From: Williamwhitmania sp.
GTDB lineage: Bacteria > Bacteroidota > Bacteroidia > Bacteroidales > Williamwhitmaniaceae
Assembly (NCBI GenBank): GCA_035529935.1
Contig: DATKVT010000074.1
Location: 1-45,410 of the forward strand
Length of the DNA: 45,410 nucleotides
Direction: 5' to 3'
Shown: positions 1 to 45,410 of the stretch, piece by piece
Numbering within the stretch: the first letter of the stretch is position 1
How the letters are laid out: each line of letters opens with the position of its first letter
Made by a program: the position numbers and the translations under genes
The notes under the pieces: generated by a model
Databases searched by the model: none
The model's input: only the letters and a program-made list of their open reading frames with translations
Told to the model about the DNA's origin: nothing

Positions 1-287
1 ATAACGGTTAGAACGGCCATAGCTACAGCAGCAACCTTGCCCTTAAAATAGGCAGTAGCTGCAATCACAAGGCACGATACCGCCAGAATGTAACCAAGCA
101 GCGACAGATCCATGTGAAGGCCGTGGAAGAAGATGCCTACCAGCAGCGAAAATGAGGCATGCGAAAACTGCCCGCTGTTATACACCACAAATAGTAATCG
201 GGCAAGCATCATTAGTACTAACCACAGAATGGAATACCTAACCAAGAATGCACCTCGGCTATAAAATGCACCAGAAAACTTTTTCAT
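1..287 (-). CDS. LTA synthase/sulfatase-family membrane protein, N-terminal part
   Basis: Only the first 95 codons lie in the window; the gene runs off the left edge. The protein begins MKKFSGAFYSRGAF and shows a hydrophobic segment (about residues 18-33), then FHGLHMDLSLLGYI and a second hydrophobic stretch. The pattern 'fhGl-h/r-mDLS--gYi' after the first membrane segment is typical of the N-terminal membrane domain of the lipoteichoic acid synthase-like sulfatase family, which is common in Bacteroidota as phosphoglycerol-transferase-like envelope enzymes. The catalytic sulfatase domain is not visible, so the assignment rests on the membrane part alone. The ATG at 285-287 is the only plausible start nearby. 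Another multi-pass membrane protein remains possible. Confidence 0.5.
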   Translation of the reverse strand, partial: MKKFSGAFYSRGAFLVRYSILWLVLMMLARLLFVVYNSGQFSHASFSLLVGIFFHGLHMDLSLLGYILAVSCLVIAATAYFKGKVAAVAMAVLTV

Positions 288-480
288 CACGCTGTATATT
301 GTATCATTACTATGCTCAAACACTCTATAAACCAAAACCAAACTACGAATTAACAAAAAAAGGCAGAATTAACGTAGCAATTAAGAAAGATTAACCCAAA
401 CCACAACGAATACCCAAATGGTGAATTAAAAAGAAAAGGAAAAAAGATGGGGAAACCCTTTCTGTGGAAACAATTTTTTC

Positions 481-488
481 TACATTTG
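481..488 (+). promoter_or_regulatory. Putative -7 box of the tRNA-Ser promoter
   Basis: TACATTTG matches the Bacteroidota -7 consensus TAnnTTTG and sits 12 nt before the first base of the tRNA. I see no clean TTTG -33 box at the usual distance. Confidence 0.55.
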
Positions 489-500
489 CAGCCTCAAAAA

Positions 501-588
501 GGAGAGTTGGCCGAGTGGTCGAAGGCGCACGCCTGGAAAGTGTGTAATCCTCAAAAGGGGTTCTAGGGTTCGAATCCCTAACTCTCCG
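501..588 (+). tRNA. tRNA-Ser (GGA)
   Basis: The sequence folds as a class II tRNA. The acceptor stem GGAGAGT pairs with ACTCTCC, followed by discriminator G. The anticodon loop CTGGAAA reads GGA, decoding UCC/UCU serine codons. There is a long variable arm, and GGTTCGAATCC forms the T loop. No 3' CCA is encoded. The 88-nt length is normal for tRNA-Ser. Confidence 0.95.
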
Positions 589-607
589 CTGTTAAGAAAT
601 ACAAACA

Positions 608-640
608 AAAACCTGTAAGTCAACGCTTACAGGTTTTTTA
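608..640 (+). terminator. Rho-independent terminator after tRNA-Ser
   Basis: A perfect 9-bp stem ACCTGTAAG/CTTACAGGT (611-619 with 626-634) with a 6-nt loop is followed by a T tract, 20 nt after the tRNA end. Confidence 0.85.
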
Positions 641-776
641 TTTTGGTGAAAGAAGGCCAGCAAAATGAAAAAAACCTTTACTTCATACCTAGAAAGAGTT
701 AACAAAATAGGCACTAATTGCTTTAAATTGTTTAGTGAATTTATACCAGAGTAAAATTTATAAGAAAGATATTATC

Positions 777-1769
777 ATGAAGTATAAAGAATTAGCAAAA
801 ACAGGAGAGGAATTATCGGTTGTGGGTTTAGGCTGCATGGGCATGAGCCATGCCTACGGGCAACCAAACGATACAGAGAGTATTGCAACCCTTGAATACG
901 CTCTAGACCTTGGCATAAATTTTTGGGATACAGCCGACGTTTATGGCAGCGGTGCCAACGAAGAGCTGATATCCAAGGTTCTTGTGCCAAACCGCGACAG
1001 GATATTTCTGGCCACAAAGTTTGGTTTTCGGGTAAAAGGCGGTGCCTTTACCGGTGGAGAGATGTACGTGGATGCCTCGCCAAAGTGGATGAAAGAGGCT
1101 GTTGAGAACAGCCTTCGGCGTTTAAAAATTGAAACCATTGACCTCTACTATGCACACCGTGTGGACCCGAATATTCCAATTGAAGATACGGTAGGCGCCA
1201 TGGCTGAGTTGGTAAAGCAGGGAAAGGTGCGTTACCTCGGCTTAAGTGAATGTGGCGCAGAGGATTTGAAAAAGGCTCACGCGGTGCATCCGATATCCGC
1301 TTTGCAGAGCGAATACTCCCTGCTTACCCGTGATGTGGAAAAGGAGATTTTACCGCTAACCAAAGAGCTGGGCGTTACCTTCGTTCCCTTTGCACCATTA
1401 AGTCGCGGACTAATTACCAACAAGCTGGATGTAACCTCCCTTGCCTCAACCGACTTCCGTGCAAACTTACCACGCTATAGTGGAGAGTACCTGGATAATA
1501 ACCAGAAGTTGGCAGTAGCATTTGCTGAATTTGCCGAAAGCAAATATTGTTCGCCCGCCCAGCTAGCCATTGCATGGGTAATAGCCCAAAGCAACAACAT
1601 TATTCCAATTCCTGGCACAAAGCGTAGAAAATATCTGGAAGAAAATGCCGGTGCAACCGAAGTGGAACTCACAGCAAACGATATGGAAGCAATTGAAACA
1701 ATTGTGAAGAAATATCCAAACGTTGGCCCACGCTACAGTGCCCGTGAAAACAAGTATGTAAAAAAGTAA
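777..1769 (+). CDS. Aldo/keto reductase (IolS/YakC-like)
   Basis: NADPH-dependent oxidoreductase of the aldo/keto reductase superfamily, reducing aldehydes or ketones in the cytoplasm; the physiological substrate cannot be read from the sequence. Family marks are GLGCMGMSHAYG near the N-terminus, the catalytic tetrad in order (Asp and Tyr in NFWDTADVYG, Lys in LATKFG, His in YYAHRVD) and a C-terminal cofactor-binding stretch IPIPGTKRRKYLEEN. The length of 330 aa is usual. An in-frame GTG lies at 735, but the ATG at 777 places MKYKELAKTGEELSVVGLG where family members start, so I chose it. A second, unrelated-subfamily aldo/keto reductase starts 25 nt downstream, suggesting co-transcription. 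Confidence 0.9.
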   Translation: MKYKELAKTGEELSVVGLGCMGMSHAYGQPNDTESIATLEYALDLGINFWDTADVYGSGANEELISKVLVPNRDRIFLATKFGFRVKGGAFTGGEMYVDASPKWMKEAVENSLRRLKIETIDLYYAHRVDPNIPIEDTVGAMAELVKQGKVRYLGLSECGAEDLKKAHAVHPISALQSEYSLLTRDVEKEILPLTKELGVTFVPFAPLSRGLITNKLDVTSLASTDFRANLPRYSGEYLDNNQKLAVAFAEFAESKYCSPAQLAIAWVIAQSNNIIPIPGTKRRKYLEENAGATEVELTANDMEAIETIVKKYPNVGPRYSARENKYVKK

Positions 1770-1782
1770 GTTGAGAATTTAA

Positions 1783-2646
<864 letters not shown>

Positions 2647-2751
2647 GCGGTTAGAATATCGCCTACTCCTCACTAAAAAAGCAAACCCAGGCAATGGCTT
2701 GTCGGGGTCTAATTTTACATGTGGTCTCAAATTCGCTACAGAGCCTATCTC

Positions 2752-3180
2752 CTACTTCACCTCCTCAAGCGTAATACCTGCTGAGGTAAACTTATCCATG
2801 AGCAAATCGGGTGAAACAGGGCGACCATTCCGAATGAGCGCAGCAAAAATGCGCGCTTCAATGGCCACCTTCATATCCGACTTACGCAAAATCTCCTGAT
2901 CAAAAATCAAGCGAAGGTTACCCTTCCGCCCCATCTTCAACCTCACCAGAAAATCGTCACCAGGCTTAAGCGACGACTTATACTCCAGCTCGGCGCGTAT
3001 CACCACGGCATCGATGCCATCGTTGTGCATTGTGGCAAAATCGAGGTCAACAGTGTTGAGAAACTTATGCCTACAGTGCTCCAGATAGTTCTGATACACC
3101 GAATTGTTTACAATGCCCTGAATGTCGCACTCGTAGTCGCGAACCTGCATTTCCATCTCAAAATCAAACGCTTTCAACAT
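2752..3180 (-). CDS. Acyl-CoA thioesterase, hotdog fold (YbgC/4HBT family)
   Basis: Single-domain hotdog thioesterase of about 142 aa, expected to hydrolyse acyl-CoA or acyl-ACP thioesters in the cytosol. The signature is VRDYECDIQGIVNNSVYQNY, in which the Asp before xxGIVNN is the catalytic acid of the 4-hydroxybenzoyl-CoA thioesterase family, followed by the LEH--HKFL helix. The ORF extends to a GTG at 3198, but the first ATG is at 3180 (MLKAFDFEMEMQVRDYE), which I take as the start. It is followed leftward by unrelated genes; no operon partner indicates the acyl substrate. Confidence 0.85.
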   Translation of the reverse strand: MLKAFDFEMEMQVRDYECDIQGIVNNSVYQNYLEHCRHKFLNTVDLDFATMHNDGIDAVVIRAELEYKSSLKPGDDFLVRLKMGRKGNLRLIFDQEILRKSDMKVAIEARIFAALIRNGRPVSPDLLMDKFTSAGITLEEVK

Positions 3181-3243
3181 CACAATCTTTTTTTTCACAT
3201 AAGACTAAAACACAAAGAACCGAGTGGCCCAAGGTTTGCAAGG

Positions 3244-3606
3244 CTAACGCTTCGCCAACGCCGTTCTTGCCTCCTCCGTAGAGCTCACAAAGTTGATTCG
3301 CCCAACCCTGTTGCTTTCGTAAATAAAATCGCGCAGGCTCTTGCTCGTGTACTTAGAGAAATCGCCCACAACGGCAAGCCGCATACCGTATGTAGAAAAC
3401 TTTTGGAGTATCTCACCAGCAATACCCATCTTTAAATCGAAAAACTCGGGGATGATATTCCTTTCTTGAATAACAATGCTTCCAGCTCCCTGGTAGCTAC
3501 AGTTCCCCATAATATCCAGCACATCGTCAGTATTGCGTATTTCAATGCCATCGGACACCACCTCGGCTACGCTATTTCCCTCAATGTTTATAACATCTAT
3601 CTTCAT
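3244..3606 (-). CDS. DUF4180 domain protein
   Basis: A 120-aa soluble protein matching the DUF4180 pattern: MKIDVINIEGNSVAEVVSDG at the N-terminus, then IRNTDDVLDIMGNC, the central SIVIQERNIIPEFFDLKMGIAGEIL region, and a C-terminal VGDFSKYTSKSLRDFIYESN followed by the NFVSSTEEA strand-helix. The fold is likely related to STAS-like or SpoIIAA-like domains, but the function is not known. The longer ORF to 3642 adds twelve residues without family support, so the ATG at 3606 is used. It lies between a thioesterase and a membrane-anchored hypothetical protein on the same strand. Confidence 0.75.
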   Translation of the reverse strand: MKIDVINIEGNSVAEVVSDGIEIRNTDDVLDIMGNCSYQGAGSIVIQERNIIPEFFDLKMGIAGEILQKFSTYGMRLAVVGDFSKYTSKSLRDFIYESNRVGRINFVSSTEEARTALAKR

Positions 3607-3642
3607 GGTAACTGCTATTACTCTGTGCAAAATATACTGCAC

Positions 3643-4209
3643 TTAGCTCTTCACATCTAGGTATACCGTTAAATCTTCGATTAGCTGCTTTTGCTCAGCA
3701 TCAAAGTCGGTAAGATTAGTCATCAAGTTCGTAATCTGCAGTATTACATAATCCAAATTATTCCTATTGCCAATTTTATTCTTAATCAGCACGAATAGCT
3801 CATCGCTCATACGATTCTCCAACTCTTTGAGTGAGTTTTGCGATTCGTAATTTTCCACAATTCTTGACACCAATTTATAATCAATATCCTTCAGTATACC
3901 GGTATTTTTAGCAGTTTCGTAGCCAATGCCCTTCACATCCAACCCGCTATAGCTTATGGTGACAAACATTTCACCATGCACGTTTGTCTTCTTCTGTATT
4001 CTGGTGAAGTTCAAACGCAGCGTATCCAAGCTTCGCATTGTGACTTCAACATTTTTATTATTCTCCTTCAGCTCATTCAGAATGGTAAGAAAAACCTGCT
4101 TTTGGATGGTATGCTCCTTATAATTCATGCCAACATTACTTATCCAAAAAGCAATTAGGATTCCCAAAATTACGATGCTTATCTCCTTTAGATACTCTTT
4201 AAAGTTCAT
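3643..4209 (-). CDS. Membrane-anchored hypothetical protein, DUF6090-like
   Basis: A 188-aa protein with one N-terminal membrane helix (ISIVILGILIAFWISNVG, about residues 10-27) preceded by a short charged segment KEYLKE. The rest is hydrophilic and probably helical, with many Glu, Lys and Asn residues. The arrangement 'helix ILGILIAFWI then N--NE/KEH' resembles Bacteroidota DUF6090 proteins, whose function is unknown. No catalytic motif is seen. Its end lies 36 nt from the DUF4180 start on the same strand, so the two may be co-transcribed. Confidence 0.55.
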   Translation of the reverse strand: MNFKEYLKEISIVILGILIAFWISNVGMNYKEHTIQKQVFLTILNELKENNKNVEVTMRSLDTLRLNFTRIQKKTNVHGEMFVTISYSGLDVKGIGYETAKNTGILKDIDYKLVSRIVENYESQNSLKELENRMSDELFVLIKNKIGNRNNLDYVILQITNLMTNLTDFDAEQKQLIEDLTVYLDVKS

Positions 4210-4380
4210 GCCGTTAAATTTTTAAAATGAATGTATCAATCTCTGCTGCTACTATTCTTGCTTAAACCCTTTAATAGAGCCACGATTAATACCTATAAAA
4301 GTAGCAAGAATATTACACCCCACCTAGACAAAGCCAGCCAATTTCAAGCTTCTCAAGAAGTCGTGCAGGGCAGGGAGCAC

Positions 4381-4770
4381 CTAGCGAGGTAAGAAGCTGT
4401 AGATTAAAACAAGGAGAACAATGAGCGTAAAGGCAACATACATGTAGTCCTTCTCATAGATAAAGGCAAATACAGAAAAGAGAACCCTAATAACGGGCGT
4501 GGCAATGAGCAGCAATACCCCTAGCTCCATTATGGAGACGGACCGCAGCGCGATTACACCGTTGAGCAAATCCCGGAAATCGGAAAAGTTGAAGGGGTCG
4601 GCCTTAAAAATATGGTAGCTGGGAATCTCCGTTCCGTGCCTTGCCAAAAAGAAGATGGCACCGATAATAACCACGGCACCGGCGGCAATCACGCCAACAC
4701 GGAGCAGGTTTCCCAGCGCAACTTCGATGCTCCCATCCAGGCCCTTGGTTTTACCTTGTGGCTTACTCAT
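4381..4770 (-). CDS. DUF1634 family membrane protein
   Basis: A 129-aa inner-membrane protein with three predicted helices: VGVIAAGAVVIIGAIFFLA, SIMELGVLLLIATPVIRVLF and YVAFTLIVLLVLIYSFL. The N-terminal EVALGNLLRVGV and the ATPVIRVLFSVFAF--EKDYMYV pattern are diagnostic of DUF1634. Genes of this family are regularly paired with TauE/SafE permeases, and here the start overlaps the permease stop by 4 nt (ATGA), so translational coupling is likely. By context it is probably an accessory subunit or partner of that transporter; the biochemical role is not established. Confidence 0.85.
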   Translation of the reverse strand: MSKPQGKTKGLDGSIEVALGNLLRVGVIAAGAVVIIGAIFFLARHGTEIPSYHIFKADPFNFSDFRDLLNGVIALRSVSIMELGVLLLIATPVIRVLFSVFAFIYEKDYMYVAFTLIVLLVLIYSFLPR

Positions 4771-5603
4771 TTCAGTCCGTTTTTAAGCATTTCGAAGGCC
4801 AGCACTAGAATAATTGCCGTAAATACAGCTTTTAAAGTCTTGGAGGAGGCGGTGGTTAGCACCTTGGCACCCAGAAAGGCACCGGTTAACACTCCCAGCA
4901 TTACCGGCATTACAAGGGCAGCATGGATAAACCCATTTTTGAGGTATATGCCTGCACTAGCCGCGGCGGTTACCCCAATCATAAAGTTACTGGTGGTGGT
5001 GGATACCTTGAACGGTATTTTCATAATCCTATCCATGGCTATCACCTTTATGGCACCGCCACCTATGCCCAGCAATCCCGACATTATTCCGGCAACGGTG
5101 GAAAGGCCAAACCCAAAAGGAACATTCCGCACTGAGTAACGCTCCATTCCGTTACCCGTGGGATACTCGCCATTTAGCTTTAGTAATTTGGCATACCTGT
5201 CCTCTTCGGTATAGGTAACATTTCCCTTCCTTCTAAGAATGGACGAAAATGCAGAGTACACAAGAATTCCGGCAAAAATGATTGAAATAGAGTTGGCGGA
5301 GAGTATACCTGCCAACAGGGCGCCAACAACCGCGCCGATGGTAGTTGCCATCTCCAAAAACATGCCAATTCGGATGTTCGAGTAGCCCTCTTTAACGTAG
5401 GCGGAGGCCGAGCCCGAGGAGGTGGCAATAACCGAGATGAGCGATGCACCCGCCGCAAAGTGAATATCTACTCCAAACAGCACCGTAAGCATGGGAACCA
5501 CCACCACTCCCCCGCCCAAACCGGTTAGCGATCCCAGCAGCCCGGCAAAAAAGGAGCCGATGTAGATCAGGAGCGAAAAGAGTAGATTATCGAGGTGTGG
5601 CAT
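4767..5603 (-). CDS. TauE/SafE family anion permease
   Basis: A 278-aa integral membrane protein of the TauE/SafE (sulfite exporter) family, expected to move sulfite, sulfoacetate or a related anion. The internal duplication is visible: FAGLLGSLTGLGGGVVVVPM in the first half and AGIMSGLLGIGGGAIKVIAM in the second, each the glycine-rich signature of one repeat, with about eight hydrophobic segments in total. The downstream DUF1634 gene overlaps it. It is not closely similar to the second TauE-type permease at 34979. The transported substrate cannot be stated from the sequence. Confidence 0.87.
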   Translation of the reverse strand: MPHLDNLLFSLLIYIGSFFAGLLGSLTGLGGGVVVVPMLTVLFGVDIHFAAGASLISVIATSSGSASAYVKEGYSNIRIGMFLEMATTIGAVVGALLAGILSANSISIIFAGILVYSAFSSILRRKGNVTYTEEDRYAKLLKLNGEYPTGNGMERYSVRNVPFGFGLSTVAGIMSGLLGIGGGAIKVIAMDRIMKIPFKVSTTTSNFMIGVTAAASAGIYLKNGFIHAALVMPVMLGVLTGAFLGAKVLTTASSKTLKAVFTAIILVLAFEMLKNGLK

Positions 5604-5683
5604 AGGCAGAGCGCATTACCAAAAAAACTCAGGCAAATTTAGGAATAGTGGCCGAAATAAACCAGCGTTTGCCCTTGCTTTAA

Positions 5684-5939
5684 GAAACTAATTTTCGGCA
5701 GTGGTTGTTTGAAGGGAGTCCTTATCTGTTATTGGCAACTGCTTGTAGCTCGTTTCTTATGGTTTATAGGCGAAAACGATTTAAAGGTGAACCACTACGA
5801 CATTGAAACCAATGGCTGCTACGATGGTTTCGATAAAAATGGTGTTAACCGCAATCTAGGAGCCGAAAGCACGCTGGCCTATTTGATCTCTTATCTGTCA
5901 GTTTTGCAGGGCCACGAAGAACTTAATAAGGCAAATTAA
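5684..5939 (+). pseudogene. 3' remnant of a GT4-type glycosyltransferase, frameshifted
   Basis: About 85 codons survive in two frames. In the frame of position 5702 I read WLFEGSPYLLLATA; near 5744-5753 the homology moves to the frame of 5709 and continues RFLWFIGENDLKVNHYD, TNGCYDGFDKNGVNRN and LGAESTLAYLISYLSVLQG, ending at TAA 5937-5939. The GC-DG----GVN-N-GAESTLAYL block is the C-terminal hallmark of the long glycosyltransferases often encoded next to GH130 enzymes in Bacteroidota, and a GH130 gene lies immediately alongside. An in-frame stop at 5681-5683 and absence of upstream homology show 5' truncation. The stop overlaps the convergent GH130 stop by 3 nt. Confidence 0.7.
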
Positions 5940-7411
5940 GCCTTCTCTGAGTTTTTTAATTCATTCAGCAGCGCCCTTAAGTTGACCGTGGCGTAGGTGG
6001 ATGCATAATCGGACATGGCATAGGGTAAGATCAGGCTCTCGTTATGGATCATCGATCCGCAGGAATATACAACGTTAGGCACATAGCCCTCTCGCTCCTC
6101 TGCGTTGGCAACCAATAACGGATGGCTTAACCGTCCTATTTCAACTTCAGGATTTTGAAGATCGAATAGCGATGCCCCTATAGCATATTCGCGCATGGGG
6201 CCAACGCCATGGGTGATTACCAGCCATCCCTCCTCCGTTTCGATGGGAGAACCACAGTTCCCAATTTGTACCAATTCCCAGGGAAATTTTGGCTGCTGTA
6301 TGAGCTTTGCTTCACGCCAAATATTTATATTATCCGAAAAGGCAATGTAATTATTGAATCCATCGAGCCGGCAAAGCATGGCATACTTGCCGCCAATTTT
6401 TCTGGGAAACATGGCCATTCCCTTATTCTGAGCAATCTCACCATAAACAGGTAAGCTTTTGAAATGGTAAAAATCGCTGGTGTCTAGTAGCTTTGGCAAT
6501 ATGGTGCTGCCATTGTATGCTGTGTAGGTGGCATAGTATTTCGTTTCACCATTATCATTGGTAAACTTGACGAAACGGGCATCTTCAATACCATTCTTTT
6601 CATTTATCGCAACCGGAAAAATCACCCTTTCCGAGATGTTGGTGTCCAATGAAAATTGTATTTCGTAATGCGAGGAGGCCAGCCACATAATTTGGTTAAT
6701 CAATATCTCCTTATCAGCAGCCAAATGAAGGCCACTTCGTACCTCTTCAACACATTTTCGGAGGTCTTCATAGGTAAAAGTATCGCTTAGCTTATCGAGT
6801 ATCAATCCGGGAGGCATAATGGAATGAAAGTCCATCTCTTCCAACTTTACGGTAAACGATTTTTTATTGTATAAATGCCGCTGAATATTTTGAGCCTCCT
6901 CCAGCATTTTTCCAACCGGTTCAATGGTAAGATTGCTACTTATGTCTAAAATTCCGGTTCGGAATACGATTGACGAAATATGTCCCTCTCCGGTAGCCCT
7001 TAAGCTTATTATTACCCTTTTTTCACCCGGTATAATCCCCGACTGATCGGGATGTTCAACTATGGACGGATTAAAAAGGGCTGCGGAATCAACTGCATAC
7101 TCCATGGTAAAGTAAGCACCAATGAGCAATTTCCGGTTATAATCGAGCGGGTCTGAATTGGTCTTTATCTGTGCAAACAAATGGGCAATATTGTTAAAAT
7201 GCCTTTCAAAGATTGCTGTGACATTACGATGTCGCAATGAATAATCTCTCATTACCTGACTTAAGCTCAAATGTGCTTCATTCTCCGTTAGGCCCACTAC
7301 CGATTGAATAATACCCATTGCTCTTTCGTCGGTTGTATATAAAAAACGCGCGATTACTCTGGATGAATCTGGAATAAACCTTATATTTTTCCTATTTACG
7401 GCAGCTTGCAT
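5936..7411 (-). CDS. GH130 family beta-mannoside phosphorylase-like protein
   Basis: A 491-aa enzyme of glycoside hydrolase family 130, which phosphorolyses (or in some subfamilies hydrolyses) beta-mannosidic linkages. An N-terminal helical region of about 230 residues precedes the five-bladed propeller domain. The GIEDARFVKF motif (about residues 274-283) carries the conserved catalytic Asp; later come GSTILPKL, MAMFPRKIGGKYAMLCR, GNCGSPIETEEGWLVITHG and ILPYAMSD. The subfamily and the exact disaccharide are not determined. The usual partner, a GT4-type glycosyltransferase, survives only as a pseudogene directly downstream, so the linked pathway may be broken. No signal peptide is seen, so it is cytoplasmic. 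Confidence 0.87.
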   Translation of the reverse strand: MQAAVNRKNIRFIPDSSRVIARFLYTTDERAMGIIQSVVGLTENEAHLSLSQVMRDYSLRHRNVTAIFERHFNNIAHLFAQIKTNSDPLDYNRKLLIGAYFTMEYAVDSAALFNPSIVEHPDQSGIIPGEKRVIISLRATGEGHISSIVFRTGILDISSNLTIEPVGKMLEEAQNIQRHLYNKKSFTVKLEEMDFHSIMPPGLILDKLSDTFTYEDLRKCVEEVRSGLHLAADKEILINQIMWLASSHYEIQFSLDTNISERVIFPVAINEKNGIEDARFVKFTNDNGETKYYATYTAYNGSTILPKLLDTSDFYHFKSLPVYGEIAQNKGMAMFPRKIGGKYAMLCRLDGFNNYIAFSDNINIWREAKLIQQPKFPWELVQIGNCGSPIETEEGWLVITHGVGPMREYAIGASLFDLQNPEVEIGRLSHPLLVANAEEREGYVPNVVYSCGSMIHNESLILPYAMSDYASTYATVNLRALLNELKNSEKA

Positions 7412-7430
7412 AGTCCCTACTAATTTTCTC

Positions 7431-7438
7431 CAAAGTTA
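7431..7438 (-). promoter_or_regulatory. Putative -7 box of the GH130 gene
   Basis: On the minus strand this reads TAACTTTG, a full match to TAnnTTTG, 20 nt upstream of the ATG. No matching -33 TTTG is seen. Confidence 0.45.
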
Positions 7439-7627
7439 GTAGCATATAATGAATAAGCCCTTTTTATTCCACTTATCTCGCAGAGCCTTGGCAAGGAGAT
7501 AGAACGCTAAAAATCTGTGGATACAACGAATTCCGGCCAAAATGATTGAAATCGCTTGCACGGAGCTGCCCAAATAGCTGGTCAAGCCCTCCTTCCCTGT
7601 GCATTAGTAATGTGTTTTGACCGGAGA

Positions 7628-8152
7628 CTATTTTAATGAATCCCTGTCCCAATTTGCGGGATTGTTTATAATGTAATCCGATATTTTCATATACGATTGT
7701 TCATCGCGGATAATGTGTTCGTGGTAATTACGTTGCCAAATTTTTTCGTTGAAACCCAATAAACCCAATTGTTTTGTAACCGATGATTTATATCCACGAA
7801 CAATTGCACCAATTGTTTGCGATGGCGAACGTAGGGGCGTATCGCATACGCCCTGTTTGTTGGGCGAATCCAATTCGCCCCTACCCAATAACCGGACAAT
7901 GCCATGGATATGGTTTGGCATTATTACAAATTCACCCAATTCAACGTTGTTTCGTATTTCGGTTGTTTTCATCCATTCGTTGCAGGCAATGTGCCCGTAT
8001 TCGTTCAATACCATCACCCCATTTTCGATATTTCCAAACAAACACGCCCTATTTTGGCAACACAGGGTAATAAAATACAATCCTGCCCGCGCATAATCGT
8101 ATCCCTTTAGGCGGATGCTGCGGCGATGGTGTTTCTCAGGGTTATAGGCCAT
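7628..8152 (-). CDS. REP-associated tyrosine transposase (RAYT, Y1/IS200-like)
   Basis: A 174-aa single-strand DNA transposase-like protein of the Y1/HUH superfamily. Marks: RSIRLKGYDYARAGLYFIT at the N-terminus, FVIMPNHIHGIVRL carrying the HxH metal pair, and a C-terminal IWQRNYHEHIIRDEQSYMKISDYI segment with the candidate nucleophilic Tyr, ending NNPANWDRD. RAYTs are domesticated transposases linked to REP palindromes. This gene carries two such palindromes internally (7831-7884), read in frame as GRGELDSPNKQGVCDTPLR between the HUH motif and the C-terminal domain. No IS ends flank it. The ORF is intact and likely functional. Confidence 0.88.
   Translation of the reverse strand: MAYNPEKHHRRSIRLKGYDYARAGLYFITLCCQNRACLFGNIENGVMVLNEYGHIACNEWMKTTEIRNNVELGEFVIMPNHIHGIVRLLGRGELDSPNKQGVCDTPLRSPSQTIGAIVRGYKSSVTKQLGLLGFNEKIWQRNYHEHIIRDEQSYMKISDYIINNPANWDRDSLK
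7831..7884. repeat. REP-like double palindrome inside the RAYT gene
   Basis: Outer inverted repeats GTAGGGGCG (7831-7839) and CGCCCCTAC (7876-7884) are perfect. Inside lie two hairpins: GGGCGTAT/ATACGCCC (7835-7842 with 7846-7853, loop CGC) and GGGCGAAT/ATTCGCCC (7862-7869 with 7873-7880, loop CCA). The arrangement is BIME-like and matches the kind of palindrome RAYTs act on. Confidence 0.75.
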
Positions 8153-8183
8153 TCTACACTATTTTCTAGTATTTCAATTTCAT

Positions 8184-8597
8184 CTACGGTTTAGCTTTCA
8201 TTTTATCCAATATTGCTCCACCAAAATACACCACAAGCAAATAGGGCGAAAGCATAACAAAAGCAAATATTGCCCTTACAGGCCAGCCAACCCCCATCGA
8301 GCTTTGGTAAAGCATTTTCACCTTGGCCAAATTTTCATTGGCAACATTTCTTAGACGCAACGCCTCTGTCCAACCCTCAAAGTCATAGCCGTAATGAGAA
8401 AGTAGAATGGCATTGGATTCATCACCCCACCAGGAAAAAATAATAGCGAGTAGTGCCAAAAACAGTAATCCCCAAAGAATATACTTCGTAAAAACCCCTT
8501 CCCTATTTCTACGCTTGATGCGAATTAGCAATAAAATTGGGGATAGCACAATCAAACCGAACAGGGTAAGATTAATGGCAATGACTAAAGCTTCCAT
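8184..8597 (-). CDS. Hypothetical membrane protein
   Basis: A 137-aa protein I do not recognise. Three hydrophobic stretches are visible: ALVIAINLTLFGLIVLSPILL (N-terminal), YILWGLLFLALLAIIFSW (about residues 39-56) and FAFVMLSPYLLVVYFGGAIL (near the C-terminus), with a roughly 45-residue loop between the second and third (GDESNAILLSHYGYDFEGW). A basic stretch RIKRRNREG follows the first helix and is probably cytoplasmic. It sits 31 nt upstream of the RAYT gene on the same strand, but this is probably coincidental. Confidence 0.6.
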   Translation of the reverse strand: MEALVIAINLTLFGLIVLSPILLLIRIKRRNREGVFTKYILWGLLFLALLAIIFSWWGDESNAILLSHYGYDFEGWTEALRLRNVANENLAKVKMLYQSSMGVGWPVRAIFAFVMLSPYLLVVYFGGAILDKMKAKP

Positions 8598-8627
8598 AAT
8601 AACTATAAAACACCTATCTTATCATTG

Positions 8628-8754
8628 ACAACGGTTACGTATATGAAACGTTTGACATTTCGAAGCACTTCCCTGTCAAGTTACAACTACTTTTGATACG
8701 AGCTGTGCCGCTCGATAACGCACTGACTGCCAAATGTTTTATATACGATGTTGT
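8628..8754. repeat. Imperfect palindrome, attC-like or MITE-like
   Basis: The left arm (8628-8657) starts ACAACGGTTACGTATATG; the reverse complement of the right arm (8728-8754) starts ACAACATCGTATATAAAA. The arms agree at ACAAC and at 17 of the next 22 aligned positions, with a 3-nt gap. The roughly 70-nt centre contains a short GAGC/GCTC stem (about 8700-8714). The AAC and GTT ends recall attC core sites, but the full RYYYAAC/GTTRRRY boxes are not matched. Confidence 0.5.
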
Positions 8755-8763
8755 ACCCCGTTT

Positions 8764-9495
8764 TTATTTCCTTCTTTTTTCTATATGCTTGATTAATAAT
8801 GATTTTACATAGTCAGGTAATGCAATTTCCCCCTTGTCTGCTTCTTTCTTTAATGCTTCAAAAAAATTCACTTCTACTCCTTGCCATGTCAATTCGAGTC
8901 GGCGAATCTTTTCTAAAGTAATGTGGTCATAATTCTCAGGTCTGCCCCAATAACACTTTAAACAGATTTCAATATCTTTTGAATCATTCCAATTTTCACA
9001 GTGTTCACAAGACCATGACTTTGCTCTATTGCAAGAAGCGCAAAGAAGCATATAATCATTGATGTTTTGCTGAAAATTTTCATCATCCCCACTTATTTCA
9101 TATGGCACTCTATGGTCAACTTGCAAATACCTTTCTTCAAACTTTCCATTACAGATATAGCAATGCCCATTATTTGCATCATATAATGATTTTTTGAAAT
9201 CTTTCGAAAATATTTGCCGTCCGTCAACACGATTATTTCGTATTTTCGAAAGGTCTCCAAATCTGTATGCAGCTATTGATTTGCCATCAGCGGATTTTGT
9301 TTTAAATGTTTCAAGTGGGATTCCTGCTTCCCTAACATCTCTTGCCGCACGGGGTGGATGATTATATCCGTAAGTTTTTTCTAAATCTTCAGTTGTTATA
9401 AAACCGTGTTTTAGAATATGGTCAATAACAATCTTGGCTCTTTTATTGGTTATTGATTCTGCAAGTTTTAAAAATTCTTTCGGGTACTTTTTCAT
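8764..9495 (-). CDS. HNH-type type II restriction endonuclease
   Basis: A 243-aa HNH nuclease, expected to cleave unmodified DNA at the site protected by the overlapping methyltransferase. A helix-turn-helix-like N-terminal region (about residues 18-60, HGFITTEDLEKTYGYNHPPR) precedes the nuclease core: CYIC (112-115), LQVDHRVPYE with the catalytic Asp-His (about 124-133), and CASCNRAKSW (152-161), so two Cys pairs form the usual zinc knuckle of HNH proteins. A further Cys set, CEHC (163-166) and CLKC (178-181), may bind a second zinc. Its ATG overlaps the methylase stop by 4 nt. The genes are visibly more A+T-rich than their neighbours, suggesting recent transfer. The recognition sequence is not inferable. 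Confidence 0.85.
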   Translation of the reverse strand: MKKYPKEFLKLAESITNKRAKIVIDHILKHGFITTEDLEKTYGYNHPPRAARDVREAGIPLETFKTKSADGKSIAAYRFGDLSKIRNNRVDGRQIFSKDFKKSLYDANNGHCYICNGKFEERYLQVDHRVPYEISGDDENFQQNINDYMLLCASCNRAKSWSCEHCENWNDSKDIEICLKCYWGRPENYDHITLEKIRRLELTWQGVEVNFFEALKKEADKGEIALPDYVKSLLIKHIEKRRK

Positions 9496-10400
9496 ACGAA
9501 GTCAAACAATGAAGGCTGTTTAATTGAAACTGATTCTATCCGTTTATTTATATGCGAAATTGAGGCTAAGTTATCGGATATATAAACAGCTTCATATGTC
9601 CGTTCGTTCCTACTATGCAATGTTGCAATTGAAGAACGACCTGCATCTATTTCAATTTTATGTAAATTCAATTCCTTAGGAAGTTCCTCTCCGTATGTTT
9701 TATTGTCAGTACGACCATCATAACTTAAAATGAACGGAATATTTCGCTTGTTTAATTTGTAAAGTGAAATCACAAAATTTTCATGATTGAGGTCTTCCAT
9801 ATATCTAAACCCGCCATTTTTTGCTGTCCCTTGGTACGGTGGGTCCATATAAACTAAATCATTCTCAGTTGCCATATCCAAAATTTTCTCATAATCAACA
9901 GAATGGAAAGTAACTTTGTCCTTTAATAGATTTGAAACATTTAAAATATCAAATCTCATATTTTCAGGTAAACGCCCTTTTCTTCTTTTGTCAGGACTTT
10001 GATTAAAATTGCCTTCTGCATTATATCGAACTGCTGCTTTAACGCATTTAGCCAATAAAAATAATAGATATTTTGGCTCTTTTGTTTGATTAAAACTGTC
10101 TCTTATTTGATAATAAAAATCTTCTTCATTACCAAGTTGGTTATTCCAAATATGATGATAATCCCGAATTATTGTCTGAGGCTCATTTACAATTTTTTCC
10201 CAAAGATTTATTAAGGGTTCATTGATGTCGTTTACAATAAACTTGTTAGCTTTGAAATAATATGCTGATGCAATAGTAATTGCAGCCGAACCAGCAAAAG
10301 GTTCAATTAATCTATCAATCTTTTGAGGAAAAAATCTTAAGATGTCCGCAGCAAGGTTTCTTTTGCTACCTTGATATGGTATTGGATGTGGTATCTTCAT
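9492..10400 (-). CDS. DNA adenine-N6 methyltransferase, D12 class (type II R-M)
   Basis: A 302-aa methyltransferase of the Dam/D12 (alpha) class that transfers a methyl group from S-adenosylmethionine to adenine N6. It begins with the class signature PIPYQGSKRNLA; motif I is LIEPFAGSAA (about residues 31-40) and the catalytic motif IV is DPPY (186-189) in LVYMDPPYQGT. The variable region between (about 60-180) should hold the target recognition part. It is first in a two-gene unit with the HNH endonuclease, whose start overlaps its stop (ATGA). Methylase-first order is usual for protecting the host before nuclease accumulates. Palindromic elements bracket the pair. Confidence 0.92.
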   Translation of the reverse strand: MKIPHPIPYQGSKRNLAADILRFFPQKIDRLIEPFAGSAAITIASAYYFKANKFIVNDINEPLINLWEKIVNEPQTIIRDYHHIWNNQLGNEEDFYYQIRDSFNQTKEPKYLLFLLAKCVKAAVRYNAEGNFNQSPDKRRKGRLPENMRFDILNVSNLLKDKVTFHSVDYEKILDMATENDLVYMDPPYQGTAKNGGFRYMEDLNHENFVISLYKLNKRNIPFILSYDGRTDNKTYGEELPKELNLHKIEIDAGRSSIATLHSRNERTYEAVYISDNLASISHINKRIESVSIKQPSLFDFV

Positions 10401-10416
10401 ATAATTCTATTTTTTA

Positions 10417-10424
10417 CAAAATTA
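10417..10424 (-). promoter_or_regulatory. Putative -7 box of the R-M operon
   Basis: On the minus strand this reads TAATTTTG, a full TAnnTTTG match, 17 nt upstream of the methyltransferase ATG. Confidence 0.45.
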
Positions 10425-10476
10425 ATCATTTTCGTTCAACATGTCTAATTTATGGTAGGTCGTCTTTTAAAATGGG

Positions 10477-10515
10477 GTACAACGAGTGTATAAACACAGC
10501 TATCGTTGTTATTTC
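10477..10515. repeat. Inverted copy of the 8.75-kb palindrome end, flanking the R-M pair
   Basis: GGGGTACAAC (10477-10486) is the exact reverse complement of GTTGTACCCC (8750-8759) on the other side of the R-M genes. With the adjoining A/T tract, 15 of 17 positions match. The segment also forms its own small palindrome (ACAACGA about 10482-10488 with TCGTTGT about 10509-10515). Confidence 0.5.
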
Positions 10516-10524
10516 CGCCTTAGG

Positions 10525-10838
10525 CAAACCTTTTTTTCTTGAAACTCTCGTCGCACCATGGGCGGCAAAGAGCCACTTCCAAGATTGATTTATCCCATAA
10601 TTTGCCATTCGTTGGTATCTCAAACTTACAAAAAATATGCATTAGCCCAAGCTATCCTACTGATTTTTAACCAGGACAATCCTTGAGCCAAGGTTGGCCT
10701 AAATGCAATGGTGTTTATTCCGTTTAATAGCAAAATAAAATCTATTCAGGAATCGATGTATGCGTAAGCCGTTTATTGTAGATTGTGTTAAAAGTGTCAG
10801 ACCGCTGCCATTCTTGCTTTATCACTCGATAAAACTCA
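10525..10838. other. Intergenic stretch without a recognised gene
   Basis: I see no credible coding region here. A short CCTTGAGCCAAGG hairpin lies near 10680-10693. Minus-strand open frames run in from the tandem array but show no family features. Confidence 0.5.
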
Positions 10839-11213
10839 GGCAGAGAAGGGAGGCAACCGGGCAAACATCGAAGGTCATCTGGCAGAGAAGGGAGCGCACC
10901 GGACAAACATCGAAGGAGATATGACAGAGAAGGGAGCCTTCTGGCAGACATTGAGGGATATCTGGCAAAGAAGGGAGGCAACCGGACAAACATCGAAGGG
11001 CATTTGGCAAAGAAGGGAATCCACCAGATAGTCATCGAAGGAGCTCCGGCAAAGAAGGAAGCCTTCGGGCAGACATCGAAGGTCATCTGGCAGAGAAGGG
11101 AGGCCACCGGACAAACATCGAAGAATATCTGGCAAAGAAAGGAGCCTTCCGGCAGACATCGAAGGCGATCTGGCAGAGAAGGGAGCCCACCGGACAGCCA
11201 TCGAAGGAGGTTT
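10839..11213. repeat. Nine-unit 41/42-bp degenerate tandem repeat with two unit types
   Basis: Units start at 10839, 10881, 10923, 10964, 11006, 11048, 11089, 11131 and 11172. Six are 42 bp (type A, core ACCGGACAAACATCGAAGG) and three are 41 bp (type B, core GCCTTCCGGCAGACATCGAAG), in the order A A B A A B A B A. All start with GGCARAGAAGGGAG or a close variant. Type B units can pair GCCTTC with GAAGGC. There are no unique spacers, so this is not a CRISPR. The mixed unit length breaks any reading frame. A degenerate unit end recurs at 11975-11998. Confidence 0.9.
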
Positions 11214-11291
11214 TGCAAAAGCAAGCTTATCCTACCCTTGAAAGTAATGACCCAAGATATTCTAAAATTTACGAATGACGAAGAGAGGACT

Positions 11292-11636
11292 CTAGCCGAT
11301 GCCGCTATTCAGCAGCTCGGCTATTTCTTGTTTGAGATTTTTAAGGTCCTTGATTACGATTGTCCAGATAATATCTTCAGATACCGAATCGTACCCGTGG
11401 CTTATTCTATTCCTTGTATCCACAATTTTTCTAGCATTTGCTATTTTGATATCTGGATGGACCTTTAGAATTCTATTTACCGCTTCACCAATTATTTCAA
11501 TATTTCGCTCAATTGCTTTTTTTCCTTTTAAGTCTTTTTTGAACTCAAAAAAATTAAGTTTCGCGGGCAAAAAAGTTTCAATCTCATCGATAGATTGGCT
11601 AATATCTTCAAGCCAAGTTCGAACTTCCACTTCCAT
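11292..11636 (-). CDS. hepT: HepT-like HEPN ribonuclease toxin
   Basis: A HEPN-domain (DUF86) toxin of 114 aa from the chosen start. The catalytic RNase motif Rx4HxY is intact: RNRISHGY, with Arg75, His80 and Tyr82. Helical flanks WLEDISQSIDEIETF and AIERNIEIIGEAVNRIL match the family. Family toxins cleave RNA, and in the best-studied pairs the Tyr is adenylylated by the MntA partner. The ORF extends to 11666, but MEVEVRTWLEDI at 11636 is where the family starts; either way it overlaps the end of mntA. Composition is A+T-rich. The pair lies between two 24-bp direct repeats that belong to the tandem array. Confidence 0.87.
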   Translation of the reverse strand: MEVEVRTWLEDISQSIDEIETFLPAKLNFFEFKKDLKGKKAIERNIEIIGEAVNRILKVHPDIKIANARKIVDTRNRISHGYDSVSEDIIWTIVIKDLKNLKQEIAELLNSGIG

Positions 11637-11928
11637 ATATTTGGACTTTAGTTCGTTCAATTTCACCTTTCAAAAATTTGTTGCGGATGGCCTTTTGCTC
11701 GAGCAGGTCAATATGCCGCTTAAATATTTCCTCGAGCTGAAACTTAAGATTAAAGTATTTGTCCGTGTATGAAATAGGGTCATTATCATCAATATCAACC
11801 ACCAAGTCTATATCGCTATCGGGATTAAACCTATCCGTAGTCACCGAACCAAAGGCAAATAACGTCCTAACTTTGTTGGCCTCACAAAGTTGAATTATCT
11901 GCTTAATATTTTGGTCTATCACTGTCAT
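11608..11928 (-). CDS. mntA: MntA-like minimal nucleotidyltransferase antitoxin
   Basis: A 106-aa minimal nucleotidyltransferase. The family signature GSx10DxD is clear: FAFGSVTTDRFNPDSDIDLVVD (Gly27-Ser28, Asp39, Asp41). MntA proteins neutralise HepT by transferring AMP to the toxin's Rx4HxY tyrosine. It is the upstream gene of the pair, and its last codons overlap the hepT start by 29 nt, the standard order. A TAACTTTG -7 box lies just upstream of the ATG, implying a very short leader. The C-terminal tail YGSGSSNLA shows nothing further. Confidence 0.88.
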   Translation of the reverse strand: MTVIDQNIKQIIQLCEANKVRTLFAFGSVTTDRFNPDSDIDLVVDIDDNDPISYTDKYFNLKFQLEEIFKRHIDLLEQKAIRNKFLKGEIERTKVQIYGSGSSNLA

Positions 11929-11935
11929 ACAGGTT

Positions 11936-11943
11936 CAAAGTTA
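11936..11943 (-). promoter_or_regulatory. Putative -7 box of mntA-hepT
   Basis: The minus strand reads TAACTTTG, a full match to TAnnTTTG, 8 nt upstream of the mntA ATG. Transcription would begin only a few bases before the start codon. Confidence 0.5.
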
Positions 11944-11974
11944 GCGATTTTTTGTTGATAAATGGTATGCCACA

Positions 11975-11998
11975 CATCAAAGGAGATTTTGCAAAAGC
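11975..11998 (+). repeat. Outlying copy of the tandem-array end
   Basis: This 24-mer (CATCAAAGGAGATTTTGCAAAAGC, given here only to locate the unit; 22 of 24 bases match 11199-11222) is a direct repeat of the array's distal end. Another fragment like the unit start (GGCAAAGAAG) follows near 12015. Together they flank mntA-hepT on the side away from the array. Confidence 0.7.
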
Positions 11999-12158
11999 CA
12001 ACCACTCCTCCCATGGCAAAGAAGCTGTAGATGTTGTATATTTAGCAAAAGTTTAAGGCAAGGGTTGGTCACGCAAGGTATAGGGCACCTCTCCAACTAA
12101 GTAGGCGCTTTATGGCTCAAAGGTGGCGGCCAGTTACCATTTAAAAATCAGTATAGCC

Positions 12159-13004
12159 ATGAAATACATTGGAGCACACGTTAGCGCTTCGGGTGGTGTG
12201 GAGAATGCACCACGCAATGCCGCAGCCATTGGGGCAAAAGCCTTCGCCCTATTCACAAAAAATCAACGTCAGTGGAAATCGGCACCGCTAACGCAGACCA
12301 GCATCGAGGGTTTTAAAAAGGCGTGCAAAGAGCTTGGATTTAAGCCCGAGCACATCCTGCCGCACGACAGCTACCTCATTAACCTTGGCCATCCCGAAAA
12401 GGAGGCGCTGGAAAAATCGAGGGAGGCCTTCCTCGACGAGATGCAGCGGTGCGAGCAGCTGGGTCTCGACCGGCTAAACTTTCACCCCGGCAGCCACCTC
12501 AACCAAATAAGCCTGGAGGCGTGCCTCGATTTGGTGGCCGAATCCATCAACATTGCCCTCGCAAAAACCAAGGACGTAATTGCCGTAATTGAAAACACCG
12601 CCGGGCAAGGCACCAACGTAGGGCACACCTTTGAGCAGCTGCGCCACATTATCGACAAGGTGGAGGACAAAACCCGCGTTGGCGTGTGCATAGACACCTG
12701 CCACGCCTTCACCGCCGGATACAACCTCAAGGAGCAAGGGGAGTTCAACGAGGTTTTTCAGCGGTTCGACGAAACCATTGGGTTCAAGTACCTAAAGGGA
12801 ATGCACATCAACGACTCCAAAAAGGAGTTCGCCTCCCGGGTCGACCGGCACGATAGCATCGGCAAGGGGTTTTTGGGCATCGATACCTTTAAGTATATTA
12901 TGAAGGATTCGCGGTTCGACAACATTCCGCTCATTCTGGAAACACCCGACGAAACCATTTGGCAGGAGGAAATTGCCATGCTCTACGCCATGCAAGCAAA
13001 GTAA
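12159..13004 (+). CDS. nfo: Deoxyribonuclease IV (AP endonuclease)
   Basis: A 281-aa zinc-dependent apurinic/apyrimidinic endonuclease of the Nfo family, acting in base excision repair by cutting 5' of abasic sites. It begins [13 protein letters not shown], with the family's first metal-binding region, then [29 protein letters not shown] (metal-binding Glu), [14 protein letters not shown] (Asp and His), [23 protein letters not shown] and LILETPDE. All expected metal ligands are visible. The ORF could open at a GTG at 12123, but the ATG at 12159 is the family start. It is followed 18 nt later by an isoaspartyl peptidase gene. Confidence 0.95.
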
Positions 13005-13022
13005 AACCTAATCTATGAAGCC

Positions 13023-13982
13023 ATGAAAAGCGTTCTTTTATTCGTACTAGCCATAGCAATGTCAACAATGCTATCAGCACAGGAAAAGTGGGCCATTGCC
13101 ATTCACGGTGGTGCAGGAAACATCACCCCCGAGAAGCTGGGCGCCGACTCGCTAGTCTACAAGGCTGCGCTGGATTCGGCCCTGTCGATTGGTGCTGATA
13201 TCCTGTCGAAGGGAGGAACCAGCCTCGATGCGGTGGAGCAGGTGGTAATTTATCTTGAGAACAATCCGCACTTTAACGCAGGCAAGGGTGCCGTTTTTAC
13301 CTCAGCGGGTAAGAATGAGCTCGACGCCTGCATCATGGACGGAAAAACGCTGGAATCGGGTGCCGTGGCCGGTGTAGGCGATATTAAGAATCCTATTGTG
13401 GCCGCCAGAGCGGTGATGGAAAAGTCGGGTGCCGTGCTGCTTGCCGGTGCAGGAGCCTCCAACTTTGCGCGTGCCAACGGCATTGAGATGGTGGACTCCT
13501 CCTACTTCTTCACCGAAAGAAGCTGGCAAAGCTACCTGAAGGCCAAGCAGGTGCCTCCAACGGAAAAGCACGGAACGGTAGGCTGCGTAGCCCTCGACAT
13601 GAACGGAAACTTAGCGGCGGCAACCTCCACTGGTGGCATGACCAACAAGCTCCCCGGAAGAATTGGCGACTCTCCCATAGTTGGCGCCGGAACCTACGCA
13701 AACAACAACGCCTGCGCCATTTCGTGCACGGGTCATGGGGAGTTCTTTATTCGCTACACCGTTGCCCGAAGTATTGCCGCGCTGGTGGAGTATCGCGATG
13801 TAGATTTGAAGGATGCCGTTTCGCAAATGATTTGGAAAACGCTAAAACCCATTGGTGCCGAAGGTGGCGTAATTGCCCTCGATAGACAAGGAAATATCGT
13901 TACTGACTTCAACACCCCGGGCATGTTTCGTGGATTTGCCTCCTCCTCAGGAAAAAAGATGGTTGGCCTCTTTGCTAGGTAA
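13023..13982 (+). CDS. Isoaspartyl peptidase / plant-type L-asparaginase
   Basis: A 319-aa Ntn-hydrolase that cleaves beta-aspartyl peptides and L-asparagine. A signal peptide (MKSVLLFVLAIAMSTMLSAQ) suggests export to the periplasm. The family start WAIAIHGGAGNI is followed by SLDAVEQVV and FNAGKGAVFTSAGKNELDA. The autocleavage site is KHGTVGCVALD, in which the Thr becomes the nucleophile of the beta chain, followed by ATSTGGMTNKLPGRIGDSPI and GTGHGEFF-like CTGHGEFFIRY. The precursor length is normal. It runs close behind nfo and ends before a terminator. Confidence 0.93.
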   Translation: MKSVLLFVLAIAMSTMLSAQEKWAIAIHGGAGNITPEKLGADSLVYKAALDSALSIGADILSKGGTSLDAVEQVVIYLENNPHFNAGKGAVFTSAGKNELDACIMDGKTLESGAVAGVGDIKNPIVAARAVMEKSGAVLLAGAGASNFARANGIEMVDSSYFFTERSWQSYLKAKQVPPTEKHGTVGCVALDMNGNLAAATSTGGMTNKLPGRIGDSPIVGAGTYANNNACAISCTGHGEFFIRYTVARSIAALVEYRDVDLKDAVSQMIWKTLKPIGAEGGVIALDRQGNIVTDFNTPGMFRGFASSSGKKMVGLFAR

Positions 13983-14042
13983 CTATTGGCATGGACAATA
14001 TGTTGCCATAATCCTGATTAAAAGCAAACTATAATTAGTTTT

Positions 14043-14080
14043 AAAAAAGCCCTCACGGAATTTGGTGGGGGCTTTTTTTT
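14043..14080 (+). terminator. Terminator after the isoaspartyl peptidase gene
   Basis: An AAGCCCTCAC/GGTGGGGGCTT hairpin (one G.U pair, 7-nt loop) followed by eight Ts. Its descending arm overlaps the -33 box of the next promoter. Confidence 0.8.
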
Positions 14081-14091
14081 CCATAACTTTG
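14061..14091 (+). promoter_or_regulatory. Promoter of the EamA-IMPACT-pyrBI operon
   Basis: A TTTG -33 box at 14061-14064 and TAACTTTG -7 box at 14084-14091, spaced 19 nt, match the Bacteroidota housekeeping consensus. The ATG follows 16 nt later. Confidence 0.65.
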
Positions 14092-14106
14092 CGTAAACAT
14101 TGAGTA

Positions 14107-14988
14107 ATGGTTCTGTTGCTGCTTAGCATACTATCATCAACCACAATTCTGGTGATTTTCAAGCTTTCGGAGAAGCTTCAAGTAAAAAGTCTCCCCATTA
14201 TTGCCCTCAACTACGCCGTAGCAACATTGCTCGGTTTTTTTTTGGCCGATAAGTCGCAAATTTCACTTCAATCTGCTGGATACGAATGGATTGCCTTTGC
14301 ACTAGGATTAGGCGTCCTCTTTATTGGCCTCTTTTTTATAGTGGCCCAAAGCACACAGCTGGCGGGCATTGCTCCCACCACCATTGCGACGAAGATGTCG
14401 GTCATTTTTCCCATACTGCTATCGCTCGCCATTGAACCCAATGATAAGCTAACCCCGATAAAGTTATCGGGGTTTATTTTGGCCATAACCGCCCTGCTCC
14501 TGAGCAGCTACCCGTCCAAAAAGGAAAAGAGCAACCGAAAGCTGTGGTTTCCAATCATCCTCTTCTTTGGCATGGGATTGATTGACTCGCTCATGAAGTT
14601 CTCCCAAGCAAAGTTTGTGAGCGATGAGCTCAAGCCCATCTTTCTAACCCTTCTCTTTGGAACAGCCTGCATCATTGGTTTTGTCCTAGTGCTTCGCAGT
14701 AGAGAGAACCGTCGTGGGTTCCTAGAGATAAAAACGCTAGGCTTAGGATTGGCCCTAGGTGCTGCAAACTTTGGTTCAGCCTACTTTTTCATAGGTATGC
14801 TCAACTACTCCACAAAGTATGGCTTTCTCGATAGTTCCACGCTCATCGGCGTAAACAACATTGGCATTGTACTGTGTAGCTCAGCCATTGGACGCTTCAT
14901 ATTCAAGGAGAAGTATTCCATGCTCAACATTGGAGGAATAGTCCTTGCGGTTTTTGCCCTCTACCTCCTAACCTACCTCGTGCCATGA
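14107..14988 (+). CDS. EamA/DMT-superfamily transporter
   Basis: A 293-aa membrane protein with about ten hydrophobic helices in two five-helix halves, as in the drug/metabolite transporter superfamily. The first half contains VAQSTQLAGIAPTTIATKMSV, ending SGFILAITALLLSSYPSK; the second contains GLGLALGAANFGSAYFFIGML and ends IGGIVLAVFALYLLTYLV. The substrate is unknown. The last codon overlaps the start of the IMPACT-family gene by 4 nt (ATGA), so the two are translationally coupled and lead into pyrB-pyrI. Confidence 0.82.
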   Translation: MVLLLLSILSSTTILVIFKLSEKLQVKSLPIIALNYAVATLLGFFLADKSQISLQSAGYEWIAFALGLGVLFIGLFFIVAQSTQLAGIAPTTIATKMSVIFPILLSLAIEPNDKLTPIKLSGFILAITALLLSSYPSKKEKSNRKLWFPIILFFGMGLIDSLMKFSQAKFVSDELKPIFLTLLFGTACIIGFVLVLRSRENRRGFLEIKTLGLGLALGAANFGSAYFFIGMLNYSTKYGFLDSSTLIGVNNIGIVLCSSAIGRFIFKEKYSMLNIGGIVLAVFALYLLTYLVP

Positions 14989-15596
14989 GCGACGACACCT
15001 ATAAAACCATAGCTGCTGCCACCGAACCGGAAGGTAACTTTCGCGATAGAGGGAGTAAATTCATTGGTCTGCTCTACCCCATTCAAAACGAAGATGAGGC
15101 AAAAGCCATTTTACATACAGTTAAAAAGCAATACTACGACGCCACGCATCACTGCTACGCATACCGTTTTGGACCAACAGGTGAAAATTACCGGGCCAAC
15201 GACGATGGTGAGCCATCCGGTTCGGCGGGCAAGCCCATTCTCAACCAGCTGCTCTCTGCGGAAATCACCAATGTGCTAGCCGTGGTGGTCCGCTACTATG
15301 GCGGAACAAAGTTGGGTGTTCCGGGGTTAATTAATGCCTACAAGGAGGCAACGCGGCAAGCCATAAGTGAAGCAGAAATTGTTGAGAGAACGGTAAATGA
15401 TAGGTTTGAGGTGAAGTTTGAATACGTTGCCATGAACGACGTGATGAAGGCGGTAAAGGAGCTGTCGCCCACCATTGTAAGCCAAGATATGGGCCTTAGC
15501 TGCCAAATGGTGCTGGAGATAAGGCAGAGCTTATCGGCTCAATTAGAAGAGAGACTCTCTGGAAAGGAGATGATAACCATTGAATTAGTAGAATAG
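14985..15596 (+). CDS. IMPACT/YigZ family protein
   Basis: A 203-aa member of the UPF0029 (IMPACT N-terminal) family, a conserved soluble protein implicated in translation or amino-acid-related regulation, though its biochemical role in bacteria is not settled. The signature is complete: [15 protein letters not shown], then [30 protein letters not shown] and [20 protein letters not shown]. The C-terminal region (about 135-203) is the typical ferredoxin-like extension of YigZ proteins. It is coupled to the transporter upstream and precedes pyrB by 25 nt. Confidence 0.92.
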
Positions 15597-15621
15597 AGTA
15601 ATTACCCTAATACGTTCAAAA

Positions 15622-16533
15622 ATGAAAAGTAAAAGCCTGGTTTCGATCACCGATTTCACCAAGGAGGAGTACATAAAAATCCTCGACTTGGCCGAAGAAT
15701 TTGAAAAGAACCCCAACCAAAAGCTGCTCGAAGGCTTTGTGGTGGCAACCCTATTTTTTGAGCCCTCAACCCGAACACGCTTAAGCTTCGAAAGTGCCAT
15801 TAATCGGCTTGGTGGTAGGGTAATCGGATTTACGGAAGCAGGCACCTCCAGCGTATCGAAGGGAGAAACGCTTAAGGACACCATTATGACGGTGGCCAAC
15901 TACTCGGACCTAGTCGTGATGCGTAACCCCATAGAAGGTAGCGCTCGATTTGCCAGCGAAGTTTCTAGAGTTCCCATCATCAATGCAGGCGATGGAGCCA
16001 ACCAGCACCCCACCCAAACGCTGCTCGACCTTTACTCCATCAGGAAAACGCAAGGCACGCTAAACAACCTCAATATAGTAATGGTTGGCGACCTGAAGTA
16101 TGGCCGCACCGTTCACTCACTGCTCATGGCCCTCACCCACTTCAACCCCACCTTTACCTTTATATCCCCCGCCGAGCTCAGAATGCCGATGGAATACAAG
16201 CTCTACCTCGATAAGCTGGGTATTAAGTACAACGAGCAAACCGACCTTGCTGAATACATAAAGCATGCAGATATTGTTTACATGACCCGCGTTCAAAAGG
16301 AGCGCTTCTCCGACCCCATTGAGTATGAAAAGGTGAAGAATGCCTACATCCTCAAGAATAAAATGCTGGATGGCTCCAAGGACAATATGCGCGTGCTTCA
16401 TCCACTGCCGAGGGTAAATGAGATTAACGAGGACGTTGACCCAAACCCAAAGGCCTACTATTTTACCCAAGCGCTAAATGGGGTTTACACCCGTATGGCC
16501 ATTATGTGCTACATTTTGGGGCTTAAGAAATAA
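15622..16533 (+). CDS. pyrB: Aspartate carbamoyltransferase, catalytic subunit
   Basis: Condenses carbamoyl phosphate and aspartate to carbamoyl aspartate, the committed step of pyrimidine synthesis. The carbamoyl-phosphate site [12 protein letters not shown] is at residues 46-57, with GAGTSS-like [14 protein letters not shown] next, then [26 protein letters not shown] and the aspartate-binding VHPLPR-like [11 protein letters not shown] near 258-268. The 303-aa length is normal for class B enzymes. pyrI follows 26 nt later, so the product should form the regulated dodecamer. Confidence 0.97.
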
Positions 16534-16559
16534 CTTACAATCAAGTAAAACACACTGCC

Positions 16560-17018
16560 ATGAAAAAGCAAAAACAGCTTAGCGTAAGCGCTATTGAAAA
16601 CGGAACAGTGATTGACCATATTCCAGCACATAGCCTATTCAACGTAATCAACATTCTTGGGCTCGACAACTACACCAACCAGATAACCTTTGGCACCAAC
16701 CTCGATAGCAAGCTGCTTGGAAAAAAGGCCATCGTGAAAATTGCAGACAAGTATTTCGAGAATGCCGATATCAACAAGATATCGCTGGTAGCTCCATCGG
16801 CTAAACTCAACATTATAAAGGGATACGAGGTGGTTGAAAAGAAGGAGGTAGAACTTCCTCAAATGGTGGAGGGAATCATCAGATGCGTAAACCCCAAGTG
16901 CATAACCAACAACGACCGGGTGAAGCAAAAATTCACCATTGAATCGAAGGAGGAGGTGTCGCTGCGCTGCCACTACTGCGAAAAGATCACCGACCAGGGG
17001 CACTTTGAATTTGTTTAG
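16560..17018 (+). CDS. pyrI: Aspartate carbamoyltransferase, regulatory subunit
   Basis: A 152-aa regulatory chain that binds nucleotide effectors and links catalytic trimers. The N-terminal allosteric domain (VSAIENGTVIDHIPAHS, about residues 9-25) is followed by the zinc domain with Cys109, Cys114, Cys137 and Cys140 (CVNPKC ... CHYC). It is the last gene of the operon and is followed by a hairpin terminator at 17104. Confidence 0.97.
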   Translation: MKKQKQLSVSAIENGTVIDHIPAHSLFNVINILGLDNYTNQITFGTNLDSKLLGKKAIVKIADKYFENADINKISLVAPSAKLNIIKGYEVVEKKEVELPQMVEGIIRCVNPKCITNNDRVKQKFTIESKEEVSLRCHYCEKITDQGHFEFV

Positions 17019-17080
17019 ACCAGGAAGGAAAAAGGAAGTTAGAAGAAGTCGTAGCGAAGCGAAGATCCCGGAAGAAGAAG

Positions 17081-17414
17081 TTAAAAGAAGTTAGAAGAAT
17101 GTTGAGACGCACTACCGTGCGTCTCCTTTTTGTCAGTAAGAGTATTTAATCGATTGTAAGGGCAAAAAACATTTCGCCCTTATTCTATATCTACAAAGCA
17201 TTATTGCAAGGCAAAACCGCAATGCGGTTTAATATGAATAGCCTTGGGCGATAGCCCATGGAGCAGAAGGTACCCAAATGCGAGCGGTGTAAGGTAATCA
17301 GGTGTAAAAATCAAACTGCTTCGTATGCACCGCAATAACCGAAAGGTATTAAAAAGAGAAGTAAAAGAAGTTAGAAGAATTAAAAGAACGTAGAGACGCA
17401 CGGTTGAGCGTCTC
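17081..17414. repeat. Palindrome-rich noncoding block between direct repeats
   Basis: The direct repeats TTAAAAGAAGTTAGAAGAAT (17081-17100) and 17361-17380 match at 19 of 20 positions. Each is followed by a GAGACGC hairpin (17104-17125 and 17393-17414). Between lie palindromes TAAGGGC/GCCCTTA (17157-17163 with 17176-17182), AAACCGCA/TGCGGTTT (17214-17230), TGGGC/GCCCA (17245-17258) and GCGGTG/CACCGC (17284-17289 with 17328-17333). No credible ORF lies in this 540-bp gap. Confidence 0.65.
17104..17132 (+). terminator. Terminator of the pyrBI operon / REP-like palindrome
   Basis: A perfect 9-bp stem GAGACGCAC/GTGCGTCTC with a TACC loop followed by CTTTTT. The same stem core recurs at 17393, so it may also be a repeat-family palindrome. 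Confidence 0.75.
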
Positions 17415-17559
17415 TTTATGCATAAATTAATTGCGTGTTGAGATAGGGCCTATGGCTTCCAATAGTGCCCATTAATACATAAAAAAGGGCCTTCACACTG
17501 AAGACCCCATCTATTTTTATCGGATGCCCTAGAGCACGTAATATTCTAAATAGCTATGG

Positions 17560-18021
17560 TTAACGCAACCGATCCATCGACCGAACTATCGCCTCGTCGC
17601 GAGCAATTCGTCTCAGTGCCATAAAGGTAAAGAAGGCAGCAACCAGCGGAAAAACATCGATTATGGAGAAGTTTGCAGGAACGTTCAACGAGCTTTTTAC
17701 CTGATACATGTAGTAGCCCCACAACCCCTCGAGGCCAATGAGCAGAATAAAATTAAACACCGAAAGCCGTATCTGAATCATCCTTTTTTTGTAGAAAAAG
17801 ATAGTTACCAGTGCAATTACAATCGTTAAAATGGTCAATATCAACAGTGGCCACGTTTTTGCCATTAACTTGTCGGCATCTGGATTAAGAGACGAAATGC
17901 CGGTTAAGCGAAAGAGATATTCATTACCCCCATATAAAAACCTACCCAGCGGTAAATGGAGCCAAAAAGAGAGCAAGGCGGTAACGCAAAGAAGATAAAG
18001 CGACTGAATTCGTTGTATCAT
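17560..18021 (-). CDS. DUF4293 family membrane protein
   Basis: A 153-aa Bacteroidota-specific membrane protein. The family opening MIQRIQSLYLLCVTALLSF is present, as are IFFYKKRMIQIRLSVFN after the second helix and the C-terminal FMALRRIARDEAIVRSMDRLR, which is nearly invariant in this family. Four membrane segments can be seen. The function is unknown. The ORF extends to 18051, but the family start is the ATG at 18021. A TACTTTTG -7 box lies just upstream on the minus strand. Confidence 0.85.
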   Translation of the reverse strand: MIQRIQSLYLLCVTALLSFWLHLPLGRFLYGGNEYLFRLTGISSLNPDADKLMAKTWPLLILTILTIVIALVTIFFYKKRMIQIRLSVFNFILLIGLEGLWGYYMYQVKSSLNVPANFSIIDVFPLVAAFFTFMALRRIARDEAIVRSMDRLR

Positions 18022-18037
18022 TATTCCAAAGTTTTCA

Positions 18038-18045
18038 CAAAAGTA
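18038..18045 (-). promoter_or_regulatory. Putative -7 box of the DUF4293 gene
   Basis: The minus strand reads TACTTTTG, matching TAnnTTTG, 17 nt before the chosen ATG at 18021. It supports that start, because a start at 18051 would lie upstream of the box. Confidence 0.5.
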
Positions 18046-18183
18046 ATACAACCAATAAAATATGGCACTAAAAGTAACCAGCTAAATTCTCTTAACCTTA
18101 AAATTATTCATCAATTATGGTGTTACTATTCAAAGTGTAGAATTGAATCCATATATTAGCTGCTTGTTTAAAATTGTAAAATT

Positions 18184-19056
18184 ATGCGAGTAATTGAACC
18201 CTCAGAACTCATTATCAACACAGATGGAAGTGTTTTTCACCTGCACATGCTTCCGGAAGACCTTGCAAAAGACGTTATCCTTGTAGGCGACCCAGGTCGA
18301 GTAGACCTAGTCGCCAGCTATTTCGAAAAAATTGACTGCAGCAGAAGCAATCGGGAGTTTGTGACCAAGACAGGCTACTACAAGGGAAAACGTATTACCG
18401 TTCTCTCCACCGGAATTGGAACCGACAACATCGACATTGTAGTGAACGAACTTGATGCGCTAGCCAACATCGACCTTAAGGAACGCACCGTTAAGCCAAC
18501 CCATACCAGCCTAAACCTCATCCGCATTGGCACATCGGGTGCTTTGCAGGGCGACATTCCTGTGGGTTCCTTTGTTCTTTCCCAAATGTCCATTGGATTC
18601 GATGGTCTGCTCAACTTCTACGCCCGCCGCAATGAGGTTTGTGATCTGGAAATGGAGAAGGCGTTTATAAAATTTATGGATTGGAACGAACAGTGCGCAA
18701 AACCGTACTTCGTTGAGGCATCCCCCATTCTTTGTGAAAAAATGAAAGCGTTCACCATTGAAGGGGTTACCATTTCTGCTCCCGGTTTTTATGGCCCACA
18801 AGGTCGCGTTCTACGCCTCCCCTTGGCCGATGCCGAGCTGAATGAGAAAATTGAATCGTTCCGCTACAATGGTCGAAAAATAACCAACTTCGAGATGGAG
18901 AGCTCTGCCATTGCAGGTCTATCTAAACTCCTAGGACACCAAGCGGTTACCATGTGTGCAATTATTGCTAATAGAGTAACTAAAACTGCTTTCGACGACT
19001 ACAAACCATCGATAAAAACTTTGGTAGAAAAAGTACTAGAGAGCATTGTTAAGTAA
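18184..19056 (+). CDS. Nucleoside phosphorylase (uridine phosphorylase-like)
   Basis: A 290-aa enzyme of the PNP/UDP family that phosphorolyses nucleosides to free base and pentose-1-phosphate, a salvage step. Visible marks are VILVGDPGRVDLVASYF near the N-terminus (phosphate-binding GDPGR), VLSTGIGTDNIDIVVNEL, IRIGTSGALQGDIPVGSF, and the late NFEMESSAIAGLS that carries the ribose-binding Met-Glu-Ser. It is longer than E. coli Udp. Whether uridine is the preferred substrate is uncertain. The SirB1-like gene begins 2 nt after the stop. Confidence 0.88.
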   Translation: MRVIEPSELIINTDGSVFHLHMLPEDLAKDVILVGDPGRVDLVASYFEKIDCSRSNREFVTKTGYYKGKRITVLSTGIGTDNIDIVVNELDALANIDLKERTVKPTHTSLNLIRIGTSGALQGDIPVGSFVLSQMSIGFDGLLNFYARRNEVCDLEMEKAFIKFMDWNEQCAKPYFVEASPILCEKMKAFTIEGVTISAPGFYGPQGRVLRLPLADAELNEKIESFRYNGRKITNFEMESSAIAGLSKLLGHQAVTMCAIIANRVTKTAFDDYKPSIKTLVEKVLESIVK

Positions 19057-19058
19057 GA

Positions 19059-19946
19059 ATGGAAACGAACCAGCTTAAGGCATTACTAACACTTCTTGAT
19101 GATCCTGACCGTGAAATCTTTCACCATGTAGCAGAAAGGCTTCTTGGTCAGGGCGAAGAGGTTGTTCCCATGCTGGAAGAGGCATGGGAAACCTCCTTAA
19201 ACCCGCTGGTTCAGGATAGAATTGAAGAACTTGTTAGCTTAATCCAAGCGGAAACAACCCAAAAAGGATTGACCAGCTGGGTAAATAGCCTAGAGCTAGA
19301 TCTCCTTGAGGGAGCATACTGGATTAGCCGATTTCAATACCCAGAGCTGGATAGAAGCCATATCTCTGACGCAATTGAAAAAGTAAAAAAAGACGTTTGG
19401 CTCGAGTTGAATAAGAATCTTACAGCCCTAGAAAAGGTCAAAGTAATCAACTATATCCTGTTCGACGTCCATGGTTTTGCCAACCACTCCTCCAACATAT
19501 TTTCTTTACAAAGTTCGTTTGTTCATCAGGTTATTGAGACCAAGAGAGGGAATCCATACTCTTTAGCAATAATATATGCAGGCATTGCTCAGCAGCTTGG
19601 TCTACCCATTTATGGGGTTGATTTACCACGAAATTTTGTGCTGGCCTACAAAGACCCACTCTTTTCCGATCGCGAGGATGCCAAAACTACCGATAAGGTT
19701 CTATTTTACATCAACCCATACAACAAAGGCGCCATTTTAAGTTTCAAAGAGATAGACCACTACCTTGAACAGCTGAACGTTGATAAAAAACCAGAATTCT
19801 ATCAACCATGCAGTAACCTGCAGACCTTGGTAAAGCTTGTAAACCACCTGGTAATCTCCTACAAAAAGATTGGATACAATGAGAAGGCGGCGAGCATGGA
19901 GAAACTCCTCAATATTTTACGACCAAACAATGAGCTAGAAGGGTAA
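19059..19946 (+). CDS. SirB1/transglutaminase-like family protein
   Basis: A 295-aa protein with the SirB1-type transglutaminase-like core 2 domain. The hallmark segment is RGNPYSLAIIYAGIAQQLGLPIYGVDLPRNFVLAY (about residues 158-192). The usual catalytic Cys of true transglutaminases is not evident, as in many SirB1 proteins. The N-terminal part is helical, and the C-terminal portion (about 245-290) resembles a TPR-like helical pair. The function is not established. It is tightly linked to the nucleoside phosphorylase gene and its end overlaps the convergent Bfd-like gene by 12 nt. Confidence 0.82.
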   Translation: METNQLKALLTLLDDPDREIFHHVAERLLGQGEEVVPMLEEAWETSLNPLVQDRIEELVSLIQAETTQKGLTSWVNSLELDLLEGAYWISRFQYPELDRSHISDAIEKVKKDVWLELNKNLTALEKVKVINYILFDVHGFANHSSNIFSLQSSFVHQVIETKRGNPYSLAIIYAGIAQQLGLPIYGVDLPRNFVLAYKDPLFSDREDAKTTDKVLFYINPYNKGAILSFKEIDHYLEQLNVDKKPEFYQPCSNLQTLVKLVNHLVISYKKIGYNEKAASMEKLLNILRPNNELEG

Positions 19947-20141
19947 ACGGAGCTGCAGATTCTGCCACTCCTTCTTTTCTAGCTCTTCCTGTAGAATTTC
20001 CTTAACCACATTCTTACACCGCCCACAACCGGTAGAAGCCTTGGTGGCATTCTGCAGGTCGGTTATTGTGTCGATAGAATACTTATGAATCGCCTTTATT
20101 AGCTGAACCTTGGTAACATCGTAACAGTTGCAAACTTTCAC
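19935..20141 (-). CDS. Bfd-like [2Fe-2S]-binding protein
   Basis: A 68-aa small iron-sulfur protein of the bacterioferritin-associated ferredoxin type. The four cluster ligands are Cys4, Cys6, Cys39 and Cys42 (CNC and GCGRC), at the spacing of the BFD-like domain. Proteins of this family pass electrons to, or regulate, iron storage or reductase partners; no partner gene lies adjacent. The start is GTG at 20139-20141, as no ATG is available. The 3' end overlaps the convergent SirB1-like gene by 12 nt. Confidence 0.82.
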   Translation of the reverse strand: MKVCNCYDVTKVQLIKAIHKYSIDTITDLQNATKASTGCGRCKNVVKEILQEELEKKEWQNLQLRLPF

Positions 20142-20206
20142 CTTTTCTCCTTTTTGGCAAAATTAAGTAAAAACCTTTAGCGATTGGCATAATAGTTCAG
20201 CCCTAG

Positions 20207-20237
20207 TTTGGATATAAGGGAAAAAAGACTACTTTTG
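20207..20237 (+). promoter_or_regulatory. Promoter of rpsF-rpsR-rplI
   Basis: TTTG at 20207-20210 and TACTTTTG at 20230-20237, spaced 19 nt, are a textbook Bacteroidota -33/-7 pair. The rpsF ATG is 36 nt downstream of the -7 box. Confidence 0.8.
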
Positions 20238-20273
20238 CACGCTGTTATTTAATCATTTAAACGCTAAATAGCT

Positions 20274-20624
20274 ATGTTGAATCAGTACGAAACCGTTTTC
20301 ATTGCCACTCCAGTGCTCTCCGATGGGCAGCTGAAGGAGTTGGTGACAAAATTCCGCGGTGTAATCACCGAGAACGGTGGGGAGATAGTACACGAGGAGG
20401 ACTGGGGCCTCCGTAAGCTGGCTTACCCTATCCAAAAAAAATCAACTGGATTCTATTACATGATAGAGTTCAAAGCTCCTGGACAACTCATCGATACACT
20501 GGAAGTTCAGTATCGACGTGACGAGCGCATTATCCGTTTTCTAACCTTTAGAATGGATAAGTATGCCGTTGAGTATAGTGAGAAGAAACGTGCGAACAAA
20601 CAGGAAAAAAAGATGGAGGAATAA
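20274..20624 (+). CDS. rpsF: 30S ribosomal protein S6
   Basis: A 116-aa ribosomal protein S6 that binds 16S rRNA together with S18 in the platform of the small subunit. It opens with [20 protein letters not shown] and has [21 protein letters not shown] and the [18 protein letters not shown] end typical of S6. The C-terminal lysine/glutamate-rich tail is usual in the phylum. It leads an operon with rpsR (3 nt gap) and rplI. Confidence 0.98.
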
Positions 20625-20627
20625 GCC

Positions 20628-20897
20628 ATGAGCCAAAACAATTCAGAAATCAGATACCTTACCCCCCCAACGGTAGAAATTAAGAAGAAAAAATACTGCC
20701 GTTTTAAGAAGAACAAGATCAAGTATGTTGATTACAAAGATCCTGAGTTTCTTAAAAAATTCTTGAATGAGCAGGGTAAAATTCTTCCTCGTCGCCTAAC
20801 CGGTACCTCTTTGAAGTATCAAAAAAAAGTTGCCCAAGCCGTAAAAAGAGCTCGTCATTTGGCATTGCTGCCATTCGTAACCGATTTGTTGAAATAA
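20628..20897 (+). CDS. rpsR: 30S ribosomal protein S18
   Basis: An 89-aa S18, partner of S6 in the 30S platform. The core [40 protein letters not shown] and [12 protein letters not shown] motifs are intact. A single Cys (CRFKKN) remains of the zinc-type set. Middle gene of the rpsF-rpsR-rplI operon. Confidence 0.98.
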
Positions 20898-20916
20898 GAA
20901 AATTGGAGGATCTACC

Positions 20917-21363
20917 ATGGAAGTAATTCTTAAGCAAGATGTGGCCAACTTAGGCCAAAAAGACGATATTGTAAAGGTAAAAGACGGTTATGCAAATAAC
21001 TATCTCGTTCCTCAGGGTTTTGCAATTTTCGCTTCAGTTTCGGCCAAAAAGGTACATGCTGAAAATCTACGCCAGCGGGCACATAAGGAAGAAAAGGTTA
21101 AGGACGATGCTCTCGAAATTTTAAAGAAATTAGAGGGTTTAAGTCTCACCATCTCTACCAAGACCAGCTCTACCGGTAAGATTTATGGTTCTATCAACAC
21201 CATTCAAGTTGCAGAGGCTTTAGAGGCCAAAGGGTTCAACATTGAAAGGAAGCAAATTACTCTTGTTGAGGACCAAATCAAGGAAATCGGTAAGTATGTT
21301 GCCACCATCAAGCTGCACAAGGATGTTAAGGTTGAAATTCAGCTAGAGATCGTATCGGAGTAA
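20917..21363 (+). CDS. rplI: 50S ribosomal protein L9
   Basis: A 148-aa L9 that binds 23S rRNA near the L1 stalk. The N-terminal domain MEVILKQDVANLGQKDDIVK with VKDGYANNYLVPQGFAI is the family signature; a long helix (about 42-75) connects to the C-terminal domain with GKIYGSINTIQVAEALEAKG. Last gene of the operon, 19 nt after rpsR and followed by a strong terminator. Confidence 0.98.
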   Translation: MEVILKQDVANLGQKDDIVKVKDGYANNYLVPQGFAIFASVSAKKVHAENLRQRAHKEEKVKDDALEILKKLEGLSLTISTKTSSTGKIYGSINTIQVAEALEAKGFNIERKQITLVEDQIKEIGKYVATIKLHKDVKVEIQLEIVSE

Positions 21364-21385
21364 TTACACTCAGATTAACATAAGA

Positions 21386-21416
21386 AAAAGGGCTCCAAAA
21401 GAGCCCTTTTCTATTT
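21386..21416. terminator. Bidirectional terminator between rplI and ridA
   Basis: A perfect 10-bp stem AAAAGGGCTC/GAGCCCTTTT with a 5-nt loop, flanked by an A-rich and a T-rich side. It can serve both convergent genes. Confidence 0.85.
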
Positions 21417-21441
21417 TCTTACTATCATCAGATTAAGTACA

Positions 21442-21819
21442 TTACTTAGCTGCAATGGTTTCAATTTCGACCATTACCCCGAGCGGCAACTTAACCACAC
21501 CATAGGCCGCTCTTGCCGGCATATCCGTGGTAAAATACTTAGCATACACCTCATTCATGGCTGCAAAATTGTCCATGTCGCTCAGCAGCACCGTTGCCTT
21601 TACCACATTATCAAGGGTGTAGCCTGCAGAGTTCAGTATAGCAGCAATATTCTTAAATACCTGTTCTGTCTGCTCCTTAATGCCACCATCGACAACCTTT
21701 CCAGTCTCGGGATTCAGCGGAATTTGACCGGAAATGTAAAGAGTGCCATTGGCCTCTACGGCTTGGCTGTATGGACCAACTGCCTTAGGTGCAAGGTCGG
21801 TGTGAACTATCTTTTTCAT
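21442..21819 (-). CDS. ridA: RidA family enamine/imine deaminase
   Basis: A 125-aa Rid/YjgF protein that hydrolyses reactive 2-aminoacrylate-type enamines released by PLP enzymes. Start MKKIVHTDLAPKAVGPYSQA contains the GPYSQA signature, followed by LYISGQIPLNPETG and the C-terminal RAAYGVVKLPLGVMVEIETI, whose Arg binds the substrate carboxylate. Length and ends are typical. Convergent with the ribosomal operon. Confidence 0.95.
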   Translation of the reverse strand: MKKIVHTDLAPKAVGPYSQAVEANGTLYISGQIPLNPETGKVVDGGIKEQTEQVFKNIAAILNSAGYTLDNVVKATVLLSDMDNFAAMNEVYAKYFTTDMPARAAYGVVKLPLGVMVEIETIAAK

Positions 21820-21854
21820 GGTTATTGTATTGGTTTCAAACGAGAATTATCACC

Positions 21855-24437
21855 CTAAAACTGCTGATCAAGATTATCAGTCCACGACTTACGCTTATCA
21901 TACTTGAGATCGCGCAAGAGCCCTGATTTTACATTTATCCTAAAGCTGTAGCTCTGACGAGGCCCAAGTGGAATCCATGTAAACGACATCTCCCAGCAGT
22001 GCAGATCCCTATTAATACCCAACGAAGTATAGGTAAGCTGATTCATTTTAAAGTCCCAACCGGAGGAGTAGGTAATTTTCCATTTAGGTGTAAGGCTTAG
22101 TCCGCCCGAAAAGTTAACGGTTTGGTTTATCGTAGAGGTGAAAGCAGGCTTAGAATAATTTAAGCTATAGTTTAGGCTTATGTTCCAGGGAACAGAAAAG
22201 TCAACATAACCGGATGGAGGTATACCGTATGGTGTATTATTATTATCGTATTGGTTCTGAAATGTTTCCACCACCGGCGCTGTTTCTTGATTAGCAGGCT
22301 GATTTTTCTCCACACCAGCCTTTGTTGCTTGGCTCTGGAATGAAAGATTGAAAGAGGTGGTAAAATTCGTCAATCGTCCCAATTTTCCTGTTTCGTTATA
22401 GAGCCATTTATTAATTTTAGTCCCTCCAGAACTTAGAGCATAAGGATCTATGACTCCACCAAAATTCAATGCAAATTCCTTGGTGAGCGTAACTCTTCCC
22501 GAAAAATTAAACGGAGCCAACTTAAGCGAGTCAGCAAGCAAATTATAGGAAGAGGAAATCTGTAGGTTATCGAGCAGCTTTATTTTTCTAGTTTTTTGGG
22601 TTGAGTCACGGTCGCTCTTAACCTTCATCTCCAAAATATTTGAGAGCCCAAATCCAATTGATCCCGATCTGGAGGCACTAGGACCGCCAACAATTCCATT
22701 CTGAAAAATGGAATATTTTTGAGTTCTTCCTGTGGTATCCGATTGAACTGTACGATAGTAACCATAGTATGATGACGAAAAGTCAGGATGGTACGAAAAG
22801 GAGATGGAAGGGGTCATTACATGGCGAATAGCCTGAATTTTAGACCCTTTAGAAAATGTAAAGGTTCCATAAATTTTGGTAGACATGCTAGCAGAGTAGT
22901 TATACTCCATAGCTCTCTGAAAACCATTTACGGTATCTGTAATTAAGCTATCAGCCACAGTATCCCATTTCTTTCTAATGGTTTTGGTATACCAATATTC
23001 AGAGTAGTTTGCAGTTGGACTAACGTTAAGAAATTTAAGTAAGGAAAAAGATGTTGTAACCGGAATGGTTTGCTTCATTCCGTTGGTCATTTTATTTACC
23101 CAGTTGCCCTTAAAAAGCGAAGCCTCGCTGGTTGTATATTGGTTCTGCAAGCTAGAACTATAGGAAATTCCAATTTTCTCAAAAACATTTGGCCGTCCAG
23201 TAGCATTTTTTGACCTAAAAGGATAAACCGAACTCATGTTAAAGGTCATAACTGGTAAGCTTATAGATACCACCTTAGTTGTCGTAGTTTCGGAGTGGTT
23301 CGCGCTAAGAGAGAGGCTAAATGGTGTTCCTTCAAAAATGCGGGTATAAGCAATACTTGAGTTTATGGAACTGTTCAGATAGCTGGATGGATTATAGGTG
23401 GCGTAAGTATTATACGACGATTTAGTAAAGTTGACATTTGCATTAAATGATGAGTTAGGCTTAAACTTGGGATCCTGTGAATGCCTCCACTGAATGCTAT
23501 ACGTACCCTGATCCATATAATCAGCATCACCCTTGCTCCCCACGACCAACTTTACCCCAGATATATTCAGTGATCCATTGTATTTGTATCGAACCTTGTA
23601 GGCCGATTTTGCATTCAGGTCCCATCCCCCAAAGGAGTATACACTTCCAGTAAGTGCAAGGTCAAAATAGTCGCTCATACCAAAATAGTATCCACCTTGC
23701 TGAAGATAAAAGCCTCTGTTGGTTTCCTCTCCATACCGGGGAATCAAAATTCCAGAATGTCGGCCCTTTCTGTTTGGAAAGAAGCCAAAAGGTATACCAA
23801 TGGGTAGTGGCACGTCCTCAATCACCAGGAATGCCGGACCAGTTATGATTTCTTTGTTAGGAATAACCTTGGCCTTAGTAAGGTATATGTAAAAATGAGG
23901 ATGTGGAAGATCGCAGGTGGTATACTCTCCTCCAATGAGGTTAACCGTATTATCGGCCATTTTTTTTGTCATCTTACTATGAAGAAACCCATCTCCCTGC
24001 TTGGTTATAACGCCGTAAATTTTTGCCTTTCTTGAATCGAAATTATAGCGTATTGAGTCCATGTTATACACATCACTCCCTTCCTTAAATACGGGCTTTC
24101 CCAATGCCTTGCCGGCACTGTCAATGCTGCCATACGCAAACGCTTCCTTCGTTTCCATATTAAACTCGATGTGAGCAGCAGTAAGCTCCATATTTTGGTA
24201 TGTTACCTTAGCATTGCCAAAAAGGTAAGCCATTTTTCCATTCATGGAGTATATTATGGAATCGGATGCGGTTGAATTAACGGGCCCGTCAATAGGTGGC
24301 TTCGGTTTCTTTTTAAGCGTATCGGACCTAACGCTATCGGGCAATTGAGCGTTTGACACCACTTGAGCATCCAGTCCTGCCCCTAGCACTAGGCAGAGAC
24401 AGAATCCAGTAAATATGGAACAAATAAGCCTTTTCAA
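21855..24437 (-). CDS. lptD: LPS-assembly protein LptD (Bacteroidota type)
   Basis: An 860-aa outer-membrane protein that inserts lipopolysaccharide into the outer leaflet. A signal peptide (FTGFCLCLVLGAGLDAQ) precedes an OstA-like periplasmic jellyroll (GNAKVTYQNMELTAAHIEFN, about residues 75-95, through GGEYTTCDLPHPHFYI) and then a long beta-barrel with alternating hydrophobic strands. GFFPNRKGRHSGILIPRYGE and the C-terminal LHCWEMSFTWIPLG are typical of the phylum's LptD. I see only two Cys residues in the mature part. The start is TTG at 24435-24437: no upstream ATG is in frame, and the next Met would remove the signal peptide. Divergent from amidase-mlaD. Confidence 0.9.
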   Translation of the reverse strand: MKRLICSIFTGFCLCLVLGAGLDAQVVSNAQLPDSVRSDTLKKKPKPPIDGPVNSTASDSIIYSMNGKMAYLFGNAKVTYQNMELTAAHIEFNMETKEAFAYGSIDSAGKALGKPVFKEGSDVYNMDSIRYNFDSRKAKIYGVITKQGDGFLHSKMTKKMADNTVNLIGGEYTTCDLPHPHFYIYLTKAKVIPNKEIITGPAFLVIEDVPLPIGIPFGFFPNRKGRHSGILIPRYGEETNRGFYLQQGGYYFGMSDYFDLALTGSVYSFGGWDLNAKSAYKVRYKYNGSLNISGVKLVVGSKGDADYMDQGTYSIQWRHSQDPKFKPNSSFNANVNFTKSSYNTYATYNPSSYLNSSINSSIAYTRIFEGTPFSLSLSANHSETTTTKVVSISLPVMTFNMSSVYPFRSKNATGRPNVFEKIGISYSSSLQNQYTTSEASLFKGNWVNKMTNGMKQTIPVTTSFSLLKFLNVSPTANYSEYWYTKTIRKKWDTVADSLITDTVNGFQRAMEYNYSASMSTKIYGTFTFSKGSKIQAIRHVMTPSISFSYHPDFSSSYYGYYRTVQSDTTGRTQKYSIFQNGIVGGPSASRSGSIGFGLSNILEMKVKSDRDSTQKTRKIKLLDNLQISSSYNLLADSLKLAPFNFSGRVTLTKEFALNFGGVIDPYALSSGGTKINKWLYNETGKLGRLTNFTTSFNLSFQSQATKAGVEKNQPANQETAPVVETFQNQYDNNNTPYGIPPSGYVDFSVPWNISLNYSLNYSKPAFTSTINQTVNFSGGLSLTPKWKITYSSGWDFKMNQLTYTSLGINRDLHCWEMSFTWIPLGPRQSYSFRINVKSGLLRDLKYDKRKSWTDNLDQQF

Positions 24438-24461
24438 GCGAAAGTTGGTTTAATATGAAGT

Positions 24462-24477
24462 ACGAAAAGTTTTTCGT
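24462..24477. promoter_or_regulatory. Palindrome in the lptD/amidase divergent region
   Basis: ACGAAAA-GT-TTTTCGT is a perfect 7-bp inverted repeat 25 nt upstream of lptD and just before the amidase -7 box. It could be an operator; no regulator is known for it. Confidence 0.35.
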
Positions 24478-24479
24478 GC

Positions 24480-24487
24480 TATTTTTG
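24480..24487 (+). promoter_or_regulatory. Putative -7 box of the amidase-mlaD operon
   Basis: TATTTTTG matches TAnnTTTG. The amidase ATG lies 70 nt downstream, leaving a leader of about 65 nt. Confidence 0.45.
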
Positions 24488-24557
24488 TAAAATCATTGGT
24501 CGGCCAAATAAAAGCCCAAAACTAGCTAAAATTTACAATTCAACCACTCAGAATTGG

Positions 24558-25694
24558 ATGGGATACCTCAAAAAAACATCGTTAAAGTTCGTTATATTAC
24601 TTCAGGTTTTGGGTGTTCTTTTAACCCAAGGCATCTATTCACAAGATTTTGTTACCAGCTACAAGCTCAACAAGGTTGTTATTGATGCAGGCCATGGGGG
24701 GCACGATTCCGGAGCTATTGGCAAGGATGTGATGGAAAAGGATATCACGTTAGCTGTAGCGCTTAAGCTGGGAAAGTTGATAGAAACTAATTTTCCGGAT
24801 GTTACTGTTATATACACCCGCAAGACTGACGTATTTATTCCGCTTGATGAGCGAACTGCCATTGCGAACAAGGCTGAGGCTGACCTTTTCATCTCCATAC
24901 ACGTTAACTCCAATCCAAGCTCTCGCCCAACTGGTGCAGAAACCTACGTAATGGGGCTACATAAATCAGCTAGCAACCTTGATGTGGCTATGCGTGAAAA
25001 TTCTGTAATCACCTACGAGAAAGACTATACAACCAAGTATGAGGGGTACGATCCCAATTCAGCCGAATCGTTCATCATATTTTCACTAATGCAAAATGCT
25101 TACCTCAACCAAAGCTTAGATTTTGCTTCTAAAATTCAAGATGATTTTTGCGACAGGAGCCAAAGAAAAGATAGAGGAGTAAAGCAAGCAGGATTTTTAG
25201 TCCTGTGGAAAACCGCCATGCCGTCAGTTCTCGTTGAGCTAGGATTTCTATCCAACCCTCAAGAGGAAAAATTCCTTATGAGTGACAGCGGTCAGAATTA
25301 TCTAGCATCATCGATATTTAGAGCCTTTAGATCCTACAAAACAGAGATGGAGCTCAAGAGCAACTTTGTGGGAGAAAAGAAGGGTGAACCTCAAGTTTCA
25401 GAAGCAAAACCCGACTCATCACTGAAGTTTCAGATTCAGATACTATCCTCATCCAAGCTGCTGCCCGTCACAGCCCCTGATTTCAAAAATCTAGACAGCA
25501 TTTCGATAATAAAGATCGGCAGTACATATAAGTATACCGTAGGGAATAAGTCCTCCTATGCAGAAATTCAGGAAATGATAAAGGATGTAAAGAAAACATT
25601 TCCCGAATCATTTGTTATAGCAGTTAAGAATGGCGTACCAATCCCAATTGATGAAGCGCTTAAACAATCATTATCTTCAAACCAACCACAATGA
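24558..25694 (+). CDS. N-acetylmuramoyl-L-alanine amidase (Amidase_3)
   Basis: A 378-aa exported zinc amidase that cuts the bond between muramic acid and the stem peptide in peptidoglycan. A signal peptide (LKFVILLQVLGVLLTQGIYS) is followed by the Amidase_3 domain: VVIDAGHGGHDSGAIG (zinc His), EKDITLAVALKLG, ADLFISIHVNSNPS (second His) and SVLVELGFLSNPQEEKFL (catalytic Glu), ending near residue 260. The C-terminal part (about 290-370) looks like a SPOR-like peptidoglycan-binding fold (FQIQILSSSKLLP, YKYTVGN). Its stop overlaps the MCE gene start (ATGA). Divergent from lptD, so the locus concerns the envelope. Confidence 0.9.
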   Translation: MGYLKKTSLKFVILLQVLGVLLTQGIYSQDFVTSYKLNKVVIDAGHGGHDSGAIGKDVMEKDITLAVALKLGKLIETNFPDVTVIYTRKTDVFIPLDERTAIANKAEADLFISIHVNSNPSSRPTGAETYVMGLHKSASNLDVAMRENSVITYEKDYTTKYEGYDPNSAESFIIFSLMQNAYLNQSLDFASKIQDDFCDRSQRKDRGVKQAGFLVLWKTAMPSVLVELGFLSNPQEEKFLMSDSGQNYLASSIFRAFRSYKTEMELKSNFVGEKKGEPQVSEAKPDSSLKFQIQILSSSKLLPVTAPDFKNLDSISIIKIGSTYKYTVGNKSSYAEIQEMIKDVKKTFPESFVIAVKNGVPIPIDEALKQSLSSNQPQ

Positions 25695-26662
25695 AAATTG
25701 CCAAAGAGGTTAAAATAGGACTGTTTGCAACAATCATGATTGTTGCTCTAATATGGGGCATCAATTTTTTAAAGGGTCGCCAAATATTTCAAAGCGACCA
25801 GGTTTACTATGGCGTTTATGATCGGATAGACGGGTTGCAGGAAGCGGCACACGTGCTCTTAAACGGGTTTAAGGTAGGGATCGTTGAAAAGATAACCCTT
25901 CGTGACAGCCAACCACCGAAACTGGTGGTTCAGTTCTCTCTCGATAGAGATTTAAAGCTACCAATGAATACCATTGCCCAAATATACAGTGCCGATCTAA
26001 TGGGTAGTAAAGATATTCGACTAATTACTCAGCCCGATTCGCTTTTTCACCACCATGGCGATACGCTTGCGACAAGTATAGAGGGCGACCTGAAAGAACA
26101 GGTAAGCATGCAGGTGCTTCCACTTAAAAAGAAGGCCGAGGATTTGATGAGTGACCTTCAGCAGGCTATTGAGATGATAAAGTTGATTTTTAACGAACAA
26201 AACAGAAAAAATATTGAGGGGAGCTTCCAAGGTATACGTTCAACCATCTCCAATTTAGAAAGAACCTCCGGCACCTTGGATACGCTAGTGGCTGGACAAA
26301 AGGGTCGATTGGAAAGGATTCTTCTTAACGTTGAAAGTATTAGCTCCAACTTTAGAAGTAAAAATGCTCAATTTTCAAATATTATTAACAATTTCTCAGC
26401 CATAACGGATACGTTGGCAAAAACCAGCTTTTCGAGCACACTTGCGGAGACTAATAATGCCTTGCAAAGTTTTAACGCTGTGATGGTAAAGGTTACGAAG
26501 GGTGAAGGCACCCTTGGTCAACTAATTAAAAACGACAGCCTTTACAACAACCTTGATAGCGCTTCGCACCATCTTGACCTACTTATTAAGGATATCAACT
26601 CGAATCCTAACCGGTACGTTCATTTTTCCGTTTTTGGAAAAAAGGAAAAACAGAAAAAATAG
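25691..26662 (+). CDS. MlaD/MCE family protein
   Basis: A 323-aa single-pass membrane protein with an MCE domain that binds phospholipid in ABC-linked lipid transport between the membranes. The N-terminal helix (IGLFATIMIVALIWGINFL, about residues 9-27) is followed by the MCE domain (about 38-115) with VLLNGFKVGIVEKITL and AQIYSADLMGSKDI. The remaining part (about 130-300) is helical and likely coiled coil, ending GEGTLGQLIKNDSLYNNLDS, a repeat common in these proteins. No ATPase or permease gene is adjacent. It is coupled to the amidase gene by a 4-nt overlap. Confidence 0.87.
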   Translation: MKIAKEVKIGLFATIMIVALIWGINFLKGRQIFQSDQVYYGVYDRIDGLQEAAHVLLNGFKVGIVEKITLRDSQPPKLVVQFSLDRDLKLPMNTIAQIYSADLMGSKDIRLITQPDSLFHHHGDTLATSIEGDLKEQVSMQVLPLKKKAEDLMSDLQQAIEMIKLIFNEQNRKNIEGSFQGIRSTISNLERTSGTLDTLVAGQKGRLERILLNVESISSNFRSKNAQFSNIINNFSAITDTLAKTSFSSTLAETNNALQSFNAVMVKVTKGEGTLGQLIKNDSLYNNLDSASHHLDLLIKDINSNPNRYVHFSVFGKKEKQKK

Positions 26663-26963
26663 GCCTACGATTAAGTCGTGTCGGGTTCGTTAAAATATTA
26701 GCTGCTATTTAAGCTTCATCACTCACTTGAACTTTACCATTTCAATGGTTTAGCTAACAAGTTATTAACAGCAATCTATTTTATTAATAACCTATATATC
26801 AATTCGTTATACGTTGGTCAAAATCAAAAAATACCAACTACCCAGAGAACAAGTAGGTTAAATAATAATTGAAAAAGTCAATAGCAAAATAGTTTTTTTT
26901 TGTACTATTTTTTTCCAAAATTTGTTTTCTTCAAAAAACACCGAAGAAAAATACTAATTGGAA
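26663..26963. other. A+T-rich intergenic region before dnaA
   Basis: About 300 bp with long A and T runs. The only DnaA-box-like string I see is TTATTAACA near 26762, with two mismatches to the consensus; there is no cluster. No ORF is supported here. A promoter for dnaA is likely, but I cannot point to a clean -33/-7 pair. Confidence 0.5.
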
Positions 26964-28400
26964 ATGAGCAAGCATAGTGAAGTATGGCGCGACTGCCTTA
27001 AAATTATTAGAGATAATGTTCCGGCAGCAAGTTTTAAAACCTGGTTTGAACCCATAGTTCCACTTAAAATAGAGAATAAGGTACTCACAATACAGGTGCC
27101 AAGCCCATTCTTCTATGAGTATTTAGAAGAACAGTACATCGATATTCTGCGCCGAACCATCAGAAAAGAACTTGGCGTTGATGCCAAGCTGGAGTATAGC
27201 GTTGTTATGGATAACTCTGCAATGGTTGCTGGTGCTCAATTTCCTACCACCGTAAAATTTCCTACCCAAAGCAAAGGGGATCTTAAAAATCGGCCCATCT
27301 CGGTTTCCATGTCTTCGTCTGAGAACCAGATAAAGAACCCTTTTATTATTCCGGGGCTTAAGAAACTTCAAATCGATCCCCAACTTAACTCCGATAACTC
27401 TTTCACCAATTTTGTGGAAGGAGAATGCAATCGGTTGGCACGTTCAGCTGGATTAGCTGTGGCAAATAATCCTGGCAAAACTGCATTTAATCCACTATTT
27501 ATATATGGTAGCAGTGGATTGGGCAAAACCCATTTGGCTCATGCAATAGGTATTGAGGTTAAGGAGCAATACCCTGAAAAAGTGGTGCTTTACGTTAGTG
27601 CAGTTCATTTCCAAAATCAGTTTGTTGATGCTATAAAGAACAATACAAAGAACGACTTTCTTCATTTCTACCAAATGATTGACGTTCTTATTATCGACGA
27701 TGTGCATGACTTTGCAGGCAAAGAAAAAACCCAGGATACCTTTTTTCATATTTTCAACCACCTTCATCAGTCGGGTAAACAGTTGATATTGACATCGGAC
27801 AAGCCACCAGTAGAACTTCAAGGGCTTGAGCAACGGCTGCTCTCCCGTTTTAAATGGGGGCTTTCAGCCGACTTGCAGTCCCCCGATTTTGAAACCAGAA
27901 TTGCCATTTTAAGAAAGAAAATCTACAACGACGGGATTGAAATTCCGGATGATGTGATTGAATATATTGCCTCCCACATTAATTCTAACATTAGAGAACT
28001 TGAAGGCGCCCTTATTTCGTTACTAGCTCAAGCAACGCTAAACAAGAAGGAGATAAATCTTGATTTGGCAAGGCAAATGATTGCGAAGCTGGTAAAAAAC
28101 ACAAGGAAAGAGATTTCCATTGACTATATCCAGAAAAAGGTGTGCGAATACTTTAATATTCCGATGGATGCACTGCAAGCAAAAACGAGAAAGCGAGAAA
28201 TTGTTCAAGCACGTCAAATAGCCATGTTTTTTTCAAAGGGCTATACAAAGGCCTCTCTTTCTTCAATTGGCTCAATGATTGGGGGAAAAGACCATGCGAC
28301 CGTTCTACATGCCTGCAAGACTATCTCCAACCTTATTGAAACTGATAAGGTATTCAAGGGCCAAATAGACGAGATAGAGAAAAAAATAAAGACATTATAA
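26964..28400 (+). CDS. dnaA: Chromosomal replication initiator DnaA
   Basis: A 478-aa initiator ATPase that binds DnaA boxes and opens oriC. Domain I begins SEVWRDCLKIIRDNVPAASF with the KTWFEPI signature; a low-complexity linker spans about 85-140. The AAA+ domain has Walker A FIYGSSGLGKTHLAHAIG (about 179-196) and Walker B VLIIDDVHDF. Domain IV carries the DNA-binding signature GGKDHATVLHACKTI near the C-terminus. The ORF opens at a TTG at 26958, but the ATG at 26964 (MSKHSEVW) is used. Neighbours are envelope genes rather than dnaN or recF, so this dnaA is not in the classic origin cluster. Confidence 0.97.
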   Translation: MSKHSEVWRDCLKIIRDNVPAASFKTWFEPIVPLKIENKVLTIQVPSPFFYEYLEEQYIDILRRTIRKELGVDAKLEYSVVMDNSAMVAGAQFPTTVKFPTQSKGDLKNRPISVSMSSSENQIKNPFIIPGLKKLQIDPQLNSDNSFTNFVEGECNRLARSAGLAVANNPGKTAFNPLFIYGSSGLGKTHLAHAIGIEVKEQYPEKVVLYVSAVHFQNQFVDAIKNNTKNDFLHFYQMIDVLIIDDVHDFAGKEKTQDTFFHIFNHLHQSGKQLILTSDKPPVELQGLEQRLLSRFKWGLSADLQSPDFETRIAILRKKIYNDGIEIPDDVIEYIASHINSNIRELEGALISLLAQATLNKKEINLDLARQMIAKLVKNTRKEISIDYIQKKVCEYFNIPMDALQAKTRKREIVQARQIAMFFSKGYTKASLSSIGSMIGGKDHATVLHACKTISNLIETDKVFKGQIDEIEKKIKTL

Positions 28401-28415
28401 GAAGGCTACAAAGCA

Positions 28416-28452
28416 AAAAAACGGTGAGAGTAAATTCCCATCGTTTTTTTTT
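28416..28452 (+). terminator. Terminator after dnaA
   Basis: An imperfect hairpin AAAACGGTGAGA/TCCCATCGTTTT (one mismatch, one G.U) with a 6-nt loop followed by a run of Ts. Confidence 0.7.
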
Positions 28453-28467
28453 GCAAAATAAACCTTG

Positions 28468-29103
28468 CTACAGCACCATTTTTAGCTGAGTTTGTCCATT
28501 TAAAACATCAGCCTCTGTAAATCCCATTTTTTTCAGATATTGAAGATGGGTGGCGTTGCCTGTTTCGGCAACCAATTGCTTAATGCCGAGCGATTCGAAA
28601 AAGGCGGTATTGTTTCGGTAAACAAACCTGCCCATCTTAAAGTCACGATACTCGGGAATAACAAAGTCAAGAACAACCTTTAAAGTATCGCTGGATTGTT
28701 TTTCACCAATAAATACACCGGCAACGGCCATGTTGCGCAAAACCAAAACAGTAATTGCATCGGCATGATTTCCAATTTTAAATTCAGGGAAAATTGCTGC
28801 AATTTCCTGCCTGAAAAAATTTTGAAATGCAGTAAAGTAACCATCTGAAGAATCTACCCGCTGAAGGTTAAAAAACTCCTTCCTGCTGTAAATTTTGTAG
28901 AGGTAGTAAATATTTACGAAAACTATAAAACCGTTAAAGAGGGCTACGGGGTAGGCAAGAATTACAAATCCATAGATCGAAAACACTAACGATCCAAACA
29001 GGTTGAACCATCTGAGCTTTATTATTGAGCTCATTAGCAAAGAAATGGCTGTAATTATTGAAGCCACATATCCGAGCAACTCTACAAAACTTATACTTCC
29101 CAT
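28468..29103 (-). CDS. YgjV-like membrane domain fused to a GNAT-like domain
   Basis: A 211-aa protein in two parts. The N-terminal half (about residues 1-85) has three membrane helices: VELLGYVASIITAISLLMSS, RWFNLFGSLVFSIYGFVILA and ALFNGFIVFVNIYYLYKI, resembling the small YgjV-type inner-membrane proteins. The C-terminal half (about 95-211) is soluble, with ITVLVLRNMAVAGVFIGE, a strand run VVLDFVIPEYRDFKMGRFVY and YLKKMGF near the end, the last being a common acyltransferase (GNAT) feature. The activity is unknown. No terminator separates it from the dnaA terminator, which may serve both. Confidence 0.65.
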   Translation of the reverse strand: MGSISFVELLGYVASIITAISLLMSSIIKLRWFNLFGSLVFSIYGFVILAYPVALFNGFIVFVNIYYLYKIYSRKEFFNLQRVDSSDGYFTAFQNFFRQEIAAIFPEFKIGNHADAITVLVLRNMAVAGVFIGEKQSSDTLKVVLDFVIPEYRDFKMGRFVYRNNTAFFESLGIKQLVAETGNATHLQYLKKMGFTEADVLNGQTQLKMVL

Positions 29104-29135
29104 TTTTCAAGTAATTTTTAGGTGGGAGGCAAAGA

Positions 29136-29163
29136 TAAAAAAAAGAGCCTCTCACAAAGCTCT
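29136..29163 (-). terminator. Weak terminator after the glycosyltransferase gene
   Basis: A short stem AGAGC/GCTCT preceded on the plus strand by a run of As, giving a U tract for leftward transcription. The stem is only 5 bp. Confidence 0.4.
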
Positions 29164-29189
29164 ACCTGTCAATTAAATCATTAAAAAAC

Positions 29190-30335
29190 TTACTTCTGGT
29201 ATTGAAGAAGCAACAAAAGTAACTTCTGTGCTGTATTCTCCCACTGATACACCATTGCCCTTTCTAATCCTTTTTTGGTTAAACCCAAAAGACACTTTTT
29301 ATCAATAAGAATCAAGCGCCCAGCCTCCGAAATTTCCACCTCATTCTTTGGATCAACCAATATGGCAGCACCACTTGCTACCTCTTCAAGTGAGGATTGT
29401 ATGGAGGTAACTATCGGAACCCCAAACGAAATTGCATCGAGGACATTTAAGCACCACTTATCATAAAAGGAAGGTGCAATGTAGGCCGATGCTCCTACAA
29501 AAAGGATCGACTTATCGGTCTCCTTCATCTGGTTAATAAGGAAAATTTTTTCAGCGTGTTTTGCAAACCACTCCTCTCCCACTACTCCTATCACCATATC
29601 TTTGCTGGCTCCAATAATTACAATTGGAACTTTCACCATAAGCACATCAACCATACGCTTATATCCCAGTAAAACGCTGGTAATATTACTAAGGTAATTA
29701 CTGTTGTCGATGGTTAGAATGAATTTCTCGGGAAGACTATATTGTTCAGCTAACTTGCCAAATTGAGCCTTTACATCCACCTCGTTGGAGTAATTGGTAA
29801 TGCCAGCCTGAACCACAATAAGTTTTTGGGGTTCTATTTCGGGCCAATAACGTTGAACTAAATTCTCCTTTTCGTAATGGCTCGAAAGTATCAGTTTTGT
29901 ACATTTTGAAATCAGACGTTTGGAAACGTAACGGCGGTAAAAGGACTGTCTCTCATCCTTAGTATCTACCCCACCATAAAGTTTATTCCAAATAAAACCG
30001 CCCCAAAATGAGGGAAGTAAATATAGGTGGGGTATCTTAAGCCCTAACGGTCCAGTAAAACCAAGATTCAGCAATAGTTCACAGCCATTTTTTTGAAGGG
30101 ATTTGGGCAATAACAATTGATCGCCAATGATATTTCCGAGTGATGAAATTTGTTTAAAGCTGAAATTTTTGGCAAATGACAAACCATCTGGACGAGGGTA
30201 TTTAGAAAAAAGGACGTAACTATTTATTGTGTCAGCTTTTTGTAGAGCATCAACCATTGCAAGTGTAACTCTTTCGCTGACGGTGCTGTTTGGCGAGAAC
30301 AATTCAGCAGAGGATATACCAATTACCATAATCAT
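29190..30335 (-). CDS. Glycosyltransferase family 4 (group 1) protein
   Basis: A 381-aa GT-B-fold glycosyltransferase that probably transfers a sugar from a nucleotide donor to a surface glycan. The C-terminal donor domain shows SAYIAPSFYDKWCLNVLDAI, in which a Ser-x-Tyr-x-x-x-P and the conserved region normally containing the E-x7-E pair can be traced, then FGVPIVTSIQSSLEEVASGAAILVDP, the group 1 signature. The N-terminal domain is less conserved, with ILTIDNSNYLSNITSVLLGY in the linker region. The acceptor and donor are unknown. It stands alone, between cysQ and the YgjV-like gene. Confidence 0.82.
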   Translation of the reverse strand: MIMVIGISSAELFSPNSTVSERVTLAMVDALQKADTINSYVLFSKYPRPDGLSFAKNFSFKQISSLGNIIGDQLLLPKSLQKNGCELLLNLGFTGPLGLKIPHLYLLPSFWGGFIWNKLYGGVDTKDERQSFYRRYVSKRLISKCTKLILSSHYEKENLVQRYWPEIEPQKLIVVQAGITNYSNEVDVKAQFGKLAEQYSLPEKFILTIDNSNYLSNITSVLLGYKRMVDVLMVKVPIVIIGASKDMVIGVVGEEWFAKHAEKIFLINQMKETDKSILFVGASAYIAPSFYDKWCLNVLDAISFGVPIVTSIQSSLEEVASGAAILVDPKNEVEISEAGRLILIDKKCLLGLTKKGLERAMVYQWENTAQKLLLLLLQYQK

Positions 30336-30427
30336 GTAACATTAAGGATTACTAATAAATCACTGGGTTAAAACAAGAGCAAAACCATTATAGTTCTATC
30401 GACGTGGTAAACTAGCCTAAATTAAAT

Positions 30428-30458
30428 AAAAAAAGAGCGTAAGAATAACCATACGCTC
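30428..30458 (-). terminator. Terminator after cysQ
   Basis: A 7-bp stem GAGCGTA/TACGCTC with an A-rich left side, so the U tract lies downstream for leftward transcription. Confidence 0.75.
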
Positions 30459-30481
30459 GTTCTTAACATATTTTGAAGTAA

Positions 30482-31312
30482 CTACTTTACCTTTCGTTGA
30501 ACAACAAACCAAGGATTTGTTAAGATCTCCTTATTATATATCATTCGAGAGTTGGTCTCAAAATCAAGAACCTCGCATCCGGCAGCTTCGGCCACAGCTT
30601 GTCCAGCAGCCGTGTCCCACTCCGAAGTTGATGCGAGCCGAGGGTAAACATCGGCGCTGCCCTCAGCCACCATGCAAAGTTTTAAGCTACTTCCACGAGA
30701 AATAAATGCCACCTCGCCATGCTTTGATTTGAGATTATCAACAAATTTCTCCGTTTCCCGGGACATGTGCGAACGACTACCTACAACTGTCATTACGTTG
30801 GTTGAACTTTGCAGGGGAAGTTTATCCGAAATATTTACAATATCATTAAAGGTAAATGAAGCTTCAGCGTCAGGCTTTACGTCAATTTTTTTAAACGCAC
30901 CAAAAGTTATGTCACCAAAATATAGTTCCCGTAGAACCGGAATATAAACAACCCCCATAATGGGAAACTGATTATAAATGAGGGCAATGTTAACGGTAAA
31001 TTCGCCATTACGCTTAATAAACTCCTTCGTCCCATCGAGCGGATCAACCATCCAGAAATACTCCCACCCCTTACGCTCTTCATAGAGGATGTCTCTACCC
31101 TCTTCACTTAGAACCGGAATTCGAGTCTTTGCTAGGTTGCTTTTAATTTCGTTGTGAGCCTTGCGGTCAGCAAGAGTGAGAGGCGTTGAGTCGGACTTAA
31201 GATTAACTTGAAAATCATCGGAATTGTAAACATCCATTATTAAGCCTCCCGCACGAACTGCAGCAGTTACCGCAGCCGAAGCAAGGAGTTTTAACTCTTT
31301 TTCCTGAATCAT
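30482..31312 (-). CDS. cysQ: 3'(2'),5'-bisphosphate nucleotidase CysQ
   Basis: A 276-aa magnesium-dependent phosphatase of the inositol monophosphatase superfamily that removes the 3' phosphate of 3'-phosphoadenosine 5'-phosphate formed in sulfate assimilation. The metal-binding motifs are present: the Glu of PVLSEEGRDI, WMVDPLDGTKEFIKRNGEFT (DPLDGT) and ASTSEWDTAAGQAVAEAAG (late WD-AA). The length and start MIQEKELKLLASAAVTAAVR are usual. It stands alone and has its own terminator. Confidence 0.92.
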   Translation of the reverse strand: MIQEKELKLLASAAVTAAVRAGGLIMDVYNSDDFQVNLKSDSTPLTLADRKAHNEIKSNLAKTRIPVLSEEGRDILYEERKGWEYFWMVDPLDGTKEFIKRNGEFTVNIALIYNQFPIMGVVYIPVLRELYFGDITFGAFKKIDVKPDAEASFTFNDIVNISDKLPLQSSTNVMTVVGSRSHMSRETEKFVDNLKSKHGEVAFISRGSSLKLCMVAEGSADVYPRLASTSEWDTAAGQAVAEAAGCEVLDFETNSRMIYNKEILTNPWFVVQRKVK

Positions 31313-31371
31313 TCGGATTTTTTTTGCTTATCCTTATTAATAGTGCAAAGGTAAAACATATTTAGGGAAAG

Positions 31372-31402
31372 AAAAAAGCTGCCCCATACAATGCGGCAGC
31401 TT
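31372..31402 (-). terminator. Terminator after the HD-like gene
   Basis: An 8-bp stem AAGCTGCC/GGCAGCTT, with As on the left giving a U tract for leftward transcription. Confidence 0.75.
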
Positions 31403-31423
31403 ATAGTAGAAATTAACAAATTT

Positions 31424-31984
31424 TTACTTAAGCCTACTCCTAAACGGCTCAAAAGTCATAAAATCGGCATGGTGTACAATGTAAGCCTCAGTAGTACGCT
31501 TTACCATATCACCTTCGCCAGCGTGTGTAGCAACAATATGGCATACCTCTGCAGGAACACCGCACTGCTCAGCCAAGGAAACACCTGAAAAGGGGTGACG
31601 CAAATATGCCCCATACTTACCCTGCCTTGCCTTACCGTTTTCATCTAGTTCGTACTCTAGTAGCTTCCCTACATCTGCCAAAATAGCACCAGCCAGCAAA
31701 ACATCGAGGTTTACCGGTAACTCTTTCTTAAAAAATTCATTCATCTTTTTTCCTGCTTCGTAGGCAATATGCACTACCGAACGTTTGTGAGCCATGAATG
31801 AAACCTTCAAATCAGGTCCACAAAGGAGAGTAAATGGGATAACTTTAAGATCCGTATATGTCAGCACGCTTCGTTCGAGGGCAAGTTCCCACGTTTTTGC
31901 GGTCAGGCTGCGCAAATTAACATCGGAAATCCACTCCAACTCTGGCCAAAGTTCAACTACCTGCTTTGCATAATCGTTTTTCAT
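31424..31984 (-). CDS. HD-domain-like protein with altered HD motif
   Basis: A 186-aa soluble protein with the helical arrangement of HD phosphohydrolases. It has a first His region (FMAHKRSVVHIA), the central LLAGAILADVGKLLEYE, a RHPFSGVSLAEQ helix, ATHAGEGDM and a late IVHHADF. In typical HD proteins the central motif reads HDxGK; here Ala replaces the His (ADVGK), while later His and Asp residues remain. Whether this family still binds metal or hydrolyses nucleotides is uncertain. It lies 60 nt downstream of the dehydrogenase gene, separated by a CAGCCAAC/GTTGGCTG hairpin (32004-32022). Confidence 0.72.
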   Translation of the reverse strand: MKNDYAKQVVELWPELEWISDVNLRSLTAKTWELALERSVLTYTDLKVIPFTLLCGPDLKVSFMAHKRSVVHIAYEAGKKMNEFFKKELPVNLDVLLAGAILADVGKLLEYELDENGKARQGKYGAYLRHPFSGVSLAEQCGVPAEVCHIVATHAGEGDMVKRTTEAYIVHHADFMTFEPFRSRLK

Positions 31985-32003
31985 ACCTTATATAAATAAG
32001 GCA

Positions 32004-32022
32004 CAGCCAACACAGTTGGCTG
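32004..32022. repeat. Intercistronic hairpin
   Basis: A perfect 8-bp stem CAGCCAAC/GTTGGCTG with loop ACA lies between the dehydrogenase and HD-like genes. There is no U tract on the leftward side, so it may be an mRNA-processing or stability hairpin rather than a terminator. Confidence 0.4.
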
Positions 32023-32044
32023 CGCAATTTTTATCATGTTTCGG

Positions 32045-33241
32045 TTACTTAAGCTTAGCAATAATGGCGTCTGCCATTTGAATGGTGGAGGCTGCTCCCT
32101 GTTTGATAACCTCAGGGCAACCACGAAGTTTCATCATATCGTAGGTTTTCACCTTCCCATCCTGAACTACCTCTGCAACAGCGCGATGAATTTTAGCAGA
32201 GATTTCGGCTTCACCAAGATAGTCCAGCATCATGCAAGCTGAGTCGATCATTGCAATTGGGTTTACGATGGGAACTTCAAAGTCCGCATATTTTGGAGCA
32301 GAACCGTGAGTGGGTTCAAAAACGGCAACACCTCCATCGCCAAACTGAGCGCTGCATGCAAATCCCAATCCACCAATTAGGCCTGCAAAACCGTCTGAAA
32401 TTATATCACCAAACATATTTCCAGCCACAATCACGTGGTAATCCTCCGGATTTTTGGTGAGCCACATCATCTGCGCATCAATGTTCGTATCCCACACTTG
32501 AATGTTTGGAAACTCCTTCTTGCTGAGCTCTTGGGCGACCTTAAGCATCATTCCTGATGTCTCACGGATCACGTTTGGCTTCTCGCAAACAGTAATCGCC
32601 TTATAACCCTTCTCCTTTGCATACTCAAAAGCAGCCCTCACGATTCTCTCCGTATATTTTTTTGTAAATATCCGGGTAGAAACTGCCAACTCCTCCTTGG
32701 GGCACCAACCAAAGTTGTCACGGAACTTTGAGTGAGTCATCAACGCATCGTATACTGGTTGCGGTGGATTTGTCCATTCTACCCCACCGTATAACCCTTC
32801 AGTGTTCTGACGGAAAATCATGGTATCTACCAGTGGTTCTTCAATAGTATTACCTGCTCCACGTCGAATAAAGTTTAGCGGATTACCTTTAAATGTTTTG
32901 CAGGGACGCATGCAAATGTCGAGGTTGAAGTGCTGACGCATTGCCACAATAGGGCTATAGTAAACAAGCCCTTTGTTCTGTAGCTCAGGAATGAGTTCGG
33001 ATGCCGCTTTATCTTTTGGTTTTGAAGTAATTGCCCCAAAAAGTCCAATTTTATGTTTCTCCAAAAGTTTAATTGTCCGCTCAGGAAGTGGGTCTCCCTC
33101 CTTACACCAAAACTCCCAGCCAATATCTCCCTGAACATAATTGGCGTGAAAACCAGCTGCTTCGAGCACTCTAATTGCCTGTTCTAGAACTATTTTTCCA
33201 ATTCCGTCACCAGGCATGGCTACTATTGTTCTACTAGTCAT
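32045..33241 (-). CDS. Isocitrate/isopropylmalate dehydrogenase family protein
   Basis: A 398-aa NAD(P)-dependent beta-decarboxylating dehydrogenase. It opens MTSRTIVAMPGDGIGKIVLE, then GAITSKPKD, the substrate-binding FRQNTEGLYGGVEW, VCEKPNVIRETSGMM, the metal-binding NMFGDIISDGFAGLIGGLGF and the nucleotide-binding FEPTHGSAPKYAD. Its closeness to isocitrate dehydrogenase is suggested by length and by the FRQNTEGLYGG form; homoisocitrate or other substrates cannot be excluded. It runs in the same direction as the HD-like gene and is divergent from pepD. Confidence 0.88.
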   Translation of the reverse strand: MTSRTIVAMPGDGIGKIVLEQAIRVLEAAGFHANYVQGDIGWEFWCKEGDPLPERTIKLLEKHKIGLFGAITSKPKDKAASELIPELQNKGLVYYSPIVAMRQHFNLDICMRPCKTFKGNPLNFIRRGAGNTIEEPLVDTMIFRQNTEGLYGGVEWTNPPQPVYDALMTHSKFRDNFGWCPKEELAVSTRIFTKKYTERIVRAAFEYAKEKGYKAITVCEKPNVIRETSGMMLKVAQELSKKEFPNIQVWDTNIDAQMMWLTKNPEDYHVIVAGNMFGDIISDGFAGLIGGLGFACSAQFGDGGVAVFEPTHGSAPKYADFEVPIVNPIAMIDSACMMLDYLGEAEISAKIHRAVAEVVQDGKVKTYDMMKLRGCPEVIKQGAASTIQMADAIIAKLK

Positions 33242-33389
33242 AAATGATTGTTTTTGGGTGAAAAGTTAGTTTACGAGAAATCCAAAAATAGAAAAAACAT
33301 GCTACAAAACAACTGTAAAAAATCATACTTCAGCTTGCATACCAATCGATAATCGGTTATGTTTACGGGTCACTTTTAAAGTAGAAACT

Positions 33390-34859
33390 ATGTCAAAACT
33401 AGGAAGCTTAACACCATCAGATATTTGGATGTATTTCGAGCAGATATGCCAAGTACCACGCCCCTCAAAAAAGGAGGAGAAAATAATTGCCTACTTACTC
33501 GATTTTGCCAAAGCACATAAACTTGAGGCAAAAACTGATGAAATTGGCAACGTAGTAATTCGAAAACCAGCCACCAAAGGCATGGAAAATAGGGAAACAG
33601 TTGTTCTTCAAAGCCATACAGATATGGTGTGTGAGAAAAATAGCAACATTAATCACGACTTTAATGTTGACCCTATTCAACCCTACATTGATGGTGGGTG
33701 GGTAAAAGCAAAAGGAACTACTCTTGGTGCCGATGATGGCATTGGCATAGCAGCACAGCTTGCCCTACTCGCTTCAACCAACGTACCCCATGGACCATTG
33801 GAGTGCCTATTTACAGTTGACGAAGAAACTGGCCTCACGGGAGCCTTTGAGATAAAGGAAGGGTTCTTTGAAGGAAAGTATCTATTAAATCTCGACTCAG
33901 AGGATGAAGGAGAACTCTTTATTGGGTGTGCTGGTGGTTTGGATACCGTTGTAACTTTCGACTATGAAAGAGAACCAATGCCATCGGGAAATTTGGCTTA
34001 CAAACTATCCATTACGGGATTATCGGGTGGGCATTCTGGTGACGACATAAATAAGGGCTTGGGGAACTCTATAAAGTTACTTAACCGGTTCCTGTGGAGA
34101 ACAAACACCAAGTATGACCTTCGAATGTCAATATTGGAAGGTGGCAATCTCCGAAATGCTATACCACGTGAAGCCTACACCATCTTTACCATCCACGAGG
34201 AGGACATTGAAAGCATGATGAAGGATTTCAAGCAGTATGTTAACGATGTAAAACAAGAGTTGAGGACAACTGAGCCTAACCTAACACTTGAGCTGGTGCC
34301 TGTAGCACTACCCGATTATGTAATTGACGAAACCACCCAGTACGATTTACTTAACTCGCTATATGCTTGTCCTCATGGCGTAATTGAGATGAGTCGCGAT
34401 ATTCCAGGTCTGGTTGAAACTTCAACCAACCTAGCCTCGGTTAAGTTTATTCACGATAATCAAATCTTGATTTGCACAAGCCAACGCAGCTCGGTTGCCT
34501 CATCCATCAAGGATATTTCCTATATGGTTGAGAGCGTTTTTCGGTTAGCAAACTCCAAAATTGTGCATTCTGATGGCTATCCTGGATGGATGCCCAACAC
34601 CAACTCGGTTATTTTAACTGTCACCGTTGATGCCTATAAGCGGCAATTTGGCTACGAGCCCAAGGTTCGGGCAATACATGCCGGTTTGGAATGTGGACTT
34701 TTTCTTGAAAAGTACCCCTACCTCGACATGATATCGTTTGGGCCTACATTACGAGGTGTCCATTCACCTGATGAGCGATTGGAAATTGCTTCGGTGGAGA
34801 AATTCTGGAAACTTTTAACAGATGTTGTTGCTCACATTCCCGTAAAGGAGAAAATGTAA
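33390..34859 (+). CDS. pepD: Aminoacyl-histidine dipeptidase (PepD, M20 family)
   Basis: A 489-aa cytosolic zinc dipeptidase that hydrolyses Xaa-His and other dipeptides. Metal and catalytic residues are visible: LQSHTDMVCEKN (His76, Asp78), TLGADDGIGIA (Asp115), TVDEETGLTGAFEI (catalytic Glu145 and ligand Glu146), LLNLDSEDEGELFIGCAGG, and the late IHAGLECGLF and FGPTLRGVHSPDERLEIASV. The lid-domain signature GLSGGHSGDDINKG is also present. The length is the usual one for this family. Confidence 0.95.
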   Translation: MSKLGSLTPSDIWMYFEQICQVPRPSKKEEKIIAYLLDFAKAHKLEAKTDEIGNVVIRKPATKGMENRETVVLQSHTDMVCEKNSNINHDFNVDPIQPYIDGGWVKAKGTTLGADDGIGIAAQLALLASTNVPHGPLECLFTVDEETGLTGAFEIKEGFFEGKYLLNLDSEDEGELFIGCAGGLDTVVTFDYEREPMPSGNLAYKLSITGLSGGHSGDDINKGLGNSIKLLNRFLWRTNTKYDLRMSILEGGNLRNAIPREAYTIFTIHEEDIESMMKDFKQYVNDVKQELRTTEPNLTLELVPVALPDYVIDETTQYDLLNSLYACPHGVIEMSRDIPGLVETSTNLASVKFIHDNQILICTSQRSSVASSIKDISYMVESVFRLANSKIVHSDGYPGWMPNTNSVILTVTVDAYKRQFGYEPKVRAIHAGLECGLFLEKYPYLDMISFGPTLRGVHSPDERLEIASVEKFWKLLTDVVAHIPVKEKM

Positions 34860-34940
34860 GTGTAATTTTATGGTAAGGAATGTACTATCACAGACTAATC
34901 TAATATGATAGTCAATTTTCGTTGATATAGATTGATGAAC

Positions 34941-34965
34941 ACCCGGTGGAGTACCTTCACCGGGT
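34941..34965 (+). terminator. Hairpin between pepD and the permease gene
   Basis: A perfect 8-bp stem ACCCGGTG/CACCGGGT (34941-34948 with 34958-34965) lies directly before the TauE-type gene. A GTG codon inside it opens the longer ORF, which argues against that start. It may terminate pepD or act as a leader hairpin. Confidence 0.5.
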
Positions 34966-34978
34966 TATCTATATAGCT

Positions 34979-35809
34979 ATGGAATGGATTAGTGGCTATT
35001 TCGGTTATCTCCAACAAGCCTACCAAACCGGGAATCTAATTCACTGGGATATAATTGCAATACTTATAATTGCAGGATTTCTGGTGGGATTTATTAATAC
35101 TATAGCGGGCAGTGGCACGGTTATTACCTACTCTTTGTTCATGGGAATGGGGATGCCTGCAAACATAGCAAACGGGACTATCCGACTGGGAGTTATTCTC
35201 CAGACGCTTGCGGCAACCCTGAATTTTAAGAAGCAGGGCGTACTAGACACTAAGAGGGGACTCAAAATTTCCATTCCCGTGGCCATTGGTTCGGTTATGG
35301 GAGCTCAAACAGCAGCCATTCTCGACACTAAAGTATTTGAAAAACTTCTTGCGATAATCATGCTTACCATGATTTACTTTTTGTTTAAAGACCCCAAAAA
35401 GTGGATTCTTGGTCAGGTAGATAAGGTTGAAAAGAAGATTACATGGAAGCCATGGCTTCTATTTCTTGCGATTGGCTTCTATGGCGGTTTTACCCATATA
35501 GGTGTAGGTATCTTTTTGCTTGCGGGTCTAGTTCTCGTAGCTGGATACGATTTGGTACGAGGAAATGCCATTAAAATATTGGCCGTGCTAATATATAGCC
35601 CTTTGGCGTTGCTGGTTTTTGTGCTTTACAATCAGGTGGATTATCGGATAGGTCTTATTGCGGCAATTGGCAACGTAATTGGTGGAATTTTAGCCTCCCA
35701 AGTCGCTGTCACTTGGGGCGCCGGGTTTATCCGATGGTTCCTCACCGTTATTATTCTATTGTTTGCCTTCGACAAACTCGGGCTGCTACACTTTTTTCAG
35801 CTGTTGTAG
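34979..35809 (+). CDS. TauE/SafE-type permease
   Basis: A 276-aa integral membrane protein of the TauE/SafE family. Eight hydrophobic segments are visible. The first-half signature is FLVGFINTIAGSGTVITYSL and the second-half counterpart is YGGFTHIGVGIFLLAGLVL, both in the family's glycine-rich form. No DUF1634 partner is present, unlike the locus at 4.4-5.6 kb, and the two paralogues differ clearly, so they probably carry different anions. The start at 34979 avoids a GTG inside a hairpin. Substrate unknown. Confidence 0.82.
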   Translation: MEWISGYFGYLQQAYQTGNLIHWDIIAILIIAGFLVGFINTIAGSGTVITYSLFMGMGMPANIANGTIRLGVILQTLAATLNFKKQGVLDTKRGLKISIPVAIGSVMGAQTAAILDTKVFEKLLAIIMLTMIYFLFKDPKKWILGQVDKVEKKITWKPWLLFLAIGFYGGFTHIGVGIFLLAGLVLVAGYDLVRGNAIKILAVLIYSPLALLVFVLYNQVDYRIGLIAAIGNVIGGILASQVAVTWGAGFIRWFLTVIILLFAFDKLGLLHFFQLL

Positions 35810-35908
35810 GTATTTAAAAGTATTACCAGAAAAGTTTTAAGTTTCCCTTTTCTGTTCATTCTCGACTACTACATAAATATCGACTAAACCAAAACTCGTT
35901 TATCTAAC

Positions 35909-35936
35909 AAAAAAAGGTGCCCTTTGCTGGGCACCT
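35909..35936 (-). terminator. Terminator after the rubredoxin gene
   Basis: A perfect 8-bp stem AGGTGCCC/GGGCACCT with a run of As on its left, giving a U tract for leftward transcription. Confidence 0.8.
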
Positions 35937-35964
35937 AGGATATTAATAATCTGAGCGCTTGAGC

Positions 35965-36126
35965 TTACTCATCCATCTCCACAAAATCTTTCTTTGAAGC
36001 ACCACAAATAGGACAACTCCAAGTTTCAGGTATATCTTCGAAAGGGGTACCTGGCTCAATGCCGCTATCAGGATCGCCCAACTCTGGATCGTAAATTAAT
36101 CCACAAACTTTACATCTGTATCTCAT
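35965..36126 (-). CDS. rub: Rubredoxin
   Basis: A 53-aa iron protein, [20 protein letters not shown] and on to a stop at 35965-35967. The Fe(Cys)4 site is formed by Cys5 and Cys8 (CKVC) and Cys38 and Cys41 (CPIC), with the usual [20 protein letters not shown] region. Rubredoxins carry single electrons to partners such as rubrerythrins or oxygen reductases in anaerobes. It is a single-gene unit with a clear promoter and terminator. Confidence 0.96.
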
Positions 36127-36144
36127 ATAATGCTACTTTTCTTG

Positions 36145-36175
36145 CAAAGATAAAGAAATAGTCAAAGAGGCCAAA
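36145..36175 (-). promoter_or_regulatory. Rubredoxin promoter
   Basis: On the minus strand TTTG (36172-36175) and TATCTTTG (36145-36152), spaced 19 nt, match the Bacteroidota -33/-7 consensus. The ATG lies 18 nt downstream. Confidence 0.75.
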
Positions 36176-36368
36176 ATGAAGCTGTTGAGCAAAATCGAGA
36201 AGATGTTTAGTCTTAAAAATTCTCAAAGCATTCAGTACCAAAACAAAATAAATGATGTTGATCTGCTGGAAGATTGACTTAAAGCGAGGCATTGAACAGA
36301 TAACTATTTTTTGCAATAGCATTGCTCCATAATACTCTCCCGAAAAAAACGCTCAAAGGGTGGAATGG

Positions 36369-36752
36369 TTAGCCAACAATTTCAACCATTTTAAATGGCA
36401 CTGTGAGTAATGAACTAAAATCCTTACCAAGGTTTTTAATGGTATCATCATCCTCCTCGAAAAACCAATTAACCACAACATTATGCCCATTGTTATGACA
36501 ATCTTCCATAAGCTTAAGAATGGTAAACACAAAGCGATTTGATCCGCTATTGATATACTCAAAGCGAAAATCAATTCGGCTTAGAGGTTCTGGGGCCTTA
36601 ATGTACTCTTCAATCCAGGAGGTTATGGGCTGGTAAAATGCCAAAGCGTCCTCTGGAATGGAACGGCCAGAGATTTTTAGAAGTCCTCTCGTAAGAGAAA
36701 TTCCAGGGGTTTTTGATGTTTCCTTTAAAACTAAATCGCTTGCAGATCCCAT
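36369..36752 (-). CDS. SiaC family regulatory phosphoprotein (DUF1987)
   Basis: A 127-aa protein of the DUF1987/SiaC family, in which a conserved Ser or Thr phosphosite controls a partner-switching pathway in other bacteria. Visible family parts are ETSKTPGISL near the start, SGRSIPEDALAFYQPITSWI, IDFRFEYINSGSNRFVFTIL (the region with the candidate phosphosite Ser-Gly-Ser) and VVVNWFFEEDDDTIKNLG. No kinase or phosphatase partner gene is next to it, so its circuit must lie elsewhere. Confidence 0.87.
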   Translation of the reverse strand: MGSASDLVLKETSKTPGISLTRGLLKISGRSIPEDALAFYQPITSWIEEYIKAPEPLSRIDFRFEYINSGSNRFVFTILKLMEDCHNNGHNVVVNWFFEEDDDTIKNLGKDFSSLLTVPFKMVEIVG

Positions 36753-36849
36753 AGTCGTCGATTTTTACCAGACTAATAATACAAAAAAATTATCAACCTA
36801 ATGCAACAAAAATGATATTAGCAAAGGTAAGGAAAAGGAGCTACGATGA

Positions 36850-36883
36850 AAAAAAAACTCCACTTTAGGTGGAGTTCTTTTTT
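36850..36883 (-). terminator. Terminator after the C1-type peptidase gene
   Basis: An 8-bp stem AACTCCAC/GTGGAGTT with loop TTTAG, A-rich on the left and T-rich on the right, usable in both directions. Confidence 0.8.
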
Positions 36884-36905
36884 ATATAGATTAAAAAGAA
36901 GGCAA

Positions 36906-38102
36906 TTAAATACCCAACTTTTTCCGAATATCCTGAGGAATTGCATTCTTATTAACCATAATATTCATAGTCTTATAGAGTACAAAGGGTTTAGATGCAT
37001 AAAACATACCCTTATACTTGCCAGAGGTTCCCCAAGAATTCTTCACCATGTAGAATTCCGTTCCGTCTTGGTCCTTTGCAATTCCGTAGATGAGCATACC
37101 ATGGTCATCGGTGGTCTCATAATTATTGAAGGCTTCCTGACGCATCTCCTGAGTAATGGTCTTCTCGGCTCCTGGCTTATCGAACTTATAAAGCTGAGCT
37201 TGACGTTCCCTTTCAGTAAGTTTCGACCACTTAAGTTTCTCAGAATTATTCATTTCTGCCACATTAGCATCAGGAACTATTGCTACTCCATTGTTGTAGG
37301 AGAAGCCCTTTTCGCTTACGTCTGAACCCCATGCAATGGTATAACCATTTTCAATTGAGTAGTCAAAAACTCTTGCCAAATCAGCAAGTGGAATGTTATA
37401 AGATTCAGACCAAGCCCAGTTATCAGGTACCTCAAGAATAAACTTGGAGTAGAATGGATGGTGAGTATAGGAAGTAAGCGAAACATAATCATCAGGGTTT
37501 AGTCCGAGAGTTTGAGTAAACGTAGTGGGTGTATACTCTTTACCCTGGTATGTGAATTTTTCTGGCTTAGGTCCTAGGTATGCATCCAAAATGCCGTCGA
37601 AGCCATTATGCCAAGCGGTGGTAAGTTTTTTGTCAGGATCAGTGATGACTGCATCAACGTAAGCCTTAAGAACAGCATCGAGTTCACCCTGAACAGGCTT
37701 GGTCTCGCCATAATGCATGCCATTATATACCGTATCGGGCACCATGCCATAATTGCGATACACGTTCATTACATCAGCAAAGCTGCCGCCTGCGCCAAAT
37801 TCAAGGCTTCCATGGAGACGAACATACTTCGTAGCTTTATCGGAATAGGAATTCCGAACTACCCACATCTCTGAAAGATCGTATGCCGGCTTGCCCATTC
37901 TTAGCAATTCTGACTCAATAAATGCAATGGTAGAAAAACTCCAACATGTTCCCGACCTGTATTGGTCTTTGATTGGTGTAATCTTTAGTTCCTTAACAGT
38001 TGTAAACTGATAGCCTTGCGTTTTGGTTGTATCCTTCTCCTGTGCAGAAGCAGAGAACGCCAAAATACATGCGAGCACTACAAATGACAATAATCTTTTC
38101 AT
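36906..38102 (-). CDS. Exported C1-family aminopeptidase (bleomycin hydrolase/PepC-like)
   Basis: A 398-aa cysteine peptidase with a signal peptide (MKRLLSFVVLACILAFSASAQ). The triad parts are clear: oxyanion Gln47 and Cys53 in IKDQYRSGTCWSFSTIAF, the catalytic His in TTDDHGMLIYGIAKD, and the Asn in YMVKNSWGTSGKYKG. The insert between and the short C-terminus follow the C1B (bleomycin hydrolase) pattern, with the signal for export typical of this branch in Bacteroidota. The ORF extends to 38165, but the ATG at 38102 gives the signal peptide start. It is divergent from a second secreted papain-fold protease. Confidence 0.9.
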   Translation of the reverse strand: MKRLLSFVVLACILAFSASAQEKDTTKTQGYQFTTVKELKITPIKDQYRSGTCWSFSTIAFIESELLRMGKPAYDLSEMWVVRNSYSDKATKYVRLHGSLEFGAGGSFADVMNVYRNYGMVPDTVYNGMHYGETKPVQGELDAVLKAYVDAVITDPDKKLTTAWHNGFDGILDAYLGPKPEKFTYQGKEYTPTTFTQTLGLNPDDYVSLTSYTHHPFYSKFILEVPDNWAWSESYNIPLADLARVFDYSIENGYTIAWGSDVSEKGFSYNNGVAIVPDANVAEMNNSEKLKWSKLTERERQAQLYKFDKPGAEKTITQEMRQEAFNNYETTDDHGMLIYGIAKDQDGTEFYMVKNSWGTSGKYKGMFYASKPFVLYKTMNIMVNKNAIPQDIRKKLGI

Positions 38103-38433
38103 TGTTGTTGGATTAATTTGGTTAGAGGACAAATATGTATTGTTTAAATGAAGTTTTGATAACAAAACGAAATAAAAGCTTAAAGGAAGTTGAAAAATCT
38201 TTGGATAAATTTGTAGAAAGCAATATTTCCACAGAAATATTTGTCAATATTTAAAAAAAAGTCAAAAGTTATGAACAAGATATCATACTCTATACAAAAT
38301 AGTTAGCAATTCGTTCGTCAAAAAAAATTTTTATTTTTTTTAAAAAACGCTTGACTTCATAAGATTGACGTCATACATTGCCCGCCATATTTCATGGTCC
38401 CTAAACCTAATATTAACTTAAAACTTTGCGTAC
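38103..38433. promoter_or_regulatory. Divergent region between two secreted cysteine peptidases
   Basis: A 331-bp A+T-rich gap without an ORF. It holds an 11-bp direct repeat TTGACTTCATA (38351-38361) and TTGACGTCATA (38365-38375), one mismatch, on a 14-bp period, which could be a regulator site. A near match to the -7 box lies immediately before the rightward ATG (AAACTTTG), which would leave almost no leader. Confidence 0.4.
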
Positions 38434-41355
38434 ATGAAAAAAATTACGATTTTATTGGCTGTGCTATTTATTAGCGTGAGCCTTTATGCTCAAAAGGGGT
38501 TCAAAAACCCAGCCGCCGCTTACTGTGAATATTTGGGCTACAAGTATTCTGTTCAAACCGATGCTCGAAATGGTTCGGTTGGAGTAGTAACCTTACCCAA
38601 CGGGAAAACAGTTAATGCTTGGGATTTCTACCGTGGGAAGATTGGTCAAGAGTACTCCTATGCTGCACTAAAAGGTTATGAAATTCAAACCGAGACAATT
38701 ACCAAGGACGGCTATACCACCGAACGCCCAGTTGCCGTTCGCACCGAAAGAGGTGTTGAGCAGCGCATTCCACTAGATCAGCTCATGGCCATGTTTGGTG
38801 ACAATATTGAGTTTGCATCAAAAGGAGAAGCCAAAGACATTTTTGAAACGGCGAAGATTGATCCCAACTTTAAGGCTTCCAGAAGTTTACCAACCACCTT
38901 TGACTGGAGAAGTTACAATGGCCACTCCTACATTGGAAGCGTTAGAGATCAAGGAAGCTGTGGCGACTGCTACGCTTTTGGTGCTACAGCTTGTGCCGAA
39001 GGTACCTATAACTATGCTACAGGTAAATATGACAGCAACACGGCCGATTTCTCCGAAGGTTATATTGCATGGTGCTTAGGTAGCATGTCAGCATACAGCA
39101 GCCACTTCAATGGTTGTGGTGGAGCCGACTACGACTACATGGAGCTTCAAGCGCTTTGTGACATAGGAACAGTAAATGAATCCTACTTCCCCTATTCACA
39201 ATCAACGAGCCAAACTTGCCCGTCGGCAGCAACCAATGCGCCAAAAACTAAATTCACAGGTTGGTATCGCGTGGCTTGCTCCGACGAAAATGCCATCAAA
39301 ACAGCCATAATGACCTACGGTGTGGTTGATGCAGCGGTATATGTATCCACTGCCTTCCAGAACTACACCGGCGGTGTATTCTCCGATGCCAGCACCTCTT
39401 GTACTGGTAGCCCTTGCTACAACACAACCACCAACCATGCAATTTCGTTGGTAGGCTGGGGAACAGATGCAACAAAGGGTGATTACTGGATATTGAGAAA
39501 TTCATGGGGTAGTTCATGGGGTGAAAGTGGCTATATGCGTATAGCCGTTACCTCAGCACGTATTGCCTGCTCCGTTTGCTACATGACCTACACAAGTGAC
39601 AATACAACCACTCCTACCGTGAGCACCAATAGCGTAAGTTCAATTGGCAACAATTCTGCTGTTTGCGGTGGAAATATCACTTCAAATGGTGGAAATACTG
39701 TTACTGCAAGTGGAGTTGTATATGCAAAAACAGCTGGCGTGACTACCTCAAATGGAACCGTAGTTTCAACCTCGCCAACCGTTACTACTGGTTCATATAG
39801 TGTAACAATGAACGGCTTAACAGCAGGAACAACATACTACGTTAATTCATTTGCTACCAATTCCAAAGGAACCAGCTACGGCGCTGAGAAATCGTTTACA
39901 ACCACCGGAACAGCTCCAATTTCCTATTGCACCTCACAGGGAAATAGCTCATCCTACGAATGGATTGCCAGCGTTAAGATTGGATCATTTACAAACACCT
40001 CAACCGCCGCTGGTTACACCGATTTCACTAGCAAGGTTGTTAACCTTACTGCAGGAACTGCTGCAAGTATTACCTTAACCCCAGGATTTACAAGCACAAC
40101 CTATGCTGAGTATTGGAAAATTTACGTTGACCTTAATGGTGATGGTGACTTTGACGATGCTGGTGAGCTGGTTTACGATGGTGGTGCAACGAGCAAAACT
40201 GCCGTAACAGGAACAATTACAATTCCTTCATCACAAGCCGCCATTACAACCAGAATGCGGGTTAGCATGAAGTATAATGGTTCTCAAACACCTTGCGAAA
40301 GCTTCAGCTATGGTGAGGTTGAAGATTACACTGTAACCATTGCTGCCGGTGGAGCACCAACAATTCCTGCTGTCCCAACCGGACTTGCTGCCTCTTCCAT
40401 TTCAACTACAAGTATGACCATTAGTTGGAGTACCTCAAGTGGAGCAACCTCCTATGACCTACAATTTAGACCATCAGGTGGGAGTTGGACAACCTACAAC
40501 ACTACGACCACTTCGAAGGCAGTTACAGGGTTAACAGCAAATACAACTTATCAATTCCAAGTTAGAGCAAACAATAGTGCCGGTAGCAGCAGCTACTCCG
40601 CTGTTGTTTCTGCCAACACCCTTAGCCAAACAGTTTCCTACTGTGCATCAAAGGGTAGCAACGTAACCTACGAGTGGATTGACCTCGTTCAGCTGAACGA
40701 AATCAACCGCACTTCTACAAGTGATGGTGGCTACAAAGACATGACAAGCCTAACGGCGAACGTTGGCATTGGAACATCTCAAACCATATACTTCAGCGCT
40801 GGATTTAAGAGCACTTCTTACACTGAATACTGGGCCGTATGGATTGATTGGAACCAAAATGGCACCTTTGAGGATAGCGAAAAGATGGTAACCGGCAGCT
40901 CATCCAGCAGCAGCACACTCTCGGGTACTTTCACCGTTCCATCCACAGCAACTCTTGGAAAAACAAGAATGCGCGTTACAATGAAGTATAATGCTGCGCC
41001 CACTTCTTGCGAGACATTTAGCTATGGTGAGGTTGAAGATTACAGCGTAAACGTTGTTTCAAACGGTGCTAAAAATCTGAACGACAACAACACTATCGCT
41101 GAGCAAATTGGCAACGAAACTGCAAATGCAGTGGAAATTTATCCTAACCCAGCAAAATCGTCGATTCATGTAAATATTCGTAGTGCAGAAGGTGCCATAA
41201 TGGTACGCATTTACGATATGCGCGGTGCCTTGGTTAAGGAAGTTCTCCACCAAGACAATAACGATATCGACATTAGTAACCTTCCTGCTGGTACCTATAT
41301 TCTACGTGCTGACGAGGAAAAAGAACCGCTGACGGCTAGATTTGTAAAAGAATAG
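38434..41355 (+). CDS. Secreted papain-family protease with GEVED and Fn3 domains, T9SS sorted
   Basis: A 973-aa secreted multidomain protein. Signal peptide MKKITILLAVLFISVSLYAQ; prodomain to about 150; papain-like C1A domain (about 153-388) with Cys179 in QGSCGDCYAFG (Tyr in place of the usual Trp), His335 in TNHAISLVGWG and Asn356 in ILRNSWGSSWGESGYMRI. Then come a fibronectin-like domain, a GEVED domain (YCTSQGNSSSYEWI ... FSYGEVEDYTVTI), an Fn3 domain (PTGLAASSISTTSMTISW), a second GEVED domain (YCASKGSNVTYEWIDLV ... SYGEVEDYSVNV), and a type A T9SS sorting domain (EIYPNPAKSSIHVNIRS ... NLPAGTYILR). It should be exported through the outer membrane and attached or released outside the cell. 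Confidence 0.95.
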   Translation: MKKITILLAVLFISVSLYAQKGFKNPAAAYCEYLGYKYSVQTDARNGSVGVVTLPNGKTVNAWDFYRGKIGQEYSYAALKGYEIQTETITKDGYTTERPVAVRTERGVEQRIPLDQLMAMFGDNIEFASKGEAKDIFETAKIDPNFKASRSLPTTFDWRSYNGHSYIGSVRDQGSCGDCYAFGATACAEGTYNYATGKYDSNTADFSEGYIAWCLGSMSAYSSHFNGCGGADYDYMELQALCDIGTVNESYFPYSQSTSQTCPSAATNAPKTKFTGWYRVACSDENAIKTAIMTYGVVDAAVYVSTAFQNYTGGVFSDASTSCTGSPCYNTTTNHAISLVGWGTDATKGDYWILRNSWGSSWGESGYMRIAVTSARIACSVCYMTYTSDNTTTPTVSTNSVSSIGNNSAVCGGNITSNGGNTVTASGVVYAKTAGVTTSNGTVVSTSPTVTTGSYSVTMNGLTAGTTYYVNSFATNSKGTSYGAEKSFTTTGTAPISYCTSQGNSSSYEWIASVKIGSFTNTSTAAGYTDFTSKVVNLTAGTAASITLTPGFTSTTYAEYWKIYVDLNGDGDFDDAGELVYDGGATSKTAVTGTITIPSSQAAITTRMRVSMKYNGSQTPCESFSYGEVEDYTVTIAAGGAPTIPAVPTGLAASSISTTSMTISWSTSSGATSYDLQFRPSGGSWTTYNTTTTSKAVTGLTANTTYQFQVRANNSAGSSSYSAVVSANTLSQTVSYCASKGSNVTYEWIDLVQLNEINRTSTSDGGYKDMTSLTANVGIGTSQTIYFSAGFKSTSYTEYWAVWIDWNQNGTFEDSEKMVTGSSSSSSTLSGTFTVPSTATLGKTRMRVTMKYNAAPTSCETFSYGEVEDYSVNVVSNGAKNLNDNNTIAEQIGNETANAVEIYPNPAKSSIHVNIRSAEGAIMVRIYDMRGALVKEVLHQDNNDIDISNLPAGTYILRADEEKEPLTARFVKE

Positions 41356-41381
41356 CCTAAAGTAATTTCATAGTAATTTTC

Positions 41382-41420
41382 AAGTAAAGCCCGACTCGGT
41401 CGTCGGGCTTTACTTTTTTG
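41382..41420 (+). terminator. Terminator after the T9SS protease gene
   Basis: A perfect 14-bp stem AAGTAAAGCCCGAC/GTCGGGCTTTACTT with a 6-nt loop and a T run. Confidence 0.9.
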
Positions 41421-41620
41421 GGGTTATCGGAATAAAAAATGGCAATAAAAGTTGGATTTTATAAATATTCTCACAAACTTACCATCCTACTAACAAACTT
41501 TAAATTACTGGAGAACAAAGGAACTCATCACCAAAATTTTAGAGTTAAAACTCTCCAAAGGCAGTTTACTACTGCTACCTATTAACCAAATAGTTACCCG
41601 GCCGCGAGGTCGGGTTTTTA
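41421..41620 (+). ncRNA. Candidate small RNA ending in a terminator hairpin
   Basis: In the 447-bp gap with no ORF, small hairpins GAGTTAAAACTC (about 41541-41552) and GCAG/CTGC (about 41561-41576) lead to a ACCCGGC/GTCGGGT terminator (41596-41615) followed by TTTTTA. A terminator so far from the preceding gene's own terminator suggests a separate short transcript. No promoter pair is clear. Confidence 0.3.
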
Positions 41621-41802
41621 ATTACTATCTATTCCCTTCATAATGCTGCCATAATGGCGTAGAATCAAAGGCAACCATTCTGCTTTCATAATCACAAATC
41701 GTTGTTTACTTGATTACTACATTTAATCCTTCAGTCCAATGGCAGATGGAACAATTATTGCAATGGCTAGCTACATCATATATAAAAACTTAAATATCTT
41801 AT

Positions 41803-42201
41803 ATGGAAATTAAGATAACCCTTGAGAATGGGAAGAAAGTAAATGCCCAAGTTGGTGACCAGCTTATTAAAACAGACCAATCGCCCAAATCAGGCGGAGA
41901 AGGGAGCGCTCCAGAGCCATTTGCTCTTTTTCTAGCATCTATTGGTACATGTGCCGGCATATATGTAAAGTTCTTCTGCGACCAAAGAGGCATTCCTACC
42001 GATAACATTTACCTTACACAAAAACTTGACTTTAACCCCACAAGCCACCTCTACGAAAAAATAGTCCTGGACATAAATTTGCCAGCCAACTTTCCTGAAA
42101 AATATCTGGAAGCTGTAAAAAAAGCTGCCGATCAGTGTGCCGTTAAGCGACACTTACTAAATCCACCCAAGATTGAGGTGAATACTGTGGTTTCAAAATA
42201 G
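41803..42201 (+). CDS. OsmC family protein
   Basis: A 132-aa OsmC/Ohr-fold protein. Family members reduce organic hydroperoxides through a pair of Cys residues. Cys48 in ASIGTCAGIYVKFF and Cys107 in AADQCAVKRHLLNPP occupy the expected positions, and the domain-swapped start EIKITLENGKKVNAQ is typical. The protein belongs to the YhfA-like branch rather than true Ohr, so peroxidase activity is only likely. It stands alone with its own terminator. Confidence 0.87.
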   Translation: MEIKITLENGKKVNAQVGDQLIKTDQSPKSGGEGSAPEPFALFLASIGTCAGIYVKFFCDQRGIPTDNIYLTQKLDFNPTSHLYEKIVLDINLPANFPEKYLEAVKKAADQCAVKRHLLNPPKIEVNTVVSK

Positions 42202-42213
42202 ATGATAATGAAT

Positions 42214-42246
42214 GAGGACGGCTCAAATGAATCGTCCTCTTTTTTG
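42214..42246 (+). terminator. Terminator after the OsmC gene
   Basis: A 7-bp stem GAGGACG/CGTCCTC with a 12-nt loop followed by TTTTTT. Confidence 0.75.
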
Positions 42247-42301
42247 GATAAACCATTGGAAAAATGCTCATGCAAGGAATAAAGAAGAGTTCACTGTAAG
42301 G

Positions 42302-43006
42302 CTATTTTTTGTGACCATCAACTTTTTTTAGAATTTCATCTAAAAAGTCGGTTTGTATCGATTGGATTTCCAATAATCGTTGGGTTTGGTGATTAATGAG
42401 ATGTTCTATTTTCTCATTAATGATACGAATCTCCAGCTCTGATTTCAGGTTGACCTTATAGTCGTATTCCGACCTCTTCCTATCCTTATCTTCCTTTCGG
42501 TTTTGGCTCATCATAATGATTGGTGCCTGAATAGCTGCCAAGCTGGAAAGAATAAGGTTGAGCAAAATGAATGGGTAAGGGTCGAAGGGTTTGGAGACCA
42601 GAATAACCACATTGATGGCCATCCACGTAAAGAGGAAAATGAAAAAAGCGATGATAAATGTCCAGCTGCCCCCAAAATCGGCAATCTTATCGGCAACCCG
42701 CTCACCATACGTTTGCTGTTCTTCAATAGTTTCGCTAATATTTTCTGACAAGATGGTATTTTGTGCAATGCTATCAATAACCTCCTTCTCCATGGCAGAA
42801 ATATCACCTAACTCATCGAGCACCAGCTGCTCTAGGTGACGTTTTCTAAAGCTACTTAGCTCGGAGGAAGAGATAAAAGATTTCTCAGTGAACATTGGAT
42901 TATCTTGCTGAATTAGAGCTAATACACTCTTACGGATTTGGTCACCACGATAAACCTCATGGGCTGGGAACTCTTTTCCTGAAATGTCGGATCGCTGCAA
43001 TTTCAT
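42302..43006 (-). CDS. DUF1003 family membrane protein
   Basis: A 234-aa protein with the DUF1003 core: GERVADKIADFGGSWTFI, then two helices (FIIAFFIFLFTWMAINVVIL, and FILLNLILSSLAAIQAPIIMM) and the signature MSQNRKEDKDRKRSEYDYKVNLKSE. The N-terminal part (about 1-105) is soluble and Glu-rich; the C-terminal part (about 195-234) is a probable coiled coil (EHLINHQTQRLLEIQSIQ). The function is not established; family members are inner-membrane proteins of unknown role. Confidence 0.88.
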   Translation of the reverse strand: MKLQRSDISGKEFPAHEVYRGDQIRKSVLALIQQDNPMFTEKSFISSSELSSFRKRHLEQLVLDELGDISAMEKEVIDSIAQNTILSENISETIEEQQTYGERVADKIADFGGSWTFIIAFFIFLFTWMAINVVILVSKPFDPYPFILLNLILSSLAAIQAPIIMMSQNRKEDKDRKRSEYDYKVNLKSELEIRIINEKIEHLINHQTQRLLEIQSIQTDFLDEILKKVDGHKK

Positions 43007-43220
43007 TGGTAACAGTTTTTGGAATTAAGGCAAAAAGATAGGACATTTTTTAATTCAACCTAGGGAGAAATAATCTTAACATGGCTGCACTTAAGCTAAA
43101 TAATCCTAAATAGTGGAAATGTATTTGTTAGAAGGCGTATATTTATCAAGAATTTAAAGCCGCAATATTGGTTAAGCAGTTATTCATCTGAATATTATAG
43201 AAAATTACTTGTAAGAAAAA

Positions 43221-43430
43221 ATGAAAAAAAAGCCTACAATAGTTAATGAGATTATGCAACATCTGGAAAAGTTAATTTCCAGGCTCACCGATTTATATGG
43301 TGAGCCGGTTGTTTTTCCAAGTTTAGGTGTTGCCACCTTTAGCACATTCGAGGAGCTAATGCGTATTATTCCTTCCCCTAGCGAAAATCAGGAGGAACTA
43401 CTACTCATTGGGCCTGATCGACTAAATTAA
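43221..43430 (+). CDS. Small hypothetical protein
   Basis: A 69-aa ORF I do not recognise. It starts MKKKPTIVNEIMQHLEKLIS with a likely amphipathic helix, then LTDLYGEPVVFPSLGVATFS and ELMRIIPSPSENQEELLLIG. No signal peptide or known motif is present. Codon use looks plausible, and it ends 10 nt before a MITE-like element. It may be a real small gene, but evidence is limited. Confidence 0.45.
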   Translation: MKKKPTIVNEIMQHLEKLISRLTDLYGEPVVFPSLGVATFSTFEELMRIIPSPSENQEELLLIGPDRLN

Positions 43431-43440
43431 CTCATAAAAA

Positions 43441-43659
43441 ATCACTATTGTCCGGTAAACATTTGTTGATCCCTTACAGGGAACTTGCATCAAATATTGG
43501 TATGCTGTTTTACAATACTTTATCCGCTACGCGGAAAATTCTCCGTAGGAGATTTAGTATTGTAGAGAATGTAACCCCTGTTCTTTAGATACCTCGTAGA
43601 GGTTTAACAATTTTAAGCAATACAGGAGAAATTAAGTTGTTTCCCCGGACAGTAGTGAT
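43441..43659. mobile_element. MITE-like element with 20-bp terminal inverted repeats
   Basis: The left end ATCACTATTGTCCGGTAAAC (43441-43460) matches the reverse complement of the right end, GTTTCCCCGGACAGTAGTGA plus T (43639-43659), with three differences. The flanks on both sides are AAAAA, a possible 5-bp target duplication. The interior has no ORF but several hairpins: CCCTTACAGGG near 43473, ACAATACT/AGTATTGT (about 43514-43565) enclosing TCCGCTACGCGGA and TCTCCGTAGGAGA, and ACCTCGTAGAGGT near 43590. Confidence 0.75.
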
Positions 43660-43667
43660 AAAAAATG

Positions 43668-43702
43668 AAGCGCCGATTTCCAAAGAGATCGGCGCTTTTT
43701 GT
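43668..43702. terminator. Bidirectional terminator
   Basis: A 9-bp stem AGCGCCGAT/ATCGGCGCT with a 10-nt loop; T-rich on the right and A-rich on the left. It lies 22 nt from the end of the Cys-rich protein gene, on the leftward side. Confidence 0.75.
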
Positions 43703-43717
43703 AATAATTGGTAACAG

Positions 43718-43957
43718 TTACTTTTTAACTGGGCTAGTTGGCGTATCTGGAGTATTAGCCATATTCTTTTTAGCACAACACGCCTTCTTATCATTTGTTT
43801 TAGCCTTATCGCAACATCCAGCTTTCTTGTCCTTCTTGTCGCAACACTCCTTTTTTGTCTCCTTTTTTGCAACAGGCTTATCGTTCTGAGCCACGGCAGT
43901 AAAGGTTAAGCCTGCAACCAGCATTGCTGTAGAGGCAAATAATACTATCTTCTTCAT
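43718..43957 (-). CDS. Small exported Cys-Cys-rich protein
   Basis: A 79-aa protein with a signal peptide (MKKIVLFASTAMLVAGLTFTAVAQ) and a mature part of about 55 residues, rich in Lys, with three Cys-Cys pairs spaced by about 10: ECCDKKDKKAGCCDK and KKACCAKK. The rest is low complexity and ends PDTPTSPVKK. The repeated CC-x-K pattern suggests metal binding or surface thiols, but I know no matching family. It is a single-gene unit with a terminator. Confidence 0.65.
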   Translation of the reverse strand: MKKIVLFASTAMLVAGLTFTAVAQNDKPVAKKETKKECCDKKDKKAGCCDKAKTNDKKACCAKKNMANTPDTPTSPVKK

Positions 43958-44180
43958 ATAAGCAATGATTTAACAGTTAATACCTAGTTCAATAATAATC
44001 TTGGACCCATTACCACTTTATAGGAAGCGAGATTTGAGAGTTTCTACAAAACTTCCAACCTAAAGTAGATAAGACCTTTTTTAAAACAGCAACTAGTGAA
44101 CTAATGTTCATCAGGATAACAACAAAAATTATTACTAATCCAATTATGTTGATTCCAACTAGTCTTTACCAATTTTTTGA
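43958..44180. other. Intergenic region without a recognised gene
   Basis: About 220 bp that is A+T-rich. I see no ORF, palindrome or promoter pair that I can support. Confidence 0.4.
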
Positions 44181-44212
44181 AAAAAAAGGCCTGCCACATA
44201 ACGTAGCAGGCC
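44181..44212 (-). terminator. Terminator after the tricorn-type protease gene
   Basis: A 7-bp stem GGCCTGC/GCAGGCC with an 11-nt loop, preceded on the plus strand by seven As, giving a U tract for leftward transcription. Confidence 0.8.
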
Positions 44213-44234
44213 AGGGAAAATGAGGTAAAATATT

Positions 44235-45410
44235 CTAATGCGATAAGTCCTTTGCTGGAGGAATCGTTGTGGGTAGATAATCCTTGTAATCTTTCATTTC
44301 CTGCATTATTACCTCAATGGCCTTATCAAGCTGTTGATCGTCGCCGCTGTATTCAGTGGCTGGATCATTCTCGATAGTAATATCTGGATCAACACCGTGT
44401 CCTTCAATAATCCACTGGCCAGTTTTTGCAGAAATAGAGGTAAATTGAGGAATACGAAGGTCACCACCATCAACAAATGGCAAAGAGCCTGTAATTCCTA
44501 CAATGCCTCCCCAGCTGCGAGTGCCAATAATTTTTCCTATCCCCAGCTGCCTAAATCCGTAGGGAAATAGGTCGCCATCGGAGGCTGAATACTTATCGAT
44601 TAAGCAAACCTTTGGACCTACCAAGGTTTTATCGGGTACAGGAGAAATCTGATTAGAGTTCCTTCTCATGGTGGCGCGATATGCAACACGGCTCAAACGC
44701 TCTAATATCATAGGCGAAACATTTCCACCGCCATTACCCCTATCGTCAACAATAAGTGCCTTTTTATCGAGCTGTGGGTAAAAGTACTTCGCAAACTCGT
44801 TGAGCCCTTCCACGCCCATGTCGGGGATATGTACATAGCCCACCTGTCCATTGGTTGCCTTTTCCACCTTGCGAACATTGCCCTGAACCCAGTCAAAGTA
44901 GTAGAGCGCCTCCTCAGAAGCGATGGGAACAACAATAACTTTTCTTGCTCCATCAAGAGAAGGCTTGGAATTTACCATCAGCTCAACCTGTCTGTTGGCC
45001 ATTCCTGTAAGGAGCGAATAGATATCGCTAACTGAATTGGTGGGCACATTGCCAACAGAGACAATGAAATCGCCCTCAGCAACATCAACGCCCGGTTCAG
45101 CAAGAGGTGAACGAAGATCCTTACTCCAAGTTGCACCTTCCAGAATCTTATCAATTCTATAGAAGCCACTTGCGTCACGGCTAAGTCGAGCACCAAGAAG
45201 TCCCGTTTTGATTCTCTCCGGTTTTGGCATATCGCCACTATTTACGTATGCATGGCCGATGCTCAGTTCACCAATCATTTCACCAATAATATAGGTTAAA
45301 TCGGCACGATGATTTACATATGGAAGAAGAGCGGCATACTTGTCATGGATTGCTTTCCAATCGAGTCCATGCATACTTGGTACGTAGAAGAAATCACGCA
45401 TTTGCCTCCA
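44235..45410 (-). CDS. Tricorn-type S41 protease, C-terminal part
   Basis: Only the last 391 codons are present; the gene continues past the right edge, as the frame stays open to 45410 (WRQMRDFFYVPSMHGLDW, typical of the tricorn core region). A PDZ-like domain (about residues 85-165 of the visible part) has GVDVAEGDFIVSVGNVPTNS. The S41 catalytic core follows: LIVDDRGNGGGNVSPMIL, CLIDKYSASDGDLFPYGF (nucleophilic Ser in SASD) and GTRSWGGIVGI, ending with GHGVDPDITIENDP. In this family the N-terminal part holds beta-propeller domains, which lie outside the window. Confidence 0.9.
   Translation of the reverse strand, partial: WRQMRDFFYVPSMHGLDWKAIHDKYAALLPYVNHRADLTYIIGEMIGELSIGHAYVNSGDMPKPERIKTGLLGARLSRDASGFYRIDKILEGATWSKDLRSPLAEPGVDVAEGDFIVSVGNVPTNSVSDIYSLLTGMANRQVELMVNSKPSLDGARKVIVVPIASEEALYYFDWVQGNVRKVEKATNGQVGYVHIPDMGVEGLNEFAKYFYPQLDKKALIVDDRGNGGGNVSPMILERLSRVAYRATMRRNSNQISPVPDKTLVGPKVCLIDKYSASDGDLFPYGFRQLGIGKIIGTRSWGGIVGITGSLPFVDGGDLRIPQFTSISAKTGQWIIEGHGVDPDITIENDPATEYSGDDQQLDKAIEVIMQEMKDYKDYLPTTIPPAKDLSH

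Follow-up and report, generated by a model that had tools for sequence, protein, structure and literature searches.

How did a restriction–modification (R-M) gene pair come to be bracketed by an exact inverted repeat in the genome of a Williamwhitmania species, and what are these repeats? The pair lies in a stretch of 45,410 nucleotides, the whole of which was analysed and is hereinafter called the window. The initial annotation had seen in it a mobile two-gene defence unit, carried by a recombination element and having no transposase of its own. This general picture stands, the recombination being site-specific, even though the nature of the repeats had gone unrecognized: these form the R' and R'' boxes of an integron gene cassette and are not transposon ends. 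We hold it as very probable that the R-M pair is such a cassette, placed first at the attI of an integron that has since been stripped of its integrase gene except for the extreme 3' end.

Anatomy of the bracketed unit

The word GTTGTACCCC occupies 8750-8759; its exact reverse complement stands at 10474-10483, three positions lower than the initial annotation had placed it (10477-10486). Read directly from the sequence, 15 of 17 bases match when the repeats are extended inward, just as had been stated. The genes between them, an HNH endonuclease and a D12 methylase, were both correctly named and are indeed richer in A+T than their neighbours, with a G+C content of 33% for the cassette as against 42% for the window and 50% for the right neighbourhood. 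Such an exact 10-bp inverted repeat around genes of low G+C, with an IS200/REP-type transposase gene nearby (7628-8152), might recall a small transposon or miniature element with terminal inverted repeats of 10–17 bp, mobilized by a transposase supplied in trans. However, the 10-mer occurs at background frequency, with four copies in the 4.04-Mb genome versus five for its reversed control, and the remaining two copies lie in unrelated sequence; since its copy number is no higher than that of the control, it cannot count as a repeated transposon end. What rises above chance is the arrangement: on the minus strand an attC site directly follows the 8750-8759 copy and an attI-like sequence directly precedes the 10474-10483 copy. 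The repeats are thus part of recombination sites, and the same geometry recurs in other cassettes, though the words there are different. Further, Y1 transposases are not known to use inverted-repeat ends of this kind. The match to attC and attI in effect refutes the transposon, which we set aside as scarcely credible, its supposed ends being accounted for by the R' and R'' boxes.

Viewed on the minus strand, GTTGTACCCC starts the unit and GGGGTACAAC ends it, followed by a long imperfect palindrome; this order of R' box, genes, R'' box and attC is the anatomy of an integron cassette (Table 1). The R' at the cassette start is complementary to its own R'' in 10 of 10 nucleotides, and of 56 attC-like sites, 51 are paired with a matching start (7–10 nt), each with a sequence of its own. 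The element extends beyond the repeat on one side, up to the attC end at about 8632, while its other end adjoins attI. The suggested search for other genes bracketed by the same ends is bound to fail, since no two cassettes need share an R'/R'' pair and each brings its own.

Table 1. Features of the cassette and its surroundings, in window coordinates
Feature	Coordinates	Strand	Basis
Integron gene cassette, 1851 bp (from the TT of the first R' box to the G of the attC R' box)	8632..10482	minus	matching 10-nt R'/R'', attC, attI junction
R' box GTTGTACCCC, attI x attC junction	10474..10483	minus	sequence
attI-like site, core AAGGCGGAAATAACAAC-ATAGCTG-GTTTATACACTCG	10483..10531	minus	46 of 49 positions identical to the C120 attI
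Homologue of the C120 integrase gene 3' end (last codons) and downstream spacer	10532..10668	minus	blastn, alignment
TAATTTTG, candidate -7 promoter motif in cassette leader	10417..10424	minus	inference
D12-class (Dam/DpnM-like) adenine-N6 DNA methyltransferase, 302 aa	9492..10400	minus	PF02086, TIGR00571, PADLOC, PDB
HNH type II restriction endonuclease, 243 aa	8764..9495	minus	PF01844, PADLOC
R'' box GGGGTACAAC, attC start, complementary to own R'	8750..8759	minus	sequence
attC, 131 nt, R''-L''...L'-R', stem CGTATATaAAACaTTTGgCA / TGTCAAACGTTTCATATACG	8626..8756	minus	covariance model CM R1
Second cassette start or pre-insertion flank, GTTGTCAATG...	8184..8631	minus	sequence, relatives

A first scan for attC-like sites gave false positives, with one of 150 shuffled 10-kb stretches reaching the score of the window, and hence the attC call rests on a covariance model (CM R1). 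We built this model ourselves because Rfam offered no ready one, its search returning only tRNA and no attC match. It was trained on 37 attCs from other arrays of this genome and its relatives, with the site of the window, its closest homologue (in locus L071) and two near-identical sites of another array (L064) excluded. In the alignment of these 37, compensatory double changes occur in 16 of the 17 pairs of the consensus stem, with almost no single-sided changes. The model matches the window at full length (8758-8627, minus strand; 97.7 bits, E 4.9e-21) and recovers the L071 attC at E 2e-16; the match ranking next is a partial one (E 0.008). When a shortened version of the attC was simply folded, the result was not significant (z -0.7); the attCs of two arrays of this genome (those on contigs C113 and C150, see below) fold as typical stems. 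Over 123 nt, attCs of the L064 array, from a genome of another family (G223), share 94% identity with that of the window. In that array (2557-15000, reverse strand) we also observed attCs of 130 nt alternating with near-identical short attC repeats of 79 nt (ggttataacACCAGGTATAGTTCAGCC...), as might result from repeated copying of a single tiny gene cassette.

The same model detects 34 attC sites on many contigs of the genome and one in the window, where at least two within 4 kb would define a CALIN; with this one attC alone, there is no array at the locus. The sequence next to the attC codes for a 137-aa membrane-protein-like product (8184-8597, minus), for which no matching downstream R'' or attC was found, and the segment is absent from the 40 relatives searched. 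The Y1 transposase-like gene of the IS200/REP type at 7628-8152 lies where a second cassette should end and may have removed its attC.

The two cassette genes are adjacent, as in type II R-M systems. The methylase is recognized by PF02086 (E 2e-39), TIGR00571 and the PADLOC type II MTase model (E 7e-77), and matches Dam/DpnM structures in the PDB. The nuclease is recognized by PF01844 and the PADLOC model REase_II PDLC03566 (E 1e-58); among solved structures we found no homologue of it that might guide a prediction of the recognition site. In Bacteroidota the -7 promoter motif is TAnnTTTG. The presence of the matching TAATTTTG in the cassette leader, and of similar motifs in the leaders of the homologous pairs of L071, L072 and L075, suggests that the R-M genes are probably expressed from a promoter within the cassette. 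This would suit an R-M pair, which ought to work regardless of where in an array it stands.

The attI junction and the mobility of the pair

The sequence ahead of the cassette aligns with the region downstream of an integrase gene on contig C120 of the same genome (blastn, 71% over 202 bp, E 2.5e-20). Of the 49 positions that lead up to the crossover, 46 are identical to the C120 attI. The identity ends at G/TT, with the crossover falling between G 10483 and T 10482, as is characteristic of a cassette at attI, and C120 goes on with a different cassette, GTTATGGTGC. Since the homology continues into the final codons of the C120 integrase gene, the window retains an attI and the tail of a lost integrase gene; only this 3' end is present in the window, the remainder being missing, whereas intact integrases are present elsewhere in the genome. 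The lack of an adjacent integrase gene and of an array could instead be read as insertion at a non-integron secondary (attG-like) site, the more so as the same cassette in L071 stands beside a different left flank, with only TGTTTATACA in common. Against this, the near-identity of the left flank to the C120 site and its homology into the integrase coding sequence leave a secondary site with little probability, and we retain insertion at attI as the preferred reading. The C120 comparison, with the same kind of site but a different first cassette, is the nearest thing to the empty-site test proposed in the initial annotation. No strict empty site was found among the relatives: a genome of the same genus (G080) is not syntenic here and has neither the R-M pair nor the 137-aa gene.

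Two further features were observed on the integrase side of the junction. A tandem array of ~42-bp units (8.9 copies, 74% alike) occupies 10839-11208, just upstream of the lost integrase, and the C113 and C150 integrases are preceded by other degenerate repeats. Upstream of the tandem repeats lies a toxin–antitoxin-like pair of the HepT/MNT type (HEPN and nucleotidyltransferase; 11292-11928, minus).

A scan of genome contigs yielded 80 homologues of the nuclease. In the closest (L071, 97%) the cassette ends and attC are the same but the surroundings differ; in the next (L072, 92%) the R-M pair belongs to an array and is flanked by other attCs; and the pair of Niabella ginsengisoli (L075, 66%) is followed by an attC, again within an array. 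All three keep the endonuclease and methylase genes together. Two loci (L073, L132) preserve decayed remnants of the boxes only, TATGCCCC/GGGGCATA, and attC is missing from more distant homologues. To this extent, pairs without intact repeats, which the initial annotation would have counted against a mobile unit, do occur, but the closest relatives and the Niabella locus have attC. The occurrence of relatives at other sites and in other arrays, some with remnants or none, points to a pair that is carried about as a cassette and can become fixed through loss of its attC.

Briefly, we envisage the following mechanism. A tyrosine recombinase, perhaps like the three relatives elsewhere in the genome, would have joined the folded single-stranded attC of the circular cassette to attI at G/TT. 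The resulting product would be attI-G/TTGTACCCC...methylase-endonuclease...GGGGTACAAC-attC. Once inserted, the cassette would confer defence against phages in the usual manner of type II R-M systems, its genes probably being transcribed from a promoter of its own.

The integrases, their arrays and their spread

The genome has six Phage_integrase genes, three of which (on C113, C150 and C120) are related to each other. Two of these (C113 and C150; 86% identical) head typical arrays that follow directly after the gene, that of C113 reading GTTGTGCCC...GGGCACAAC-attC-GTTGTGTGT...ACACACAAC-attC-GTTACCTGC...GCAGGTAAC-attC and so on. In all three integrases the match to the integron integrase model TIGR02249 (IntI) breaks into two pieces that skip positions 180-237, and the score stays below the curated cut-off (193 vs 265 bits), whereas the array-heading integrases exceed the cut-off of the XerA-like NF040815. 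By profile and by alignment they lack the IntI-specific additional domain: compared with two canonical IntIs of the same order, its insertions are missing and ~90 extra N-terminal residues are present, and an alignment with IntI4 from the PDB shows the same gap. The integrase tree, which has long branches, does not cleanly separate IntI from the forms devoid of this domain. As for the N-terminal extension, the Pfam HARP domain (PF07443, of SMARCAL1) is matched in 6 of 27 members (best E 8e-6; under the curated cut-off in the first family member), and the top PDB match of an N-terminal profile is the SMARCAL1 HARP domain 4O66 (E 0.009). In the AlphaFold model of one viral member the pLDDT is below 50 over this region. 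Together these matches are suggestive of a HARP-like domain, though the identification is not settled.

The arrays themselves offer some side observations. Those of C113 (L013, 11540-11709) and C150 (L014, 12028-12161) share an end sequence, which seems to be a group II intron in reverse orientation, lodged in the final attC; introns of the group IIC-attC class insert in such sites. Their cassettes, along with L274:2747-4702, include likely defence genes for HsdR-N-like, NB-ARC/TPR STAND-like and ion-channel proteins, a GajB-like UvrD helicase and a GNAT acetyltransferase; a gene near an attC in L274 corresponds to the PADLOC candidate PDC-S56.

A survey of 295 genomes of the order found the integrase family (E ≤ 1e-60) in 88 and a canonical IntI above its cut-off in five. 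Sites of the attC type are present in 78 of the 88 integrase-positive genomes versus 101 of the 207 integrase-negative ones (p 1.6e-11, shared ancestry being ignored), ten positives being free of attC at the threshold used. Among 20 stretches around the integrase drawn from relatives, most have the attI-like TATAAACNAGTT immediately after the gene, and cassettes are seen where the stretch is long enough. Querying IMG/VR with the integrase alignment brought up 80 loci (L158-L237), 61 of them with attC by the model. The viral integrases that we read are of ~267 aa, with neither the HARP-like nor the additional domain, and their arrays lie upstream on the opposite strand; L158 is an exception, with a HARP-like N-terminus and a co-directional array. 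Some viral contigs carry more than ten attCs in 6 kb. It is possible that these loci are large phage integrons.

These distributions bear on a further alternative, namely that XerA-like integrases lie beside arrays by chance and that a canonical IntI from another replicon or lineage moves the cassettes. The few genomes of the order with a canonical IntI, and the attCs in so many integrase-negative ones, would be compatible with this. Yet this genome has no canonical IntI, in many unrelated genomes the attI-like sequence and first cassette come immediately after such an integrase, and viral relatives of the family likewise head attC arrays. A foreign IntI is accordingly improbable, if less so than the secondary site considered above, and the resident integrases seem to act on their own arrays. 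More tentatively, at somewhat below even chances in our estimation, they may represent a large overlooked integron class of Bacteroidota and some viruses, with recombinases devoid of the IntI additional domain. The HARP-like domain of the cellular branch would then have taken over the recognition of folded attC hairpins; in SMARCAL1 this kind of domain binds forked DNA.

Relation to known integrons

The cassettes of sedentary chromosomal integrons share with ours the R' and R'' boxes, the attI, the accessory genes and an attC hairpin conserved in structure and variable in sequence (PMC12444791). In contrast to those, the present systems have a Bacteroidota host, a non-canonical integrase co-directional with the adjacent array and attCs of uniform size (120–130 nt), and at the window locus the platform has lost its integrase. 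R-M genes have already been reported among integron cassettes (PMC12444791), and works cited there, including some on Vibrio, present integrons as defence libraries. With IntI (TIGR02249; PDB 2A3V) the integrases share the tyrosine recombinase core and the adjacency to attI and cassettes, but they lack the additional domain (profile positions 180-237) and have an extra HARP-like domain of ~90 aa at the N-terminus. Their core finds its best family match in the XerA/XerC-like recombinases (NF040815, whose name already reads 'tyrosine recombinase/integron integrase'; PDB 4A8E, 5HXY), from which they differ by the extra N-terminal domain and by attC arrays in place of dif.

Arrays of attC on viral contigs have precedents: a phage survey with IntegronFinder described three complete integrons and 17 integrase-less clusters (PMC9892861), as compared with our 61 attC-bearing loci among 80 that were chosen by their integrase. 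The 2022 survey with IntegronFinder 2.0 named one complete integron of Bacteroidetes, that of Salinibacter ruber (PMC9024848). The presence of the additional domain in archaeal IntIs was stressed on their description (PMC9668308), and the domain is called necessary for activity in the title of Messier and Roy 2001, as cited in PMC2426708. In the open literature, leaving aside subscription papers and preprints, we found no integrons with integrases devoid of the additional domain or endowed with a HARP domain. Judging from sequence comparisons, the cassette is a newly found instance of a known sort of element, whereas the platform appears to be a new and widespread integron variant.

In conclusion, an odd inverted repeat becomes the mark of a defined mobile unit, and R-M genes would spread among Bacteroidota as integron cassettes, by way of an integron platform present in roughly one in three of the genomes sampled from one order. 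If the broader reading is true, finders requiring the IntI domain would log such arrays as integrase-less. The claim that this domain is necessary becomes directly testable on these integrases.
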